A DNA stretch of 64,000 nt from NCBI GenBank assembly GCA_910574995.1, contig CAJTCS010000003.1:248001-312000 (forward strand). The letters are read 5' to 3'. Below, in pieces: positions 1 through 64,000 of the stretch; the stretch's first letter is position 1; every line of letters begins with the position of its first letter. The stretch comes from Oscillospiraceae bacterium. GTDB taxonomy: Bacteria > Bacillota > Clostridia > Oscillospirales > Acutalibacteraceae. The notes below the pieces were generated by a model. The model saw only the letters and a list, made by a program, of their open reading frames with translations, was not told where the DNA came from and made no database searches. The position numbers and the translations under genes were made by a program.

Positions 1-666
1 ATCGTGAACATGGTGGTGGGCATCATGCTGGCCATCTTTATCTCCGACGTGTTCAGCAAAAAGCTGAAGAAGCTGTACCAAAGCTCCATCCTACTGCCAT
101 TTTTGATTTCCATCGTGGTGGTAAGCTACATTGTTTTCGCCCTGTTAAGCCACGAGAACGGTATGATGAACAAAAGCGTGCTGCCCGCGTTGGGCCAAGA
201 GCCTGTCCAGTGGTATAACGACACCACCTGGTGGCCGCTGATTATCATCGTTACCAACTGCTGGAAGGGCGTGGGCTATGGCACCCTGATTTATATCGCG
301 GCCATTGCGGGCATCGACCAGGGGTATTACGAGGCCGCCGAGCTGGACGGCGCCAACAAGTGGCAGCAGATCACCCGTATCACCCTGCCCTGCCTGATCC
401 CCTCCATCATTACCCTGCTGCTGATGAACATCGGCCGTATCTTCTACTCTGACTTCGGCCTGTTCTACCAGGTGCCCCAGAATTCCGGGTCCCTGTTCTC
501 TGTCACGAATACCATCGACACCTATGTATACCGGGCCCTTATGAGCTCTGGCGGCATCGGCCGCTCTTCTGCGGCAGGCCTGTTCCAGTCTGTGGTAGGC
601 TTCACCCTGGTAATGGTCTCCAACCTGATTGTACGGAAGGCCAGCCCTGAGAACGCGATTTTTTAG
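1..666 (+). CDS. Sugar ABC transporter permease, LplB type (5' end cut by window)
   Basis: Inner-membrane permease of a carbohydrate ABC importer. The frame is open from base 1, so the true start lies upstream. LplB-family proteins run about 290-320 residues, so roughly 80-100 N-terminal residues are missing from this 221-residue remainder. Several hydrophobic segments are visible. The cytoplasmic EAA loop that contacts the ATPase reads EAAELDGA near residue 115 of the visible part, followed by the usual RITLP. The next gene, 18 bases on, is the partner YtcP-type permease, so the two should form a heterodimer. The solute-binding protein normally found with them is not in the window. The substrate is probably an oligosaccharide, inferred from family and from the esterases and YesN regulator downstream. 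Confidence 0.9.
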   Translation: MVNMVVGIMLAIFISDVFSKKLKKLYQSSILLPFLISIVVVSYIVFALLSHENGMMNKSVLPALGQEPVQWYNDTTWWPLIIIVTNCWKGVGYGTLIYIAAIAGIDQGYYEAAELDGANKWQQITRITLPCLIPSIITLLLMNIGRIFYSDFGLFYQVPQNSGSLFSVTNTIDTYVYRALMSSGGIGRSSAAGLFQSVVGFTLVMVSNLIVRKASPENAIF

Positions 667-684
667 AATGGAGGCGATATCCGT

Positions 685-1572
685 ATGATCATGTCAAAAG
701 GCAGAAAGACCTATCAGGTTGCCATTAATATCGTGCTGGTCCTGGTGGCGCTGTGTATGATCCTGCCCCTGGTGCTGCTGTTCATGTCCTCCATTACAGA
801 GGAAAATACACTGGTCGTCAACGGCTATTCCTTCTTCCCAGAGAAGTTCAGCCTGGGGGCCTACCAGTACATCATGCAGAATTCCGCCACAGTCTTCCGG
901 GCCTATGGCATCACCATTTTGGTAACATTGGTGGGCACGGCCGGCAGCCTGATTCTGGCTTCCCTCATGGCGTTTCCCCTGTCCCTGAAGGACCTGCCCG
1001 GCCGGAAGGTACTGAGTTTTTATGTATTCTTCACCATGCTGTTCTCGGGCGGCCTGGTGCCCTCTTACATCATGTGGACCACCACATTCCACGTTAAGAA
1101 CACCATTTGGGCGTACATCCTGCCCAACTTCCTGTTAAGTGCTTTCAATATCATCCTGGTGCGCACATTCTTCAGCACCAGCATCCCCAGCGAAATCTAC
1201 GAAGCCGCCAAGATAGACGGCGCAAGCTACATGACCATCTACTGGAAGATCGTGCTGCCTTTGGGCAAACCGATCTTGGTAACGATCGGTTTGTTCTCGG
1301 GCCTGGGTTATTGGAACGACTGGACCAACGGCTTGTACTATATCAACCAGTCTGACATGTTGAGCATACAGGCCCTGCTGAACCGGATGATACAGGATAT
1401 ACAGGCGCTGGCCGCCCATTCCACGGCGAATTCTGGCGCGCTGATGATGATCCCCCAGGTATCCATCCGCATGGCCATCGCCTTTGTGGCCATACTGCCC
1501 ATTTTGCTGGTGTATCCCTTCCTGCAAAAATACTTTGCCAGCGGCATTATGCTGGGGGCAGTGAAGGGATGA
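685..1572 (+). CDS. Sugar ABC transporter permease, YtcP/AraQ type
   Basis: Second permease of the carbohydrate importer, 295 residues, the normal length for the family. An N-terminal membrane segment follows a short basic start, and about six hydrophobic segments are visible. The EAA loop reads EAAKIDGA near residue 175. GGAGG ends 10 bases before the chosen ATG; a second ATG lies two codons later and could be used instead. The gene is co-directional with the LplB-type permease and almost certainly co-transcribed. Its stop codon abuts the first copy of a structured repeat. No ATPase gene accompanies the pair, as is common for LplB/YtcP systems that use a shared MsmK-like ATPase encoded elsewhere. 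Confidence 0.92.
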   Translation: MIMSKGRKTYQVAINIVLVLVALCMILPLVLLFMSSITEENTLVVNGYSFFPEKFSLGAYQYIMQNSATVFRAYGITILVTLVGTAGSLILASLMAFPLSLKDLPGRKVLSFYVFFTMLFSGGLVPSYIMWTTTFHVKNTIWAYILPNFLLSAFNIILVRTFFSTSIPSEIYEAAKIDGASYMTIYWKIVLPLGKPILVTIGLFSGLGYWNDWTNGLYYINQSDMLSIQALLNRMIQDIQALAAHSTANSGALMMIPQVSIRMAIAFVAILPILLVYPFLQKYFASGIMLGAVKG

Positions 1573-1688
1573 TATAGTAAACGCACTTGAAAATCGGTAT
1601 TTACTGATTTTCAAGCAGGGCGGCGCGGGCGCACCCGTGCCGCCAGGTTCAACAGAGGTATCACCTCTTTTGAACTGCGTTAACTATA
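1573..1688 (+). repeat. Triple-hairpin inverted-repeat element, copy 1
   Basis: A 116-bp element bounded by imperfect terminal inverted repeats (TATAGTAAACGC at the left; TATAGTTAACGC read inward from the right). Inside are three hairpins in a row: CTTGAAAATCGG/CTGATTTTCAAG, a GC-rich stem GGCGGC.CGGG/CCCG.GCCGCC, and GTTCAA.AGAGGT/ACCTCT.TTGAAC. It begins directly after the ytcP-type stop codon. Related copies lie at 1789-1893, 29768-29822 and 61660-61763. The layout fits a MITE or REP-like non-autonomous element. The hairpins could also end transcription of the permease operon, although no strong U-run follows them. Confidence 0.85.
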
Positions 1689-1788
1689 GCCCCTTTGTGA
1701 ATACCGCGGGCACGGCCCGCGGGTTTGATTGGAATCCTTGTTTTGTGCGGAGTTTTTAGGTTGGAGAAGGCCTGGGGCGCTGGGCGGA

Positions 1789-1893
1789 ATGGCTAAACGC
1801 GCGTGGAAACGTGATAGGCAATGGTTTTCACGAAAGCGGCGCTGCCGCTGGTTTAAAGGGGGTATACGCCTTTTCAAGACCGCGTTTACTATT
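1789..1893 (+). repeat. Triple-hairpin inverted-repeat element, copy 2 (diverged)
   Basis: A diverged, co-oriented copy of the 1573-1688 element. The same order is kept: a TAAACGC end, a CGTGgAAAC/GTTTTCACG-type stem, a short GC-rich stem (GGCGctGCCGC), then GGTTTAAAGG..GTATAC..CCTTTTCAAGACC, ending CGCGTTTACTAT. The GTATAC core of hairpin 3 matches the 61660 copy. Two adjacent copies of different age suggest repeated insertion, or a local duplication followed by decay. It lies just upstream of the first esterase and so may be part of that gene's leader. Confidence 0.7.
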
Positions 1894-1950
1894 GCGGGCC
1901 GCCCGGCGCCCAGGCCGCTATTTGTATTGGAAAAGGAGCTGTTAGCAGCT

Positions 1951-2775
1951 ATGGCAAAATTTACCTGCAATTTTATTTCGTATACGCTGAAGCGGACTGT
2001 GGATATCACAGTGGTCATCCCCTCCGTCACCATCCCGGAATCCATGGGCATGACCGGGGACGGCAGCTGCACCCATACCCCCACGGAAAAGTACCCGGTG
2101 CTGTACCTGCTTCACGGCATGGGCAACAACCACGCCACCTGGACGGGCTATACCAACGTAGAGTTGTACGCGGAGGAGCGGCAGATCGCCATTGTGAACC
2201 TGTCCGCTGAGAACAAGAGCTATGTAAAGATCGGCGGCGACGACTTCTTCCAATTTGTTTCAGAAGAGCTGCCGGACTTTGTCTGCGGCATGTTCCCCGT
2301 CAGCCGCGAGCCGGAACACACCTACATCGCCGGGCTTTCCATGGGCGGCTATGGCACGTTGGTGCACGCTTTCAGCCACCCCCAGCGGTTCAAGGCCCTT
2401 GGCGCTTTTTCCGCTGCGGTCAGCATAAACCCTTACGAGCTGGCAATGGGGAAGATTGCGAAGCTGGATGAGGAGTTCCAGAAGAAAATGGACAGCCAGG
2501 ACCCTGCCATCTCCCCCCAGGCCTTGGCCCAGAAAGTAAAAGCGGAAGGGAAGCCATTCCCCAAAGTCTACTTTGCCTGTGGCAAGAAAGACGGCATTTT
2601 CGACACCAACGTAGCTTTCCGGGATAAGCTGGTAAGCTTGGGCGCGGACGTGACCTGGGACGAACACCCCGATTATGGCCACGAGTGGCGCTTCTGGGAT
2701 TTGGAGATTGAAAAGTTCCTGGATTGGCTGCCCCGTACCGATGGGTATGCCAAGGCAGGCAAGCGCCAGATTTAG
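1951..2775 (+). CDS. Alpha/beta-hydrolase esterase, FrmB/esterase D family (copy 1)
   Basis: A 274-residue serine esterase of the Pfam PF00756-like family, which includes feruloyl and acetyl esterases and S-formylglutathione hydrolase. The nucleophile elbow is GLSMGGYG; the loop LLHGMGNNH comes before it; the catalytic His is in EHPDYGHEW near the C-terminus. There is no signal peptide, so it should act in the cytoplasm on imported substrates. The open frame extends upstream, but homology with its tandem copy begins at MAKFTC, behind AAAGGAG, and the bases immediately before the ATG are also shared. It sits next to sugar permeases, so de-esterification of plant oligosaccharides is a reasonable guess. 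The exact substrate cannot be read from sequence. Confidence 0.88.
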   Translation: MAKFTCNFISYTLKRTVDITVVIPSVTIPESMGMTGDGSCTHTPTEKYPVLYLLHGMGNNHATWTGYTNVELYAEERQIAIVNLSAENKSYVKIGGDDFFQFVSEELPDFVCGMFPVSREPEHTYIAGLSMGGYGTLVHAFSHPQRFKALGAFSAAVSINPYELAMGKIAKLDEEFQKKMDSQDPAISPQALAQKVKAEGKPFPKVYFACGKKDGIFDTNVAFRDKLVSLGADVTWDEHPDYGHEWRFWDLEIEKFLDWLPRTDGYAKAGKRQI

Positions 2776-2812
2776 GGTTGGGGCATTTCATAGAAAGGGG
2801 CTGTTAGCAGCT

Positions 2813-3679
2813 ATGGCAAAATTTACCTGTAATTTTATCTCATATACATTGAAGCGTACTGTGGACATCACAGTGGTTATCCCTTCCCCTACGATCCCGG
2901 ATTCCCTGGGCATGACGGGGGACGGCAACTGTACCCATATGCCTAAGGAAAAGTACCCGGTGGTATACCTGCTTCATGGCATGGGCAACAACCACGCCAC
3001 CTGGACGGGATATACCAACGTAGAACTGTACGCGGAAGAGCGGCAGATCGCCATTGTGAACCTGTCCGCTGAGAACAAGAGCTATGTAAAAATCGGCGGC
3101 GACGACTTTTACGCCTTCGTTTCCAAGGAACTGCCAGACTTTGTGTGCGGCATGTTCCCCGTCAGCCGCGAGCCGGAGCATACCTACATCGCCGGGCTTT
3201 CCATGGGCGGCTATGGCACGCTGGTGCACGCCCTTAGCCAGCCCCAGCGGTTCAAGGCTTTTGGCGCGCTTTCCGCCGCGGTTAACATAAACCCTTACGA
3301 GCTGGCCGGGGGCAACGCCGTGGGGGCTGACAAGAACTTCCAGGCGGATATGGAGCAAAAAGGGATGAAACCGGATATTGCGGCGTCCCGGGAAACCAAG
3401 GTCGGGCCGGAGATTGACCCGGAAAGCCTGGCGGAAAAGCTAAAGGCAGACGGCAAGGCTTTCCCCAAGGCGTACATTGCCTGCGGCAAGAAGGATTTCC
3501 TTTTCGAGGCCGACAGCGCCTTCCGGGACAAGCTGATAAGCCTGGGCGCGGACGTGACCTGGGACGAACACCCCGATTACGGCCACGAGTGGCGCTTCTG
3601 GGATCTGGAGATTGAAAAGTTCCTGGATTGGCTGCCCCGTACCGATGGGTACGCTAAGGTGGGCAGGCGCCAGATTTAA
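2813..3679 (+). CDS. Alpha/beta-hydrolase esterase, FrmB/esterase D family (copy 2)
   Basis: A 288-residue tandem paralogue of the preceding gene, which ends 37 bases upstream. The first ~165 and last ~75 residues are nearly identical to copy 1, including GLSMGGYG and EHPDYGHEW. The middle (about residues 165-215) is different and 14 residues longer. The shared block starts upstream of the ATG (GGGGCTGTTAGCAGCT in both leaders), so the duplication included the translation start. The diverged middle maps to the lid/cap region that shapes the acyl or sugar pocket in this fold, which suggests a change in specificity. It is probably translated from the same mRNA as copy 1. Confidence 0.88.
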   Translation: MAKFTCNFISYTLKRTVDITVVIPSPTIPDSLGMTGDGNCTHMPKEKYPVVYLLHGMGNNHATWTGYTNVELYAEERQIAIVNLSAENKSYVKIGGDDFYAFVSKELPDFVCGMFPVSREPEHTYIAGLSMGGYGTLVHALSQPQRFKAFGALSAAVNINPYELAGGNAVGADKNFQADMEQKGMKPDIAASRETKVGPEIDPESLAEKLKADGKAFPKAYIACGKKDFLFEADSAFRDKLISLGADVTWDEHPDYGHEWRFWDLEIEKFLDWLPRTDGYAKVGRRQI

Positions 3680-3777
3680 CCAGGGGGGAGGGGCGCAGCT
3701 TTAAGCCGCCAGAGGCCCCAATACCGCCAAAAAGCATTTCTATATTTAGCCTCCGCAAATTGGCAAACAACAAGCAG

Positions 3778-3812
3778 GGCCGCCCCAAACCTCTCGGTGG
3801 GGCGGCCTTTTT
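3778..3812 (+). terminator. Intrinsic terminator after the esterase pair
   Basis: A perfect 9-bp stem GGCCGCCCC/GGGGCGGCC with a 12-base loop, followed by TTTTT on the plus strand. It lies between convergent genes. A second hairpin (CCCGCACG/CGTGCGGG, 3815-3838) follows but has no U-run. Confidence 0.85.
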
Positions 3813-3837
3813 GTGCCCGCACGTGCCGCCGTGCGGG

Positions 3838-5376
3838 TCAATCTGTATATTGCTTGCGGTATTCGTTAGGGGTCAGGCCGGTGCGTTCCCGGAAGATATG
3901 GGAAAAGTAGGAAAAGTTGTCATACCCCACCCGCAGGGCGATCTCGTTTACCGGCACGCTGGTCTCGGCCAGCAGCTTTTCCGCCTCGTGTATGCGCAGC
4001 TCCTGTACATAGGCCCCCAAAGACTGGCCCGTCTCTTTTTTGAACAGCCGCGCTAGGTAGTCTGGATTCAAAAATACCAGGCTGGCCATGGTGGCCCGGG
4101 TAATCTCCTCGTTATAATGGCTTTTAATATACCCCTTCACCTGCCCCACCACAGACTGCCCCTGGTGGGCGGCCTCCAGGGCCTTGCTGGCCGCTGTGAC
4201 CATATAGTGCAGGTACCGCTTCATGTGGTCCAAAGAACGGCTGGAGTTTTCCCGCAGCGTTTCAAACCGCTGGCCGGAGAACAGGTCGTAGGCGCTTACT
4301 TGCCGTTCCTTTAGCACGATGCACACCAGCTGCAGCATGTCCATGCGCAGGGCTTTCAAATAAGGCGTGTTCAGTTCTCCCCGGGCGGCCAGACGGTCTA
4401 GGTGGGCGTCGATCTGCTGGGCTAACTCTTCCCCCCGGCAGGCCCGCAGCAGCAGTTCCCATTCCTTTGCCTGGGGCATAGAGTACGACAGGGGGCGTTT
4501 GCGGTATTCCCCGGCGGCATATACTGCGCCGCGGCTGCTGGCATCGTCTAAAAAGCAGTCCTCCAGCTCTAGGTAGGCCCCGTGCGCCTGGTCTAGGTAC
4601 ACGCCCGCTTTGAAAAAACAGTTTAGCCAGGCAGACAGATGCTCTTGCGCCACGTTGCACAGTTTGCAGCACATGGCCCGAAGGGATTCTTGGCCGGCGC
4701 CTTCGCCTTCCTGGAATACCGTGCACCAATCCCCATCCCCCAGGGGGATCTGCGCCTCTTGGGACAGGCCGGCAGCGGGGTACAATTCTTCCAGCACATT
4801 ACGCAGGGCGTACTTCTTCCAGGGGGATACGGTCTCGGCGCCGTCTGCCAAAGAAAAGATACACAGGGAAAACCGGTCCTCCGGGGCGTACCCCCCGGCT
4901 TCCAGGGCCCATTCCCCGCCAGAAAGCAGGTTTTGCCAGAAAGCCCGCCTGCCCATCCGGTCCACGTCTTCCCAGCGCCCGCCATAGCGGCGCAGGCTCC
5001 GGTTTTTTTCCGCCTCCCGCACAGCCGCGGCCAGATGTTCCTGCAGCTCTTCATAGGAGATGGGCTTCAGGAAATAATCGAAGCTGTGAAGCTCTACCGC
5101 CTTTTTGGCATAGTTGAAATCGGCATAGCTGGTGCAGAACAGGGTGACGATGTCCAGCTCGCTGTCCCGTACCCAGCACAGCAGGTCCAAGCCGCTGCCG
5201 CCGGGCATCTCAATATCCGTCACCATGATATCCACATCCCGGGTTTCCAGTATCTCCCTGGCCCGGACGGCATTCTGCGCGGTGTACACGTTCTCAAAGC
5301 CCAACGCCTCGAAATCCACGCCGTCCAATATGCCTTCCAATACGTCCAGCTCGTCGTCAACCAGCAATGCGTTCAA
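3838..5376 (-). CDS. YesN-type response regulator with AraC DNA-binding domain
   Basis: Cytoplasmic transcription factor of 512 residues. An N-terminal receiver domain (about 1-125) has the acidic pair D7-D8, the phospho-acceptor D54 in VTDIEMP, the switch Thr/Ser in CTSYADF, and the lysine in LKPIS. A long linker region of about 270 residues follows, then two AraC helix-turn-helix motifs in the last ~100 residues (ITRATMASLVFLNPDYLARL and VNEIALRVGYDNFSYFSHIF). YesN regulators typically pair with a YesM sensor kinase and control a neighbouring LplB/YtcP sugar importer. That importer is at the start of the window, but no YesM gene is present, so the kinase must lie elsewhere. It is transcribed towards the importer. 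Confidence 0.93.
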   Translation of the reverse strand: MNALLVDDELDVLEGILDGVDFEALGFENVYTAQNAVRAREILETRDVDIMVTDIEMPGGSGLDLLCWVRDSELDIVTLFCTSYADFNYAKKAVELHSFDYFLKPISYEELQEHLAAAVREAEKNRSLRRYGGRWEDVDRMGRRAFWQNLLSGGEWALEAGGYAPEDRFSLCIFSLADGAETVSPWKKYALRNVLEELYPAAGLSQEAQIPLGDGDWCTVFQEGEGAGQESLRAMCCKLCNVAQEHLSAWLNCFFKAGVYLDQAHGAYLELEDCFLDDASSRGAVYAAGEYRKRPLSYSMPQAKEWELLLRACRGEELAQQIDAHLDRLAARGELNTPYLKALRMDMLQLVCIVLKERQVSAYDLFSGQRFETLRENSSRSLDHMKRYLHYMVTAASKALEAAHQGQSVVGQVKGYIKSHYNEEITRATMASLVFLNPDYLARLFKKETGQSLGAYVQELRIHEAEKLLAETSVPVNEIALRVGYDNFSYFSHIFRERTGLTPNEYRKQYTD

Positions 5377-5450
5377 CGGCCCACCCCCTTCCAGCTGTGC
5401 CCATGCCTTAGGCTGCGTATCTATAAATTATCCCCTGCCTTGTAATATAT

Positions 5451-5456
5451 ATTATA
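5451..5456 (-). promoter_or_regulatory. Candidate -10 box for the YesN-type regulator, in the 5377-5620 divergent gap
   Basis: The 244-base gap between the divergent regulator and spoVAD holds the only strongly AT-rich patch nearby. Read on the minus strand it contains TATAAT about 75 bases before the regulator ATG. No good -35 hexamer is visible at 16-18 bases, so this is a partial match. I could not identify a convincing sporulation sigma-G promoter for spoVAD in the same gap. Confidence 0.4.
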
Positions 5457-5620
5457 GTATAGCAAAAAAAGCCAGTTTTCGCAAGGGATTTTCTGCGCCG
5501 GCTTTCCTGTCTTGCCAGTATCTGGCCTCATATTCCCCGCAAAAACGGGCAAGCTATGGGCAAAAGGCTGCCCTGCGCATCCCCATGGACGCGGGCGGGC
5601 CGCAAAAAGGGGGAGCGTCC

Positions 5621-6625
5621 ATGAAGCGCATCGGTAAACAGACTTTGGAATTTTCCACACCTCCCAGCATTCTGGGCCGGGGTGCCATTGGCGGGAAGAA
5701 AGAGGCCCAGGGCCCTTTAGGGGCGGACTTCGACCAGACCTTTCAGGACACCACGCTGGAGACGGAAAGCTGGGAAAAGGCGGAGGCCCAGCTGCAAAAG
5801 GAGGCTGTGGCGCTGGCCCTGGACCACGCGGGCCTCGCGGCCGGGGAAGTGGACTTCATCTTGGCGGGGGATTTGCTGAACCAATGTATATCCTCCACCT
5901 TTGGCCTCTTGGAATATCAGATGCCCTTTTTAGGGCAGTATGGGGCTTGCTCGACCATGGCCCAGACCCTGTTGCTGGCCTCTATCCTGGTGGACAGCGG
6001 CGCCGCGGCGCGGGCGGCGGCGGTGACCAGCTCCCACTTCTGCTCGGCCGAAAGGCAGTTCCGCACGCCCCTGGAATATGGCGCGCAGCGCACGCCCACC
6101 GCCCAATGGACAGCTACTGCCGCCGGCTGCGCGATCCTGGGGCAGGGGGGGCGGGTGCAAGTGCGCCGGGGCCTGGCGGGGAAAATTGTAGACCTGGGCG
6201 TAAAAGACCCGGCCAATATGGGGGCGGCCATGGCGCCTGCGGCGGCGGACAGCATCTACCAGTTTTTGCAGGATACGGGCACGGCCCCGGGGGACTATGA
6301 CGGGATTTTTACCGGGGATTTGGGCGCGGTAGGCAGCGAGCTGCTATTGCAGTCGTTATTGGACAACGGCGTAGACCTGGGCCCCGTCCACCAGGACTGC
6401 GGCCTGTTGCTGTATGACCGGGACCGGCAGGATGTGCATGCCGGGGGCTCGGGGTGCGGGTGTTCGGCCTCGGTGCTGTGCGGCCACCTCCTTAAGCGTA
6501 TGGAACGGGGCCAGCTGCGCAGCATCCTTTTCTGCGCCACCGGCGCTTTGATGTCCCCCACCTCTTCCCAGCAGGGGGAGAGCATCCCCGGCATCTGCCA
6601 TGTGCTCCACCTGGTGCGGCGGTAG
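5621..6625 (+). CDS. spoVAD: Stage V sporulation protein AD (SpoVAD)
   Basis: Thiolase-fold protein of the SpoVA channel that moves dipicolinic acid (Ca-DPA) into the forespore and releases it during germination. At 334 residues it matches the family's ~338. The N-terminus IGKQTLEF..PPSILG followed by GPLGADFD is the SpoVAD signature, and GACSTM is the thiolase-like segment that in real thiolases would hold the active Cys. SpoVAD is not thought to be an enzyme. GGGGGAG precedes the ATG. In most spore formers spoVAC, spoVAD and spoVAE are adjacent; here the gene stands alone, with a regulator upstream on the other strand and a terminator downstream, so the other channel parts must be encoded elsewhere. 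Confidence 0.93.
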   Translation: MKRIGKQTLEFSTPPSILGRGAIGGKKEAQGPLGADFDQTFQDTTLETESWEKAEAQLQKEAVALALDHAGLAAGEVDFILAGDLLNQCISSTFGLLEYQMPFLGQYGACSTMAQTLLLASILVDSGAAARAAAVTSSHFCSAERQFRTPLEYGAQRTPTAQWTATAAGCAILGQGGRVQVRRGLAGKIVDLGVKDPANMGAAMAPAAADSIYQFLQDTGTAPGDYDGIFTGDLGAVGSELLLQSLLDNGVDLGPVHQDCGLLLYDRDRQDVHAGGSGCGCSASVLCGHLLKRMERGQLRSILFCATGALMSPTSSQQGESIPGICHVLHLVRR

Positions 6626-6642
6626 GCGGCGCGGCGGTTATA

Positions 6643-6693
6643 GGGAATGTTTGGGCATGCCTTTTACAGGGGCGTGCCCATTCCCTTTTGTTT
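6643..6693 (+). terminator. Intrinsic terminator after spoVAD
   Basis: A long interrupted stem (GGGAAT..GGGCATGCC pairing with GGCGTGCCC.ATTCCC) is followed by TTTTGTTT. It starts 17 bases past the spoVAD stop and closes it as a single-gene transcript. Confidence 0.85.
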
Positions 6694-6732
6694 ATTAGGT
6701 AACGCGCTTGTGCCGCCTTGGTACGCGCCCCC

Positions 6733-6761
6733 TTGACAGCCTGTCCCGGGCAGGGTATGAT
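6733..6761 (+). promoter_or_regulatory. Sigma-A promoter of the aldo/keto reductase
   Basis: TTGACA, a 17-base spacer, then TATGAT; near-perfect vegetative promoter about 50 bases before the reductase ATG. Confidence 0.85.
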
Positions 6762-6812
6762 TATGTTGCAACTTAGCGTGCAAAACGGCTTTTTTCAAAA
6801 GGAGTGTCACAC

Positions 6813-7745
6813 ATGAAGACCATCGATTTAGGCAAAAGCGGTGTCATGGCCCCGGAGATCGCCCTGGGATGTATGCGCATCGCCTCTATGGAGGACAGCG
6901 CCCTGGAGAAGCATGTCCGCACAGCCTTGGACTGTGGGGTGAATTTTTTTGACCATGCCGATGTGTACGGCGCCGGCGCTTGCGAAGAAAAGTTTGGCCA
7001 GATGTTGGAAAGGGCCCCCGGCCTGCGGGACCAGATGATCCTGCAGACCAAATGCGGCATCCGCCGGAACAGCGAGGGGGCCTGTTGGTATGACTTTTCC
7101 AAAGAGCATATCCTGCAGTGCGTGGATAGGGCCCTTGCCCGCCTGCGCACAGACCGCCTGGACCTGTTGGTCCTCCACCGCCCCGACGCCCTGATGGAGC
7201 CGGAGGAGGTGGCGGAGGCTTTCAGCCAGCTGGAGGCCTCTGGCAAAGTACTGCATTTCGGCGTCAGCAACATGGACAGCCTACAGCTGGCCCTGCTGCA
7301 GTCTGCTGTGGGGCAAAAACTGTTGGTGAACCAGATGCAGTTCAGCATCCTGTGTTCTGGCATGGTAGACCACGCCCTGCGGGCCAACACCGGGGCCCCC
7401 AATGCGGAAGACAGGGACGGAGAGCTGCTGGACTATTGCCGCCTTCACGGCGTGACCGTCCAGGCCTGGTCGCCCTTCCAGTATGGCTTTTTCCAAGGGG
7501 TGTTCCTGGATAACGAAAAGTTCCCCCAGCTTAACGAAAAGCTGGACAGCCTGGCGGAAAAGTATGGCGTCTCCAAAACCGCCCTGGCCGTGGCCTGGAT
7601 TTTGCGCCACCCTGCCAGGATGCAGGTCATCGTGGGCACCACCAACACAGCCCGCCTGCAGGACATCTGTACCGCAAGCGGCGTTGCCTTGTCCCGGGAA
7701 GATTGGTATGGCATTTACCAGGCGGCGGGCAACCAACTGCTGTAA
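6813..7745 (+). CDS. Aldo/keto reductase family oxidoreductase
   Basis: NADPH-dependent carbonyl reductase, TIM-barrel fold, 310 residues. The catalytic tetrad can be placed: Asp and Tyr in FFDHADVYGAG, Lys in QTKCG, and His in LVLHRPD. VSNMDS and the C-terminal IVGTTN segment are the cofactor-binding regions typical of the YdhF/YhdN-like group. AAAGGAG ends 9 bases before the ATG; the GTG three codons upstream overlaps that ribosome site and is unlikely to be the start. It is a monocistronic gene with its own strong promoter. The physiological substrate is unknown. Confidence 0.9.
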   Translation: MKTIDLGKSGVMAPEIALGCMRIASMEDSALEKHVRTALDCGVNFFDHADVYGAGACEEKFGQMLERAPGLRDQMILQTKCGIRRNSEGACWYDFSKEHILQCVDRALARLRTDRLDLLVLHRPDALMEPEEVAEAFSQLEASGKVLHFGVSNMDSLQLALLQSAVGQKLLVNQMQFSILCSGMVDHALRANTGAPNAEDRDGELLDYCRLHGVTVQAWSPFQYGFFQGVFLDNEKFPQLNEKLDSLAEKYGVSKTALAVAWILRHPARMQVIVGTTNTARLQDICTASGVALSREDWYGIYQAAGNQLL

Positions 7746-7824
7746 AGCCGGTTTTTCAACCGCGGGTTTCAGGAAGGGCGCGCCCTTTATCTATAGAAGT
7801 GGAAGCTCCGCATTTCGTCCTGCG

Positions 7825-8397
7825 TCAGCCTGAAGCCCGGCTTTCCGGGTTTTCACGCCGCCGCCCCGCCCCCTCTTTTGCCAGGGCCCGCAGGATATAT
7901 CCCGCGTTCTCCTCCGGCGGTTTTGTCCCGTCTACCCGTATGGCGGGAAGGGATAGGCTTTCCAGCCATGTTTCCGCCTGTTCCTGGGGCCGGGCCTCTA
8001 CCATGCGGAAAAAGCCCTCCTCCTGTTCGTATAGGTCTCCGCCAGGCAGCATCCTGCCGCCAAATTTTTGGAAGGACCGCTCCCGTACCCGCCGCATCCG
8101 CAGGGCCTTTGGCACGCTGACCAGGACCGCCTGGGTGAACCGGGAAAGCGCCTCGTCCCCGAAGTCTGCCACCACAGAGGTGAAGATGAAATTTTCATAC
8201 CGTTTCAGGTCTGCCAGCAGCAGCGCGGCCACTTCTTCCTTTTTGCGGGGCTGCTCGTAGGCATAGCCATTCCCGCTGTTGGGGAAAAAATAATCCTCTG
8301 TGTCCATCCATTTGTACCCGGACGCTTTTGCCAGGGCCCGGGCCAGCGTGCTTTTCCCCGCGCCGTTACCGCCGCATATCAAAATCTTATGGCCCAT
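7825..8397 (-). CDS. P-loop ATPase/kinase-like protein
   Basis: A 190-residue soluble nucleoside-monophosphate-kinase-like protein. Walker A is GGNGAGKST at residues 9-17. The rest resembles the shikimate/adenylate kinase and AAA_17/AAA_18 group, with an Arg-rich lid segment (RMRRVRERSFQKFGGRM). Such proteins are usually annotated only as AAA family ATPases, and I cannot name a substrate. The C-terminal RRRENPESRASG tail is basic and probably disordered. It stands apart, with 66 bases between it and the hydrolase upstream on the same strand. Confidence 0.75.
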   Translation of the reverse strand: MGHKILICGGNGAGKSTLARALAKASGYKWMDTEDYFFPNSGNGYAYEQPRKKEEVAALLLADLKRYENFIFTSVVADFGDEALSRFTQAVLVSVPKALRMRRVRERSFQKFGGRMLPGGDLYEQEEGFFRMVEARPQEQAETWLESLSLPAIRVDGTKPPEENAGYILRALAKEGAGRRRENPESRASG

Positions 8398-8463
8398 ATA
8401 TGCCCTCCCTTTCCCATATGGAGAACAGCCCCCCTGCCACAGGGCAGGGGGACAATTGTTTTT

Positions 8464-9081
8464 TTACCCTTTATATTGCAGCACGGCCGTGTGCCGGGTC
8501 ATACCCGGAGCAATTTCGATCTCCGCGCCCTCATAGCGCACCCACCGCCCGCAAATGTCCAGGTAATCCTCCAGGGGTCCCAGTACGTCGAAGCCAAAGC
8601 TGGCCGAGCGGTAATGCATGGGTATCACCACCCGGGGCTGGATGGCGTCCACAATGGCCTTGGCCTCTTGGGGCCCTACTGTGTAATGGCCGCCTATGGG
8701 CATCATGACTGCGTCGCATCCCCGCAGGGCCTCCAGCTGTTCTGGTGTGGGCATGCAGCCTATGTCCCCCATGTGGGCGGCCTTTACGCCGCCGCCCTCT
8801 AAGATATGGATGGTGTTGGGCCCCCGCAGCGCGCCCTGTTCCCCGTCGTGATAGCTATGCAGCTCCGTCACCTTTATAGTGGGCTCTTTCCCGCCCCCGC
8901 CCAGGGAGACGGCCTCTTTATAGCCATGGTCATGGTGGCTGTGGCTGCACAGCACCCCGTCCGCTTCCTGGTGGATGTCCCCGCAGCCCGGTACGCTGCC
9001 CGGTTCATAGGGGTCCAGCACCAATGCGTACCCTTCGCACTCTACCCGGAAGCAGGAATGCCCCAGCCAAGTCAATTTCAT
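8464..9081 (-). CDS. Metallo-beta-lactamase-fold hydrolase, UPF0173/UlaG-like
   Basis: A 205-residue metal-dependent hydrolase. The first-shell metal ligands are in HSHHDHG (about residues 49-55). Further His/Asp ligands are in HMGDIG and MHYRSASF, and the N-terminal WLGHSCFRV is typical of the L-ascorbate-6-phosphate lactonase/UPF0173 branch. No signal peptide. An in-frame GTG lies directly before the chosen ATG, and both are within reach of GGGAGGG. Substrate not assignable. Confidence 0.85.
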   Translation of the reverse strand: MKLTWLGHSCFRVECEGYALVLDPYEPGSVPGCGDIHQEADGVLCSHSHHDHGYKEAVSLGGGGKEPTIKVTELHSYHDGEQGALRGPNTIHILEGGGVKAAHMGDIGCMPTPEQLEALRGCDAVMMPIGGHYTVGPQEAKAIVDAIQPRVVIPMHYRSASFGFDVLGPLEDYLDICGRWVRYEGAEIEIAPGMTRHTAVLQYKG

Positions 9082-9111
9082 CACAATAAATACCCTCCCG
9101 TTCCTTTTTCG

Positions 9112-10155
9112 TCAACACAATTTGTATTCCAGCTGGCAGTCGCGGGGCTCGGCCTCCACATGGCGGGGGCTGGGTTCTTCCGCCTCTACGCAGCCCACAG
9201 CCCGGTAAAAGGCCATGGGCCCTACTGCTGAATGGGCGGAGATATACAGCTTTTCCGCGCCTGTGCCCCGGGCCCAGTTTGCCGCCAGCCGGAACAGCCC
9301 CTTGCCCAGCCCCTGCCCCCGGCGGTCGCAGGAGACATGTAGATGGGTCAGGTCGGCGTACTGCCCCCGGCTGCCTATGGGCTTTTTCGCCACCGAGCAA
9401 AAGCCTTTCAGCTTCCCGTCCAGGAAAGCGCCCCACACGGGCCCTTCCGCTGGAAGGGAGCGGCACAAATGGGCAATTTTTTCTTCCGGCCAGCGGTCGG
9501 TATAGCACACGTCCTGTATGGCCCACTGCCCGTCCGTCTTGCGCCAGGCCTGTTCCACTGGCTGGAAACGGTCAAAATTGTGGAATAGGGACGGCACAAA
9601 TTCCCCTGGCTGGATGGGACGCAGGTCCTTTTGGGGCAAGTACTTGCTTAGATACAGAACCAGGCCGTCGTCGTTGACGCAGGGGGCGTATGGGCCCAGT
9701 AGGTTGTCCTGATACCACACGCCCGAGCCGTCAAATATGTACCCGCGCTGGATATACATCCTTTGCGCAGCCCCATACCCGCTGTGCAGCCCCACGCCCA
9801 GGCACACCGTGCGGCTTACTTTGGCGGCTTCCTCCTCAGCGCAGTCCATCAGCCGTGAACCGATGCCCCGCCGCTGAAATTTCTCCAGTACATTGAAGTC
9901 CACGATTTCCGGCCAGCCTTTCCCCGCAAAGGGGCCTGCCAGGGCTTCTGGCAGCAAGGTGAGATACCCGGCCGCTTCCCCCTGCCATCGGGCGGCCAAT
10001 ACCTGGCGCGCGCCTTCCTGCTGCTCGCGCAAATACTGCTCATATTGGCTTGAGGGTTTGTGCCAGCCCTGGGCGGAAAAGCCGTCGGCAAAAGCTTGGC
10101 AGTCTTCCGGCCGAAGGGGGCTTATAACCAAATCCTTGCCCGTATAGTATTCCAT
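9112..10155 (-). CDS. Tandem GNAT-domain N-acetyltransferase
   Basis: A 347-residue protein with two GNAT acetyltransferase domains in one chain. The acetyl-CoA binding motif A is seen twice: QRRGIGSRLM in the first half (near residue 110) and DRRGQGLGKGLF in the second (near 285). Each is followed by the expected aromatic-rich C-terminal strand. Two-domain GNATs are known, often with one inactive half; both motifs look intact here. GGAGG lies 5 bases before the ATG, and the longer open frame would begin with TTG inside that site. Substrate unknown (small-molecule amine or peptide). Confidence 0.82.
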   Translation of the reverse strand: MEYYTGKDLVISPLRPEDCQAFADGFSAQGWHKPSSQYEQYLREQQEGARQVLAARWQGEAAGYLTLLPEALAGPFAGKGWPEIVDFNVLEKFQRRGIGSRLMDCAEEEAAKVSRTVCLGVGLHSGYGAAQRMYIQRGYIFDGSGVWYQDNLLGPYAPCVNDDGLVLYLSKYLPQKDLRPIQPGEFVPSLFHNFDRFQPVEQAWRKTDGQWAIQDVCYTDRWPEEKIAHLCRSLPAEGPVWGAFLDGKLKGFCSVAKKPIGSRGQYADLTHLHVSCDRRGQGLGKGLFRLAANWARGTGAEKLYISAHSAVGPMAFYRAVGCVEAEEPSPRHVEAEPRDCQLEYKLC

Positions 10156-10299
10156 AAATTCCTCCAATCTCTCAAAAACGCCCCGGCGCGGGCAGCATGA
10201 GGTAAACGCACTGCACGGGCCGGGGCACGCGCCCAGAGGCTGGCCCGGCCGGGGAGGCGGGAACTTCGGGGCCCTAAACGGGGTTTGGGGCGGCGCCCT

Positions 10300-13200
10300 T
10301 TAAACCTCCACGGCGCCGTCGTACACCTTGATGGCGTCGCCGGTCATGAGCACCCGCTGGTCCGTGTAGTTGATCTTCAGCTCGCCGCCTTTCAGGATCA
10401 CCCGGATGTCCCTGCCTTTTTCACAATAGCCGTTCAGGGTGGCGGCCACCACCGCCGCGCAGGTGCCGGTGCCGCAGGCCATGGTCTCGCCGCTGCCCCG
10501 TTCCCAGATGCGGGCTTTTAGTGTGGCGCTGTCAATGACCTCCACAAAGCCCACGTTTACACGCTGGGGGAACATGGGGTCGTACTCGAACAGGGGCCCC
10601 AGCCGCTCCAGGTCCAGTTTGTCCACAGAGGGCACGAATACCGTACAGTGGGGGTTGCCCATAGAGCAGCAGGTGATATTGTACACACTGCCGTCGATGG
10701 ACACAGGCTTATTGACAATCCGGTCCCCTTCCAGGCGCACAGGCACCTTTTCCGGGTCCAGTTCCGCCTGCCCCATGTCTACGGCCACCCGGTGCACCAG
10801 GCCGTTCTTGGTGATGGCCATGCATTCCTTGACGCCGCTTCTGGTGTCAATGCGCAGCGTCCAACGGCCCTGGCCCGCGGGCTGGCCCTTGGCAATCCCG
10901 TTGTCGAACAAGTATTTAGCCACGCAGCGGATAGCGTTGCCGCCCATCATGCCCTCGCTGCCATCCAGGTTATACAGGCGCATTTGGGCGTCCGCCTTGT
11001 CAGAGGGTTCTATCAGCACGATGCCGTCGCCGCCCACGCCGTTGTGGCGGTCGGAAAGGTAGATGGACAAGAATTCCGGCGAGGATACCTGGTTTTGGGG
11101 GTCGAAGCAGTTAATATAGATATAGTCGTTAGAGCAGGCGGACATTTTGGAGAAGCGCAGCTTCTGTTTTTCTTCCTTTAGGTCGTTGATGTTTACAATC
11201 TCCGTGTTTTCCGGGGTATAGCGGCTCATCAGCGAATCGGCCAACGCGTTTGCCGTGTCGATGGCCGTAAGGCACGGGATGCCCAAAAGGCTTGCCTTGC
11301 GGCGGATTTTTACGCTGTCCCGGGCGGGGTTGCGCCCCTTGGCCGAGGTGGAGATGACGTAGTCTACCTTGCCGCTTTCCAGCAGGGTGATGGTGTTGTC
11401 CCCCGAGTTCTCGTGTATCTTGTCCACGATCTTCACGGGCAGCCCGGCCTTGAACAGCACCATGGCCGTGCCAGTGGTGGCGTACAAGGTGAAATCCATT
11501 TTGCTAAGCTTCTTGGCAATCTCCCCGATTTCCGGCTTGTCCTGGTCCCGTACGGTGATGAACACGCCGCCGCCCTTGCGCATCTGGTGGCCAGAGGCGA
11601 TCAGCCCCTTATACAGGGCCTCCTCCAGGCTGTTGCCGATGCCCAGCACTTCGCCGGTGGACTTCATCTCCGGGCCCAGGTGGGTATCCACGTCGGTCAG
11701 CTTCTCGAAGGAGAACACCGGCACCTTTACCGCCACATAGGGCGAAGCCTTATACAGCCCTGTGCCAAAGCCCAGGTCTTTTAATTTATAGCCCAGGCTC
11801 ACCTTGGTGGCCAGGTCGCACATGGGCACCCCTGTCACCTTGCTGATATAGGGCACGGTGCGGCTGGCCCGGGGGTTTACCTCGATGACGTAGATCTCCC
11901 CGTCCATGATGATATACTGCAGGTTGATAAGGCCGATGCCGCGCAGCTCCCGGCACAGGGTGCCGGTGGTAGAGACGATTTTCGCCGCCATGCCGTCGTC
12001 GATGTCCGAGGCCGGGTACACGGCGATGCTGTCGCCGGAGTGGATGCCCGTGCGCTCCACATGCTCCATAATGCCGGGGATGAGGATGTCGTCCCCGTCG
12101 CAGATAGCGTCTACTTCGATCTCCATGCCGGAAAGGTATTTGTCGATCAGTACCGGGTTGTCCTGCTGGTGGGAGAGGATGATGGCCATATATTCCTCTA
12201 TGTCCTCGTCGCAGTAGGCGATGATCATATTCTGCCCGCCCAGCACGTAAGAGGGGCGCATCAGCACCGGGTACCCCAGGCTGCGGGCGGCGTCCAATGC
12301 CTCTTGCGCCGTCATGATGGTGAAGCCCTTGGGCCGGCGGATGCCGGAACGCTCTAAAAGGGCGTCGAAGCGTTCCCGGTCCTCGGCCATGTCGATGGTG
12401 TCGGCAGAGGAGCCCAAAATGGGGATATTGTTTGCCGCCAGGGTCTTGGTCAGCTTGATGGCCGTCTGGCCGCCAAAGGCCACCACCACGCCGATGGGCT
12501 TCTCGATCTGGATGATGTCCATCACGTCCTCTGGGGAGAGGGGCTCGAAGTACAGCCGGTCGCCGGTGTCGAAGTCTGTAGAGACGGTTTCCGGGTTGTT
12601 GTTGATGATGACCACCTCATACCCCAGCTGCCGCAGGGACATGACGCAGTGGACGCTGGCATAGTCGAACTCGATGCCCTGGCCGATGCGGATGGGCCCG
12701 CTGCCCAGCACCACCACGGTCTTTTTCCCCGGGTTGCGGCCGATGAACTCCAGGGCCTCGTTCTCGCCGCCGCTTTCCTCGGTGTCATAGGTGGCGTAGA
12801 AATAGGGGGTGTGGGCGGCAAATTCCCCGGCGCAGGTGTCCACCATTTTAAAGGTGGGCTTGCGCTGCCACGTTACCTCACACCCGGAAAGCCGGGCGAT
12901 GGCCGCGTCCGGATAGCCCAGCTGCTTGCCCTGGGTGTAGAGCTCTTCCGTAAGCTGGCCTTTGGCCAGTTCGCGTTCATAGGCAAGGAGGTTCAAAAGT
13001 TTATTTAGGAACCACCGGTCCATTAAGGTCTTTTCGTATATCTCGTCCACGGCCACGCCCCGCTTCAGCAGCTCGTAGATGGCGAACAGCCGCTCGTCTG
13101 TGGCGTGTATGGCAACGTGCCACAGGTTTTCATCCGTCTCACCGGCGAACTTGGGCAGGTTCAGGGTGTCCAGGCCAATCTCTGCCCCCCGCACGGCCTT

Positions 13201-14382
13201 CATCAGGGCCATTTCAAAGCTGTCGGCAATGCTCATCACCTCGCCGGTGGCCTTCATCTGGGTGCCCAGTTCCCGCTTGGCGTAGACGAATTTATCGAAG
13301 GGCCACTTGGGGAATTTCACCGCCACATAGTCGATGGTGGGCTCGAAAGCCGCATAGGTCACGCCGGTAACAGCGTTCTTGATCTCGTCCAGGGTGTAGC
13401 CAATGGCGATCTTGGTGGCCACCTTGGCAATGGGGTAGCCCGTGGCTTTGGAGGCCAGGGCGGAAGAGCGGCTTACCCGGGGGTTCACCTCGATGACGGC
13501 GTATTCAAAGCTGGTGGGGTGCAGGGCAAACTGGCAGTTGCAGCCGCCCTCTACCCCCAGCTCGTTGATGATGTCCAACGCCGCCGTGCGCAGCATCTGG
13601 TATTCTTTGTCAGAGAGGGTGACCGTGGGGGCGATGACGATGGAATCGCCGGTGTGCACGCCCACGGGGTCCACGTTCTCCATAGAGCAGATGGTGATGG
13701 TGTTGCCCTTGCCGTCCCGCATCACCTCAAATTCAATCTCTTTCCACCCGGCAATGCTTTTTTCAATTAAGATCTGGGTGATGGGGGACAGGGCCAGGCC
13801 GTTTGCGGCCACCTCCCGCAGTTCCTCCTGGCCGTTGACGATGCCGCCGCCGGTGCCGCCCAAAGTGAACGCGGGCCGGACAATGACCGGGTAGCCGATC
13901 TCCTGGGCAAAATCCTCCGCGTCCTCCACGGTGGTCACCACCTTCGAGGGCACGCAGGGCTGGCCGATGCGCTCCATGGCGTCCTTGAAAAGCTGCCGGT
14001 CCTCAGCCTTGTCGATGGTCTCTGGGGAAGCCCCCAGCAGGCGCACCCCGTGCTCTTCCAAAAAGCCGTCCTTTGCCAGCTGCATGGAAAGGGTAAGGCC
14101 CGTCTGCCCGCCAAAGCCGGAGAGGATGCTGTCGGGCTTTTCTTTTTCGATGATGCGTTTCACGGTGGTCAGGGTCAGGGGCTCGATGTATATTTTGTCG
14201 GCCATGGCCTTGTCCGTCATGATGGTGGCGGGGTTGGAGTTTACCAGCACGATCTCGATGCCGTCCTCCCGCAGGGCCCGGCAGGCCTGTGTGCCCGCAT
14301 AGTCGAACTCGGCGGCCTGGCCGATGACGATGGGGCCCGAGCCGATTACCAATACTTTTTTGATATTTTTATTCAGCGGCAT
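10300..14382 (-). CDS. carB-dapF: Carbamoyl-phosphate synthase large subunit fused to diaminopimelate epimerase
   Basis: A single 1360-codon frame with no stop or shift. Residues 1 to about 1070 are a complete CarB: two ATP-grasp halves (each opening with VLVIGSGP/VVLGSGPIRIGQ), the oligomerisation domain, and the C-terminal MGS-like allosteric domain (FTLYATTGTA..). This part makes carbamoyl phosphate with the CarA glutaminase encoded upstream. A linker of about 10 charged residues leads into a full DapF (about 1076-1360) that converts LL- to meso-diaminopimelate. It keeps both catalytic cysteines, in GGNAIRC (near 1152) and ACGTGTC (near 1303), and RWERGSGE-like ERGSGET. AGGAGG lies 7 bases before the ATG. 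CarB normally ends at ~1070 and DapF at ~275 as separate enzymes; the fused length equals their sum. Confidence 0.93.
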   Translation of the reverse strand: MPLNKNIKKVLVIGSGPIVIGQAAEFDYAGTQACRALREDGIEIVLVNSNPATIMTDKAMADKIYIEPLTLTTVKRIIEKEKPDSILSGFGGQTGLTLSMQLAKDGFLEEHGVRLLGASPETIDKAEDRQLFKDAMERIGQPCVPSKVVTTVEDAEDFAQEIGYPVIVRPAFTLGGTGGGIVNGQEELREVAANGLALSPITQILIEKSIAGWKEIEFEVMRDGKGNTITICSMENVDPVGVHTGDSIVIAPTVTLSDKEYQMLRTAALDIINELGVEGGCNCQFALHPTSFEYAVIEVNPRVSRSSALASKATGYPIAKVATKIAIGYTLDEIKNAVTGVTYAAFEPTIDYVAVKFPKWPFDKFVYAKRELGTQMKATGEVMSIADSFEMALMKAVRGAEIGLDTLNLPKFAGETDENLWHVAIHATDERLFAIYELLKRGVAVDEIYEKTLMDRWFLNKLLNLLAYERELAKGQLTEELYTQGKQLGYPDAAIARLSGCEVTWQRKPTFKMVDTCAGEFAAHTPYFYATYDTEESGGENEALEFIGRNPGKKTVVVLGSGPIRIGQGIEFDYASVHCVMSLRQLGYEVVIINNNPETVSTDFDTGDRLYFEPLSPEDVMDIIQIEKPIGVVVAFGGQTAIKLTKTLAANNIPILGSSADTIDMAEDRERFDALLERSGIRRPKGFTIMTAQEALDAARSLGYPVLMRPSYVLGGQNMIIAYCDEDIEEYMAIILSHQQDNPVLIDKYLSGMEIEVDAICDGDDILIPGIMEHVERTGIHSGDSIAVYPASDIDDGMAAKIVSTTGTLCRELRGIGLINLQYIIMDGEIYVIEVNPRASRTVPYISKVTGVPMCDLATKVSLGYKLKDLGFGTGLYKASPYVAVKVPVFSFEKLTDVDTHLGPEMKSTGEVLGIGNSLEEALYKGLIASGHQMRKGGGVFITVRDQDKPEIGEIAKKLSKMDFTLYATTGTAMVLFKAGLPVKIVDKIHENSGDNTITLLESGKVDYVISTSAKGRNPARDSVKIRRKASLLGIPCLTAIDTANALADSLMSRYTPENTEIVNINDLKEEKQKLRFSKMSACSNDYIYINCFDPQNQVSSPEFLSIYLSDRHNGVGGDGIVLIEPSDKADAQMRLYNLDGSEGMMGGNAIRCVAKYLFDNGIAKGQPAGQGRWTLRIDTRSGVKECMAITKNGLVHRVAVDMGQAELDPEKVPVRLEGDRIVNKPVSIDGSVYNITCCSMGNPHCTVFVPSVDKLDLERLGPLFEYDPMFPQRVNVGFVEVIDSATLKARIWERGSGETMACGTGTCAAVVAATLNGYCEKGRDIRVILKGGELKINYTDQRVLMTGDAIKVYDGAVEV

Positions 14383-14427
14383 AGTTTTCCTCCTGTTGTT
14401 GTGGGTCTTTATGTAATTGCCTCCGGC

Positions 14428-14490
14428 GGCCTAAGGGGCTTTTTTTGAAGGGAAAAACCCCTTAAGGCTCTTCAAAAAAACCTTTGGGCC
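14428..14490 (-). repeat. Palindromic intercistronic element between carA and carB-dapF
   Basis: A 63-bp imperfect palindrome whose outer arms read GGCCTAAGGGGCTTTTTTTG and, inverted from the right, GGCCCAAAGGTTTTTTTG, with an inner AAGGGG/CCCCTT stem. It shares the module TTTTTTTGA-R-GA..CCTTAAG with the segment after pepC (49209-49243). It could attenuate or process the car transcript. Confidence 0.55.
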
Positions 14491-14499
14491 CCGTTTTTT

Positions 14500-15573
14500 T
14501 CAGCGCCCCATCAGCTGGAAAAAGTCGTCGAACAGCCAGGCCGTATCCAAGGGCCCGCCGCAGGCTTCCGGGTGGAACTGCACGGAAAACGCCGGGGCGC
14601 CCAGATAGCGGATGCCCTCGCAGGTGCCGTCGTTTACATTGCGGTACAATTCTTTGGCCACCCGGGGGTCCAGGCTTTCCGATTCTATAGCGTAGCCATG
14701 GTTCTGGCTGGAGATGTACACCCGCCCGGTCTCCAGGTTTTTCACCGGCTGGTTCTCCCCCCTGTGGCCATATTTCAGCTTCTTCCGGCCCGCGCCGTGG
14801 GCCAGGGCCAGCAGCTGGTGCCCCAGGCATATGCCGAACATGGGCAGCCCCAGGCCGCAGATTTCCCGCAGGTTTGCAACCAGTTCCCCGTCCTCCGCCG
14901 GGTCGCCGGGGCCGTTGGAAAGCATCACCCCGTCCGCGCCCAAGGCCGCGACCTCTTGGGCCGTTACGGTGCAGGGGTATACCGTAACCTCGGCCCCCCG
15001 CTTCACCAGCTCCCGCAGGATGTTCTCTTTCATGCCGTAGTCGATGAGGGCCAGCTTCTTCTGGGCGCCCCCTTCGGGCTTTACCGTGTAGGCTTTCTCG
15101 GCTGACACAGCCCGCACCGCGCCCTTTACCCGGTAGGCTTTCAAGGCATCCATATCCACGTTTTTGGGGTCGTCGGTGATGACCCCGTTCATTACGCCTT
15201 TTTCCCGGATAAGTTTGGTCAGCGCCCGGGTGTCGATATCGGAAAGGCCCACGATACCCCGTTCTTCAAAAAAGGTGTCAAGACTGCCCTCTGAACGGAA
15301 GTTAGAGGGTGCTTGGCACCAATGCTTTACAATATAACCCCGGGGGCCTATTTCTTTGCTTTCAAAGTCGGCGGGAATAACGCCGTAATTACCGATAAGG
15401 GGGAACGTCTGTACCACAGCCTGCCCCCAATAGCTGCGGTCTGTCAAGGTTTCGCAATACCCTGTCATGCCTGTGGTAAACACCACCTCCGCCGTTACGT
15501 CGCCAGAAGCGCCGAAGCGTTTGCCCCGGAATACCCGGCCGTTTTCTAACACTAGATATGCCGTTTTCCCCAT
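14500..15573 (-). CDS. carA: Carbamoyl-phosphate synthase small subunit (glutaminase)
   Basis: A 357-residue glutamine amidotransferase subunit that hydrolyses glutamine and channels ammonia to CarB for pyrimidine and arginine synthesis. The N-terminal CarA domain has TGMTGYCETLTDRSY. The class I glutaminase domain has the nucleophile Cys in FGICLGHQ and the His/Glu pair in VQFHPEACGGP. The chosen start (MGKTAYLVLENG) is 6 bases behind AGGAAGAG and gives the normal length; the frame is open further upstream without support. It is first in the carA/carB-dapF operon, 117 bases ahead of the fusion gene. Confidence 0.95.
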   Translation of the reverse strand: MGKTAYLVLENGRVFRGKRFGASGDVTAEVVFTTGMTGYCETLTDRSYWGQAVVQTFPLIGNYGVIPADFESKEIGPRGYIVKHWCQAPSNFRSEGSLDTFFEERGIVGLSDIDTRALTKLIREKGVMNGVITDDPKNVDMDALKAYRVKGAVRAVSAEKAYTVKPEGGAQKKLALIDYGMKENILRELVKRGAEVTVYPCTVTAQEVAALGADGVMLSNGPGDPAEDGELVANLREICGLGLPMFGICLGHQLLALAHGAGRKKLKYGHRGENQPVKNLETGRVYISSQNHGYAIESESLDPRVAKELYRNVNDGTCEGIRYLGAPAFSVQFHPEACGGPLDTAWLFDDFFQLMGR

Positions 15574-15630
15574 ATATCTCTTCCTTTCCATGGTCTGTGG
15601 TAGCTTAATCCCGCCTGTTCTCAATAGTAT

Positions 15631-15659
15631 ATCATACAAGAAAACGATGGGCCGCGCAA
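15631..15659 (-). promoter_or_regulatory. Promoter of the carA/carB-dapF operon
   Basis: On the minus strand: TTGCGC, a 17-base spacer, TATGAT, about 58 bases before the carA ATG. The leader is too short for a PyrR-type attenuator, and I see no terminator in it. Confidence 0.65.
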
Positions 15660-15735
15660 GGGGGATTTTCAATTCTGCTTTTTTGCCCAAAAAACCCCGC
15701 GCGGCCCGCCCATTTTCTATACCTGTGTCCGTGCC

Positions 15736-16242
15736 CTAATATCCCGGCCAGCTTCCCGCGGGGATGTGCCGCCATGCGCCCGTAGGCGGCTGGAACAGCC
15801 CGGCCCATTCCCGCATATCCTCCTCGGTAATGGCGCCGAACACATCGTCCCGGTTCTGGGCGCTGCGTTCCTGCAGACGCCGCAGCAGCTCGGGCATAGG
15901 CGTGTCCAGGTAGCACACCTTTGTCTCCGCCCCCACAGCCAGCGCCTCCCGGCGCTTTTCTTCCCGCTGTTCTTCCACCCAGAACCCGAAATCCAAAATT
16001 ACGTTGACGCCCTTGCCCAGCAGCTCCTTTCCCACCTTCCACATCAGCTCCTCCACCCGGTCGTGCCGGGCGTCATGCAGCTCTTTTTCCACTTGATGGA
16101 AGTCGTCCCCAAACAGGGCGATGTGCCATTCGTCCGGAGTAAAACGCACCGCCCCCACTTCTTCCGCAAGCCTTTTGGCATAAGTGGTCTTGCCCGCGCC
16201 TGGCAGGCCCACCATCAGGTACAGGGTAGGGGCGCTTGTCAT
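15736..16242 (-). CDS. Small P-loop ATP-binding protein (AAA_33/zeta-like kinase)
   Basis: A 168-residue soluble P-loop protein. Walker A GLPGAGKTT is at residues 13-21. RFTPDEWH and LDFGFW are strands typical of the AAA_33 group of small-molecule kinases, which also includes zeta-toxin-like and chloramphenicol-phosphotransferase-like enzymes. Its ATG overlaps the TGA of the GH32 gene (ATGA), so the two are translationally coupled. A sugar-kinase role beside the fructosidase is conceivable but not supported by any motif I can recognise. No antitoxin-like neighbour is present. Confidence 0.8.
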   Translation of the reverse strand: MTSAPTLYLMVGLPGAGKTTYAKRLAEEVGAVRFTPDEWHIALFGDDFHQVEKELHDARHDRVEELMWKVGKELLGKGVNVILDFGFWVEEQREEKRREALAVGAETKVCYLDTPMPELLRRLQERSAQNRDDVFGAITEEDMREWAGLFQPPTGAWRHIPAGSWPGY

Positions 16243-17336
16243 ACATTGCCCTCCAGGTAGAATGTGCAGGAGGTTTCCCCCCGGTTCAAAAACACCTCGC
16301 AGGTGCGGGTATCCCGCAGCACGTCCACCTGTGAAACAGCGGCTTCCTCTACCGCCAGCAGGTCCCGCGCCCCGTTGTGCACGACCAGCCGCCCGCCTTC
16401 CCGGCGGACGCAGGGGTCGTCCTGTGCCAGCAGGCTTTGCGCCTCCTCCACCGGGTAGTTATATACCCGGCCGTTTACCAGCGCCAGTTCCCGGGGGATG
16501 GAAAGCGCCCCAGCCCGGACGGCCCCTTCCGGCACTTCCCGGTTCCAATTGAACAGCCAGCCGATCATGATGCGCCTGCCCTTGTTGTCCAGGAAGGTCT
16601 GGGGCGCGTAAAAGTCCGTGCCCCGCTCTGGCTGCTGGAAGGTACCGGGGGTGAACCGTTCCCCGTCAAAGTCCCCTACAATGAACTGGGCCGAACGGCT
16701 CTCGTCCATGCGGGAGAACATGAGCACCCACTTGTCCCCCAGGGGGAACAGGTCGGGGCACTCGGGCACCGGGCCATAGTCCCGGCTTTGGAAGATGGGC
16801 CCTATGTATTCCCAATGTATCAGATCTGAAGACTGGAACAGCAGCACGCTGCCCACGCCGTCAACACCCGCGCCGCATACCATGCGGTATCCGTCCCCAT
16901 AGGCGAAAACCTTCGGGTCCCGGAAGTCCTTGTTATCCGGGTCGAGGGGGCTTGCCGGTATCACGGGGTTGCCGGGGTATTTTTCAAAATGTTTGCCGTC
17001 ATGGCTGATTGCCAACGACTGGGCCTGCCCATGCTCTTTCGACACCGAGGTATACAGCAAATACAAGTCCCCGTCCTTTTCCAGGGCCGAGCCGGAAAAG
17101 CACCCGCCGCCGTTTTCATAGGGCATGTCTGGATATAGGGCGACGGGCTGTTCTTGCCAGTGCACCAGGTCTGCGCTGGCGGCATGGCCCCAGTGCATAG
17201 GGCCCCATTTGGGCTGGTGTGGATAATATTGGTAAAAGGCATGGTATTGCCCCTTGTACCAGCAAAGGCCGTTCGGGTCGTTCATCCAGCCTTTCCCCGG
17301 TTCAAAATGCCGGGCCATTTTAGGTATTTCCCGCAT
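16239..17336 (-). CDS. Glycoside hydrolase family 32 beta-fructosidase (short form)
   Basis: A cytoplasmic enzyme that hydrolyses beta-fructosides such as sucrose, sucrose-6-phosphate or fructo-oligosaccharides. The GH32 triad is clear: the nucleophile Asp in WMNDPNG (residues 17-23), the transition-state stabiliser in FRDPKVF, and the acid/base Glu in PECPDLF. At 365 residues it is about 100 shorter than typical GH32 enzymes; the five-bladed propeller is complete but most of the C-terminal beta-sandwich is missing. AGGAGG lies 8 bases before the chosen ATG. No PTS or other sucrose transporter is adjacent. It is followed by the overlapping P-loop gene. Confidence 0.92.
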   Translation of the reverse strand: MREIPKMARHFEPGKGWMNDPNGLCWYKGQYHAFYQYYPHQPKWGPMHWGHAASADLVHWQEQPVALYPDMPYENGGGCFSGSALEKDGDLYLLYTSVSKEHGQAQSLAISHDGKHFEKYPGNPVIPASPLDPDNKDFRDPKVFAYGDGYRMVCGAGVDGVGSVLLFQSSDLIHWEYIGPIFQSRDYGPVPECPDLFPLGDKWVLMFSRMDESRSAQFIVGDFDGERFTPGTFQQPERGTDFYAPQTFLDNKGRRIMIGWLFNWNREVPEGAVRAGALSIPRELALVNGRVYNYPVEEAQSLLAQDDPCVRREGGRLVVHNGARDLLAVEEAAVSQVDVLRDTRTCEVFLNRGETSCTFYLEGNV

Positions 17337-17399
17337 GATGTAGCCTCCTGTATAAATTGGTATAGTCATGTCTGTGCGGCCCCATGGGGCTGCGTGCGG

Positions 17400-18026
17400 C
17401 TAAAATTCACTGTGCGCCGCGGAAGCCGCCGCGTCCAGCAGTTCTTGCGGCGTGTCCGTTACCTGCAGCCGGGCAAAGATATCCTTCGGCATGCCGGCCC
17501 GCAAGTAGGGCATGGCTTCTTGTAGGTCGTTGGGCCTGCCGCCCACCGGGGGCCCCTGCAAAAGCTTAAAGCCAAAGTCTGCGTACAGCCCCACCGCCCG
17601 TAGGCAGTGGGGGTGGGTGTGCAGGTACAGGGGCATGCTGTCCCGCCCCAGGCCCTGGAAGAGGTGGGACAGCAGCGCCCGGCCCAACCCCTTCCCTTCC
17701 TGTCCCGGCAGCACCTTGAACCAGTGCACCGTGTGGATGCGCCCGCCATAGGCGGGCCATAAAAAGCAGGTGGCCACGGGCTTGTCCGCCCCGTCGCAGA
17801 CAAAGGTGCACCGCCGGAAAAATTCTTCCCGCCGGGCCGCGTACACCTGGTCAAAATAGCCGGCCATGTAGGTAGGGTGCTGGGGGTCGTCCACGTTCAT
17901 CTTTCCCCATATCCCAAGCTCGTCCTCCCGGCACAGCCGGAAGCGGAACCCCTCTGGCAGTGGGCGGGAAGCCCGCCGGTCCACTTCCCTACACATCATA
18001 AACAGGTTCAATTCCGGTATTTCCAT
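17400..18026 (-). CDS. GNAT family N-acetyltransferase
   Basis: A 208-residue acetyltransferase. Motif A (acetyl-CoA pyrophosphate loop) is GQEGKGLGRALLSHLF near residue 115, preceded by the VHWFKVLP strand and followed by the AVGLYADFGF helix-strand that ends the fold. AAGGGG lies 9 bases before the ATG; a GTG two codons upstream is possible. It is a single domain and the substrate cannot be predicted. It sits between the GH32 gene and the ABC importer on the same strand, with gaps of 63-73 bases. Confidence 0.85.
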   Translation of the reverse strand: MEIPELNLFMMCREVDRRASRPLPEGFRFRLCREDELGIWGKMNVDDPQHPTYMAGYFDQVYAARREEFFRRCTFVCDGADKPVATCFLWPAYGGRIHTVHWFKVLPGQEGKGLGRALLSHLFQGLGRDSMPLYLHTHPHCLRAVGLYADFGFKLLQGPPVGGRPNDLQEAMPYLRAGMPKDIFARLQVTDTPQELLDAAASAAHSEF

Positions 18027-18099
18027 GGCCACCTGCCCCTTTCCTTATCTAACAGATCATAGGTTTTCCGGCATTTTTACCGCCGGGGGCCGGGCGGGC

Positions 18100-18681
18100 C
18101 TAAAGCTTTTCCAGCCGTACTGCCCGCCCGCCGAAGAACTCCCGCTCCGCCTCCTCGTGGGTGACCAGAACCACCGTGCGGCCTTGTATGTTTTTCCGGA
18201 AGTATTCCATGGTAAGTTGTTTGGTGGCGGAGTCCAGGCCCTTAAAGGGTTCGTCGGCAAACAGTATGTCATACCCCGCGTGCAGTGCCCGCAGGATGGC
18301 CACCCGCCGCTTCATCCCGCCGGAAAAGGAGCCCACCGGTTGGCCCAGGCTGTCCCCCAGGCCCAGGGCGCAAAGCGGTTCTTCCGCCCTTTGCCGGGAC
18401 AGGCGCGGGTTTGCTAGGCGCAGGTTGGCCACAGCCCCAGAGGTTTCCACCAGCCGGTCCTCCTGGAAGATTGCGCTTTTCCGCAGGCCCGCCAGCCCCC
18501 GTATACGGCCGCTGTCCGGCTGTTCCAGCCCCATCAGCAGGGAGAGCAGGGTGGTCTTGCCACAGCCCGAAGGCCCCATGACGCAGGTAGCCTCCCCCAG
18601 CGGGAAGCGGCAGCAAAGCCCGTCCAGGACAGCTTTGCCCCCATAGCGTTTGCAGACGTTTTCTAAAATAATGGCGCACAT
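18100..18681 (-). CDS. ABC transporter ATPase, SsuB/ThiZ type (short)
   Basis: ATP-hydrolysing subunit of an NMT1/SsuA-class importer, 193 residues. Walker A GPSGCGKTT (near 35), signature FSGGMKRR, Walker B ILFADEP with the catalytic Glu, and the switch His in LVTHEE are all present. Relatives are usually 240-260 residues; this one stops soon after the H-loop and lacks the C-terminal extension. The start at MCAIIL follows AAGGAGG; the longer frame would run back into the permease gene. It is last of three genes (binding protein, permease, ATPase). Confidence 0.9.
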   Translation of the reverse strand: MCAIILENVCKRYGGKAVLDGLCCRFPLGEATCVMGPSGCGKTTLLSLLMGLEQPDSGRIRGLAGLRKSAIFQEDRLVETSGAVANLRLANPRLSRQRAEEPLCALGLGDSLGQPVGSFSGGMKRRVAILRALHAGYDILFADEPFKGLDSATKQLTMEYFRKNIQGRTVVLVTHEEAEREFFGGRAVRLEKL

Positions 18682-18751
18682 GGCAGCCTCCTTTTTCCGA
18701 AAATCCCGCAAAATAGACGGCGTGTGGGCCTTTCTTTCCTGGCCGGGCGCT

Positions 18752-19510
18752 TCACGCCAGCCTGCCCAGCAGGCCGTCCAGCAAAAACAGGAAAAGCTTT
18801 TCAAAGACCAAGCTTACCACAATGATGACCAGCGTCCAGGCGAACAGGTCCGGGGTCTCCAGATAGACCTTTGCGTTATACAGCTGTTGGCCGATGGAGC
18901 CCGCCGGCAGGCCGATAACCTCGGCGGCTACGCCCGCTTTCCACCCCATGCCCAGGGAAAGGGCGCATGCCGTACGGAAAAAGGGGGCCACCTGGGGCAG
19001 CACCAGATACCGCACCCGCCGGGGGCCCGCCACCTGGAACACGGCCGCCATTTCATCCAGCTTTTTGTCCATACTGTCCAGCCCGGCCAACAGGTTTTGA
19101 TACAGGATAGGCAGGACCATGAGGAAGGAAATGACCACGCTAAGGTTCCGGGAGGGCACCCAGACGAGCACCAGGATGATGAAGGACGCCACCGGGATAG
19201 ACTTGACCGTGGCCATCAGCGGGGCCAGCAACTCCCGCAGCAGCCTCCACCGGGAAGCGCCCGCCGCCAGCAGGACGCCGGCCAGGCAGGCCAAGGCGAA
19301 TCCCGCCGTAATGCGGGAAAAGGAAAAAAGCACAGCCTGCCAGAAATCCAGGTGGGGGGCGAGCTCTAACAGCCGCAGGAACACCCGCGCCGGCGAAACC
19401 AGTAAGATGCCCTCGTCCAGCCACATGGCGCCCAGCTGCCACACCAGCAGCCAGAATGCCGCCGCCCACCAGGGGAAGCGCCCGGGCTTATCCCGGCAGG
19501 GTGTAAGCAT
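18752..19510 (-). CDS. ABC transporter permease, SsuC/ThiX type
   Basis: A 252-residue membrane subunit with about six hydrophobic segments and a BPD_transp_1 domain; the cytoplasmic EAA-like loop is around DEMAAVFQVAG. It overlaps the end of the binding-protein gene by 23 bases, which implies translational coupling. It lies 70 bases upstream of the ATPase gene. Family members import nitrate, sulfonates, taurine or thiamine precursors; nothing in the permease itself distinguishes these. Confidence 0.9.
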   Translation of the reverse strand: MLTPCRDKPGRFPWWAAAFWLLVWQLGAMWLDEGILLVSPARVFLRLLELAPHLDFWQAVLFSFSRITAGFALACLAGVLLAAGASRWRLLRELLAPLMATVKSIPVASFIILVLVWVPSRNLSVVISFLMVLPILYQNLLAGLDSMDKKLDEMAAVFQVAGPRRVRYLVLPQVAPFFRTACALSLGMGWKAGVAAEVIGLPAGSIGQQLYNAKVYLETPDLFAWTLVIIVVSLVFEKLFLFLLDGLLGRLA

Positions 19511-20579
19511 AATAGAAGTCGTCTTGGGGCAATGCGCCGCCCACGGCTTTGGGATTCTGGTCGAAAAGGGCCTGCAAATAACCCGAGAGCTTTTCTTTCA
19601 TCTCATCCCCTACAATATAGGTGATGTTGCACTGGGGCAGCGCCTTTTGGGCCACAGCTTCCGGCACAATGTCAAACTTCCCTACTAAGGCGGCCGCGCC
19701 CTGGGTGTCCTGGTTCACATAGTCCACAGACCCATGGTAGGCGGAAAGGAAGCCGTTTACCAAGTCTGGGTGGGCTTCGGCAAATTCCCGCCGGGCTACC
19801 ACCACGCCGGTGATGAGGGTGGCGGGGGACTCTTTCGAGGAGAGCTTTTCCCATTCGGCGGTCAGGTCCAGCGCCACGCGGATGCTTTCGTTTTTCATCT
19901 GAGCGGTGGTGACGAAGGGCTGGGGCAGCATGGCAATGCCCCCTTCCCCCGCGGAGAGGGCGGCCACGCACTCGGCATGCTCAGACTTCCACTCGATGGC
20001 CACGTCTGTGTCCGGGTCGACGCCGTTTTGGGAAAGCATATACCGCAGGGCGTACTCTGGGGTGGAACCCTTTCCGCTGGAATAGATGGTCTTGCCCCGC
20101 AGGTCTTCCACGCTGTGGACGGTATCGCCGGATTCCACAATATACAGCACCCCCAGGGTGTTCACAGCCAGCACCTGTATCTGCCCTTCCGTGTTGTTAT
20201 ATAGCACGCTGGCCAGGTTGGCGGGCAGGGCGCAGATATCTACGTCCCCTTGCACCAGGCGCGGGGTCAGCTCGTCCGCCGAGGCGGCGATGGTGAATTC
20301 GTACCGGGGGGAAGCGGCGCCGGCGCCGTCGTCCATCAGCTTTACCATGCCCATGGCCGTGGGGCCCTTCAGGGCGGCCACCCGCACGGGGGTTTCCTGG
20401 GAAGCTGGGGGCTGGCTGCTGAGCGCGGAGGCGGAGGGCGTTTCGCTTTCGGGCATAGAAGAGGCCTCGCCCGAGGGGGCTGGCAAGGAAGAAACGCCGC
20501 TGGGGCCGGAAGGGCCGCCGCAGGCCGCAAGGGCCAGCGCCAGGCACAGGGCCAGCGCCGCAATAAGGGGTCTTTTCAT
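19488..20579 (-). CDS. ABC transporter substrate-binding lipoprotein, NMT1/SsuA-like
   Basis: A 363-residue secreted lipoprotein. The signal peptide is RPLIAALALCLALALAAC, with the lipobox LAAC giving Cys at about residue 19. A low-complexity Ser/Pro linker of ~45 residues follows, then a periplasmic-binding fold (VRVAALKGPTAMGMVKLM at its start) resembling the THI5/SsuA family. The start at MKRPLI follows AAAGGAT; the longer upstream frame is unsupported. It is first in the importer operon. I looked for a TPP or SAM riboswitch in its leader and saw none, so a thiamine role is not supported. Confidence 0.9.
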   Translation of the reverse strand: MKRPLIAALALCLALALAACGGPSGPSGVSSLPAPSGEASSMPESETPSASALSSQPPASQETPVRVAALKGPTAMGMVKLMDDGAGAASPRYEFTIAASADELTPRLVQGDVDICALPANLASVLYNNTEGQIQVLAVNTLGVLYIVESGDTVHSVEDLRGKTIYSSGKGSTPEYALRYMLSQNGVDPDTDVAIEWKSEHAECVAALSAGEGGIAMLPQPFVTTAQMKNESIRVALDLTAEWEKLSSKESPATLITGVVVARREFAEAHPDLVNGFLSAYHGSVDYVNQDTQGAAALVGKFDIVPEAVAQKALPQCNITYIVGDEMKEKLSGYLQALFDQNPKAVGGALPQDDFYYAYTLPG

Positions 20580-20733
20580 ATCGTTATCAAATCCTTTCGT
20601 AAATAAAATGGGGATATCTGGACGCCCCCCAAAATTATAATACAGCCCGGGGGAAAATGCAAGGCCAGTACCGGCCGCCGCACCTATGGGTTCAGGGCGT
20701 AAGCGGGCCTTCTGGGCGCTTTCATGAATAGGC

Positions 20734-20762
20734 TTGACTTTTGCGCGATGGGGCCGTATCAT
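20734..20762 (+). promoter_or_regulatory. Sigma-A promoter of the sugar isomerase gene
   Basis: TTGACT, a 17-base spacer, TATCAT, about 65 bases before the ATG at 20827. Confidence 0.75.
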
Positions 20763-20826
20763 TAGGAGTGTGCCCAAGAGGCGCAAAACATAAACCTGCG
20801 CAAGCAGGAGAGGAGCGTATTGTTTT

Positions 20827-21549
20827 ATGGATTACGGGTTACAGCTGTTCAGCGTGCGCGACGTTACAAAAGACGACATGGAAGGGGCCCTTCGGGAAGT
20901 GGCGGCCATGGGCTATGCCGCTGTGGAATTCGCGGGCTTTATGGACAACCCAGCGGAAAAGGTGAAGGGCTGGCTGGAACAATATGGCCTGCGGGCCAGC
21001 GGCACCCACACGGGCCTGGCCGCGCTGGCTGACGATGTGCTGGAGGAGACCATCGCCTACCATAAGGCCATTGGCTGCGAAAACATCATCATCCCCTTTG
21101 AGAAGCTGGAAAGCAGGGCGGCGGTAGACGCTTTCATCGACCGGGTGAACGTACTGGCCCCCCGGCTGCGGGAAGCGGGCATCCGGCTGCATTACCACAA
21201 CCACGACCACGAGTTCAAGCCCAACGAGGACGGCGTCATCCCCGAGGAGGAGATCCTGGCCCGGACGGGGATTGGCCTGGAGGTGGACACCTATTGGGTG
21301 TTTGCCGCCGGGAAGGACCCGGTGGCGTTCTTGCAAGAGCATAAGGACCGCATCAGCGTCATCCACCTGAAGGACGGCATTGGCGGGCACGAGGGCCGCT
21401 CTTTAGGCCTGGGCAAGGCCCCGGTTTTACAGGTGCGCCAGGCGGCCATGGAGATGGGCATGGAAATGGTGGTGGAAAGCGAAGGCCTGGAGCCCACCGG
21501 CCTGGAAGAGGTGAAGCGGTGTATCGACTTCCTTAAGGGGCTGGAATAA
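20827..21549 (+). CDS. Sugar phosphate isomerase/epimerase family protein
   Basis: A 240-residue TIM barrel of the xylose-isomerase-like/AP-endonuclease-2 family. The metal ligands expected for this fold are visible: HYHNHDHEF (His), GLEVDTYW (Asp), VIHLKDG (His) and the C-terminal VVESEGLE (Glu). Typical relatives are hydroxypyruvate isomerases, inosose dehydratase-like enzymes and sugar epimerases. The specific sugar cannot be assigned, and the gene is monocistronic with its own promoter and a downstream hairpin. AGGAG lies upstream of the ATG at a somewhat long spacing. Confidence 0.88.
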   Translation: MDYGLQLFSVRDVTKDDMEGALREVAAMGYAAVEFAGFMDNPAEKVKGWLEQYGLRASGTHTGLAALADDVLEETIAYHKAIGCENIIIPFEKLESRAAVDAFIDRVNVLAPRLREAGIRLHYHNHDHEFKPNEDGVIPEEEILARTGIGLEVDTYWVFAAGKDPVAFLQEHKDRISVIHLKDGIGGHEGRSLGLGKAPVLQVRQAAMEMGMEMVVESEGLEPTGLEEVKRCIDFLKGLE

Positions 21550-21569
21550 GCCCGAATCGGTAAATGTAT

Positions 21570-21619
21570 AAAGCGGGGACAAGCGCGGACGCGGAAAGCG
21601 CCTGCGCTTGTTTCGCTTT
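21570..21619 (+). terminator. Probable terminator after the isomerase gene
   Basis: Stem AAAGCG..ACAAGCGC pairing with GCGCTTGT..CGCTTT, ending in CTTT. The U-run is short, so the call is moderate. Confidence 0.5.
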
Positions 21620-21702
21620 CTTAAAGGGATAACTGGAAATGCAGAGGCCCCTGTGGGCGGGGCGCGTTTATACGAAGGAGAATGGAGAAAGGGGCTGGGG
21701 AA

Positions 21703-22749
21703 ATGGGGAAGCGGGAAGGGCGCAGCTGTGCCATCGACTTGGTAAAAGCGTGGGCGATTTTTGGGGTGCTGGTGATCCACACTACCTCCAGCTGGGGGTA
21801 CCAGGGGGAGGTGGGCTCTTTTAGCTGGGGGTGCTCCCTGTTCTGGGGCAGTCTATGCCGGGCCAGCGTGCCCCTGTTCTTTATGTGCAGCGGCGCGCTG
21901 ATGCTGCCCCCAGAGAGGGAGCTGCCCCTGCAAAAGCTGTTTGCCCGGTACTTGCCCCGGCTGGCAGCGGCGATGGCAGTGTGGGCCATGGGGTACAAGG
22001 TGGTATACCTGGCTGAAGAAGGGGGCCTCTCGGCGGGGGGCGTGATACAGGCTGCCAAAGAGGTGGCGCTGTTCCGGCAGGAGTATCACTTCTATTACCT
22101 GCACATCATTTTGCTGTTTTACCTCTGCCTGCCCGTGATGCGGGTGTTTACGGCCCACGCCGGGAAGCGGCAGTTCGAATACGCCCTGGCGGTGTGGTTT
22201 TTGCTGGGCATCCTATATCCCACGGTGATTGACCAATGGCCTTTTGCCCGTATGGGAGGCATCGCCCGCCAATGGCGGATGAACATGACCTATGCCGCCA
22301 TGGGATATGGCCTGCTGGGGCATTACCTGCAAAAGTACCGGCTGAAGCCCTGGCTGTGCGGCGCGTTGGCGGCAGCGGGCTTGGGGGTGGTATTTGGGGG
22401 GACGTGGGTGCGGTCGGCGCAGCAAGGAAGCCTTTCAGACCAATACCTGCAAGGGATGAGCTGGGGCGTGTGCCTGTTAGGGGCTGGGATATTCGGGCTT
22501 TCCCATGCCTTGCAGGGCCGGGCCCCCGGCTGGCTGCGGGGCGGGGCCGCCTGGCTTTCGAAAGCGTCCTTTTGCATATACCTCTCCCATGTGCTTTTCA
22601 TCCACTGGTTTATCCGTTGGGGGCTGGATCTGGCCTTTTGTGGGACATGGGCCTCGGTACCCCTGACGGCTTTGCTGGTGGGGGCGGCCAGCTGTGGGGT
22701 ATACCTGGTGCTGGCCCGGATACCGGTGGTAAACCGGTGGTTGCTGTAA
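21703..22749 (+). CDS. Acyltransferase 3 family membrane protein
   Basis: An integral membrane O-acyltransferase of 348 residues with about ten hydrophobic segments. The N-terminal signature IDLVKAWAIFGVLVIHT contains the conserved catalytic-region His, and the family's SVPLFFMCSGALM segment follows. Relatives add acetyl or succinyl groups to cell-surface polysaccharides, peptidoglycan or antibiotics; WecH and OatA are examples. There is no C-terminal SGNH domain. An ATG at 21682 is in frame but is only 1-2 bases behind its AGGAG; the ATG at 21703 has AAGGGG at 8 bases and is preferred. Confidence 0.88.
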   Translation: MGKREGRSCAIDLVKAWAIFGVLVIHTTSSWGYQGEVGSFSWGCSLFWGSLCRASVPLFFMCSGALMLPPERELPLQKLFARYLPRLAAAMAVWAMGYKVVYLAEEGGLSAGGVIQAAKEVALFRQEYHFYYLHIILLFYLCLPVMRVFTAHAGKRQFEYALAVWFLLGILYPTVIDQWPFARMGGIARQWRMNMTYAAMGYGLLGHYLQKYRLKPWLCGALAAAGLGVVFGGTWVRSAQQGSLSDQYLQGMSWGVCLLGAGIFGLSHALQGRAPGWLRGGAAWLSKASFCIYLSHVLFIHWFIRWGLDLAFCGTWASVPLTALLVGAASCGVYLVLARIPVVNRWLL

Positions 22750-22832
22750 GGCGGCGGCTGGCGGCCTTCGCAGGGGGCGGTGAAAAAGGGGGGGCGGGCC
22801 TGGCTGCCTCCCCCTTTATGGGCAGGGGCGGG

Positions 22833-22861
22833 TTGCTAAAATACAAAAGGTGTGGTATAAT
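22833..22861 (+). promoter_or_regulatory. Promoter of the wall-protein/sortase operon
   Basis: TTGCTA, a 17-base spacer, TATAAT. Transcription would start near 22868, leaving an unusually long leader of about 150 bases before the ATG at 23019. I see no terminator or known riboswitch in that leader. Confidence 0.7.
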
Positions 22862-23018
22862 AATTATAAACAGCCGTTGTATCAGGTTGTAAACGGTTCT
22901 GGCCAGCCCTTCAGCCGCGTACAGACGGGCAAAGGCGATACCATAGCGTTTTGTGCTTGGCGGTATACATAGGGAATGGCTGGTATTTCAGTTCTTTTTT
23001 GATTAGGAGGGGTCTCAC

Positions 23019-24461
23019 ATGTTCCATATCCCACACCATAAAAAGCAACGGGGGCCAAGGTTTGCCGGGCTTGTCTTGTGCTGCCTGCTGTTGGCGGGGC
23101 TTGCCTTGCCAGCCTTTGCTTTCCAAAGCCAGACGCCCCAACTCCAGGGCAGGCGCTGGGCCGTGACGGATGGGCTGCAGGCCCTTTCCGGCCGTCAGTC
23201 CTGTATAGCCATCACCTTGTCGGATGGGAAAAGCGGCGCGCCCCTTCCTGGGGCCGGCTTTACCTTATACCAATGGGACGCCGCCCGGAATGCCCGGGGG
23301 CGGGCCGTCGCCCAAGGGTCTACGGACCGGAAGGGCAAGCTTACCCTATGGGTAAAGGCGGGGGCCTCTTACGAGCTGCTGCGTACAGGGGCCGGGGCCC
23401 AGGAGGCGGCCCGGTTTTCTTGCAAGCCCATGCCGCAGGGGGCAAAAGCTACCCAACATGGCCTGCTGGTGACAGCCGGGCAGGCGGGCGCGACGGTCCC
23501 TTTGCTTCTGGCCAACGAGCCTGCCCCGGTAGAGGTAAGCTTCCAGCTGGTGAACGCCTATGGCGTGCCCCTTTCCGGCCTTCGGGCCGAGCTTTTCACC
23601 CAAGACCCGGAAACACAAAAGGAGCCGGTAGCAGCGGCGGTAGCCGTCACCCAAGGGGACGGGCGGGTGAAATTTACGGTGAACTGCGGCGTATCTTACT
23701 ACCTGCGGCCGGTGGTTCCAGGCGGGGAGCCCCAGAAGGCCCTGGCTTTTTCTGTGCCGGTGGGGCTGGACGCGCCCACCTCTATGCTGGTGAACGGCAG
23801 CAGCGTCCCGCTTTCCACAGCCTATCAAACGCCTGTGGAAACAGAAGGGGAGACTTGGTCGCTGACAGTGCGCGCTGTGTCTGCTGAAGAGTTCCAGCCT
23901 TTGGCCGGGGCCCGGGTGTCCCTGTACGCGGAGGAAGCCTGTACCACGCTGATCCGGGAAGAGGTGACCGGGGAGGATGGCCAGGCGGTGTTCCCGGGGC
24001 TTATACAGGGGACCGGGTATTGGCTGCGGGAAACCAAGGGCCCGCAAGGCTATGAGACCCAGGGCCAGCTGTATCAGGCGGCGGAGGATACGCCCCAGGT
24101 TACCATTGGGCATACGTTGGCGCCGGTTATAGACCCTACCGTGTCCCCCAGCCCCTCCGTCTCGCCTTCCCCCAGCCCTTCCGTTTCACCCGACCCGTCT
24201 GTGTCCCCCAGCCCCTCTGTCTCGCCCTCCCCCAGCCCTTCCGTTTCACCCAGCCCTACCGTGAAACCCACCCCTACCAAAAAGCCTACGGTTACGCCCA
24301 AGCCTACGGCCACCCCTAAGCCCACCACCCGGACCACCCCCAAGACTGGGGACGATACCCCGGTTATCCTGGCGGTTTTCTTGGGGCTGGGGGTGCTGCT
24401 GGCAGGCATGACCCTGTGGCGGTTCCTGCCCGGGAAAAAGCGTGAGAATGGGGAAAAATAG
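23019..24461 (+). CDS. Sortase-anchored surface protein with SpaA/Cna-B-like domains
   Basis: A 480-residue exported wall protein. The signal peptide spans ~1-38 (hydrophobic LVLCCLLLAGLALPAFA). Three immunoglobulin-like SpaA/Cna-B domains follow, at about 55-145, 165-250 and 280-365, each with the pattern GAPLPGAGFTLY / GVPLSGLRAELF / FQPLAGARVSLY and a closing Gly-Tyr/Tyr-Leu-rich strand. A Pro/Ser repeat stalk (372-435) leads to a C-terminal sorting signal TPKTGDD, a hydrophobic helix and a KKRENGEK basic tail. AGGAGG precedes the ATG. The sortase gene overlaps its 3' end. The ligand, if it is an adhesin, is unknown. Confidence 0.88.
   Translation: MFHIPHHKKQRGPRFAGLVLCCLLLAGLALPAFAFQSQTPQLQGRRWAVTDGLQALSGRQSCIAITLSDGKSGAPLPGAGFTLYQWDAARNARGRAVAQGSTDRKGKLTLWVKAGASYELLRTGAGAQEAARFSCKPMPQGAKATQHGLLVTAGQAGATVPLLLANEPAPVEVSFQLVNAYGVPLSGLRAELFTQDPETQKEPVAAAVAVTQGDGRVKFTVNCGVSYYLRPVVPGGEPQKALAFSVPVGLDAPTSMLVNGSSVPLSTAYQTPVETEGETWSLTVRAVSAEEFQPLAGARVSLYAEEACTTLIREEVTGEDGQAVFPGLIQGTGYWLRETKGPQGYETQGQLYQAAEDTPQVTIGHTLAPVIDPTVSPSPSVSPSPSPSVSPDPSVSPSPSVSPSPSPSVSPSPTVKPTPTKKPTVTPKPTATPKPTTRTTPKTGDDTPVILAVFLGLGVLLAGMTLWRFLPGKKRENGEK
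24141..24260 (+). repeat. 60-bp tandem repeat encoding the Pro-Ser stalk
   Basis: Two consecutive 60-bp units (24141-24200 and 24201-24260), nearly identical, each encoding a VSPSPSVSPSPSPSVSP-like segment. In-frame unit changes would lengthen or shorten the stalk of the wall protein. Confidence 0.85.
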
Positions 24462-25272
24462 CGGGAAAGGCAAAAGCCGGGCTTTCTGGGCGGCATACGC
24501 GGTGGTATTGGCCGCCTTTTGCGTGGCAGGCATACTTTTGTTGGGGCGCGTGTCCCAGCGCCGGCAAGGCGGGGCCTTCTATACGCGGCTGGCAGGGAAA
24601 GCCGCCATACAGGCCGTCAGCCAGGCCGCCGCGCCGGAGGGATCGGAGGGATCCAGGGCGGAGGGGGCGGGCCCCGCGTCTGCGGTTGAAAGCGGCCCCG
24701 AAGCCCTGGGCGTGCCCCAGCGGCTGGCCCAGGTGCAAAGGGCCTATCCTGCCACAGTGGCCTGGCTGCAGATCCCCGGTACCTCCATTGATTACCCGGT
24801 GATGCAGGGGCCGGATAACGACTATTACCTGGACCATTTGCCTGACGGCACGGAAAACTACCTGGGCAGCATTTTTTTAGATGCGGAAACAAGCCTGGCA
24901 GGCAGGCATTTGATTTTGTACGGGCACAATACCTCAGAGGAGATGTTCGGCCTGTTACGGGAATACGAATCCCAGGCATATTATGAAGAACACCCTGCGG
25001 TACTGTTCTGTGCCGGGGAAGAAGTGTGGGAGTGCCCCATTTTCTCGGTGCGCCGGGCCCAGCCTGGGGGCGAGGCCTATGTGCTGGGGTTTGACAGCGA
25101 TGTGGAATTCGGCCGCTATGTAGATTGGGCCGCGAAGCAGTCTTTGTACCCCATCGAGGCGGACGCCTTGCGGGCGCAGCGGGTGCTGACGCTTTCCACC
25201 TGTACGGAATGGGACGGGGAAAGGCTGATTGTGCAGGCGCTGCTGCCAGAGGCCCCGGCGCTGGATAGGTAG
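24448..25272 (+). CDS. srtB: Class B sortase
   Basis: A 274-residue membrane-anchored transpeptidase that cleaves sorting signals and attaches proteins to peptidoglycan. A signal anchor (AFWAAYAVVLAAFCVAGILLL, about residues 11-31) is followed by an extracytoplasmic linker. The sortase B core has IPGTSIDYPVMQG, GSIFLD, the catalytic His in LYGHNTS, the catalytic Cys in TLSTC, and the Arg in GERLIV. The ATG overlaps the end of the wall-protein gene; a GTG two codons earlier is also possible. The overlap makes the upstream protein its likely substrate. Class B enzymes in clostridia can use (S/P)PxTG-type signals, which TPKTG resembles. Confidence 0.92.
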   Translation: MGKNSGKGKSRAFWAAYAVVLAAFCVAGILLLGRVSQRRQGGAFYTRLAGKAAIQAVSQAAAPEGSEGSRAEGAGPASAVESGPEALGVPQRLAQVQRAYPATVAWLQIPGTSIDYPVMQGPDNDYYLDHLPDGTENYLGSIFLDAETSLAGRHLILYGHNTSEEMFGLLREYESQAYYEEHPAVLFCAGEEVWECPIFSVRRAQPGGEAYVLGFDSDVEFGRYVDWAAKQSLYPIEADALRAQRVLTLSTCTEWDGERLIVQALLPEAPALDR

Positions 25273-25282
25273 GTAACGAAAG

Positions 25283-25324
25283 AAGGACCAAAGGCCGAAG
25301 GCCCCTGGTCCTTTCCGTATTTTT
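25283..25324 (+). terminator. Terminator after the sortase gene
   Basis: Stem AAGGACCA/TGGTCCTT with an inner GGCC/GGCC pairing, followed by a T-rich stretch ending TATTTTT. It lies between convergent genes and may serve both. Confidence 0.75.
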
Positions 25325-25340
25325 AGGGTCGTGAAGGCTG

Positions 25341-26864
25341 TCAAGCCTCCCAGTACATTTTGGTCTTGGTGCTGACTTCCCCCTCTTCCAGGGTGAACGT
25401 GAGCGCGGGCTGGGCGGGTTCCCCCAGGCCGCCGATCTCGGGGATGGTGGAGTCGGCTGTAAGGGTCAGCTTATCCCCGGCGAACTGGAAGGTGAACCGC
25501 TTGCCCGCCACAGCCCGGGTGTTGCGGATCTCCACTTCCAGCTTATCCTTGGCGCGCCAGCGGCCGTTGGCCCCATACAGCACGCCGTTTATGCGGCTTT
25601 GCAGGAAGTGCCCCTGCATGCCCACGGCCAGGTCGAAGGGGCCTCCCTCTTGTTTGCAGAGGATGCGCAGGCCCGCGGGGTCAAACCTGAAAGAAATAGA
25701 CTGTAAAGCGCCGCCCTCTGGCACGAAGCAGCCCACCCCGCCGATGACGTCCCCAAAGCCGGGCAGGGGCTGGCCCGGCACATAGGCCGCGCCGGTAAGG
25801 GAGTGCTCCGCGCCGGGGTTGCGCATGCCGAGCATAGGGTTCAGCTCTAAATTTTTCAGGCGGTTTTGCAGCACATGCAAAGCTTTGGGGTCCTCGGGCA
25901 GAGGGGCCTCTGCCATGGCGGGAAGGAGCTTCTCCCACACGGCGGTAAGCACGGCTTGCAGCTTCATAGAGGCAGACTGGATGACCAGTACGGCGTTTTG
26001 CTCCGTCATGACCACCCCGTATTGCCCGAAAGCCCCGTCGCCCCGGAACACGCCCTGGGGCGCGCACCGCCAGAACTGGAAGCCATACCCTTGCTGCCAG
26101 TCTGGGTCGCCGTCCCAGCCGGCCCCCGCGTTTTCGATCTGCTTGTTGGTGGCCAGATGGAACCAATCCGCGTTTAAAAGCTGCCGGCCTTCCCACTGGC
26201 CTTTGTTGCAGATGAACTGTACGAAGCGGGCCATGTCTTCGATGGTGAGATAACACCCGGCCCCGCCCATAGACACCCCGTTGGGCAGGGTATGGCAATG
26301 GATGTCCGTCATGCCCAGGGGCTGGAACAGCCGGGGGCGCAAAAATTCTGTAAGGCTTTGGCCGGCCTTCCTTTGAAGGGCGGCGCACAGCATGTTCGTC
26401 CCGGCCGTATTGTACAGGAAATGGGTGCCGGGCTCGTAGACAAAGGGATGGGAGAGGAAATCGCTTATCCAGTCGTTATCCTGGCTGGGCCCCCAGGCAA
26501 TCTCCGTCTCGTGGCCGCAGCCCATCATCAGCAGATGGCGCAGGGTGCATTTTTGCAGGTTTTCGCTGGGGTTTTCCGGGGTTTTGTCCGGGAACAGGTC
26601 TACCAGGCGGTCGTCCAAGGAGAGGATGCCTTCTTGCACGGCAAAGCCGATGGCCGTGGAGGTGAGGCTTTTGCTGAAAGAGAACATGATGTGGGGCTCG
26701 TCTATGGCATAGGGCTTCCAGGCGCCCTGGGCGCAGACCTTCCCGTGGCGCAGCAGCATGAAGCTGTGCATCTCGATGCCCTGGGCGTACAGCTCCTCCA
26801 GCATGGCGGTAACGGCCGACGAGGGGATGCCGACGCTTTCTGGTGTGGCGTGTTGAAAATTCAT
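25341..26864 (-). CDS. Serine hydrolase, beta-lactamase class C/DD-peptidase fold
   Basis: A 507-residue soluble protein. The SxxK nucleophile motif is SFSK (S62-K65) and the second motif Tyr is in LYNTAGTN; the third motif (usually KTG/HxG) is replaced by a GDGAFGQYG segment. A class-C-like catalytic domain covers about 1-330; an extra beta-rich domain occupies the last ~150 residues. There is no signal peptide, so this is not a typical secreted beta-lactamase. Relatives include esterases and D-amino-acid peptidases (EstB-like). Resistance to beta-lactams should not be inferred. The start ATG sits 6 bases behind GAGGT. Confidence 0.88.
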   Translation of the reverse strand: MNFQHATPESVGIPSSAVTAMLEELYAQGIEMHSFMLLRHGKVCAQGAWKPYAIDEPHIMFSFSKSLTSTAIGFAVQEGILSLDDRLVDLFPDKTPENPSENLQKCTLRHLLMMGCGHETEIAWGPSQDNDWISDFLSHPFVYEPGTHFLYNTAGTNMLCAALQRKAGQSLTEFLRPRLFQPLGMTDIHCHTLPNGVSMGGAGCYLTIEDMARFVQFICNKGQWEGRQLLNADWFHLATNKQIENAGAGWDGDPDWQQGYGFQFWRCAPQGVFRGDGAFGQYGVVMTEQNAVLVIQSASMKLQAVLTAVWEKLLPAMAEAPLPEDPKALHVLQNRLKNLELNPMLGMRNPGAEHSLTGAAYVPGQPLPGFGDVIGGVGCFVPEGGALQSISFRFDPAGLRILCKQEGGPFDLAVGMQGHFLQSRINGVLYGANGRWRAKDKLEVEIRNTRAVAGKRFTFQFAGDKLTLTADSTIPEIGGLGEPAQPALTFTLEEGEVSTKTKMYWEA

Positions 26865-28435
<1,571 letters not shown>

Positions 28436-28509
28436 CCCTGCCCGCGGCCCCGGGCCCTGTAAGGAATTGACATTTCCCGCAAAATACGGTATCCTATAGC
28501 CAACACATT

Positions 28510-28672
28510 AGGGCTTGTTTGAAAAAACGCAAACACCGTCTTTTTGCCCAACCCGGGCGGATTCCTGTGTTGGAAATCCTCGAAAGGCAACAGCCTTTCT
28601 TGCGGTTTCCGCCTTGAAACCGCCTGGTCCGAGACAAAAATCCGGCACTTTCTCTATTTTCAAACAAGTCCT
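28510..28672. mobile_element. 163-bp MITE-like inverted-repeat element
   Basis: Terminal inverted repeats match at 15 of 16 positions (AGGGCTTGTTTGAAAA at the left; AGGACTTGTTTGAAAA inverted at the right). Internal hairpins are GAAAGGC/GCCTTTC and CGGTTTC/GAAACCG. It has no coding capacity and occupies the eno-punA gap. Its ends do not resemble those of the triple-hairpin family, so it is a separate element type. No transposase is present in the window. Confidence 0.7.
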
Positions 28673-28738
28673 AAAAAAACAGCCCGTCTTTTTTTAGTGC
28701 TTCGGTTGTATGGGCAAAACCTATGGGAGGTATGGGAA

Positions 28739-29563
28739 ATGGGAGCCATTATGGACAGGGTACGGCGTTGTGTGGAAGACATCCGGAAAAAGACAGATTT
28801 TGCGCCCCGGGCGGCGCTGGTGCTGGGGTCTGGCCTGGGGGGCTTTGCGGACAAGGTGCGGGCTGCTGCCCAGGTGGATTACAGCGAGATCGGCGGTTTC
28901 CCCGTATCCACCGTGCCAGGGCATAAAGGGCGGTTCGTGTTTGGGTATGTGGGGGATACCCCTGTGGCTGTGATGCAGGGCCGGGTACACTATTACGAGG
29001 GCTATCCCATGGAGGATGTGGTATTGCCCATCCGGGTGCTGGGCGCCCTGGGGGCGAAAGAGCTTTTCCTTACCAATGCGGCGGGGGGCATCAGCCCAAA
29101 GCTGGCCTCTGGCAGCCTGATGCTGCTGACCGACCATATCACTACCTTTGTGCCTTCCCCGCTCATCGGCCCCAATGAGGATAGTCTGGGGCCGCGCTTC
29201 CCGGACATGACGGAGGTTTATTCGCTGCGCCTGCGGGAACTGGCAAAGCGGGCGGCGGCAAAGCGGGGCATACCCCTGGAGGAGGGCGTATATGTGCAGT
29301 GTACCGGCCCCAATTATGAAACCCCAGCGGAGATCCGTATGCTCCAGGCCCTGGGGGCTGGGGCGGTGGGCATGAGCACGGCCTGCGAGGCCATGGCGGC
29401 CCGGCACATGGGCCTGGAGGTATGCGGCGTCAGCTGCGTGACCAACCTGGCGGCGGGCCTAAGCGACAAGAAGCTTGACCACCAAGAGGTGCAGGAGATT
29501 GCCGACCGGGTATCCGGGGATTTCCAGGGCCTGTTGTGGGAGCTGTTGGCGGGGCTGGCATAA
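28739..29563 (+). CDS. punA: Purine nucleoside phosphorylase
   Basis: A 274-residue trimeric-type PNP that phosphorolyses (deoxy)inosine and guanosine to base plus ribose-1-phosphate for purine salvage. Phosphate-binding GSGLGG is near residue 30; GRVHYYEGY, NAAGGIS and the base-contacting GPNYETPAE are in the expected order, and VTNLAAG is near the end. The open frame reaches back into the upstream inverted-repeat element, but GGGAGG lies 8 bases before this ATG and gives the normal length. It is not in an operon with deoB or other salvage genes here. Confidence 0.95.
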   Translation: MGAIMDRVRRCVEDIRKKTDFAPRAALVLGSGLGGFADKVRAAAQVDYSEIGGFPVSTVPGHKGRFVFGYVGDTPVAVMQGRVHYYEGYPMEDVVLPIRVLGALGAKELFLTNAAGGISPKLASGSLMLLTDHITTFVPSPLIGPNEDSLGPRFPDMTEVYSLRLRELAKRAAAKRGIPLEEGVYVQCTGPNYETPAEIRMLQALGAGAVGMSTACEAMAARHMGLEVCGVSCVTNLAAGLSDKKLDHQEVQEIADRVSGDFQGLLWELLAGLA

Positions 29564-29627
29564 AAAGTACAGCGGCCGACAGCTTTGGAAACGGGTATTT
29601 TCCCGCCGCGTTAGCGGGAATAAAGAA

Positions 29628-29661
29628 GGGCACGGCCTGGGAGTATCGCCAGGCCGTGCCC
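29628..29661 (+). terminator. Terminator between punA and the convergent exporter gene
   Basis: A perfect 13-bp stem GGGCACGGCCTGG/CCAGGCCGTGCCC with flanking AA/TT pairs, then TTTATAAT. It is symmetric and may end transcription from both sides. Confidence 0.85.
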
Positions 29662-29767
29662 TTTATAATGGGGAAAGCGTTTGTGGTTTTGGTTTTTACA
29701 GCCAAAACAGCGGTATACAGCCGTACTGCCAAAGCGGTGGCACGGCGGTGCCTGTTACGGGGCGGCT

Positions 29768-29822
29768 TATAGTTAACGCGGTTCAAAAGAGAGCGTACCG
29801 ATTCTCAAGCGCGTTTACGATA
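29768..29822 (-). repeat. Triple-hairpin element, copy 3 (internally deleted)
   Basis: A 55-bp remnant in reverse orientation. Both ends are kept (TATAGTTAACGC at 29768; TATCGTAAACGC read in from 29822), along with half of hairpin 1 and half of hairpin 3, but the middle is missing. The 29564-29876 gap otherwise holds only the punA terminator and no gene. Confidence 0.75.
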
Positions 29823-29876
29823 ACGGGTGCAGGGGATTGCAAAGGCTTTAAAAAAAGTTCCCGCGCCGCCGGGCCA

Positions 29877-31706
29877 TTAGGCCCCCAATACGCTTTCCGC
29901 TGTTTCGGTCTCAAACTGCTTGTTGTACAGGTCGGCGTAATAACCGCCTTGCTCCATCAGCTGCTGGTGGGTGCCCTGCTCTACGATCTTGCCCCCGCGC
30001 ACCACTAGGATCAGGTCCGCTTTGCGGATGGTGGAAAGCCGGTGGGCGATGAGGAAGGAAGTGCGCCCTGTTAACATCGTAGAGATGGCGCTCTGTATCA
30101 AGGACTCTGTTTTGGTATCGATAGAGGCCGTGGCCTCGTCCAGCACGAAGATACGGGGGTCTGCCAGCACAGCCCGCGCAAAGGATACCAGCTGCTTCTC
30201 ACCGGTGGAAAGCTGGCCGCCGCCTTCGCCTACGTCGCTGTCATAGCCGTGCTCCATGCGCGTGATAAAGCCATGGGCGTTCACCAGCTTGGCCGCCGCG
30301 ACGATTTCCTCGTCGGTGGCGTCCAGCCGGCCATACCGGATATTTTCCTTTACCGACCCGGAGAACAGGTGGGGCGTTTGCAGCACATAGCCAATGCTGC
30401 TGTGCAGCCACAGCATGCTGCGCTCCCGGTAGTCTTTCCCGTCAATGAGGATGCGCCCGGCGGTGGGCTCGAAAAACCGGCAGGCCAGGTTTACCAAAGT
30501 GGACTTCCCCGCCCCCGTCTCCCCCACAATGGCCACCGTGGTGCCGGCGGGCACGTCCAGGGTGAAATGCTCCAGCACGTTTTCCGTGCCGTCCGGGTAT
30601 TGGAAAGAGATGTCGTCGAATGTGATGTGCCCCTTCAGTTCCTCCCAATTCTCTTTCTTCGGCTCAAAAGAGGTGCCATATTTCTGTATGACCTCCGGCG
30701 TATCCGTAATTTGGGGCTTCAGCTCCAGCAAGGCGGAGACCCGTTCAATGTTGGCCTGGGTGGCGATGAAGTTGGAAATGGTGCGGGCTAAGGTCTGTAC
30801 CGGGTCGGCGATGACCAGGGCAAAGTTTACAAAAACCGTCAATTCGCCGATGCCAATGTCCCCCCACATAACCATGCTGCCACCGCCTGTAATGACGAAA
30901 GCCACAGCCAGGGCAGTCAGGAAACCTATCATGGGGACGTATACGGCATTCAGCAGCACGGCCCGCACGGTGGTGCCGCGCATGCGGCCCGTCACTTCTT
31001 GGAAAGCGGCGGTATTCTTGTCCTCGATAACCAGGGTTTTAGATGTCTTCGCGCCGGAAATGCCCTCGTTATAATGGCGGGTGATTTCCGCGTTGATTTT
31101 GCGCACCTGGCGGTTCAGGTTCAAAATGCGTTTCTGGAAGTACAAGGTCAACAAGGCGATGGGGGGCACCACTGCCAGGATGAGCAGGGCCAGCCGCCAG
31201 TTGATGCACAGCATAACCACCATGCAGCCGATGACATAGGCGCTGCTCCAGAAGATGTCCACCAGGCTCCAGGCGAATACGCCGCCAATGCGGTTGGTGT
31301 CGCTCATAACACGGGCCATGATGACCCCTACAGGGGTGGTATTATAATAAGAAAAGCTTAAGGTCTGCAGGTGGGTAAACAGCGTCTTTTTCAAGTCCCG
31401 TCCCAGGTACATCTCCACCTGCAAGGCAGACCGGGCAAACATCACCACACAGCTCATCTGCAACAGGACAATGGCAAGGTATCCCACGGCAAACCCCGTG
31501 ATGCCCTCGGTGCTGCGGGGCGTCACGAAGTGGTCTACCGCATAGCCCGACAGCAGCGGGAGGGCGATATCTGCCGCGGCGTTTACCAGCATAGTGGCCA
31601 AAATCAAGGCCATCTTTTTGCTGTACGGCTGCAGAAAAGGCACCAGCTTGGCCCATGTTTTCAGCGACGAGAACCTTTCCTTCCTTTCAGTCTTTTTTGC
31701 TTCCAT
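29877..31706 (-). CDS. Heterodimeric ABC exporter subunit, catalytically complete half
   Basis: A 609-residue half-transporter: six membrane segments (about 1-320), then a nucleotide-binding domain. Walker A is GETGAGKST, the signature is LSTGEKQ, Walker B is FVLDEATASID with the catalytic Glu present, and the switch His is in IAHRLS. The start at MEAKKTE follows AGGAG at 8 bases. The partner half at 32683 carries the opposite features (canonical ISGGQ signature but Asp in place of the Walker B Glu), the classic asymmetric pair of BmrCD/TM287-288-like drug or lipid exporters. A GNAT gene lies between them. Substrate unknown. Confidence 0.93.
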   Translation of the reverse strand: MEAKKTERKERFSSLKTWAKLVPFLQPYSKKMALILATMLVNAAADIALPLLSGYAVDHFVTPRSTEGITGFAVGYLAIVLLQMSCVVMFARSALQVEMYLGRDLKKTLFTHLQTLSFSYYNTTPVGVIMARVMSDTNRIGGVFAWSLVDIFWSSAYVIGCMVVMLCINWRLALLILAVVPPIALLTLYFQKRILNLNRQVRKINAEITRHYNEGISGAKTSKTLVIEDKNTAAFQEVTGRMRGTTVRAVLLNAVYVPMIGFLTALAVAFVITGGGSMVMWGDIGIGELTVFVNFALVIADPVQTLARTISNFIATQANIERVSALLELKPQITDTPEVIQKYGTSFEPKKENWEELKGHITFDDISFQYPDGTENVLEHFTLDVPAGTTVAIVGETGAGKSTLVNLACRFFEPTAGRILIDGKDYRERSMLWLHSSIGYVLQTPHLFSGSVKENIRYGRLDATDEEIVAAAKLVNAHGFITRMEHGYDSDVGEGGGQLSTGEKQLVSFARAVLADPRIFVLDEATASIDTKTESLIQSAISTMLTGRTSFLIAHRLSTIRKADLILVVRGGKIVEQGTHQQLMEQGGYYADLYNKQFETETAESVLGA

Positions 31707-31743
31707 GTATGTTTCTCCTATTGTTCTATCCATTTCCTTACGG

Positions 31744-32622
31744 CTATTTCCCAGGCTGTTCCCAATAAGTCCACACAGTTCCTGGCCCATAGCCTATCTT
31801 TTTATAAAACGGATGGCTTCCCCCTGTCATATGGGTGGCACCCAAAGGCTTCATCCGCCTGTACAGCTCTGAAAGGGCAGCCCGGGCCAGCCCCCTGCCC
31901 CGGTACTCTGGCACCGTGCACAGGGGCTCCATATAGGCTAAGGAATTTTCCGGCACCCACCACATACCCGCATAACAAGCGTAGCGCCCATCGGGCCCTT
32001 CCACACCAAGGGCATATTCAAAAGTGGCGTGGGGCGCGGCAGCCAGGGCGAAGCCGCTTTCGCAGATCCCGTTCCAAGGCCCTTCCCCTTTCTCATGGCC
32101 AAAGCCCTTCCAGCAGCATTCTACAGCCTTGGCCGTGTCCAGGCCCCCTATCCCGGTAAACCGGAAGCCTTCCGGGAGGGGGAAGTCCAGGGGCTGTCCG
32201 AAATCAAACATCAAATCTTCCTTTGCGCCGGTCTGGATATATCCGGCCTGTTTAGCTGCCTGTATCAATGCGGCCTGGCCGCCAAACAGCACCAGACGCT
32301 GGCAGCCCCCCGCACAGGGCATACCCTTCCCAGCGTAAGCAATCATCTCCCGGGCCAAGGCTTCATATCCGGGCCGCAGGCTGAAAAGTACATCTGACAC
32401 AGGGTCTTCGTAAAAGCAGAAGCCTACAGTTTTCTCCCCGTCCCGCCAAATCCTGCAGCGGTGCAGAAAAGATTTATCCATCCAGTCAGAGGCTAAAGCA
32501 TATTCCCAAAAGGGGGCCGCCGGGCCGTTGCCCCAGTCTCGCTGGTAGACCTCTGCCATAAACCGGTAGATTTCCATATGATCTGCCAACACCCGGAAAG
32601 GGCTTGCTGCAATTTTACCCAT
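31744..32622 (-). CDS. GNAT family N-acetyltransferase
   Basis: A 292-residue protein with a C-terminal GNAT domain. Motif A is VPEYRGRGLARAAL near residue 240, preceded by EPLCT and followed by GGSHPFYKKIGY. The N-terminal ~130 residues probably form a second, degenerate GNAT-like or regulatory part, since no second pyrophosphate loop is visible. AAGGAGGG lies 8-10 bases before the ATG; the longer frame has no ribosome site. It is inserted between the two halves of an ABC exporter, with gaps of 37 and 60 bases, so it is probably co-transcribed. Confidence 0.85.
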   Translation of the reverse strand: MGKIAASPFRVLADHMEIYRFMAEVYQRDWGNGPAAPFWEYALASDWMDKSFLHRCRIWRDGEKTVGFCFYEDPVSDVLFSLRPGYEALAREMIAYAGKGMPCAGGCQRLVLFGGQAALIQAAKQAGYIQTGAKEDLMFDFGQPLDFPLPEGFRFTGIGGLDTAKAVECCWKGFGHEKGEGPWNGICESGFALAAAPHATFEYALGVEGPDGRYACYAGMWWVPENSLAYMEPLCTVPEYRGRGLARAALSELYRRMKPLGATHMTGGSHPFYKKIGYGPGTVWTYWEQPGK

Positions 32623-32682
32623 ATAAAGTGCCCTCCTTATAAGCTTTCTTCTGTTTAGGGCCAAAGAGATCGGATCGAAAAA

Positions 32683-34500
32683 CTAATTGGCTTTCTGCAT
32701 GTCGAAAATACGCTTGTAAATGCCTTCCTGCCCGATAAGCTCCTGATGGGTGCCCAGCTGGGAGACCCGGCCCCGGTCCAGCACTAAGATCTGGTCGGCG
32801 TTCATCAGGGTGGTGATGCGGTGGGCAATGAGGATGGTGGTGCCGTGGACGTTTTCCTTAATGGATTGGCGTATTTTCTGGTCCGTCTCCATGTCCACGG
32901 CGGAGAGGGAATCGTCGAACACCTTGATAGGGGTGTCCTGCATCAGCATCCGGGCAATGGCCACGCGCTGCTTTTGCCCGCCAGAAATGGTCACGCCCCG
33001 TTCGCCAATGGGGGTCTCGTACCCTTGGGCAAAATTCTCGATGGCGTCGTCGATGACGGCTAGCCTGGCAAAATGCCGTACGGTCTCCAGGTCCTCCCGG
33101 GCCGCCCCGTCGGCAATGCTTTCCCGGAAGGTTTTCGAGAACAGGAAGGGCTCTTGCAGTACGATGCCAATGTTTTTCCGCAGGTGGCTGATATCCATGT
33201 CCCGGATGTCCACCCCGCCGATGGTGATGGCGCCCTGCCCTTGGGGCAGTTCGTACAGCCTGTCCAATAAGTACATCAGGGTAGATTTGCCGCTGCCCGT
33301 GGCGCCCAGGATGCCGAAGGTGCTGCCCGCCTTTACGGTGAAGCTCACGTCCTCCAGTACGCCGGCGCTGCCCGTATAGCCAAAGCTGACATGGTCGAAA
33401 GCAATGTCGCCGGTCAAGTCTGGCCGCTGGGGGGACGGGCAGTTTTCTTCCTCCTGGGCGTCCAGGATGTCGAACAGGCGGGTGGCGCTGATGGAGGTCT
33501 TGCTCAACTCACTTAAAAGGCGGCCAAGGTTCCGCACTGGCCACACCAGCATGGAATTATAGGCGGCAAAAGCCAGGAACTCCCCGGCGGTAAGCTGGCC
33601 GCGCTCTACGAAGAAAGCCCCGGCCACAATGATGACCAGAACCTGGAAGCCGGCGGAAAGGTCGCCCAGGCCCCAGTTCAGGCCCATCACACGGCCCAGC
33701 CGCACCCACATGCCGGTAAATTCCTCATTTTTCTGGTTAAAGCGGTCGATCTCGAAGCGTTCCCGGCCAAAGGCACGCACCACCCGCACGCCGGTCAGGT
33801 TTTCCTGCACCAGGGCGGTCAGCTCGCCCTCGGTCTCGTCGGCCTGCTGGAACTTTTTGCCTACAATGGCAAAGAAGACCAGGGACATGGCAAACACCAC
33901 CGGGATGAACGCAGTGACAATCAAAGACAGCTGGACGTTCATAGAGAACATCAGCCCCAGGGAAACGGCAATGAGCAGCACGATGCGGATGCATTCCATC
34001 AATTGGTCGCTGACAAAGTTGCGGATCAGATCCACATCCTGGGTGCACCGCTGGATGATGTCGCCAGTTTGATGGGAGTTGTGCCAGGCATAGGGCAGGC
34101 GTTGGATATGGTCGAACAGGGTGTCCCGGATGCGGGCCACGGTACCCTCGCAGGCCCGGGCCAGGTTCATGCGGGAGGAATAATTGGAAAGCCCGGCAAT
34201 GGCGGCAAAAGCCAGGGAGGCCCCCGCGCAGATGATGATGTGGGAGCGCAAGGCCTCACGTAAAGCCCCCTGCCCGCCCATAGACTGTATCCAGCTGTCC
34301 AGGAAACCAGGCAGGCTGAAGGGGTTTTCGTTTATCACCGAATCGACGGTGACGCGGATGACCTGCGGCGTCATATAGTTTGCCACCACGGACGCCACCA
34401 CCATGGCTACCGACAGCAGGAATTGCAGCCGGAACCCTTTCGTATAGGGGAAAAACCGCAGGATATTGGATTTTTTCTGTTCATTAGGCTTGCTTTTCAT
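32683..34500 (-). CDS. Heterodimeric ABC exporter subunit, degenerate-site half
   Basis: A 605-residue half-transporter with an N-terminal six-helix membrane domain (about 15-330) and a C-terminal ATPase. Walker A GATGSGKST, signature ISGGQKQR and the switch His in IAHRIT are present. Walker B ends VFDDSLSAVD, so the catalytic Glu is replaced by Asp. That marks the non-hydrolytic site of an asymmetric exporter completed by the 29877 gene. The ribosome site before the ATG is weak. It is first of the three-gene unit (this gene, GNAT, partner half). Confidence 0.93.
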   Translation of the reverse strand: MKSKPNEQKKSNILRFFPYTKGFRLQFLLSVAMVVASVVANYMTPQVIRVTVDSVINENPFSLPGFLDSWIQSMGGQGALREALRSHIIICAGASLAFAAIAGLSNYSSRMNLARACEGTVARIRDTLFDHIQRLPYAWHNSHQTGDIIQRCTQDVDLIRNFVSDQLMECIRIVLLIAVSLGLMFSMNVQLSLIVTAFIPVVFAMSLVFFAIVGKKFQQADETEGELTALVQENLTGVRVVRAFGRERFEIDRFNQKNEEFTGMWVRLGRVMGLNWGLGDLSAGFQVLVIIVAGAFFVERGQLTAGEFLAFAAYNSMLVWPVRNLGRLLSELSKTSISATRLFDILDAQEEENCPSPQRPDLTGDIAFDHVSFGYTGSAGVLEDVSFTVKAGSTFGILGATGSGKSTLMYLLDRLYELPQGQGAITIGGVDIRDMDISHLRKNIGIVLQEPFLFSKTFRESIADGAAREDLETVRHFARLAVIDDAIENFAQGYETPIGERGVTISGGQKQRVAIARMLMQDTPIKVFDDSLSAVDMETDQKIRQSIKENVHGTTILIAHRITTLMNADQILVLDRGRVSQLGTHQELIGQEGIYKRIFDMQKAN

Positions 34501-35013
34501 AACGCAGGTATACCTCTCAAAGATAATGTACAAAATAAACCGTATAAAATGGACACGCCTTGCCCCGTCCCGCGCCAGGCGATAAAAAAAGCGCGGCAAG
34601 CCAAGGCAGCCTAAGCCCCAGAGACACGGAAGGGGCAAGGGTGCGGGTTGGCTGTGCCAGCGCGGTTCTGTGCAACGTACAGCAGAAAGCGGGCAAAGAT
34701 ATTAAGGACGGTATATCAAAGATACTAGCATGGCAACAGGGAAAAGTCAACAGGGAAAAGACAGTTTTTGCAAAATTTTTACAGAAGCTGCCGGGCGGGG
34801 CGCATGTAGGGTATTGCCCGTAACGGCCATAAAAGGCCGGGGCCTGGAAAGCGGCAGCCCTATGGTTAGATAAAGGAAGAGGGGAAGTACATTTTTGAGG
34901 GACAGGGGGTTGACTTTTTTGCCTGCAAAGGTGTATACTATAGGCGCAGCTGGTTTTAAAAACTAAATATCGACACGCAAACACTAGATGAAACAAAAGG
35001 AAAGGTGGATATC
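34501..35013. other. Gene-free divergent region between exporter and hemolysin-III genes
   Basis: A 513-base gap. A long minus-strand frame exists here but has no ribosome site and a composition unlike a protein. A CCTTGCCCC/GGGGCAAGG inverted pair flanks about 34555-34645. The right end holds the promoter for the gene at 35014. I found no tRNA, SRP RNA or other RNA signature. Confidence 0.6.
34910..34939 (+). promoter_or_regulatory. Promoter of the hemolysin-III family gene
   Basis: TTGACT, an 18-base spacer, TATACT, with start about 65-70 bases before the ATG. Confidence 0.75.
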
Positions 35014-35724
35014 ATGGAACAGGCCATACAAGCTGGGAAAAGGGTAGCAATCCGGGAGAGGGACAGCCGGCGGGCGGAAAAGCGGCTGCGGCTTGGGCTG
35101 CCCTGTTATACTTTGGGGGAAGAGGTCTTTTCCTCGGTATCCCACGGGGCGGCGGCGCTGCTGGCGGTGGCAGGGCTGGTCTTGCTGCTGGTGTTTTGCG
35201 AGAAGACCCCGCTGAAGGTGTCCAGCGCGTCTATTTATGGCGCTACCATGGTGCTGCTGTATACGGTGTCGGCGGTATACCATGGGCTGGGGCTAAACCG
35301 GGCCAAGGTCGTGTTCCGGTCCCTGGACCACTGTACGATCTTCCTGCTCATTGCCGGCACATACACCCCCATCACCCTGGTAAGCCTGGGAGGCGCGCAG
35401 GGCTGGGAGATGTTCGGGGTGGTGTGGGCTGCGGCGGTGCTGGGCGTTATACTGAACGCGATTAGCGTAGAGCGGTTCAAGGTGTTCTCGATGGTGTGTT
35501 ATCTGGCTATGGGCTGGGTGGTAGTGTTCGCTATGAAGACCTTTATCCGCAACGTAAGCCCGGCAGGCTTCTGGTGCCTGCTGGCTGGCGGCCTGTGTTA
35601 CACCCTGGGGGCCGCGCTGTATGGGGCGGGGAAAAAAGTGCCCTACATGCACTCTGTGTTTCATCTGTTCGTGCTGGCGGGCAGCGTACTCCACACGGTG
35701 GCGGTGTATCAGGTGTTGAAGTAG
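35014..35724 (+). CDS. Hemolysin III / TrhA (PAQR-like) membrane protein
   Basis: A 236-residue integral membrane protein with seven hydrophobic segments. Family hallmarks are EEVFSSVSHG near the start of helix 1, SAVYHGL with its metal-binding His, RSLDHCTIFLLIAGTYTP, and the HSVFHLFVLAGS region with two His near the C-terminus. Despite its name, the bacterial family (YqfA/TrhA) is linked to membrane homeostasis rather than proven cytolysis. GGTGG precedes the ATG. A strong terminator follows, making it monocistronic. Confidence 0.92.
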   Translation: MEQAIQAGKRVAIRERDSRRAEKRLRLGLPCYTLGEEVFSSVSHGAAALLAVAGLVLLLVFCEKTPLKVSSASIYGATMVLLYTVSAVYHGLGLNRAKVVFRSLDHCTIFLLIAGTYTPITLVSLGGAQGWEMFGVVWAAAVLGVILNAISVERFKVFSMVCYLAMGWVVVFAMKTFIRNVSPAGFWCLLAGGLCYTLGAALYGAGKKVPYMHSVFHLFVLAGSVLHTVAVYQVLK

Positions 35725-35785
35725 CCCTGTGGGCCAATCTATGCCGGGGGGCTTTATCTGGAAAAGTAAGAGTACGATAGGCATA

Positions 35786-35825
35786 AAAACCGTCCCCCGG
35801 CCTGGAAAGGCAAGGGGACGGTTTT
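35786..35825. terminator. Bidirectional terminator between convergent genes
   Basis: A perfect 12-bp stem AAAACCGTCCCC/GGGGACGGTTTT with a 16-base loop. A/T tracts at both ends give a U-run on either strand. Confidence 0.88.
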
Positions 35826-35849
35826 CTGTGGATGGTGGGGAAGGCCTTT

Positions 35850-38800
35850 TTACTCTAACAAAGAGTCCAGGGTCTCCAGCAGCACGGCAATGTCGATGGG
35901 CTTGGGCACATGCCCGTTCATGCCGCTGCGGATGGCCTCCTGTTTATCCTCCTCGAAAGCGTTGGCCGTCATGGCCAGGATGGGGATGTTGGCCAGCTTG
36001 TGGTTGTCAAGGGCGCGGATGGCTTGGGTGGCCTCATAGCCGTTCATCACAGGCATCTGCACGTCCATCAAAATCACCCGGTAGTACCCCGGCTGGGAGG
36101 CCTTCAGCATTTCCACGGCCACCTGGCCGTTCTCGGCAATTTCAATGGTAAACCCGGCCTCTTCCAGGATGGCGACGGCGATCTCCTGGTTCAGCTCGTT
36201 GTCCTCGGCCAACAGGATGCGCCCAGTGCGGCAGGCCGGCTTTTCCCCGCTGGCTGCCCCGCCCCCCTCCTGGGTGGTAACGATGGACTGCAGGGTATCC
36301 CGCAGCTCGGACAGGAACAGGGGCTTGCTGCAAAAAGCGGTTACCCCGGCGTCCCGTGCCTCGTCCTCGATCTCCGACCAGTCGTAAGCGGTCAGTACAA
36401 TGATGGGCACCTCGCCGCCGGTCTCTTTGCGCACGCGGCGGGCCACCTCGATGCCGTTCATGTCAGGCAGCAGCCAGTCGATGATATACACGCTGTACTG
36501 GTCGTCCCGCATGACGGCCTGGCGGGTACGCAGTACGGCCTCTTTTCCCGAAAGGGTCCACTCGGCACGCAGGCCGATCTCCTGAAGCATGCAGGTCACA
36601 CTGTCACAGGTGTTGAAATCGTCGTCCACCACCAGGGCCCGGCAGTTCTGCAGCTGGGGGATGGTGGTGGATTCCACCACCTCCCCATCCAGCTTGAAAG
36701 TAAAGCAGACGGTGAACTCGGTGCCTACGTTCTGTTTGCTCTTGATGTCGATAGAGCCGTTCATCATGTCTACAATGTTTTTGGTGATGGCCATGCCCAG
36801 GCCCGTGCCCTGCACGCCGCTGGTGGTAGAATTGCGTTCGCGCTCGAAGGGCTCGGCAATGCGGGCCACAAACTCCTCGCTCATGCCGATGCCCGTATCC
36901 CGTATGCAGAATTCATAGTGGGCGAAGCCTTCCGGGGCCCCGGCCTTTTCGGCAATGCGCATGCTGACCATCCCCCCGGGGCCGGTATACTTGATGGAAT
37001 TGCCCAGAAGGTTCAGCAACACTTGGTTCAGGCGCAGGTTGTCGCATACGATATTCTCATGCACCACGTCCACCGTGTCCATATACAGCTCCAGCTGCTT
37101 GGCGTGGACGTCTGCCAGCACAATGTTCCGCAGCCCGTGCAGGATCTCCGGCAGGCTGCAGGGCTTTTCCTCCAGCTGCATTTTCCCGCTTTCAATGCGG
37201 CTCATGTCCAACACGTCGTTGATTAGGCTTAACAGGTGGTTGCCAGAGGTCATAATCTTTTTCAGGTACCCCTCCACCTGTTCCCGGCTTTCGATATGGG
37301 AGATGGCCAGGGCCGTAAAGCCGATGATGGCGTTCATGGGCGTGCGGATATCGTGGGACATATTGGAAAGGAACACGGTTTTGGCCCGGCTGGCGCGGTT
37401 CGCCTGCATCAGCGCGTCCTGCAGCAGGTCGGTCTTCTCCAGCTCTTGCCGGGTCTCCTCGTCAATGCTCCGCAGCCCCAGCACGATGCGTTGCCGGCCG
37501 GGGTCCCCGTCCAGGCGCACCACCTTCATCTGGAAATATTTCACATCCCCTGTGCCCCTGCAGGCCGTGCGGTAGTTGGCGTAATAAATTTGCCGCTGGG
37601 AGAGCTCCCGCTGTAGGTATTCCGGCGTGGCAATCTCCCGCATCATTTCCTTGTCGTCCTCGTATACGCAGGTGTCTATATACCGCCTCATACAGGCGGC
37701 AAAAGACAGCGGCCCGCTGAAAACCTCCTCCAATACGCTGTACGGGCACCCCGTGATGCGCAGGGAATAGCCCTCGCCGGTCTGTAAATCAAAGGTGCAT
37801 GCCAGGTTATAGTCGATGCTTAAGGCATGTATCAGGGCTTCCTGCTGCCGGCGTTCCCGCTGCTCCTTCTGCTTCTGTTCGGTTACGTCCAGCAGGAAAC
37901 GCTGGCATACCAGCTCCCCATTCTCCCGTATCAGCTTGATGTTGCCCATCACGTGGAGGGTTTTCCCGTCTGTATGCCGCACCCGGTATTCCAGGCTGGC
38001 GCTGTCCCCCTCGTTTTTCAGGGAGGTGATGGCGTCCCTCAGCAGTTCCTTGTCCTCCTCCAGCACAGAGTCTGCCATCATGTGGAAGCCGTCCGCCATC
38101 AGGTCTGTCTGCGTGCTATACCCCAATATCTCCAGGGCCGCCGGGTTGATGCTTAACACCCGCGAACCGTCCAAAGAGTGGACCATCACGCCGCATTCTA
38201 AGGAGGTGAACAGGGCTTCCAGCATCTGGCTTTTCGCTTCCAGCTCTTGGGCGTAAGCCCGCTCTTGGGTGATGTCGATGGCCACGCCTACCGTACCCAT
38301 CACGCTGCCGTCCCAGTCGTACAAGGGGGACTTATATGTGGTCAACAGCCGTTGCCCGCCGCCTGTCTGGATCATTTCCTCTGAAACGCAGGTCTCCCGC
38401 CTGCGCATGACCTCAGCCTCCGATTCAATGCAGGCGGGGTCGTCCTGCTCCACGTCCCATATATAGGCGTGGCCCCGCCCCTGCACCTGTTCTTTTGACT
38501 TGCCCACAGTCTGGCAAAAGCTGTCGTTGACCTTTTCGTGTATACCGTCTTTGGTTTTGTACCACACCAGGTTCGGTACGCTGTTTATAGTGGCGTCCAG
38601 GAACTGCCGCGTCTCCCAGTGGTCGGCCCTTTCCTTGTGCCTTTGCTGCCAGCGGGCAAAGCGGAAGCGTACTTCCGCCTCTTCCATGGGCAAACCCCAT
38701 ATATCCTCAATGTCGGGCAGCAGCCCCGCCAGGGCGGCCGCCTGCCCTTTGTCGGCTAATACGACCAGTTCCCCGCCCGGCTTTTTCTGGCCCAGAAGGG

Positions 38801-38996
38801 CCTCTACAGCCCTGGCAGGGCTGGCCCCGCGCAGGTCGCAAAAAATTACGTCAGCCCTACGGGCAAGGCTGGGGTCAGGCCCCAGGCTGTGGGAAAACTC
38901 ATAAGTAAAAGGGGGCAGGGGGGCCTCCTGCCGGACTAAATCCAGCTCTATGCCCGGAGGGCCCACCCAGTAAAGATGCACGTGGCGATGATACAT
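35850..38996 (-). CDS. Cytosolic PAS-containing hybrid sensor histidine kinase with two receivers
   Basis: A 1048-residue signalling protein with no membrane segments. An N-terminal ~110 residues look like a degenerate receiver. PAS-like domains follow at about 130-250, 255-375 and 390-510. The HisKA domain carries the phospho-acceptor His in SHDIRTPMN, and the HATPase has NLLGNSIKYT, DTGIGM and GTGLGM. Two receivers follow: LVVDDD..IIDWLLPDMNG and LLAEDN..LMDVQMPVMNG, both with phospho-acceptor Asp and conserved Lys (SKPL, PKPI). No output domain is present, so it must signal through a partner or an Hpt protein not seen here. AGGAG lies about 12 bases before the ATG. The stimulus is unknown but should be intracellular. 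Confidence 0.93.
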   Translation of the reverse strand: MYHRHVHLYWVGPPGIELDLVRQEAPLPPFTYEFSHSLGPDPSLARRADVIFCDLRGASPARAVEALLGQKKPGGELVVLADKGQAAALAGLLPDIEDIWGLPMEEAEVRFRFARWQQRHKERADHWETRQFLDATINSVPNLVWYKTKDGIHEKVNDSFCQTVGKSKEQVQGRGHAYIWDVEQDDPACIESEAEVMRRRETCVSEEMIQTGGGQRLLTTYKSPLYDWDGSVMGTVGVAIDITQERAYAQELEAKSQMLEALFTSLECGVMVHSLDGSRVLSINPAALEILGYSTQTDLMADGFHMMADSVLEEDKELLRDAITSLKNEGDSASLEYRVRHTDGKTLHVMGNIKLIRENGELVCQRFLLDVTEQKQKEQRERRQQEALIHALSIDYNLACTFDLQTGEGYSLRITGCPYSVLEEVFSGPLSFAACMRRYIDTCVYEDDKEMMREIATPEYLQRELSQRQIYYANYRTACRGTGDVKYFQMKVVRLDGDPGRQRIVLGLRSIDEETRQELEKTDLLQDALMQANRASRAKTVFLSNMSHDIRTPMNAIIGFTALAISHIESREQVEGYLKKIMTSGNHLLSLINDVLDMSRIESGKMQLEEKPCSLPEILHGLRNIVLADVHAKQLELYMDTVDVVHENIVCDNLRLNQVLLNLLGNSIKYTGPGGMVSMRIAEKAGAPEGFAHYEFCIRDTGIGMSEEFVARIAEPFERERNSTTSGVQGTGLGMAITKNIVDMMNGSIDIKSKQNVGTEFTVCFTFKLDGEVVESTTIPQLQNCRALVVDDDFNTCDSVTCMLQEIGLRAEWTLSGKEAVLRTRQAVMRDDQYSVYIIDWLLPDMNGIEVARRVRKETGGEVPIIVLTAYDWSEIEDEARDAGVTAFCSKPLFLSELRDTLQSIVTTQEGGGAASGEKPACRTGRILLAEDNELNQEIAVAILEEAGFTIEIAENGQVAVEMLKASQPGYYRVILMDVQMPVMNGYEATQAIRALDNHKLANIPILAMTANAFEEDKQEAIRSGMNGHVPKPIDIAVLLETLDSLLE

Positions 38997-39268
38997 GATA
39001 ATTTTTCACTCCTGTACGCAATAGGTAAATACACTTTCCCAATTGTTATTTTACAGATTCCCGGCCCCGGTGTCAATAATCCCATAGGGTTTTCTTGTGT
39101 AAAATAAGAAATATCTTTCCCCCGCAAGTAAGATCTGGGTATGGCTGGGGACGTTTCCCTTCCTGGGAATTACCCGCGGGCCAGCCGGACGTTAGGGGCG
39201 CGGCTGTGCGTATAGGCATAACGTACCGGGTGGGCGCTTATACATATTGTAAGGGGGGATGGCGGGAA

Positions 39269-40150
39269 ATGGGCGTCATAAAGAAAGGAAAGGCGTATGG
39301 CCTGGTGCGCCTGAACCTGAAGCTGCTGGGGGTGGCGCTGCTGTGCCTAGCCTTAGGCGCCGGGGCCCTGACAGCCCTGGGGGCGGCCGAAGGGGAAGGC
39401 GTGGACGTGCCGGTGGTGATGTATCACGCCCTTTTGAAGGATGGGGCCCGCCAGGGGCAGTATGTGGTTTCCCCGGCACAGTTCGAAAGCGACCTGCGGT
39501 ACCTGCAAGAGCATGGCTATACCACCGTGCTGGTGAAAGACCTGATCGCCTATACAAAGGGGGAGGGCCTGCCGGAAAAGCCCGTCTTGATCACCTTTGA
39601 CGACGGCTATTACAACAACTATCTGTACGGCTTCCCTTTGGCGGAAAAGTACGGATGTAAGTTTGTCCTGTCTCCCATTGGGCGCTATTCAGACCTGTAT
39701 ACGGATACGCCCGACGAGAACGCCTATTATTCCCACGCCACGTGGGCCCAGCTGCGGGAGATGGCCGCTTCCGGCCTGGTAGAAGTGCAGAACCATAGCT
39801 ATGACCTGCATCAAAGCCGGGGCGGCCGGCTGGGGGTAAAGAAGCTTGCCAGGGAATCGGACCAGGAATACCGGCGGATGCTGGCCCAGGACCTGACCCG
39901 GGCCCAGTCTGCTATAGAAGCGGGCGTGGGGGAAGCGCCCACGGCTTTTGTGTACCCTTTCGGGGCCTTCAGCAAGGCTACGCCGGATATCGTGAAAGGG
40001 CTGGGCTTTGCCTGTACGATGTCCTGCGAGGAGAGGGTCAGCCGCATTACCCGGGACCCGGAATCCCTATACGGGCTGGGGCGGTTCCTGCGCCCAGCCG
40101 GGCCGTCCTCCCAGGAGTTTTTCGAGAAGCGGATGGGGCTGGGGCCGTGA
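39269..40150 (+). CDS. Polysaccharide deacetylase (NodB homology domain)
   Basis: A 293-residue exported or membrane-anchored carbohydrate esterase (CE4 family). A hydrophobic N-terminal segment (LLGVALLCLALGAGALTALGA, about 14-35) acts as signal or anchor. The NodB domain starts PVVMYHALL and has the metal/catalytic Asp pair in TFDDGY and the His pair in NHSYDLH. The later AFVYPFGAFS segment is motif 3. It likely removes N-acetyl groups from peptidoglycan or another surface glycan, and the YxkH/PgaB-like N-terminus is closer to general CE4 enzymes than to sporulation PdaA. GGGGGG sits 10 bases before the chosen ATG. Confidence 0.9.
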   Translation: MGVIKKGKAYGLVRLNLKLLGVALLCLALGAGALTALGAAEGEGVDVPVVMYHALLKDGARQGQYVVSPAQFESDLRYLQEHGYTTVLVKDLIAYTKGEGLPEKPVLITFDDGYYNNYLYGFPLAEKYGCKFVLSPIGRYSDLYTDTPDENAYYSHATWAQLREMAASGLVEVQNHSYDLHQSRGGRLGVKKLARESDQEYRRMLAQDLTRAQSAIEAGVGEAPTAFVYPFGAFSKATPDIVKGLGFACTMSCEERVSRITRDPESLYGLGRFLRPAGPSSQEFFEKRMGLGP

Positions 40151-40191
40151 GGCCAACGGGCACGCGCCGGGGAAGAGGAGGGGCATAAGCG

Positions 40192-41556
40192 GTGGAAGCG
40201 TTGCGGATCGTCCGGGAAATTTTGTGGGGATGGCCTACGCTGCTGCTGATTTTGGCGGCGGGGGCATATTTTTCCTATGAAACATGTTTTTTGCAGCTGC
40301 GCCGGGTTGGCTTGTGGCTGCGTTCCCCTTTGGGGGGGAGGAAGGGAAGGGCGGGGGGCGTCAGCAAATTCCAGGCCCTGACAGCGGCGCTTGCCGGGTC
40401 TATTGGCACGGGGAACATTGTGGGGGTGGCGGCGGCCATTATGGCTGGGGGCCCGGGGGCCTTGTTCTGGATGTGGGTTTCCGCCCTCCTGGGCATGATG
40501 ACTGTCTTCGTAGAAAACTTCCTGGCCGCCCGGTACCAGGGCGGCGGCAGCCCTTGGGCCGCCGGGGCCCTGCGCACCCTTGAAAATGCCGGGCGCTGGG
40601 GGAAGAGGCTGGCCCTGGTATATGCCTGCGGGTGCTGCCTGTCCTCCTTGGGCATGGGGAACATGGTGCAGATGCACGCGCTCGCCGCTGCCAGCCGGGA
40701 CTTGGGCCTGGCGCCCTGGCTGGTGGGGCTGGGTGCGGCGGCGCTGCTGTTCTTTGTGGCCCAGGGGGGCCTGGGGGTTGCGGTACGCATCACCCAAGGC
40801 CTGGTGCCTGCCATGACCTTCCTGTTTTTCGGCTGTTCCTTGGTGGTGCTGTGGACGTTCCGGGAGGCGCTGCCCGGCGCTTTCGCCAGCATTTTTGCAA
40901 ACGCCTTTTCCTTGCGGGCGGGGGCGGGGGGTGTGGCGGCCATGCTGTTGGCTGTGAAAAGCGGGGTGTCCCGGGGGGTGTTTACCAACGAGGCCGGTCT
41001 GGGCAGCTCGGCCTTTGCTTACGAAGGGGTACGGGGCCGCACGCCCATGGAAACAGGCGGGCTGGGTATTTTCCAGGTGTTCCTGGACACCCTGGTTATG
41101 TGCACTGTGACAGGGCTGTGCATTTTGTGCTGCCCAGCCGCCGGGCTTTCCGGGGCCCAGATGACCTTCTACCCCTACCAGCAGGCCATGGGGGTGTGGG
41201 GCCGGTGGGCGGTGTCCTTATGTACGGCGCTGTTCGCCCTGGCCACGGCCATTGCCTGGTGCTGTTATGGCCGCAGCGGCCTTTTCTACCTGACCCATGG
41301 CCGGGGCCGCCGTGCCTTTGGGCTGGTGTCGGCGGGGGCTGCTTTCCTGGGGTGTTTGCTTCCGCTGGAGGCGGTATTCGACCTGGCGGACGCCTGCAAC
41401 GGCCTGATGGCGCTTCCCAACGTATTGGCGCTGTTCCTGTTGGCGCGCAAAGCCCTGGCAGATATAGAACAGGAGGAAAACCGGGAATTTTTGGGAAAAA
41501 ACCGGGGAAAAAGAAACGGTGTGCAACAAAGTGCACAAAATAGAAAAAGGCACTAG
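40192..41556 (+). CDS. Sodium:alanine (AGCS) symporter family protein
   Basis: A 454-residue membrane transporter that couples Na+ to alanine or glycine uptake. About 10-11 hydrophobic segments are visible, along with the family signatures GSIGTGNIVGVA near residue 75 and FTNEAGLGSS near 265. A GTG start at 40192 follows GAGGAGGGG and gives the standard family N-terminus. It begins 41 bases after the deacetylase and may be co-transcribed with it. D-/L-alanine is a cell-wall precursor, so a functional link is conceivable but not shown. Confidence 0.92.
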   Translation: MEALRIVREILWGWPTLLLILAAGAYFSYETCFLQLRRVGLWLRSPLGGRKGRAGGVSKFQALTAALAGSIGTGNIVGVAAAIMAGGPGALFWMWVSALLGMMTVFVENFLAARYQGGGSPWAAGALRTLENAGRWGKRLALVYACGCCLSSLGMGNMVQMHALAAASRDLGLAPWLVGLGAAALLFFVAQGGLGVAVRITQGLVPAMTFLFFGCSLVVLWTFREALPGAFASIFANAFSLRAGAGGVAAMLLAVKSGVSRGVFTNEAGLGSSAFAYEGVRGRTPMETGGLGIFQVFLDTLVMCTVTGLCILCCPAAGLSGAQMTFYPYQQAMGVWGRWAVSLCTALFALATAIAWCCYGRSGLFYLTHGRGRRAFGLVSAGAAFLGCLLPLEAVFDLADACNGLMALPNVLALFLLARKALADIEQEENREFLGKNRGKRNGVQQSAQNRKRH

Positions 41557-41573
41557 CTTTTTTACAGGGTATA

Positions 41574-41582
41574 TGCTATAAT
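41574..41582 (+). promoter_or_regulatory. Extended -10 promoter for darA-holB
   Basis: TGCTATAAT, an extended -10 box with no good -35, about 135 bases before the darA ATG. The intervening leader is GC-rich with several GGCGGCC-type inverted repeats. Confidence 0.5.
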
Positions 41583-41716
41583 AAACTTGAAAATAATTTG
41601 GATTCCCCGAACATACCGGCCATACCTCTATAGCGGCCCTTTTGGCGGCCGGCGCAAAGGGGGCGGCCGTGTGGGCGGGGCCCGTCAGGCCCGGGAAAGA
41701 CAGGAGGCAACGAAAC

Positions 41717-42040
41717 ATGAAATTGATATTGGCGATCGTAAGCAACGACGACAGCGGGGCGGTGTCCTCTGCGCTGACCAGGGGCGGTTATTCTGTGACC
41801 AAGCTGGCCACCACCGGCGGCTTTTTGATGGCTGGCAACACCACCTTTATTTCCGGCGTGGAGGACGACAAGGTGGACGACGTGATCGGCATCATTTCCC
41901 AATATAGTTCGCGCCGTACCCAGATCGTCCCCAGCACCTCTACGATGGAGGTGGGGATGTATTCATCCTTCCCGGTAGAGGTAACGGTAGGCGGCTCTAC
42001 CATTTTCGTGCTGAACGTAGACCGTTTCGAAAAAGTGTAA
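41717..42040 (+). CDS. darA: Cyclic-di-AMP receptor protein DarA/PstA (YaaQ)
   Basis: A 107-residue PII-like trimeric protein (DUF970) that binds c-di-AMP. MKLILAIVSNDD at the N-terminus, LATTGGFLMAGNTTF and SSRRTQIV are the characteristic segments, and the length matches the family. AGGAGG lies 9 bases before the ATG. The next gene, 4 bases on, is holB; yaaQ and holB are commonly close together in Firmicutes, with yaaR and yaaT nearby. Neither yaaR nor yaaT is present here. Confidence 0.93.
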   Translation: MKLILAIVSNDDSGAVSSALTRGGYSVTKLATTGGFLMAGNTTFISGVEDDKVDDVIGIISQYSSRRTQIVPSTSTMEVGMYSSFPVEVTVGGSTIFVLNVDRFEKV

Positions 42041-42044
42041 GCCC

Positions 42045-43028
42045 ATGGACTTCGCCGGGTTTTTAGGGAATCCTGGGGTAAAAGCGGCGGTACAAGACGC
42101 CTTTTCCTCCGGGCGCTTTCCCCATACCCTGATCCTGCAGGGGGATCCGGGCACTGGCCGCCGCACCCTGGCAGGGGTGATTGCCCGGGCCTTGGTGTGC
42201 CAGAAGCGGGACAAGGCCCCTTGTGGGATATGCCCTGCCTGCATCCGGGCGCAGGCGGGGTCCCATCCAGACATACGGGTGCTGGAGGGCAAAGGCCCAG
42301 GCGGGAACCTGACCGTGGACATGGTGAAGGAGATACAGGAAGACGCGCAGCGCATGCCGGACGAGGCCGACTATAGCATATACATTTTATGTTTGGGGGA
42401 CCACACGCTGGAGGCGCCCCAAAATAAGCTTTTGAAGCTGATAGAAGAGCCCCCAGGCAGCGCGGTGTTCCTTTTGGTGTGCCGCTCTGCCCAAACATTG
42501 CTGCCTACCATACGTTCCCGGGCGCAGGTGCTGACCCTGCTGCCTTTGGGGGAAGAGGAGGCGGCCCGGTGGGTGCAGGCCCAGAAGGGTATAGAGGAAG
42601 CCGCTGCGCGGCAGCTGGCCTTGCTGTGCGGCGGTAACTTGGGCCGCATGTTAGGGGAACTGGAAAGCGGCGCCCAACGTCAGGCCATGGAGGTAGCCCG
42701 CGCTATGATACGGGGCATGACGGTGCGGGGCGGGCACCAGCTGCTGCGTGCAGCCGCCCCTTTGCAAAAGGACCGGGCCCTGTTTGGGGAGGTGCTGCGG
42801 CGGTTGGGGATGATTTTCCGGGATGCTTGCGCGCTGCGTTGGGGCGGTAAGACCCTGTTGGGCGGTGCGCCGGAGGAAGCCGACCTGCTGGGGGACCTGC
42901 CCCAGAGGCAGCTGCTGTCTTTGCCAGAAGTGGCGGAGAAATACCGCCAGGGCCTAGAGCGCAACGGCAACACTACGCTGTTGGTGGCCTGCCTGTGCGC
43001 AGACCTGCGGGCTGCTGCGGGGCGGTGA
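42045..43028 (+). CDS. holB: DNA polymerase III subunit delta'
   Basis: A 327-residue clamp-loader subunit. An AAA+ N-terminal domain has a degenerate P-loop (GDPGTGRRT, with Arg where the ATP-binding Lys would be), as expected for a delta' that does not hydrolyse ATP. A four-cysteine zinc site follows (C in ALVCQ, then CGICPAC), and the SRC-like motif is IRSRAQ. The ATG lies 4 bases after darA, so translation is probably coupled; no good ribosome site is visible. The next gene has its own promoter. Confidence 0.92.
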   Translation: MDFAGFLGNPGVKAAVQDAFSSGRFPHTLILQGDPGTGRRTLAGVIARALVCQKRDKAPCGICPACIRAQAGSHPDIRVLEGKGPGGNLTVDMVKEIQEDAQRMPDEADYSIYILCLGDHTLEAPQNKLLKLIEEPPGSAVFLLVCRSAQTLLPTIRSRAQVLTLLPLGEEEAARWVQAQKGIEEAAARQLALLCGGNLGRMLGELESGAQRQAMEVARAMIRGMTVRGGHQLLRAAAPLQKDRALFGEVLRRLGMIFRDACALRWGGKTLLGGAPEEADLLGDLPQRQLLSLPEVAEKYRQGLERNGNTTLLVACLCADLRAAAGR

Positions 43029-43072
43029 TGGGGGCGTTGCGCCGCTGGACGGGTACGCCTGCGTCCAGGGCC

Positions 43073-43101
43073 TTGACAGGGTGGCGCCTGGATGCTATAA
43101 T
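43073..43101 (+). promoter_or_regulatory. Consensus promoter of the pnuC-like gene
   Basis: TTGACA, a 17-base spacer and TATAAT, both hexamers perfect. Transcription should start near 43108. Confidence 0.9.
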
Positions 43102-43107
43102 TACAAG

Positions 43108-43207
43108 GAAACAGGATATAGAAACTGCCACCGGGCAGGAATGCTTCAAAAGCATTCGCTTGTGCATCGTTAGGTCTTAGAAGATGCGCAAACGGATGCT
43201 TTTTTTT
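43108..43207 (+). promoter_or_regulatory. Putative riboswitch/attenuator leader of the pnuC-like gene
   Basis: About 100 bases of leader RNA with two exclusive folds. Fold one: hairpin CTGCC/GGCAG (43125-43138) directly followed by a perfect 8-bp hairpin GAATGCTT/AAGCATTC (43139-43157). Fold two: AAGCATTCG (43150-43158) pairs instead with CGGATGCTT (43193-43201), extended by TTGTGCATC/GATGCGCAA, and is followed by eight Ts, making an intrinsic terminator. Because the two share 43150-43157, this has the form of a transcription-control switch. I do not recognise the ligand-binding part (about 43108-43140). Confidence 0.7.
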
Positions 43208-43259
43208 GTCCTGTGCTATCAAGATCGTTTTATTTCTATGTAGAAAGGAAGAATGCCAC

Positions 43260-43961
43260 ATGAACAAATTCAAAAGCTGCCTTGCCTACTTTACAAAAGG
43301 GGAAGCCGCCTTGTGGGGTGGGTCGGTTTGCCTGGTGCTGGGGGCTTACCTGCTTTTTGACAGGCAGGGCCATGTAGTGCTGGCAGCCTCGCTGCTGGGC
43401 GTCACCTCTCTCCTGTTCAACGCTAAGGGGAACCCTATTGGCCAGGTACTGATGGTGGCTTTCAGCCTGCTGTATGGGGTTGTGTCCTGGGGGTTTGCCT
43501 ATTATGGGGAAATGGCAACCTATATGGGCATGACCGCACCCATGTCGCTCTTCGCGCTGGCCTCTTGGCTGCGCAACCCCTATAAAGGCAGCCGGGCACA
43601 AGTAGCGGTACAAAGGCTGGCGGCCCGGCAGGTGTGGGTTATGGCCTTGCTGGCTGTGGCCGTTACAGCGGCGTTCTACTTTATCCTGCGGGCTTTCCAT
43701 ACGGCGAACCTGCTGCCCAGCACCCTTTCGGTGGCCACCAGCTTTCTGGCCGTGTACTTGACCGCTTTGCGCAGCCCGTACTTCGCCCTGTGCTATGCCG
43801 CCAATGACTTGATCCTGGTGGCGCTGTGGGTGCTGGCCTCCCTACAGGACAAGGCGTACCTGTCAGTGGCAGCGTGTTTTGTGGTTTTCCTGGCCAACGA
43901 CGGCTATACGTTCTACAACTGGCGGCGGATGCAGAAGAGCCAGGAGGGGGCGCGCCTGTGA
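43260..43961 (+). CDS. pnuC: PnuC-family vitamin/nucleoside transporter
   Basis: A 233-residue membrane protein with about seven hydrophobic segments. FNAKGNPIGQVLM, YYGEMATYMGMTAPM and WLRNPY are the family's signature stretches, and the C-terminal NDGYTFYNWRRM matches PnuC. Characterised members move nicotinamide riboside by facilitated diffusion, and relatives (PnuT, PnuX) carry thiamine or riboflavin; the substrate here cannot be fixed from sequence. AGGAAG lies 9 bases before the ATG. It is expressed from a consensus promoter through a leader with a conditional terminator, which suggests feedback control by a metabolite. No partner kinase is adjacent. Confidence 0.88.
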   Translation: MNKFKSCLAYFTKGEAALWGGSVCLVLGAYLLFDRQGHVVLAASLLGVTSLLFNAKGNPIGQVLMVAFSLLYGVVSWGFAYYGEMATYMGMTAPMSLFALASWLRNPYKGSRAQVAVQRLAARQVWVMALLAVAVTAAFYFILRAFHTANLLPSTLSVATSFLAVYLTALRSPYFALCYAANDLILVALWVLASLQDKAYLSVAACFVVFLANDGYTFYNWRRMQKSQEGARL

Positions 43962-44037
43962 TAAAGGTATAGCCCTTCCAGGCAGGGCCTGTTACGAAAA
44001 ATATTTGTCCGGACACAGCCGCTTCCCCCTTTTTTCC

Positions 44038-44066
44038 TTGACAAAACCAGGGGGCGCGTGTATAAT
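44038..44066 (+). promoter_or_regulatory. Consensus promoter of the polyamine transport genes
   Basis: TTGACA, a 17-base spacer, TATAAT, all consensus, about 82 bases before the potA start. Confidence 0.9.
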
Positions 44067-44147
44067 CAGGAATTGTAAACTATACCGATTTAGTATATAT
44101 TCCAGGCGCTTGCTGTTTCCCGGCGGGTGCGGAAAGGGTGGAAAATC

Positions 44148-45224
44148 TTGGGCGGATATCTTTTGCAGCTGGAGGGCATCCACAAAAGCTTTGGGGATAC
44201 CCCTGTTTTGAACGGCGTCAGCCTGTCTGTCCGCCAGGGGGAGTTTGTCACCCTGCTGGGTTCGTCTGGCTGCGGTAAGACCACTACCCTGCGGGTCATC
44301 GCCGGGCTGGAGTCTCCGGACAGCGGCCGGGTACTGCTTTCTGGGGAAGATGTCACCCGCCAAGAGCCCAACCGGCGGGACGTGAATACAGTTTTTCAAA
44401 ACTATGCCCTGTTCCCTCATATGAGCGTAGGGGCCAATGTGGGCTATAGCCTGAAGCTGCGGAAGGTCCCCAAAGCGGATATCCAGCGCCAGGTGCGGGA
44501 AATGCTTGGCCTGGTGCAGCTAGAGGGCTTCGAAAAGCGTATGCCGGCCGGGCTTTCCGGTGGGCAGAAGCAGCGGGTGGCCATTGCCCGGGCGCTGATA
44601 TGCAAGCCCAGGCTGCTGCTGCTGGACGAGCCCCTTGGGGCCCTGGACCTGCAGCTGCGCCGCCAGATGCAGCAAGAGCTGAAACGCCTGCAAAAAAAGC
44701 TGGGCATTACGTTCCTCTATATCACCCACGATCAGGAGGAGGCCCTGAATATGTCAGACCGCATCGCGGTGATGCGGGACGGGCGCTTCCAGCAGGTCGG
44801 CGCCCCGTCCGAGGTGTACGATTCTCCCCGGACAAGCTTTGTGGCCCGGTTTGTGGGGGCGGCAAATATCGTATACGGCACGGTGGAGGCTGTAGAGGGG
44901 GACCTGGTACGCTTTACCAGCACGGACGGCAGCGGGGCGTTCTTGTCCCGGGGGCACAGCTTTGCCCCCGGCAGGCCCGTCACCTTGGCTGTCAGGGGGG
45001 AACAGTCCCAGGCGCTGAAACAGGCGGGCCGGGCGCAGCCGGGGCTTGCGGGCGTTGTAAAAGAAAAAAGCTTTGCCGGGGGCATGCTGCGCATCGCAGT
45101 AGAGCTGCCCAGCGGCGGGACGTTTGTTTGCAGCCGCCAGGGCATCGATTCCGACCTGGCCCCCGGCGACCGGGTGAAAATCGTCTGGGACCCTGCCCAT
45201 GCCTGCCCAGTGGATATGGATTGA
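44148..45224 (+). CDS. potA: Spermidine/putrescine ABC transporter ATPase
   Basis: A 358-residue ATP-binding subunit of the polyamine importer. Walker A is GSSGCGKTT (near 37), Q-loop VFQNYALFPHMSV, signature LSGGQKQR, Walker B LLLLDEPLGALD, switch His YITHDQEEA. A C-terminal TOBE-like regulatory domain occupies about 240-358. The best start is TTG at 44148, six bases behind GGTGG; an upstream in-frame GTG has no ribosome site. It is separated from potB by 126 bases that contain a stable hairpin. Confidence 0.93.
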   Translation: MGGYLLQLEGIHKSFGDTPVLNGVSLSVRQGEFVTLLGSSGCGKTTTLRVIAGLESPDSGRVLLSGEDVTRQEPNRRDVNTVFQNYALFPHMSVGANVGYSLKLRKVPKADIQRQVREMLGLVQLEGFEKRMPAGLSGGQKQRVAIARALICKPRLLLLDEPLGALDLQLRRQMQQELKRLQKKLGITFLYITHDQEEALNMSDRIAVMRDGRFQQVGAPSEVYDSPRTSFVARFVGAANIVYGTVEAVEGDLVRFTSTDGSGAFLSRGHSFAPGRPVTLAVRGEQSQALKQAGRAQPGLAGVVKEKSFAGGMLRIAVELPSGGTFVCSRQGIDSDLAPGDRVKIVWDPAHACPVDMD

Positions 45225-45296
45225 CAGAAGCGCGCCCTTGGACGGAAATAGATAAAGCGTTGCGCGGCCCAGGCACGTTAGGCGCCTGGCAGGGTT

Positions 45297-45319
45297 CTTA
45301 GGGGCGGCGCGCCCCTAAG
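45297..45319 (+). other. Stable intercistronic hairpin between potA and potB
   Basis: A perfect 10-bp stem CTTAGGGGCG/CGCCCCTAAG with a 3-base loop and no U-run. It is followed by the AAGCCGCCAAAGGCC module that recurs near 3702 and 49210. It could stabilise or process the mRNA. Confidence 0.6.
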
Positions 45320-45350
45320 CCGCCAAAGGCCAAAGCAAGGAGGATTTGAG

Positions 45351-46217
45351 ATGGGGAAGCCAAAAAGGAAAACAGCGGGGGCGGGGGCCTTGGCGGCGCT
45401 GCCACTGTATGTGTTCGCGCTGGTGTTCGTATTAGGGCCGCTTATTTACATGGTGGCGCTTAGCTTTATGACCCGGGCGGAGGCCTGGGGCGTGGTGCCG
45501 GAAGCCACCCTGAAGAATTACGCGGATATCTTCCAGCCCGTGTACCTGGAGACTTTCTGGGAATCCATCAAGCTGGCGGTGGTCAGCACCCTGCTGGTCA
45601 TTGCCATCGGGTATCCTTTCGGCTATTTTATGGCAAAGCTGACAGCCAAGTGGAAAAAGCGTACCATGCTGCTGTTGATGATCCCTTTCTGGACCAGCTC
45701 GCTGATACGGCTGTACGGGTGGATCATCATCTTCCGGGCTGGGGGCGTGTTCGATTCCTGCCTGATGGCGCTGCATATTACAGAGGAACCCCTGAAGATG
45801 CTGTACACATACCCTGCCGTGGTGGTGGGCATGGCGTACGCTTTGGCGCCGTTTATGATCTTTGCCGTCTACTCCAGCGCGGAAAAGCTGGATTTCAGCC
45901 TGGTGGAGGCCGCGCGGGACCTGGGCGCCACCCCTTGGCAGGCTTTCCGCACCGTGTCCTTCAAGCTTACCCTTCCGGGGCTGCTTTCCGGCGTGGTGCT
46001 TACTTTTGTGCCCAGCATGGGGCTGTTCTTCATTGCGGACATTTTGGGGGGGAACAAGGTGGTGCTGGTGGGAAACCTGATTCAGGAGCAGTTGATGAAG
46101 GCCCACAACTGGCCCTTTGCGGCGGCCCTGTCTGTGGCGCTGCTGGCATTGACCACCTTGATCCTGTTCTTATATAGGAAGCTCTCTGGGGCAAGCGACC
46201 TGGAAGGGCTGGTGTGA
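45351..46217 (+). CDS. potB: Spermidine/putrescine ABC transporter permease PotB
   Basis: A 288-residue membrane subunit with six hydrophobic segments. The cytoplasmic ATPase-contact loop is LVEAARDLGA near residue 185, followed by ATPWQAF. The N-terminal helix starts LPLYVFALVFVLGPL, typical of PotB. AGGAGG precedes the ATG. Normally potC follows directly; here a methyltransferase gene comes first. Confidence 0.93.
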   Translation: MGKPKRKTAGAGALAALPLYVFALVFVLGPLIYMVALSFMTRAEAWGVVPEATLKNYADIFQPVYLETFWESIKLAVVSTLLVIAIGYPFGYFMAKLTAKWKKRTMLLLMIPFWTSSLIRLYGWIIIFRAGGVFDSCLMALHITEEPLKMLYTYPAVVVGMAYALAPFMIFAVYSSAEKLDFSLVEAARDLGATPWQAFRTVSFKLTLPGLLSGVVLTFVPSMGLFFIADILGGNKVVLVGNLIQEQLMKAHNWPFAAALSVALLALTTLILFLYRKLSGASDLEGLV

Positions 46218-46252
46218 CAGGCCCTAGGGGCGGGAAGGAGGCCGTTTAGGAT

Positions 46253-46996
46253 ATGGAAAACAAGTATGACGATCCGGTATTTTTTGAGAGGTATGGGCAA
46301 ATGGCCCGCTCGAAGGAGGGGCTGGCCGGGGCTGGGGAATGGGAGACCCTTCGGGCCATCTTGCCGGATTTTTCCGGCAAGCGGGTGTTGGACCTGGGCT
46401 GCGGCTATGGCTGGCATTGCGCCTGGGCGGCAGACCACGGGGCGGCTTCCGTCCTGGGCATCGACTGTTCGCGGAAAATGCTGGAGGCGGCCAAGGAAAA
46501 AAACGGGAGGGCAGGCGTCGAGTACCGCCGGCTTTCCATAGAGGAGGCGGCTTTCCCCACAGGCAGCTTCGACGTGGCGCTCAGTTCTCTGGCCCTGCAC
46601 TATGTGGAGGACCTGGACAGCGTATACCGCCGGGTGTACCAGTGGCTTTCCCCGGGGGGCGTGTTCGTTTTCACGGCCGAGCACCCAGTGTTCACGGCCC
46701 AAGGGCCTCAAGACTGGGACTATGACAAGGAAGGGCGTATCCGGCATTTCCCGGTAGACAGCTACTTCTTAGAGGGGGGACGCCAGGCAGTCTTTTTGGG
46801 GGAGGCTGTCCGGAAGTACCACCGCACCTTGACCACGTACCTGGAGGGCCTGCTGGGAAGCGGCTTTTCCCTCCTCCATGTGCAAGAGCCCCAGCCCCCT
46901 GCCTCCATGCTGGGCATACCGGGCATGAAGGACGAACTGCGCCGCCCCATGATGCTGGCGGTGTCGGCCTGGAAGCCGGAAAGGGGATCGGCATGA
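46253..46996 (+). CDS. Class I SAM-dependent methyltransferase within the pot genes
   Basis: A 247-residue Rossmann-fold methyltransferase. The SAM-binding motif I is VLDLGCGYGWH (near residue 46), the acidic end of strand 2 is LGIDCS, and motif IV is FDVALSSLALHYV. It resembles the Methyltransf_11/25 small-molecule group. Its stop overlaps the potC start (ATGA), and it begins 35 bases after potB, so it is translated from the polyamine operon. A role in modifying polyamines is only suggested by position; orphan members of this family often have unrelated substrates. Confidence 0.9.
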   Translation: MENKYDDPVFFERYGQMARSKEGLAGAGEWETLRAILPDFSGKRVLDLGCGYGWHCAWAADHGAASVLGIDCSRKMLEAAKEKNGRAGVEYRRLSIEEAAFPTGSFDVALSSLALHYVEDLDSVYRRVYQWLSPGGVFVFTAEHPVFTAQGPQDWDYDKEGRIRHFPVDSYFLEGGRQAVFLGEAVRKYHRTLTTYLEGLLGSGFSLLHVQEPQPPASMLGIPGMKDELRRPMMLAVSAWKPERGSA

Positions 46997-47790
46997 AAAA
47001 CAGGACAAAGCTGCCCAATATCTACCTGGGCGTAATATTGGCGCTGATGTACGTCCCCATTTTGCTGGTGATCGTCTATTCCTTTAACGAGAGCAAAATC
47101 AGTTCCGTGTGGGGCGGATTCTCCTTGAAGTGGTATGAAGAGCTGTTCCGGGACAAGGCGCTTTTCCAGGCGTTGGGCAATTCCGTTTTCCTGGGGCTGG
47201 CCAGCGCCTTTAACGCCGGGGTCATCGGCACCCTGGGGGCGTATGGTATGACAAAGCTCCACTTGCGTTCGAAAGGCCTGATCGAGTATATCTCCACCTT
47301 GCCGATCATGATCCCGGAGATCATCCTGGGCATGGTGTTCATGGCTTTTTTCTCGCTTGTTGGCATCCCCTTCGGTATGGGCACACTGGTATTAGCCCAC
47401 ACGGCGTTCTGCATCCCGTATGTGTTTATGCTGGTAAAGGCCCGCCTGGTGGGCATGGACCCCAGCCTGGCGGAAGCGGCCCTGGACCTGGGGGCCTCCC
47501 CCCGGCAAGTATTTTGCGGCATCACCCTGCCTTTGGTATCCCCGGCTATCTTTTCCGGCATGCTGCTGGCCTTTGCCATGAGCATCGACGACGTGATCAT
47601 CAGCGTGTTTGTCACCGGCGTAAACACCAGCACCCTGCCGGTGAAGATCTATACCCAGCTGAAAACCGGCGTAACGCCCAAGGTCAACGCCCTGTGTACG
47701 CTGCTGTTCCTGGCAACCTTGGCATTGTGCGGGCTGGCGGCGTTTTTAGGCCGCGCGCCGAAGCCCCCTGGGGGCAAGGGGCGGGGCTAA
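46993..47790 (+). CDS. potC: Spermidine/putrescine ABC transporter permease PotC
   Basis: A 265-residue membrane subunit with six hydrophobic segments. ATPase-contact loop LAEAALDLGAS near residue 160; SIDDVIISVFVTG near the last helices is a PotC hallmark. Its ATG overlaps the stop of the methyltransferase gene, so the two are translationally coupled. It pairs with PotB. PotD follows only after the pepC gene. Confidence 0.93.
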   Translation: MKNRTKLPNIYLGVILALMYVPILLVIVYSFNESKISSVWGGFSLKWYEELFRDKALFQALGNSVFLGLASAFNAGVIGTLGAYGMTKLHLRSKGLIEYISTLPIMIPEIILGMVFMAFFSLVGIPFGMGTLVLAHTAFCIPYVFMLVKARLVGMDPSLAEAALDLGASPRQVFCGITLPLVSPAIFSGMLLAFAMSIDDVIISVFVTGVNTSTLPVKIYTQLKTGVTPKVNALCTLLFLATLALCGLAAFLGRAPKPPGGKGRG

Positions 47791-47871
47791 GGGGGATAAT
47801 CGCCCCTGCCGCCGCCTATCCCCATTTGCATCACGATTATTATGGGCCAAAGCCCAATGGAGGTATTTCAT

Positions 47872-49209
47872 ATGGAAAAAAACATCACCTTACAGCAGCT
47901 ACAGCGGTACCAGGAAGCTTTTGCCGGCGACCTGGCCAAAAACGTGGCCTTGCGGGCGTGCACCGCCAACGGCGTGGTAAAGTCTGCCACAGACCCCCAG
48001 GCCCTGCGCACCAGCCGCCACCAGTATTCCATCAGCCTGGAGCAAGGGGAGATTACCAACCAGAAGCAGACCGGCCGCTGCTGGATGTTCGCCGCGCTGA
48101 ACACCATGCGCTTTGCCATTATGAAAAAGCTGGACCTGGAGACGCTGGAGCTTTCCCAAAACTACACCCTGTTCTATGACAAGCTGGAAAAGTCGAATTA
48201 TTTCCTGGAGAATATTTTGGCGACTTTGGAAGAGCCCACCGCCGGGCGGGTCATCGCCCACCTGCTGCGGGACCCATTGGGGGACGGCGGCCAATGGGAC
48301 ATGCTGTGCAGCCTGGTGGGGAAATACGGCGTAGTTCCAAAAGACGCCATGCCCGAAACGGCGGCCTCCTCTTCTACCCGGGAGATGACCCGCTATATGA
48401 CCAAAAAGCTGCGGGAATACGCCTGCGTGCTGCGGGAGGGCCATGCCGCCGGGAAGCCTGTGGAAGAGCTGCGGGGCCAGAAGGACAGCATGCTGCAAAC
48501 CATTTATAATATCCTGTGCATTTCCTTAGGTACGCCGCCTAAGACGTTTACCTTTGAAGCGCGCAATAAGAAAAAGGAATTTATCCGGGACGAAGGCCTG
48601 ACTGGGGTGGAATTCTTCCAGAAATATGTGGGCTGGGAACTGGGGGACTATGTCAGCCTGATCAACGCCCCCACCGCCGATAAGCCATACCACAAGACCT
48701 ATACGGTCAAGCTGCTGGGCAACGTGGCCGAGGGCCGGCCCGTGCAATACCTGAACCTGCCTATTGAGGATTTGAAAGCGGCGGCCATCGCCCAGCTGCG
48801 TGACGGCCAGCCCGTATGGTTTGGCTGTGACGTGGGGCAGGACTCTTTGCGGGACGCGGGCATCCTGGACCGGGAGGCCATCCGGGCAGACCAGCTGTTT
48901 GGCACCGCCTTTGGCATGGACAAGGCCCAGCGCCTGGATTACGGCGACAGCCTGATGACCCACGCCATGGTATTCCAGGGGGTGAACCTGGACAAGGACG
49001 GCAAGCCTAACCGCTGGCGGGTGGAGAACAGCTGGGGCAAAGAGCCTGGCGACAACGGGTACTATGTGATGGGCGACGGGTGGTTCGACGAATACACCTA
49101 CCAGGTGGTGGTGAACAAGAAATACCTGACTGAAGCGCAGCGGCAAGAGCTGGAGCAGCCTCCCATCCCCTTAGAGCCCTGGGATCCTATGGGCTCGCTG
49201 GCGCTGTAA
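47872..49209 (+). CDS. pepC: Aminopeptidase C / bleomycin hydrolase family (C1B) peptidase
   Basis: A 445-residue cytoplasmic cysteine aminopeptidase that forms hexameric barrels and trims peptides. The catalytic Cys is in QTGRCWMFAALN (near residue 70), the His in THAMVFQGVN (near 365), and the Asn in VENSWG (near 386). GGAGG lies 8 bases before the chosen ATG; an in-frame ATG ten codons upstream is unlikely. It sits between potC and potD on the same strand (81-base gap before it and 122 after), an unusual position. Whether it is co-transcribed with the transporter is not certain. Confidence 0.94.
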   Translation: MEKNITLQQLQRYQEAFAGDLAKNVALRACTANGVVKSATDPQALRTSRHQYSISLEQGEITNQKQTGRCWMFAALNTMRFAIMKKLDLETLELSQNYTLFYDKLEKSNYFLENILATLEEPTAGRVIAHLLRDPLGDGGQWDMLCSLVGKYGVVPKDAMPETAASSSTREMTRYMTKKLREYACVLREGHAAGKPVEELRGQKDSMLQTIYNILCISLGTPPKTFTFEARNKKKEFIRDEGLTGVEFFQKYVGWELGDYVSLINAPTADKPYHKTYTVKLLGNVAEGRPVQYLNLPIEDLKAAAIAQLRDGQPVWFGCDVGQDSLRDAGILDREAIRADQLFGTAFGMDKAQRLDYGDSLMTHAMVFQGVNLDKDGKPNRWRVENSWGKEPGDNGYYVMGDGWFDEYTYQVVVNKKYLTEAQRQELEQPPIPLEPWDPMGSLAL

Positions 49210-49245
49210 GGGCCTTTGGCGGCTTAAGGATCCTCAAAAAAAACT
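49207..49245 (+). repeat. Short dispersed intergenic module after pepC
   Basis: GGGCCTTTGGCGGCTTAAGG followed by ATCCTC and an A-run. The inverse (CCTTAAGCCGCCAAAGGCCC) recurs with small changes at about 3702-3719 and 45314-45331, and the A-run part recurs at 14461-14485. Confidence 0.5.
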
Positions 49246-49331
49246 TTTCCTGGTTTCCTTTTTCCGCTGTGATGTATTCTTTTTCATGGTTCCTATACTT
49301 TACTGCTTTTCATTTTTAGGGGGTTTGATTT

Positions 49332-50384
49332 GTGAAAAAACGGTTTTGTTTCCTGTTGGCGATGATCCTATGCGTTAGCCTGCTGGCCGGGTGCTCCGGC
49401 GGGGCGGGCGGCAGCGGGGAGCTGGTGCTGTACACCTGGGAAGGCATGTTCCCGCAAGAGGTGCTGGACGGCTTTACCGAAGAGACGGGCATTGCGGTGA
49501 ATTACGCCAACTTCGATTATGACGAGACTATGCTGGCAAAGCTGGAGGCCGCGGAGGGCGGGGACTACGACCTGGTCATCGCCGACGACTATATCATTGA
49601 GACGGTGATACAGCAGGGCCTGGCGCAGAAGCTGGACACCGGCAAGCTGGAAAACTGGGGCTGCGTCAACCCCTTGTACCAGGGGCAGTTCTTCGACCCA
49701 GGGGACGAATACACCGTGCCCTATGGCGCGGGGGTGCAGACCATCGTGTACGACCCTACGGCCGTGGGGGCGGGGATAGAGGGCTATGGGGATCTGTGGG
49801 ACCCTGCCCTGGCCGGGAACGTTGGGCTTATTGCCAACTACCGGGTCATCAACGGCATGGCCCTGAAAGTGCTGGGGGAAAGCTATAACGTGGAAGACAC
49901 AGCCGTGATCCGGGCGGCGGGGGAAAAGCTTCTAGAGTTAGCGCCCAACGTCCGGCTTATTAAGGATGACAACCTGCAGGACGACTTGCTCTCCGGCGAG
50001 GTGGGCGCGGCGGTATTATATACCTCCCAGGCCACCGTGGCCATGGCCGCCAATCCGGATTTGGAAATGGTATTCCCCAAGGAGGGCATCGGCTTTGGCA
50101 TCATGGCGCAGTTCATCCCCCAAAACGCCCCCAACCCCGAAGCGGCCTACCAGTTTATGGACTATATCCTGCGGCCGGAGGTTTCGGCCCAGTGCTATGA
50201 ATTTTTGGGCTATTACTGTACCAATAAGGACGCGGAGGCGCTGCTTCCCGAAAGCGTCCGCCCCTACCTGACCTTGCCGGATTCCTTCTCCAAGGACGAC
50301 ATGGAGATGATCGGCAACATTTCGGCGCAGGCCATGGAAGAGCATCAGAAGGTGTGGACGGAGTTCAAAGCGGCCTGCGAGTGA
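49332..50384 (+). CDS. potD: Spermidine/putrescine-binding lipoprotein
   Basis: A 350-residue lipoprotein that captures polyamines outside the membrane. Signal peptide with FCFLLAMILCVSLLAGC and lipobox LLAGC (Cys near residue 21). The mature part begins ELVLYTWEGMFPQEVLDGF, the PotD-type fold, with acidic residues in YDLVIADDYI and the VPYGAG hinge. A GTG start at 49332 follows GGGGG. It completes the polyamine importer with potA, potB and potC. Confidence 0.93.
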   Translation: MKKRFCFLLAMILCVSLLAGCSGGAGGSGELVLYTWEGMFPQEVLDGFTEETGIAVNYANFDYDETMLAKLEAAEGGDYDLVIADDYIIETVIQQGLAQKLDTGKLENWGCVNPLYQGQFFDPGDEYTVPYGAGVQTIVYDPTAVGAGIEGYGDLWDPALAGNVGLIANYRVINGMALKVLGESYNVEDTAVIRAAGEKLLELAPNVRLIKDDNLQDDLLSGEVGAAVLYTSQATVAMAANPDLEMVFPKEGIGFGIMAQFIPQNAPNPEAAYQFMDYILRPEVSAQCYEFLGYYCTNKDAEALLPESVRPYLTLPDSFSKDDMEMIGNISAQAMEEHQKVWTEFKAACE

Positions 50385-50416
50385 CCCCCCACAGAAACCA
50401 TACAGAGGAGGCTATT

Positions 50417-51256
50417 ATGGACGAGAAAACCATCCGGCAACGGATTGAGAGGGGCCGGCATTTTTTAAAGGCCCGGTCCGAGGACGGCCCGGCTGCGGCG
50501 GATTACCAGACCGACCAGGAGAAAAAGCTGCCCCAGCCGCCCCTGGTGAAAGCGCCCATGGCAGAAAAGCAGATCGACCTGCCCCGGGCTTTCGACAGCC
50601 TGCGCACGGCGGACGACTTCTTTACCGTGATGATGAAGCGGAAAAGCTCTCGGGTATACACAGAGAAGGGGATGGGCCTTTTGCAGCTTTCTTACCTGCT
50701 GTGGGCCACCCAGGGGGTGAAGGAGATCCGGGGGAAATCTTACGCCACGCTGCGCACCGTGCCCTGTGGCGGGGCGCGCCATCCCTTCGAGTGTTACTTG
50801 CTGGTACAGCGGGTGGAAGGCCTGGCCCCCGGCGTTTACCATTACCTGCCCATGTCCCACCAGCTGGAGCTGCTGGCGCCTATGGAGGATGACGCCGCGC
50901 GGGCGGATTTCCTCAGCGATTCCCTTTGCGGGCAGAGATGGGCGGCCAAGGCCGACGTGGTATTCTACTGGTCGTTTGTCCCCTACCGCAGCGAATGGCG
51001 GTATGGCATTTACGCCCACAGGATGGTCATGGCGGACCTGGGCCATGTGGGGGAAAACCTGTATTTGGGATGCGCCGCCCTGGGCCTGGGCACCTGCGGC
51101 ATCGGTGCCTACAGGCAGGCGCTGTGCGACCGCGCGTTCCAGCTGGACGGGGAAGAGGAATTCACAGTATATGCCCAAAGCGTGGGGACCATCAGCGAAA
51201 AGGACGGCCAGGCAGAGAAGGATTTCTACAAATTTGTAGAGGAGCAAGGCCTGTAG
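50417..51256 (+). CDS. SagB/ThcOx-type nitroreductase-family oxidoreductase
   Basis: A 279-residue FMN-dependent protein. After a ~70-residue N-terminal part, the nitroreductase fold begins at KRKSSRVYTEKGMGLLQLSYLLWATQG. RTVPCGGARHPFECY is the SagB-like segment that contacts FMN, and GLGTCGIGAY lies near the C-terminus. SagB-like dehydrogenases oxidise azolines in thiazole/oxazole-modified peptide clusters, but no YcaO cyclodehydratase or precursor peptide is nearby, so this is an orphan member with unknown substrate. GAGGAGG lies 6 bases before the ATG. It follows potD by 32 bases. Confidence 0.9.
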   Translation: MDEKTIRQRIERGRHFLKARSEDGPAAADYQTDQEKKLPQPPLVKAPMAEKQIDLPRAFDSLRTADDFFTVMMKRKSSRVYTEKGMGLLQLSYLLWATQGVKEIRGKSYATLRTVPCGGARHPFECYLLVQRVEGLAPGVYHYLPMSHQLELLAPMEDDAARADFLSDSLCGQRWAAKADVVFYWSFVPYRSEWRYGIYAHRMVMADLGHVGENLYLGCAALGLGTCGIGAYRQALCDRAFQLDGEEEFTVYAQSVGTISEKDGQAEKDFYKFVEEQGL

Positions 51257-51268
51257 GGGTGCACGGGG

Positions 51269-52165
51269 ATGAACGGCGTAATTATTTTAGATAAACCCCA
51301 GGGGTTCACCTCCTTCGACGCGGTGGCCGTGGTGCGGGGCCTCAGCCGGGAGAAAAAGGTCGGCCACACCGGCACCCTAGACCCCATGGCCACCGGGGTG
51401 CTGCCCTTGCTGCTGGGCCGGGCCGCTAAGGCCTGCGACCTGCTGCCGGACACGGATAAAGCCTACCGGGCGGGGTTCCGGCTGGGGGAGCAAAGGGACA
51501 CGGGGGACGTGACTGGGGCGGTCCTGCGGACAGAGGGCGGCCCCGTGCCCCGGGAAAGGCTGGAGCGGGCGCTTCCCGCTTTCCGGGGGGAGATCCAGCA
51601 GATACCGCCCATGTACTCGGCCGTATCGGTGGGGGGCAAGCGGCTGTACCAGCTGGCCCGCCAGGGGATAGAGGTGGAGCGCCGGCCGCGCCCTGTCACT
51701 ATTTCCAGGCTGGAGCTGGAAAGCTATGACCCGGAGAAACGGGAAGGCACGCTGCTGGCCAGCTGCTCAAAGGGGACGTATATCCGGGTGCTGATCGAGG
51801 ACATTGCCCGGGCGGCAGGGACTGCGGGGACCATGGCCAGCCTGCGGCGCATCCGGGCCTGCGGATTTGCACAGGAAGAGGCCGTGACATTGGAGGCCCT
51901 GCGGGAACTGGCGGCGAAAGGGGAGCTTGCTTCTATACTGCGCCCGGTGGACAGCCTGTTCGCGGGCTGCCCCCGTGTAATGGTAAGCCCTGCCCAGGCC
52001 AGCCGGTTTGAAAACGGGGGCTCGTTGGATGTGGGAAGGCTGCGTATGCCCAAAGAAATTGCCCCGATAGGCACGCTTTTCCGGGTGTACGGCCCGGGGC
52101 CCCGCTTCCTGGGGGTAGCCTGGCTGGAAGAAGGGCAGCTGCGGTTTGGGAAGCTGTTGGCGTAA
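51269..52165 (+). CDS. truB: tRNA pseudouridine(55) synthase
   Basis: A 298-residue enzyme that converts U55 in the T-loop of tRNAs to pseudouridine. The N-terminus GVIILDKPQGFTSFDAV and the catalytic Asp in HTGTLDPMATGVLP are diagnostic. YSAVSVGGKRLYQLAR is motif III, and SKGTYIRVLIEDIA is the KGTYIR segment. A C-terminal PUA-like domain is present. In many Firmicutes truB sits with rbfA and ribF; here it follows the nitroreductase by 12 bases and ends the operon with a strong terminator. Confidence 0.95.
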   Translation: MNGVIILDKPQGFTSFDAVAVVRGLSREKKVGHTGTLDPMATGVLPLLLGRAAKACDLLPDTDKAYRAGFRLGEQRDTGDVTGAVLRTEGGPVPRERLERALPAFRGEIQQIPPMYSAVSVGGKRLYQLARQGIEVERRPRPVTISRLELESYDPEKREGTLLASCSKGTYIRVLIEDIARAAGTAGTMASLRRIRACGFAQEEAVTLEALRELAAKGELASILRPVDSLFAGCPRVMVSPAQASRFENGGSLDVGRLRMPKEIAPIGTLFRVYGPGPRFLGVAWLEEGQLRFGKLLA

Positions 52166-52239
52166 ACGAAAGCCCACGCGCAAGGGTAAAGCGCCTGGGC
52201 CCTATTTTTCAAAAAGCTAGGCTGTGGCGCCAGGATGGC

Positions 52240-52285
52240 GAAGCCGGGCCCCGCTTCCTGGCGGGGCCCGGCTTCTTGTGTTTTT
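52240..52285 (+). terminator. Terminator after truB
   Basis: A perfect 15-bp stem GAAGCCGGGCCCCGC/GCGGGGCCCGGCTTC with a 6-base loop, followed by TTGTGTTTTT. Confidence 0.9.
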
Positions 52286-52388
52286 ATGCGGTTTGGCGAT
52301 AGGCCTATCCGCGGCGCGCTGCCTTAGAAAGCCGCATCGGTTTTAAGGCAGTGAAACGGTTTGCGCCGCGCCCTGCTGGGATAGCTTT

Positions 52389-52844
52389 TTATAGATCTGG
52401 AGGCTGGTCTAGGGCCTCCAGCTGCGCCAGTTCTTCCGCTGGGCCTGTCTGCTGGCTGGCCTGCCACAGGCGGAAGAGCCGGAGGAGCGAGACCAGGATG
52501 CTGACCGCCCCCAGCTTCACGTCCATCATGTCCGGCTGCAGCCCCCGCTGGGCCGCCCCGCAGGCCAGGTGCTGGGCTTGCTGCTGGAAGCCCAGCAAAG
52601 CCCATAGGGTAATCAGCGAAGCCGCCCCCTGCACCTGGACCGGCCCGGGGCCGCAAAGGCTTCCCGCCTGTTCCCCTGCCAGGATGCGCTGGCGCTCTAT
52701 GTCCAAGGAACGGTATTGCAGGGCAATGCCCAGCAGTATGCTGCGCAGGTAGCATTGGGATTCCTCCAGAAGCCCCAATGCCTCTTCCGCCTCTTTCCGT
52801 GCCGTGTCTGGCGAAGGGCCCCACAGCCCCCCTGTTCCTCTCAC
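52389..52844 (-). CDS. Uncharacterised protein, last gene of the cwlJ-gerQ unit
   Basis: A 151-residue protein I do not recognise. It is mostly helical with Gln/Leu/Ala-rich segments (RKEAEEALGLLEESQCYLRS; LALLEG-like ends) and a hydrophobic stretch (SLITLWALLGF; GAVSILVSLLRLF) that may be membrane-facing. A GTG at 52844 follows AAAGGGGGG at 8 bases; an ATG eight codons upstream has no ribosome site. It lies 77 bases downstream of the GerQ-like gene on the same strand, so a spore-coat or germination role is possible by position only. Confidence 0.55.
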   Translation of the reverse strand: MRGTGGLWGPSPDTARKEAEEALGLLEESQCYLRSILLGIALQYRSLDIERQRILAGEQAGSLCGPGPVQVQGAASLITLWALLGFQQQAQHLACGAAQRGLQPDMMDVKLGAVSILVSLLRLFRLWQASQQTGPAEELAQLEALDQPPDL

Positions 52845-52921
52845 GCCCTTGTCCCCCCTTTCTCCCATATGGTATCAGCATATGCGGTGGGAGGGAAAAG
52901 GGTGCGGCGAAGGGGCGCGTC

Positions 52922-53362
52922 TTACCTTCGGCGGTTGGGCATGGCGCCCATACCGGGCTCGCCGCTGATGGCAGGCAGGACGTTGTAGTTGAAGCGGGGG
53001 CGGTCGCCGGGCATGTAGAAATAGACGAAGCGCACAGAGAAGATATCGCATACCAGGAAGTTATTGGCAGGCTCGTCGTACAGGGTGACAAAGCTGCGGC
53101 CTACAAAGTACAGCATCCCTTGCTTGCGTATAATCTCGTTGCTGCCGATGAGGAACTCGATGACGACAAAGTTGCCAATGTTGTCCGCCAAGATAGCCTG
53201 CATAGAGCCCCGCATCTCCTCCGAATCGAAGCTGGGCTGTACGGGGTGGCGGAAATTGTCCATCTCGGCCGCGCCCTCGGCGGTGCCGGCAAAGTCCGTG
53301 CGCCTGCGCAGGCGCTGCATCCCCGGGGAGTTGCAGCCCCGCTCTCTGCTGTTTTCTTCCAT
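52922..53362 (-). CDS. gerQ: GerQ-like spore coat protein
   Basis: A 146-residue soluble protein. The N-terminal ~55 residues are polar and low in structure. The core (about 60-125; DNIGNFVVIEFLIG.., GMLYFVGRSFVTLYDE.., NFLVCDIFSVRFVYFY) resembles the conserved beta-rich domain of GerQ, the coat protein that recruits the cortex-lytic enzyme CwlJ. The CwlJ-like gene lies directly upstream on the same strand, as in the cwlJ-gerQ operons of Bacillus cereus-group species. GGGAGG lies 8 bases before the ATG. The assignment leans on both the motif and the partner. Confidence 0.78.
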   Translation of the reverse strand: MEENSRERGCNSPGMQRLRRRTDFAGTAEGAAEMDNFRHPVQPSFDSEEMRGSMQAILADNIGNFVVIEFLIGSNEIIRKQGMLYFVGRSFVTLYDEPANNFLVCDIFSVRFVYFYMPGDRPRFNYNVLPAISGEPGMGAMPNRRR

Positions 53363-53496
53363 GATGTGTACCTCCCTTTCGGTTTTGGAACCTGTACCGG
53401 TAGGGCGCCTACAGGGCGCAGGGGGTTCTGCTTTGCCCTGTTGGTACGGGTTCCTGGTGGTGGCCGGGGCCCCATGGGGCAGTTCTGAAGCAGGCC

Positions 53497-53931
53497 CTAT
53501 GTCTCCGCATATTGGGCGGTGGGGTTGTAGAAGCAGTGGTCGCCGATGCGGATGACGAACCGGCCCACGGCGGAGGGGAAATTGTCCCGGCAAGTGGGCT
53601 TGAAAGGGTTGAAATACCACAGGGCAAAGCCCAGGTTGGTCAGGCGGTTGCCAGAGATAGCCCAGTCAGCCACCTGGAAATGCACGTCTGTAGGGCGCAT
53701 GTTGTAGATATTCTGCATGTTGTATTGCCCCCCTACCATCTCCATCACACAGGTGAACTGCCGGGGCTGGTACACCACCTGCCGTATGGTATCCAGCCTG
53801 CCATATTCGCCGTAGGTCACCCGCACCCGGTTCATGACCACGCAGGCCACAGCCTGCATGCCGGTCTCCCCTTCCCCTCCGGCTTCGCACTCTACGATGC
53901 GGGCCAGGATCTCCCTGTCAGAAAATGCCAT
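53497..53931 (-). CDS. cwlJ: Spore cortex-lytic hydrolase, CwlJ/SleB catalytic family
   Basis: A 144-residue cell-wall hydrolase made only of the SleB-type catalytic domain. It begins LARIVECEAGGEGETGMQAV, which contains the catalytic Glu, then VVMNRV, and ends with the PSAVGRFVIRIGDHCFYNP strand pair. There is no signal peptide and no peptidoglycan-binding domain, which fits CwlJ (held in the coat by GerQ) rather than SleB (exported). It degrades muramic-lactam cortex during germination. GGGGAGGGG precedes the ATG, and the GerQ-like gene follows 134 bases downstream. Confidence 0.88.
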   Translation of the reverse strand: MAFSDREILARIVECEAGGEGETGMQAVACVVMNRVRVTYGEYGRLDTIRQVVYQPRQFTCVMEMVGGQYNMQNIYNMRPTDVHFQVADWAISGNRLTNLGFALWYFNPFKPTCRDNFPSAVGRFVIRIGDHCFYNPTAQYAET

Positions 53932-54091
53932 GCCGCCGCCCCTCCCCGTTTGATTTTCCGTACGACTATCCCTATGCGCCGGGGGGCTGTTTCATGCATG
54001 TGGATGCGGTGAGGCGGGCATGGGCTGTAAAACGCGGGAACGCCCCCCGGCGGCTGTACCGCTAGGGGGCGTCCTTATGGCCCTGGGCCCA

Positions 54092-54610
54092 TTAGGGGGC
54101 CGGGGCGCTTCCGGAAAGGAGGCGCTCGGCGGCGGCCCGCTTGGCATTGGCTTCGGCGGCCAGGCGAAGGGCCTCCTGGCGTATGTCCTTACCTGCGGCC
54201 AGGCTCTCCGAAAGCTCCTGGCAGGTTTCGTGGACGGCCTGGAGCTGGGCTTCTAGAAAAAGGCTGTACAGCTCTTCCGGGGGCTCCTTCCCAGCCAGAA
54301 GGGCTTTGATGTCTTGGATGGACAGCACCTGCTTCAACGCGCCCACCACCACCAGGGCCGCCAGGTGGCCCCGGCTGTATTTCTTTTTTTCCGGGTGGGG
54401 AAGGACCCCGTTCTTTACATAGTTGTTGATCATCGAGCTGGTAAGCAGCGGCGTGTCCTCTTGGCGCTGGAAGAAAGCCAATTGGTCCGAGAGGTACAAC
54501 AGCACCTGGTCCATGTACAGGGGGATGGCCGGCAGCTGGTCCCAAGAGGGGAGGGAAAGCCCCTGCCCCTGCCCGGCCCAGGCGGCGGCGTCCCGCGGGT
54601 TGTTCTGCAT
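54092..54610 (-). CDS. DUF1836 domain-containing protein
   Basis: A 172-residue predicted cytoplasmic regulator. The conserved core is LTSSMINNYVKNGVL followed by KKKYSRGHLAALVVVGALK, which resembles a MerR-like winged helix that starts DNA binding, and the C-terminal ~60 residues form a probable coiled coil. Family members are common in Clostridia and unstudied. It is divergent from pcrA, with about 160 bases between the starts. Target genes unknown. Confidence 0.85.
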   Translation of the reverse strand: MQNNPRDAAAWAGQGQGLSLPSWDQLPAIPLYMDQVLLYLSDQLAFFQRQEDTPLLTSSMINNYVKNGVLPHPEKKKYSRGHLAALVVVGALKQVLSIQDIKALLAGKEPPEELYSLFLEAQLQAVHETCQELSESLAAGKDIRQEALRLAAEANAKRAAAERLLSGSAPAP

Positions 54611-54695
54611 AGGGTCGCGCCCCTTTCTGAAACGGAATATTCCCTTCCATTATAAAGGATATAGCCGGGATTTTCAAATTTTCTTTCCTGTTCGA

Positions 54696-54724
54696 TTGCC
54701 TTGCCAGCCGGAATCATGTAAAAT
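54696..54724 (+). promoter_or_regulatory. Promoter of pcrA
   Basis: TTGCCT, a 17-base spacer, TAAAAT, about 45 bases before the ATG. Confidence 0.6.
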
Positions 54725-54769
54725 AAGGGATGCATACTGAACTGAAACGTAAAGGAAGGCGTATACCGT

Positions 54770-57136
54770 ATGGAAGTAAACCAAGAAAACGCTGTGGCTT
54801 TGCGCCGCAAGGTTATGGAAAAGGACTTTTCCCGCATGAACCAGCGCCAGCAGGAGGCCGTGTTTGCCGCCCGGGGGCCGGTGCTGGTGCTGGCCGGGGC
54901 GGGCAGCGGGAAGACCACCGTGCTGGTCAACCGTATCGCCAGCCTGGTGCGGTACGGTTGCGCCTATGAAAGCGCGTTCCTCCAGCCAGAGCTGACAGAG
55001 GGGGACCTGGCTGCCTGCCAGGCCTACCTGGAAGGCGCGCCCTTGCCCGAGGAGGTGCGGGCCAGGCTGTCCGTGTCGGCCTGCAGGCCCTGGCGCATTA
55101 TGGCCATCACCTTTACCAACAAGGCCGCCGGGGAATTGAAAGACCGCCTGTGCGCCATGCTGGGAGAGCCTGGCCGGGACGTGTGGGCCTCTACCTTCCA
55201 CGCCAGCTGCGCCCGCATCCTCCGCCGGGACGGGGACAGGCTGGGGTACACGTCCCATTTTACCATTTACGACACCGACGACAGCCGCCGCCTGATGAAG
55301 GAGGTCATGCGGGAGCTGGATATCGGCGAAAAGGCCCTGTCCCACAAGGCCATCCTGGCAGAGATATCCCGGGCAAAGGAACAGCTTGTCCTGCCAAAGG
55401 AATATGAGGTTGCCGCCGAGAAGGACTACCGGTTGAAACAGGTTTCCCGGGCCTACAGCCTGTACCAGCGCCGGCTGGCGGACGCGGACGCCATGGACTT
55501 CGACGACTTGCTGGTAAACGCGGTGCGGCTTTTCCAGAAGGCCCCGGACGTGCTGGAGTATTACCAGGGCCGCTTCCAGTATATCATGGTGGACGAATAC
55601 CAGGATACCAACCACGCACAATATGAATTTGTGAACCTGTTGGCGCGGAAAAGCCGGAACCTGTGCGTGGTGGGCGACGATGACCAGAGCATTTACAAGT
55701 TCCGGGGGGCCACCATTGAAAACATCATGAACTTCGAGCAGGACTTCCCCGGGGCCAAGGTGGTGCGCCTGGAGCAGAACTACCGCTCTACCCAGAACAT
55801 CCTGGACGCGGCCAACGCGGTGATTAAGAACAACACCGAGCGCAAGGGCAAGACCCTGTGGACCGCCGCCGGCCCTGGGGAAAAGCTGGTCCTCCATACG
55901 GCGGAGAACGAGCAGGACGAGGCCGACCGCATCGCTACGGCCATCCTTACCGGGGCGGCGAAGGGCCGGAAGTTTTCCGACTACGCCATCCTGTACCGGA
56001 TGAACTCCCAGTCCCTCACTTTTGAAAGGATGCTGGCCAAACAGGGGGTGCCCCACCGGATCATCGGCGGCACCCGGTTTTTTGACCGCCGGGAGGTGCG
56101 GGACATGATCGCCTACCTCAGCGTGGTCAACAACCCCGGGGATGAGATCCGCCTGCGGCGCATTGTGAACACGCCTAAACGGGGCATTGGGGAAAAAACC
56201 GTGGACGCCGCCGCCCAGATTGGCCAGCAGGTGGGCGAGCCCCTGTACGAGGTGTTCCGCCACGCCGGGGACTACCCCTCCATCGCCCGCTCATCCAAAA
56301 AGCTGGGGCCCTTCGTGGCCTTGATGGACGAGCTGATCGACCAGAACGAAGAAGGGGCCCGCCCCAGCGAGCTGTATGGCATGCTGCTGGAAATGACGGG
56401 CTATGTAGACTTCTTGCGAACGGAAGAGCCGGAAAAGGCCGAGGAACGCGTTGAAAATGTACAAGAGCTCTCCTCCATGCTGCGCCGGTATGAGGAGGAG
56501 GCGGGGGAAGAGGCCAGCTTGTCCGGCTTTTTGGAGGAGGTGGCCTTGTTCACAGACATCGACAACTATGACCAGGGGGCCGACAGCGTGGTGCTGATGA
56601 CCATCCATTCCGCCAAGGGGCTGGAGTTCCCGGTGGTGTTCCTGCCTGGCTGGGAGGAAGGCGTGTTCCCTGGCAACGCGGTGCTATACGACCCCAGCCA
56701 GGTGGAGGAAGAGCGCCGCCTGGCCTATGTGGCCATCACCCGCGCCAAGGAAGAGCTGGCCGTATACCACGCGGAATCCCGCATGCTGTTTGGCTCTACC
56801 AACCGCAACCGTATCTCCCGCTTTGCCCAGGAGATACCGGAAGGGCTCGTCGAGCACACGCGGTCGCGGGAATACCTGCCCCGCCCGGCCAGCCCCACCC
56901 TGCCTACGCTGGGCTCCCGGCCAGCCCCAAAGGCTATGCCGGCCTACCGCCCCCCGGCAAGGCCAGCCCCCGCGGGGACGTTCCGGCCCGGGGACCAGGT
57001 GCGGCACAAGGCCTTCGGCGCGGGGCTGGTGCTTAGCGCCACGCCCATGGCCAACGACACCTTGCTGGAGATTGCCTTTGACAAGGCGGGCACCAAGAAG
57101 CTGATGGCCAACTTTGCCAGGCTGGAAAAGGCGTGA
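54770..57136 (+). CDS. pcrA: DNA 3'-5' helicase PcrA/UvrD family
   Basis: A 788-residue superfamily 1A helicase for DNA repair and rolling-circle replication. Motif I GAGSGKTT (near residue 48), motif Ia ITFTNKAAGELK, motif II MVDEYQDTN, motif III VGDDDQSIYKFRGA, motif IV QNYRST, motif V IHSAKGLEF, motif VI YVAITRAKEEL. A ~45-residue insertion follows motif I (about 62-105), and the C-terminal ~50 residues (FRPGDQVRHKAFGAG) form the Tudor-like fold that binds RNA polymerase in PcrA. Confidence 0.96.
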   Translation: MEVNQENAVALRRKVMEKDFSRMNQRQQEAVFAARGPVLVLAGAGSGKTTVLVNRIASLVRYGCAYESAFLQPELTEGDLAACQAYLEGAPLPEEVRARLSVSACRPWRIMAITFTNKAAGELKDRLCAMLGEPGRDVWASTFHASCARILRRDGDRLGYTSHFTIYDTDDSRRLMKEVMRELDIGEKALSHKAILAEISRAKEQLVLPKEYEVAAEKDYRLKQVSRAYSLYQRRLADADAMDFDDLLVNAVRLFQKAPDVLEYYQGRFQYIMVDEYQDTNHAQYEFVNLLARKSRNLCVVGDDDQSIYKFRGATIENIMNFEQDFPGAKVVRLEQNYRSTQNILDAANAVIKNNTERKGKTLWTAAGPGEKLVLHTAENEQDEADRIATAILTGAAKGRKFSDYAILYRMNSQSLTFERMLAKQGVPHRIIGGTRFFDRREVRDMIAYLSVVNNPGDEIRLRRIVNTPKRGIGEKTVDAAAQIGQQVGEPLYEVFRHAGDYPSIARSSKKLGPFVALMDELIDQNEEGARPSELYGMLLEMTGYVDFLRTEEPEKAEERVENVQELSSMLRRYEEEAGEEASLSGFLEEVALFTDIDNYDQGADSVVLMTIHSAKGLEFPVVFLPGWEEGVFPGNAVLYDPSQVEEERRLAYVAITRAKEELAVYHAESRMLFGSTNRNRISRFAQEIPEGLVEHTRSREYLPRPASPTLPTLGSRPAPKAMPAYRPPARPAPAGTFRPGDQVRHKAFGAGLVLSATPMANDTLLEIAFDKAGTKKLMANFARLEKA

Positions 57137-57256
57137 GCCTGCGGCGCACATAAGGCGTTAAAACTGTGGAAAATACAAAGGAAGGGACGATACCGGGCGT
57201 AAAAGGCCGCTTTTTCATGGCCCTTTGTGCAGAGCCTGTATCGCATGGCGGTTACC

Positions 57257-57676
57257 ATGGGAAAGAAGGGGCGGCTGCTGCTATTATGGGTTTTCCTGGG
57301 GGCCTGCGGCCTGCTGGCCCTTTGGATACGGGCATTCGAGCCCAAACCCTTGGCGTACCGTATGGTAATGAAGGACCAGGAGGCCCTTGCCGCTTTGGCG
57401 GAAGAAGGATTGGAAGCGGGGACCGGGGGGCTTTCCTGGCCCGGTGTGCGCAGCGTGTGCGTTTATGGGGATATGGTAGATTTCAGCTTGCCCAGCTGCT
57501 TTCGGTATGTGGGGTTCTATTTTTCGCCGGAGGACGCCCCCCGGGGCTTCCAGAATACAAGTATGGCCCTGCAGCAGGAGGGGGACGCCTGGACGTGGCG
57601 GGAAGGAAGCGGGGATAACCATTACTATACGGAACGGATATGCCCCCGCTGGTTTTTTTATCAGATGTGGTTTTGA
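57257..57676 (+). CDS. Uncharacterised single-pass membrane protein
   Basis: A 139-residue product with a hydrophobic N-terminus (LLLLWVFLGACGLLALWI) and a polar exterior domain containing four Cys. I do not recognise it. GGCGG lies 5 bases before the chosen ATG, and an in-frame ATG four codons earlier is possible. Two other frames are open across this stretch, so the gene is supported mainly by its plausible membrane-anchor pattern and by the ribosome site of the next gene lying just after its stop. Confidence 0.5.
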   Translation: MGKKGRLLLLWVFLGACGLLALWIRAFEPKPLAYRMVMKDQEALAALAEEGLEAGTGGLSWPGVRSVCVYGDMVDFSLPSCFRYVGFYFSPEDAPRGFQNTSMALQQEGDAWTWREGSGDNHYYTERICPRWFFYQMWF

Positions 57677-57698
57677 CAGGAAAATGGAGGGATGCCCT

Positions 57699-58181
57699 GT
57701 GCTGGAAACATATCACATAAAAGCCCTGCGCCTTATCCTGGAAAAGATCCAGGGGGAGCCGGGGCTTGTTTGGGCTTTGACGGGCAGCGCGTCCTTTGCC
57801 CTGCAGGGGATGGACGTGACGGCCCATGACATCGACATACAGGCTGACAAGGCCGGCGCTTATAAACTGGGGGGGCTGCTTGCCGCATACTGCACAGAGC
57901 CGGTGCGCTTCTGCGGCACGGAGAAGATCCGCTCGCATTTTGGCCGTTTCCAGATAGGCCAGGCAGAGGTGGAGGTTATGGGGGACATACAAAAGCGCCT
58001 GCCGGATGGGGCCTGGGAAGGCCCGCCCCTTCTGGCCCCGCTCACCCGCTTTGTGGATTGGGAGGGCATGCGCTTGCCGGTGCTTTCCCTTGCCTATGAA
58101 GCCAAAGCGTATCGCCTGATGGGGCGGACGGCCCGGGCGGAGGAAATCGAACGGTATATAAAGGGGGAAGACGCGCTGTGA
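57699..58181 (+). CDS. Nucleotidyltransferase-fold protein
   Basis: A 160-residue soluble protein of the MNT/AbiEii-like nucleotidyltransferase superfamily. The fold motif is LTGSASFALQG followed by HDIDIQ with the metal-binding Asp pair; a third acidic residue may be in VEVMGD. The GTG start at 57699 lies 8 bases behind GGAGG, and its stop overlaps the start of the exporter gene (GTGA). Relatives include aminoglycoside 2''-adenylyltransferases and toxin-antitoxin parts; neither role can be inferred here. It is coupled to the exporter pair. Confidence 0.82.
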   Translation: MLETYHIKALRLILEKIQGEPGLVWALTGSASFALQGMDVTAHDIDIQADKAGAYKLGGLLAAYCTEPVRFCGTEKIRSHFGRFQIGQAEVEVMGDIQKRLPDGAWEGPPLLAPLTRFVDWEGMRLPVLSLAYEAKAYRLMGRTARAEEIERYIKGEDAL

Positions 58182-59917
58182 AGAGGCTTTTGCAATATCT
58201 GACGGAATACAAAAAAGAGTGCGTGCTGGGGCCGCTTTTCAAGCTTTTAGAAGCCAGCTTCGAGTTAATGGTGCCCCTGGTGATGGCCGCCGTTATCGAC
58301 AGGGGCATACAAAACCGGGACCAGGGGTATATTGTGTACATGTGCCTAGTACTGGTGGGCCTGGGCGTGGTGGGGCTTGCCTGTTCCATCACCGCCCAGT
58401 ATTTCGCCGCAAAAGCCTCGGTGGGATTCGCAGCCAAGGTGCGCCGCGCCTTGTTCGGGCATATACAAAGCCTGGGCTTCACCCAGTTGGACCAGGTGGG
58501 TGCGTCTACCCTGATCACGCGCATGACCAGCGACCTGAACCAGGTGCAAAACGGCATGAACCTGACCCTGCGGTTGCTGCTGCGTTCGCCCTTTGTAGTA
58601 TTCGGGGCCATGGCAATGGCCTTTACCATCGACTGGCAGGCCGCGCTGGTTTTCGCTGTAGCCATCCCCTTGCTGGCAGCGGTGGTGTTTGGGGTTATGC
58701 TGTGGACCATGCCCCGGTACAAACAGGTGCAGGTCGGGCTGGACAAGGTGCTGGGCGCTGCCCGGGAGAACCTTTCCGGCGTGCGGGTGGTGCGGGCCTT
58801 TGGCCGGGAAGAGGCCGAAACAGAGGCTTTCCAGCGGGACAACAATGCCCTGACACGTTTGCAGGTGTTCGTGGGCCGGGTCTCGGGGCTGATGAACCCA
58901 GTTACGTATATCCTTATCAACCTGGCTACCCTGGTGCTGGTGTGGGCCGGGGGCCTGCGGGTGGAGGCCGGGGCTATCACCCAGGGAGGCGTGGTGGCGC
59001 TGCTGAACTATATGGCCCAGATTTTGGTAGAGCTGGTGAAGCTGGCAAACCTGATCATCAATATCGCCAAGGCGCTGGCCTGCGCCAACCGGGTGGCGGA
59101 CGTGATGGACATAGAGCCTGGCATGTCGGAAAGCCCTGGCGGGGCCGGGGGCAAAGCCCCGGCGGCCGGCGGCCTTTCTGTGGAATTCCAGGACGTGGGC
59201 CTTACGTACAGGGGGGCTGGGGCAGAGTCCCTTTCTGGTATTTCCTTCTCGGCCAAGCCCGGGGAGACCGTGGGCGTTATCGGCGGCACGGGGGCGGGCA
59301 AGTCCAGCCTGGTAAACCTGATCCCCCGGTTTTATGACTGTACCCAAGGGCGGGTGCTGGTAGACGGCCAGGACGTGAAGGATTGGCCTTTGGCGGGCCT
59401 GCGGGCCCAGGTGGGCGTAGTGCCGCAGAAGGCCCAGCTGTTTTCCGGCACCGTGCGGGAGAACCTGCTGTGGGGCAACGGCGGCGCCATCGACCAGGAG
59501 CTGTGGCAGGCCCTGGAGGCCGCCCAGGCTAAAGACTTTGTAGAGCGGAAGCCTGGCGGGCTGGACGAACCTGTGGCACAAGGGGGGCGGAATTTCTCCG
59601 GCGGGCAGCGCCAGCGGCTGACCATTGCCAGGGCGTTGGTACGCAGGCCCAGGGCTTTGCTTTTAGACGACAGCGCCAGCGCCTTAGACTTTGCCACGGA
59701 CGCCCGGCTGCGGCAGGCTATCAGGGCCCTGCCTTATGGGCCCACCGTGTTTATCGTGTCCCAGCGGGCGTCCAGCATCCGGTATGCGGATACCATCGTG
59801 GTGTTGGACGATGGCCGCGCCGTGGGTGTGGGCACCCACGAGGAGCTGCTGGAAGCTTGCGGGGTATACCGGGAAATATGCGAATCGCAAATGGAAAAGG
59901 GGAGGGACGGGCAATGA
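58178..59917 (+). CDS. Heterodimeric ABC exporter subunit (degenerate-site half)
   Basis: A 579-residue half-transporter with an N-terminal six-helix domain and a C-terminal ATPase. Walker A GGTGAGKSS, signature NFSGGQRQR; Walker B ends LLLDDSASALD, with Asp in place of the catalytic Glu; the switch region reads IVSQRAS, with Gln where His is normal. Both replacements mark the degenerate site of an asymmetric exporter. GTG start overlaps the nucleotidyltransferase stop. The partner gene overlaps its own stop by 4 bases. Confidence 0.93.
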   Translation: MKRLLQYLTEYKKECVLGPLFKLLEASFELMVPLVMAAVIDRGIQNRDQGYIVYMCLVLVGLGVVGLACSITAQYFAAKASVGFAAKVRRALFGHIQSLGFTQLDQVGASTLITRMTSDLNQVQNGMNLTLRLLLRSPFVVFGAMAMAFTIDWQAALVFAVAIPLLAAVVFGVMLWTMPRYKQVQVGLDKVLGAARENLSGVRVVRAFGREEAETEAFQRDNNALTRLQVFVGRVSGLMNPVTYILINLATLVLVWAGGLRVEAGAITQGGVVALLNYMAQILVELVKLANLIINIAKALACANRVADVMDIEPGMSESPGGAGGKAPAAGGLSVEFQDVGLTYRGAGAESLSGISFSAKPGETVGVIGGTGAGKSSLVNLIPRFYDCTQGRVLVDGQDVKDWPLAGLRAQVGVVPQKAQLFSGTVRENLLWGNGGAIDQELWQALEAAQAKDFVERKPGGLDEPVAQGGRNFSGGQRQRLTIARALVRRPRALLLDDSASALDFATDARLRQAIRALPYGPTVFIVSQRASSIRYADTIVVLDDGRAVGVGTHEELLEACGVYREICESQMEKGRDGQ

Positions 59918-61677
59918 AAGAGCGGGCACAGAAAGGGACCCTGCGGAAGGTGCTGCGGTATATCCGGCGTTATTGGTTTTTTGTGGCCCTGTCGGTGGCG
60001 TTGGCCGGGGTAACAGTGGCGGGGACCCTGTATATCCCCATCCTCACCGGCGATGCGGTGGACTTGATCGTCTCCCCGGGCCGGGTGGATTTTAGCGGCA
60101 TCTTTTCCCTTTTGCTGCGGGCCGGCGTGGTGGCCGGGCTTGCGGCCGCGGCCCAGTGGGTGATGAACCTGTGCAACAACCACGTCACCTACCAGGTGGT
60201 ACGGGACGTGCGCAACGCGGCCTTTGCAAAACTGCAGGGCCTTCCCTTGTCCTATATGGATTCCCATCCCACAGGGGAGGTGGTCAGCCGGGTCATCGCG
60301 GACGTGGACCAGTTTGCAGACGGCCTGTTGATGGGCTTTACCCAGCTGTTTACAGGCGCCATTACCATTCTGGGGACCCTCCTGTTCATGCTTAGCGTAA
60401 ATGGGGCCATCACCCTGGTGGTGGTGCTTATCACGCCGGTGTCCTTGCTGGTGGCGGCGTTCATCGCCAAAAGGACCTACGCCATGTTCCATTTGCAATC
60501 CCGGGTGCGGGGGGAACAGACCGGTTTTGTAGAGGAAATGATCGAAGGCCAGCGGGTGGTGCAGGCTTTCGGCCAGGAAAAAGCCGCCCAGCAGAAGTTC
60601 GACCGGCTGAACGAGCAGCTGCGGGCCTGTTCCCTGCGGGCCATTTTTTTCTCTTCCATCACCAACCCCTCCACGCGTTTTGTCAATTCCCTGGTATACA
60701 CCGGGGTGGGCATTGCCGGGGCTTTGTCCGTCATTGGCGGCAGGCTGACCGTAGGCCAGCTTTCCTGTTTTTTAAGCTACGCCAACCAGTACACAAAGCC
60801 CTTCAACGAGATATCTGGGGTCGTCACGGAATTGCAGAACGCCCTGGCATGTGCGGGGCGGGTTTTTGCCCTTATTGAGGAAAAGCCCCAGGCGCCGGAC
60901 CCGGTGAACGCCCGCACCCTGCAGGAGGCCGACGGCCTGGTGCAAGCGGAGCATGTGGATTTCTCCTACCGGAGGGGCCAGCGGCTGATCGAGGATTTCA
61001 ACCTGCGGGTCGCGCCCGGCCAGCGGGTGGCCCTGGTGGGGCCCACCGGCTGCGGCAAAACCACCGTCATCAACCTGTTGATGCGGTTTTACGATGTGGA
61101 CGCGGGCTCCATTTCCGTAGACAGGGAGGACATCCGGATGCTGACCCGGAAAAGCCTGCGGAGGAATTTTGGCATGGTGCTGCAGGATACCTGGCTGAAG
61201 CGGGGCACGGTTTTGGAAAATATTTGCTACGGCCGGCCAGAGGCCTCCCGGGAAGAGGCGGTTGCGGCGGCCAAGGCTTGCCATGCCCATAGCTTTATCA
61301 TGCGCCTGCCAAAGGGCTATGACACCGTGATTGGCGGGGATGCGGAAGGCCTGAGCCAAGGCCAGAAGCAGCTGCTGTGTATTGCCCGCGTCATGCTGTG
61401 CCTGCCCCCCATGCTGATTTTGGACGAGGCCACCTCCTCCATCGACACCCGGACAGAGGTGCGCATCCAGCGGGCTTTTCAAAAGCTGATGCAGGGCCGC
61501 ACCAGCTTTATCGTGGCGCACCGGCTCTCCACCATCCGGGACGCGGACGTGATCCTGGTCATGCGGGACGGGCGTATCATGGAACAGGGCCGCCATGAGG
61601 AATTGCTGTTGAAGGGCGGCTTTTACGCAGAGCTGTACAATAGCCAGTTTGCTGTCAGCTATAGTAAACGCACTTGA
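59914..61677 (+). CDS. Heterodimeric ABC exporter subunit (catalytic half)
   Basis: A 587-residue half-transporter. Six membrane segments (about 15-330), Walker A GPTGCGKTT, signature LSQGQKQL, Walker B LILDEATSSID with the catalytic Glu, and switch His IVAHRLS. Its ATG overlaps the previous stop (ATGA). The final residues (YSKRT) and the stop codon are encoded inside a copy of the triple-hairpin repeat, so insertion of that element appears to have rewritten the C-terminus. The hydrophilic tail should not affect transport. Substrate unknown; drug or lipid export is usual. Confidence 0.93.
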   Translation: MKERAQKGTLRKVLRYIRRYWFFVALSVALAGVTVAGTLYIPILTGDAVDLIVSPGRVDFSGIFSLLLRAGVVAGLAAAAQWVMNLCNNHVTYQVVRDVRNAAFAKLQGLPLSYMDSHPTGEVVSRVIADVDQFADGLLMGFTQLFTGAITILGTLLFMLSVNGAITLVVVLITPVSLLVAAFIAKRTYAMFHLQSRVRGEQTGFVEEMIEGQRVVQAFGQEKAAQQKFDRLNEQLRACSLRAIFFSSITNPSTRFVNSLVYTGVGIAGALSVIGGRLTVGQLSCFLSYANQYTKPFNEISGVVTELQNALACAGRVFALIEEKPQAPDPVNARTLQEADGLVQAEHVDFSYRRGQRLIEDFNLRVAPGQRVALVGPTGCGKTTVINLLMRFYDVDAGSISVDREDIRMLTRKSLRRNFGMVLQDTWLKRGTVLENICYGRPEASREEAVAAAKACHAHSFIMRLPKGYDTVIGGDAEGLSQGQKQLLCIARVMLCLPPMLILDEATSSIDTRTEVRIQRAFQKLMQGRTSFIVAHRLSTIRDADVILVMRDGRIMEQGRHEELLLKGGFYAELYNSQFAVSYSKRT

Positions 61678-61763
61678 AAATCGGCATCTACCGATTTTCA
61701 AGCCGGGCGGCAAAGCCGCCCGGTTCAAAAGCAGTATACCTCTTTTGAACCGTGTTAACGATA
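61660..61763 (+). repeat. Triple-hairpin inverted-repeat element, copy 4
   Basis: The best-formed copy, 104 bp. TATAGTAAACGC at the left and TATCGTTAACAC inverted at the right enclose three near-perfect stems: CTTGAAAATCGG/CCGATTTTCAAG, GGGCGGC/GCCGCCC, and GGTTCAAAAG/CTTTTGAACC around GTATAC. It starts within the last codons of the exporter gene, and its TGA (61675-61677) is the gene's stop. Confidence 0.88.
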
Positions 61764-62022
61764 AGGCGTATAGGAAGTTAGGGGGCTGGGGCCTTGGGCC
61801 GTCCAGCCCCCTGTTGCTGAAAGCTTATTTCCGGGAGGAGGTAGAAATAGAAGGGCCGGTATGGTATAATAAGCCTTAGCTATTGGTTTCGATGGGGCTA
61901 TAGCTGTCAAAAGGTTGGATTGTACCGCATTTAAAGAATGGGAAAGCGGCGGGCCCGGCTTTCCCACCGCGCATAGATAGGCGGCGGGAGTGGAACCGGG
62001 GCCGCAAAAGGGATCGATATAC
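61764..62022 (+). promoter_or_regulatory. Intergenic leader of ywlE-rimI-tsaD with extended -10 box
   Basis: A 259-base stretch with no gene I can support. TGGTATAAT at 61862-61870 is an extended -10 box without a good -35. It is the likely promoter for the ywlE-like gene about 150 bases on. Confidence 0.5.
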
Positions 62023-62481
62023 ATGATGAAAATCTTATTCATATGCACCGGCAATACCTGCCGCAGCCCTATGGCGGAAGGCATTTTCCGCCAGATGGCG
62101 CGGGAGGCGGGGGCCGGGGATATGCTTGTGTGTCAAAGCGCCGGGCTGTCCGCGGTGGAAGGGGGCCCCGTATCCCCAGAGGCGGCGCTGGTGTGCGGAG
62201 AGATAGGCGTGGATATCTCGGGCCACCGGGCCCGGCGTATCACCGGGGAGGAGCTGCCCGTTTGGGATGTGTTTTTCCCCATGTCCAAAACCCATGGGTA
62301 TATTTTAGAACGGGCGGGGGCGCCGCCTGAGCGGATTTATATCCCCCGCTATATTGCCGACCCCTTTGGCCAGGGGCCGGAGGCGTACCGGGCCTGCCGG
62401 GACAAGCTGCGGGGGGAACTGGCCGTGTTTTATGGGGAATTGGCTGGGCGCCTGGGCCTGCCTCCCCTGAAAGGGGGATGA
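62023..62481 (+). CDS. ywlE: Low-molecular-weight protein phosphatase, YwlE-like (arginine phosphatase)
   Basis: A 152-residue phosphatase. The P-loop CTGNTCRS (residues 8-15) is the C(X)5RS signature of LMW-PTPs, and the general acid is the Asp in ADPFG near residue 115. A Thr at the fifth P-loop position rather than Ile/Leu is the feature that gives B. subtilis YwlE its phospho-arginine specificity, so protein-arginine phosphatase is the better name; tyrosine phosphatase activity cannot be excluded. No mcsB arginine kinase is in the window. AAGGG precedes the ATG; a second ATG follows at once. Confidence 0.85.
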   Translation: MMKILFICTGNTCRSPMAEGIFRQMAREAGAGDMLVCQSAGLSAVEGGPVSPEAALVCGEIGVDISGHRARRITGEELPVWDVFFPMSKTHGYILERAGAPPERIYIPRYIADPFGQGPEAYRACRDKLRGELAVFYGELAGRLGLPPLKGG

Positions 62482-62930
62482 CCATGGAGATTGTACCCAT
62501 GGAAGAACGCCACCTGGACAGCCTGGCCCGGCTGGAGGCCCTGTGCTTCCCCCAGCCCTGGAGCCGGGAAGCCCTGGCCGGTGAACTCCCCAACCCCAAC
62601 GTCTGCTTCCTGGTATGTATGGAGGGGGGCCAGGCGCTGGGGTATGGGGGGATGCACTATGCTTTGGATGAATTTTACGTGGATAATATAGCCGTATACC
62701 CCCAGCACAGGGGGCGCGGCGCGGGCAAAGCCATCCTGGCCGCGTTGGTAGAGGCTGCCCGGGCGCGGGGCGGGCGGTTTATCTCGCTGGAGGTACGGCC
62801 CTCGAACAGGCCCGCGGTGGGGCTGTATAAAGGGGCCGGGTTCCTGGAGGCGGGCCGGCGGAAAAATTTCTATACCCAGCCCCTGGAGGATGGGCTTATC
62901 CTGACAAAATCTTTCCTGGGGGAAGGGTAA
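62478..62930 (+). CDS. rimI: Ribosomal protein S18-alanine N-acetyltransferase
   Basis: A 150-residue GNAT enzyme. Motif A QHRGRGAGKAIL (near residue 75), preceded by FYVDNIAVYP and followed by LEVRPSNRPAVGLYKGAGF, the RimI signature. The ATG overlaps the ywlE stop (ATGA). The tsaD gene follows, matching the conserved rimI-tsaD pairing of many bacteria. The usual tsaE and tsaB partners are not upstream. Confidence 0.92.
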   Translation: MTMEIVPMEERHLDSLARLEALCFPQPWSREALAGELPNPNVCFLVCMEGGQALGYGGMHYALDEFYVDNIAVYPQHRGRGAGKAILAALVEAARARGGRFISLEVRPSNRPAVGLYKGAGFLEAGRRKNFYTQPLEDGLILTKSFLGEG

Positions 62931-63047
62931 TGCGGGGCGCCCCCGCAAAAGCCAGGGGGATAACGGAAACAAAGAGGGGCCTGCCCGGATTGCCTAAAAG
63001 CAAGGGCCCATGGATAAAAAACACAGCGTAGAAGGTATGGTATCACT

Positions 63048-64000
63048 ATGATTGTATTGGGGATCGAAAGTTCGTGCGATGAAACGGCCGCAGCCCTGGT
63101 GGAGGATGGCCGGAAGATATGCTCCTCGGTGGTGGCCAGCCAAGTGGACCGCCACCGTGTGTTCGGCGGCGTGGTGCCGGAGATCGCCTCGCGGCTGCAC
63201 AGCGAGGCCATTGTGGGCGTGGTGCGGGAGGCCCTGGACCAAGGGGGCCGGGCCCTGCGGGAGGTCGGCGCCATTGCCGTGACCTATGCCCCAGGGCTTA
63301 TTGGGGCTTTGCTGGTGGGCGTGAACTTTGCCAAGGGCCTGGCGCTGTCCTCTGGCCTGCCCCTGGTGCCGGTGCACCACCTGCGGGGGCATGTGGCCTC
63401 GAACTACCTGACCAGCCCGGGGCTGGAGCCGCCCTTTTTGTGCCTGGTGGTATCAGGGGGGCATTCCCACATTGTGCAGGTGGAGGATTACACCCGGCTG
63501 CGGGTGCTGGGCCGCACCCGGGACGACGCCGCCGGGGAGGCCTTTGACAAGGCGGCCCGGGCCATGGGCATCCCCTACCCTGGGGGGGTAGAGTTGGACA
63601 AAATAGCGGAAACGGGGGACGAGACGGCCTATAAGCTGCCCAAGCCCAAGGTGGCGGGCGCGCCCCTGGACTACAGCTTTTCAGGCCTGAAGACCGCTGT
63701 GGTGAATTTGCTTCACAATGCCGGGCAGAAGGGCCAGCCGGTGGACGTGCCCGCCCTGTGCGCCAGCTACCGCCGGGCGGTGGTGGACAGTTTGGCCGAT
63801 ACCTTTTTGAAAGCGGCGGACCAGACGGGGGCCAGGAAGCTGGCGGTGGCCGGTGGCGTTTCGGCCAACAGGCTGCTGCGCCGGGAATTGGCAAAGCGGT
63901 GCCATGCTACCGGGCGGGAGCTGTATCTACCGGATCTCCCCCTTTGCGGGGACAACGCGGCCATGATTGCCAGCCAGGGCTATTATGAATTTTTGGCCGG
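63048..64000 (+). CDS. tsaD: tRNA threonylcarbamoyladenosine synthase TsaD (3' end cut by window)
   Basis: Essential enzyme of N6-threonylcarbamoyl-A37 tRNA modification (with TsaB, TsaE and TsaC). The frame stays open to the last base, and about 317 of the expected ~340 residues are visible. The N-terminal GIESSCDETA, the metal-binding His pair in HHLRGHVASN (near residue 111-115), LVVSGGHSHI, and the late VAGGVSANRLLR and CGDNAAMIA are all present. AGAAGG lies upstream of the ATG at a long spacing. It is 117 bases after rimI and probably in the same operon. Confidence 0.95.
   Translation, partial: MIVLGIESSCDETAAALVEDGRKICSSVVASQVDRHRVFGGVVPEIASRLHSEAIVGVVREALDQGGRALREVGAIAVTYAPGLIGALLVGVNFAKGLALSSGLPLVPVHHLRGHVASNYLTSPGLEPPFLCLVVSGGHSHIVQVEDYTRLRVLGRTRDDAAGEAFDKAARAMGIPYPGGVELDKIAETGDETAYKLPKPKVAGAPLDYSFSGLKTAVVNLLHNAGQKGQPVDVPALCASYRRAVVDSLADTFLKAADQTGARKLAVAGGVSANRLLRRELAKRCHATGRELYLPDLPLCGDNAAMIASQGYYEFLA

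Follow-up and report, generated by a model that had tools for sequence, protein, structure and literature searches.

The product of a carB-dapF fusion gene in the window (the whole 64,000-nt stretch analysed, from an Oscillospiraceae bacterium) ends in a diaminopimelate epimerase (DapF) domain whose first catalytic cysteine is replaced by glycine. We favour, at a probability of roughly 0.6, the explanation that the fused domain is a former epimerase kept as a non-catalytic module, probably binding diaminopimelate (DAP) or an amino acid, which tunes or stabilises carbamoyl-phosphate synthase (CPSase). The fusion itself is real and widespread.

The fused gene and its parts

The initial annotation described one uninterrupted frame of 1360 codons encoding a full CPSase large subunit (CarB) and then a full DapF. 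Both points were borne out. The frame starts with ATG, runs from 14382 to 10300 on the (-) strand and encodes 1360 aa. In an NCBIfam profile search, the CarB profiles NF003671 (1461 bits, residues 1-1054) and TIGR01369 (1422.5 bits, residues 4-1049) matched above their cut-offs, and the DapF profile TIGR00652 scored 250.7 bits against a cut-off of 114.65 over residues 1076-1358. The features are as follows.

10300..14382, (-) strand: carB-dapF fusion gene (1360 aa); no other CPSase large subunit was found in the window genome
11203..14382, (-) strand: CarB part, full length, residues 1 to about 1060 (NF003671 at 1-1054; CPSase_L_D1/D2/D3 and MGS)
11266..11529, (-) strand: MGS-like domain of CarB, residues 952-1039 (domain profile match)
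11164..11202, (-) strand: short linker between CarB and the DapF domain, about residues 1061-1073 (pLDDT 66-73)
10303..11163, (-) strand: DapF-derived domain, residues 1074-1360, 287 aa (profiles, PDB alignments, model)
10942..10944, (-) strand: Gly1147 (GGC), where the first catalytic Cys is expected (Cys83 in C. glutamicum, Cys73 in H. influenzae)
10474..10476, (-) strand: Cys1303 (TGC), equivalent of the second catalytic Cys (Cys221/Cys217), retained (alignment)
10924..10926, (-) strand: Cys1153, the Cys of 'IRC', no catalytic position (alignment with DapFs)
14500..15690, (-) strand: carA, CPSase small subunit, directly upstream of the fusion (TIGR01368, 428.7 bits)

The CarB part matched TIGR01369 / PRK05294 over its full length above cut-off and has both ATP-grasp halves, the oligomerisation domain and the MGS-like domain, which is the usual allosteric domain of CPSases (family knowledge and excerpts of PMC4655335). 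With carA directly upstream it resembles an ordinary CarB (TIGR01369), and differs in the extra C-terminal domain. An AF2 model of residues 924-1360 had a mean pLDDT of 90.0, and its best PDB match was a DapF, 2otn. No second CarB that would make the fusion dispensable was found in the window genome (the next match had 48.2 bits and 26% identity). As the fusion is the only CarB found, its CPSase activity is likely. The junction was equally uninterrupted in many independent genomes; therefore, a frameshift or assembly error at about 11140-11160, which the initial annotation had named as grounds for rejecting the fusion, is ruled out. The window had no Rfam match at the gathering threshold, and a promoter/terminator scan returned about as many sites as shuffled sequences did.

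Replacement of the first catalytic cysteine

Both catalytic cysteines had been thought to be kept, in the motifs GGNAIRC and ACGTGTC, but only the second, Cys1303, is. According to PDB alignments and the excerpts of PMC5296763, the first catalytic Cys is that of 'CGN', not that of 'IRC', and the window protein has Gly1147 there, in M-G-G-N. The Cys of 'GGNAIRC' was another residue in 6 of 77 standalone DapFs. In C. glutamicum DapF the catalytic pair is Cys83 of M-C-G-N and Cys221 of A-C-G-T/S-G, and activity was almost completely gone in both C83A and C221A (PMC5296763, excerpts). Apart from the change to Gly, the nine other functional residues were all retained in the window domain; N15, N74, N85, N159, N194, E212, R213 and T223 (C. 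glutamicum numbering) were all present, and position 215 was still Ser. The domain has the sequence and fold of DapF, with one of the two catalytic cysteines. Compared with known DapFs (TIGR00652; PDB 2otn, 3ejx, 1bwz, 5m47), it shares the fold, by sequence and model, the second Cys and the substrate-contact residues, but it is fused to CarB, has Gly for the first catalytic Cys and reads 'KMSACSNDY' where 'KMHGxGND' is usual. Two-Cys fused domains of the genus share the former motif. Given the known mechanism, which uses two cysteines, replacement of the first Cys would have ended epimerisation, and the fused domain of the window is thus probably without epimerase activity.

Among 178 domains, all 77 standalone DapFs had the first catalytic Cys, whereas 65 of the 101 fused genes from the order lacked it; the latter is no unbiased rate, because the fused genomes were chosen by hand among the matches listed, so as to spread over families, and contig-cut and many near-relative matches were skipped, six of which (G003, G012, G016, G025, G026 and G037) keep the Cys. 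When a second set was added and duplicates were removed, the first Cys was missing from 81 of 146 fused domains, and 114/114 standalone DapFs retained both catalytic Cys. Five residues were found in its place (A, G, S, F and T), Ala being the commonest (43/65). On a CarB-only FastTree with 100 of the 101 genes, at least 8 changes were needed for the Cys loss, 7 of them forced by supported branches; on the DapF tree at least 9 were needed and 5 were forced. The direction of change seemed to be from Cys to its replacements.

The rest of the site was largely retained in the 65 Cys-less domains. N74, N159, N194, E212, R213 and T223 were each found in 65/65 and the second Cys, C221, in 63; N15 was Asp in 13 and N85 was altered in 3. 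Asn in place of Ser at position 215 occurred in 49/65 Cys-less domains, compared with 2/36 two-Cys fused domains and 0/77 standalone DapFs. The data do not support this Asn as a necessary companion of Cys loss: Ser persists in the window, and the association was not significant over independent tree pairs.

The domain had a median dN/dS of 0.131 across 10 Cys-less pairs, drawn from 5 genomes, and of 0.165 across 135 two-Cys pairs; the latter came from 17 genomes (16 of the genus and G262), and the dS filter removed 1 of 136 pairs. Of the nine contact sites, six were invariant, compared with 35 among 285 columns (P = 1.5e-4, hypergeometric test). At equal CarB identity, the Cys-less domains were as similar to each other as the two-Cys domains were. 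Little sign of decay was seen in the Cys-less domains. The median DapF/CarB ratio of dN in the genus was 2.07 for Cys-less and 1.90 for two-Cys domains, in pairs that are not independent; this is a hint of mildly weaker constraint. The combination of a lost catalytic residue with retained binding-site residues and purifying selection is that of a pseudoenzyme.

Spread of the fusion and other routes to meso-DAP

The initial annotation proposed a search for the fused architecture across Clostridia, and the architecture was found widely. In 38 of 60 genomes around and including the window genome, the DapF match lay in a frame of fused length, fusion being judged by frame length and the CarB part verified for the retrieved genes. 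The samples of the class and the phylum had fused matches in at least 40 of 291 and at least 15 of 299 genomes, respectively; both counts are best taken as lower bounds, from listings in which fused matches sort towards the top. A unique local oddity is thereby ruled out. Directly upstream of the fusion, carA was found in 78 of 100 loci of relatives; 19 had no carA match in the stretch examined, and 3 were otherwise. Of 20 regions around a standalone dapF that were inspected, 6 had a second, unfused carB-dapF-dapL cluster; in four of these, CarB was checked with Pfam. The earlier remark that no characterised enzyme of this type was known agrees with the literature searched, which covered few subscription journals and contained no description of a CarB-DapF fusion, nor did the excerpts of PMC9026213.

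A further proposed check was that the genome has no second dapF. Contig C6 in fact carries a separate dapF, in the cluster pyrG-dapF-dapL, whose product has both cysteines. A Ddh match was found as well, which points to a second way of making meso-DAP. All 5 Gly-type genomes of the genus, the window genome included, had both another DapF and a Ddh match. Of the pair of observations that the initial annotation had set against its own reading, a separate functional dapF and lost epimerase activity in the fusion, the separate gene was thus found, and the loss of activity is inferred from the missing Cys. Given the missing Cys, the separate two-Cys DapF and the Ddh match, the idea of a functional fusion enzyme linking the two pathways is unsupported in the window genome.

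Outside the genus, 56 of 60 Cys-less genomes had a further DapF or a strong match to Ddh. The underlying table covers 80 non-genus genomes and counts only the 38 strong Ddh matches; weaker ones above the Pfam cut-off (G065, G305, G117, G258) were scored absent, and the search for another DapF was a search for PF01678 proteins, the PLP-type DapF2 proposed in PMC9026213 (excerpts) lying outside it. The four Cys-less genomes with neither another PF01678 protein nor a strong Ddh match were G218 (84% complete), G321 (99% complete, no Ddh match), and G065 and G305, whose 70-80-bit Ddh-family matches are among those scored absent. The association of Cys loss with other meso-DAP routes was significant by Fisher test (P = 0.004) but not on independent tree pairs, and is therefore a tendency only. 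Conversely, in six genomes no Ddh match was found, nor any DapF besides a two-Cys fusion: G216 (83% complete), G062, G099, G307, G314 and G133. These imply that the fused architecture can probably work, and a two-Cys fusion probably acts as an epimerase in some other lineages; for such lineages, with both Cys in place and no DapF found besides the fusion, a bifunctional reading is plausible.

Possible roles of the fused domain

For the window organism itself, a working bifunctional CarB-DapF enzyme, as first read, is very improbable. Its domains are full-length and score above the DapF equivalog cut-off, and the six sole-DapF genomes speak for the architecture, but glycine stands where alanine nearly abolishes C. 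glutamicum activity, and the genome has the other DapF and the Ddh match. A single-base enzyme is also unlikely; here the remaining second Cys would abstract or return a proton on one face and carry out another reaction (elimination, isomerisation or exchange) on a DAP-related amino acid. Its near-universal retention together with the carboxylate- and amine-contact residues fits this idea, the Asn at 215 that accompanies Cys loss could reflect a remodelled site, and the same fold supports other chemistries (3-hydroxyproline dehydratase, methylitaconate isomerase and PhzF are among the structure matches). However, the replacing residue varies, which is unlike a new catalytic residue, no adjoining pathway gene hints at a new substrate, and the Asn has the exceptions noted above. 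The literature searched, including excerpts of PMC8225329 on a DapF-like racemase, contained nothing on elimination chemistry of single-Cys DapF mutants.

It is unlikely, too, that the domain is a structural tether which CarB needs for folding or dimerisation, with the pocket retained merely as part of the fold. DapF is a dimer (PMC5296763, excerpts), the linker is short, and positions near domain residues 29, 265 and 267 are conserved in fused domains of both kinds but variable in standalone ones, possibly marking a contact face. Against this, the invariant columns include more contact residues than expected, and what was lost is the catalytic Cys rather than binding residues. The conservation of the domain could nevertheless stem from a structural role, and retention of the second Cys goes beyond the needs of a plain sensor. 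The Asp at N15, the changes at N85, the slightly faster Cys-less domains, the four genomes lacking another route and the non-significant link of Cys loss with other routes on independent pairs also count against the favoured explanation.

In the favoured explanation of a retained non-catalytic module, carB and dapF would have fused in an ancestor shared by many Clostridia, the fused domain being at first an active epimerase. Later most fused genes sampled from the order would have had the first catalytic Cys replaced (by Ala, Gly or Ser; by Gly in the window), with the fold and nearly all ligand-contact residues retained under purifying selection. The module would sit on the C-terminal allosteric end of CPSase, where it may bind a ligand and affect the enzyme, and meso-DAP in the window genome would come from the separate DapF and/or Ddh.

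Comparable cases are known, here cited from excerpts. The glutaminase-like domain of human CPS1 is likewise a CPSase domain that lost its catalytic Cys (to Ser) and was kept (PMC4655335), although it is N-terminal and unrelated in fold and ligand. The dihydroorotase-like domain of yeast URA2 is a defective enzyme domain that persists within a fusion containing CPSase (PMC11818841), but comes from the same pathway, whereas DapF comes from lysine/peptidoglycan synthesis. Catalytically dead E. coli DapF(C73&217A) still binds and stimulates RppH, so DapF can regulate another enzyme without its catalytic cysteines (PMC4227774; DapF-RppH complex 6d13); in that case the proteins are separate, wild-type DapF is still an epimerase and the partner is unrelated to CPSase.

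Automatic pathway reconstruction will count the window domain as DapF, as it passes the TIGR00652 cut-off despite the lost catalytic Cys. The conversion would be a natural one from enzyme to binding domain, repeated several times and with the single lost residue known, and the probably active two-Cys relatives allow a side-by-side comparison. Tentatively, the CPSase of a large set of Clostridia might have turned a recruited DAP epimerase into a DAP receptor by repeated removal of a single Cys, with the supply of UTP (and arginine) following diaminopimelate and the two-Cys sole-DapF fusions representing the ancestral bifunctional form. UDP-MurNAc-peptides require UTP and diaminopimelate in step. 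A domain that senses DAP would be a direct metabolic link from peptidoglycan precursor supply to pyrimidine and arginine synthesis in Clostridia.

Catalytic site of the fused protein

The initial annotation had described one uninterrupted frame encoding CarB and DapF, and this was confirmed. The 1360-codon ORF matched both families in profile searches. The CarB part matched NF003671 end to end (residues 1-1054, 1461 bits) and TIGR01369 (1422.5 bits), and the DapF part matched TIGR00652 (residues 1076-1358, 250.7 bits vs a cut-off of 114.65). We searched the same genome for a second CarB and found none. The features are as follows.

14382-10300, minus strand: carB-dapF fusion, single ORF of 1360 codons with an ATG start
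14500-15690, directly upstream of the fused gene: carA (TIGR01368)
10942-10944, minus strand: codon GGC of Gly1147, at the position of the first catalytic Cys

According to PMC5296763, the catalytic pair of DapF comprises the Cys of M-C-G-N and the Cys of A-C-G-T/S-G (Cys83 and Cys221 in C. glutamicum, whose numbering is used below). The mutants reported there, C83A and C221A, lost almost all activity, and alanine substitution of N15, N74, N85, N159, N194, E212, R213 or T223 had the same effect. Both catalytic cysteines had been annotated as kept in the fused protein, but the Cys of GGNAIRC that was counted as the first is not catalytic; among 77 standalone DapFs, its position is occupied by Cys in 71, Ser in five and Gly in one. 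Alignments with PDB structures placed Gly at the true first position. The second Cys is retained as Cys1303 and all eight contact residues are present.

Probable repeated loss of the first cysteine

Our main set comprised 101 fused genes, picked by hand, and 77 standalone DapFs; the first Cys was present in all standalone proteins and in only 36 fused ones. The 65 Cys-less domains had Ala (43), Gly (14), Ser (6), Phe (1) or Thr (1) instead. N74, N159, N194, E212, R213 and T223 were invariant in all 65, C221 was kept in 63, N85 in 62 and N15 in 52 (Asp in the other 13). In a second, partially overlapping set of 90 loci, all 38 standalone proteins had the Cys and 22 of 52 fused ones lacked it. 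After deduplication of both sets, both cysteines were present in 114/114 standalone DapFs, and the first was absent from 81/146 fused domains. The fused domains of two relatives, G041 and G258, kept the first Cys and lacked the second. Ser occupied the second position in the fused domains at loci L076 (genome G065) and L120 (G041); in both, GGPL comes after the first position, where G065 has Thr and G041 has Cys.

On a DapF tree built without the trait columns, Cys loss required at least nine changes, and supported branches forced five of these. An Ala-rich clade comprised 44 members; the Gly clade of the window, five genomes of its genus, formed a separate group. A CarB-only FastTree (100 rows) required at least eight changes, seven of them forced. 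The 44-member clade was again one side of a branch, which implied that the fused gene evolved as a unit. The DapF tree placed three fused domains, L099 (G086), L108 (G158) and L083 (G133), outside the main group of fusions with weak support; they are perhaps separate fusions. Outside the order, the Cys was present in eight of nine fused loci fetched from a class-wide draw. As it was also present in all standalone DapFs examined, the direction of change is most simply read as loss.

The sequences of Cys-less domains showed little evidence of decay. Compared at equal CarB identity, they were as similar to one another as two-Cys domains were (0.604 vs 0.590 at 70-75% CarB identity). For the genus together with G262, NG86 dN/dS had a domain median of 0.131 in 10 Cys-less pairs vs 0.165 in 135 two-Cys pairs, and a CarB median of 0.057 vs 0.088 in the same pairs. 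However, domain dN relative to CarB was slightly higher in Cys-less pairs (2.07 vs 1.90), which counts against an absence of decay. Among the 65 Cys-less domains, six of nine contact sites were invariant, compared with 35 of 285 columns (P = 1.5e-4).

Other meso-DAP routes and the spread of the fusion

The genome carrying the window has a standalone dapF with both cysteines (contig C6, about 3169-3963, minus strand, 266 aa) in a purF-asnB-pyrG-dapF-dapL run, and a Ddh-family match (C3:145762-146229, 260.7 bits). Thus, two meso-DAP routes independent of the fused domain are probable. In the fetched region of C6 (L287, 1973-8708), glutamine-dependent purF-asnB-pyrG precede dapF-dapL.

Another DapF was present in 42 of 60 Cys-less genomes outside the genus, and 56 of the 60 had either this or a strong Ddh match; for 20 two-Cys genomes the numbers were six and 13. 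The association was significant by Fisher test (P = 0.004), but phylogenetically independent pairs were too few to support it. Seven two-Cys-group genomes had neither route (G099, G216, G307, G062, G133, G314 and G041). The fused site of G041 is otherwise degenerate, so the fused domain is probably the working DapF in the other six. Four Cys-less genomes also had neither route (G218, G321, G065 and G305); Ddh-family matches of 70-80 bits in G065 and G305, over Pfam's cut-off, were left out of the counts. Within the genus, all five Gly-type genomes had a Ddh match vs 3/16 two-Cys genomes. In 15 of these 16 congeners (L041, L045-L056 and other loci), a standalone two-Cys dapF lay on the fused gene's own fetched stretch.

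A frame of at least 1250 aa underlay the DapF match in 38 of 60 genomes (this one and 59 relatives). Among the matches listed, the fusion occurred in at least 40 of 291 genomes of the class-wide draw, at least 37 of them outside the order, and in at least 15 of 299 of a phylum-wide draw, at least 13 of them outside the class. Among the named carriers are Neglectibacter sp. X58 and several records of Ruminococcus. A clostridial-type Cys-less fusion under a Treponema MAG title (L210) is likely on a misbinned contig. Two matches covering the CarB tail and DapF (G371:C57:1473-2735 and G592:C68:3145-4413), with a single in-frame TAA lying between or inside them, are possibly adjacent unfused genes. 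Our literature search for a CarB-DapF fusion found no paper.

In 20 standalone-dapF regions inspected, dapF recurrently lay near nucleotide-synthesis genes. Six had an unfused carB-dapF-dapL cluster, with carA seen in five and the sixth stretch beginning inside carB. The order pyrG-dapF-dapL occurred in five genomes of the genus, this one included; two regions had pyrG-purF-dapF-dapL, one had dapF-pyrG-dapL and six had none of these. The carB-dapF-dapL clusters are second clusters (L293 in G224, L294 in G125, L295 in G132, L296 in G258, L299 in G077 and L300 in G029), in which dapF is a separate gene after carB with its own start (CarB was Pfam-checked in four). They may resemble the pre-fusion state. 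In all six genomes the fused domain lacks one catalytic Cys, the second in G258 and the first in the others.

A proposed role for the fused domain

AlphaFold2 modelling of residues 924-1360 gave a mean pLDDT of 90.0 (66-73 in linker blocks) and a pTM of 0.78. The best Foldseek matches were DapFs, 2otn first; elsewhere among the matches were the DapF mutant structures C73S and C217S (2q9h, 2q9j), so single-Cys forms can fold. The predicted DapF fold follows the MGS domain at its C-terminal end and would sit beside this allosteric domain. The effector of human CPS1 is reported to bind the C-terminal domain, the last 20 residues of which matter in allosteric cross-talk (PMC4655335). Catalytically dead E. 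coli DapF(C73&217A) is reported to bind and stimulate RppH (PMC4227774). Given this position and the RppH precedent, we favour a retained regulatory or stabilising domain, which probably still binds a ligand. We put the probability that the fused domain is non-catalytic and functional at roughly 0.6; that it is a true DAP sensor seems rather unlikely.

Dead enzyme domains on CPSases are already known: human CPS1 is described with an inactive glutaminase-like domain whose Cys is replaced by Ser (PMC4655335), and yeast URA2 with a defective dihydroorotase-like domain (PMC11818841). What is new here is a presumably dead CPSase domain that derives from DapF and arose repeatedly by the change of one catalytic residue.
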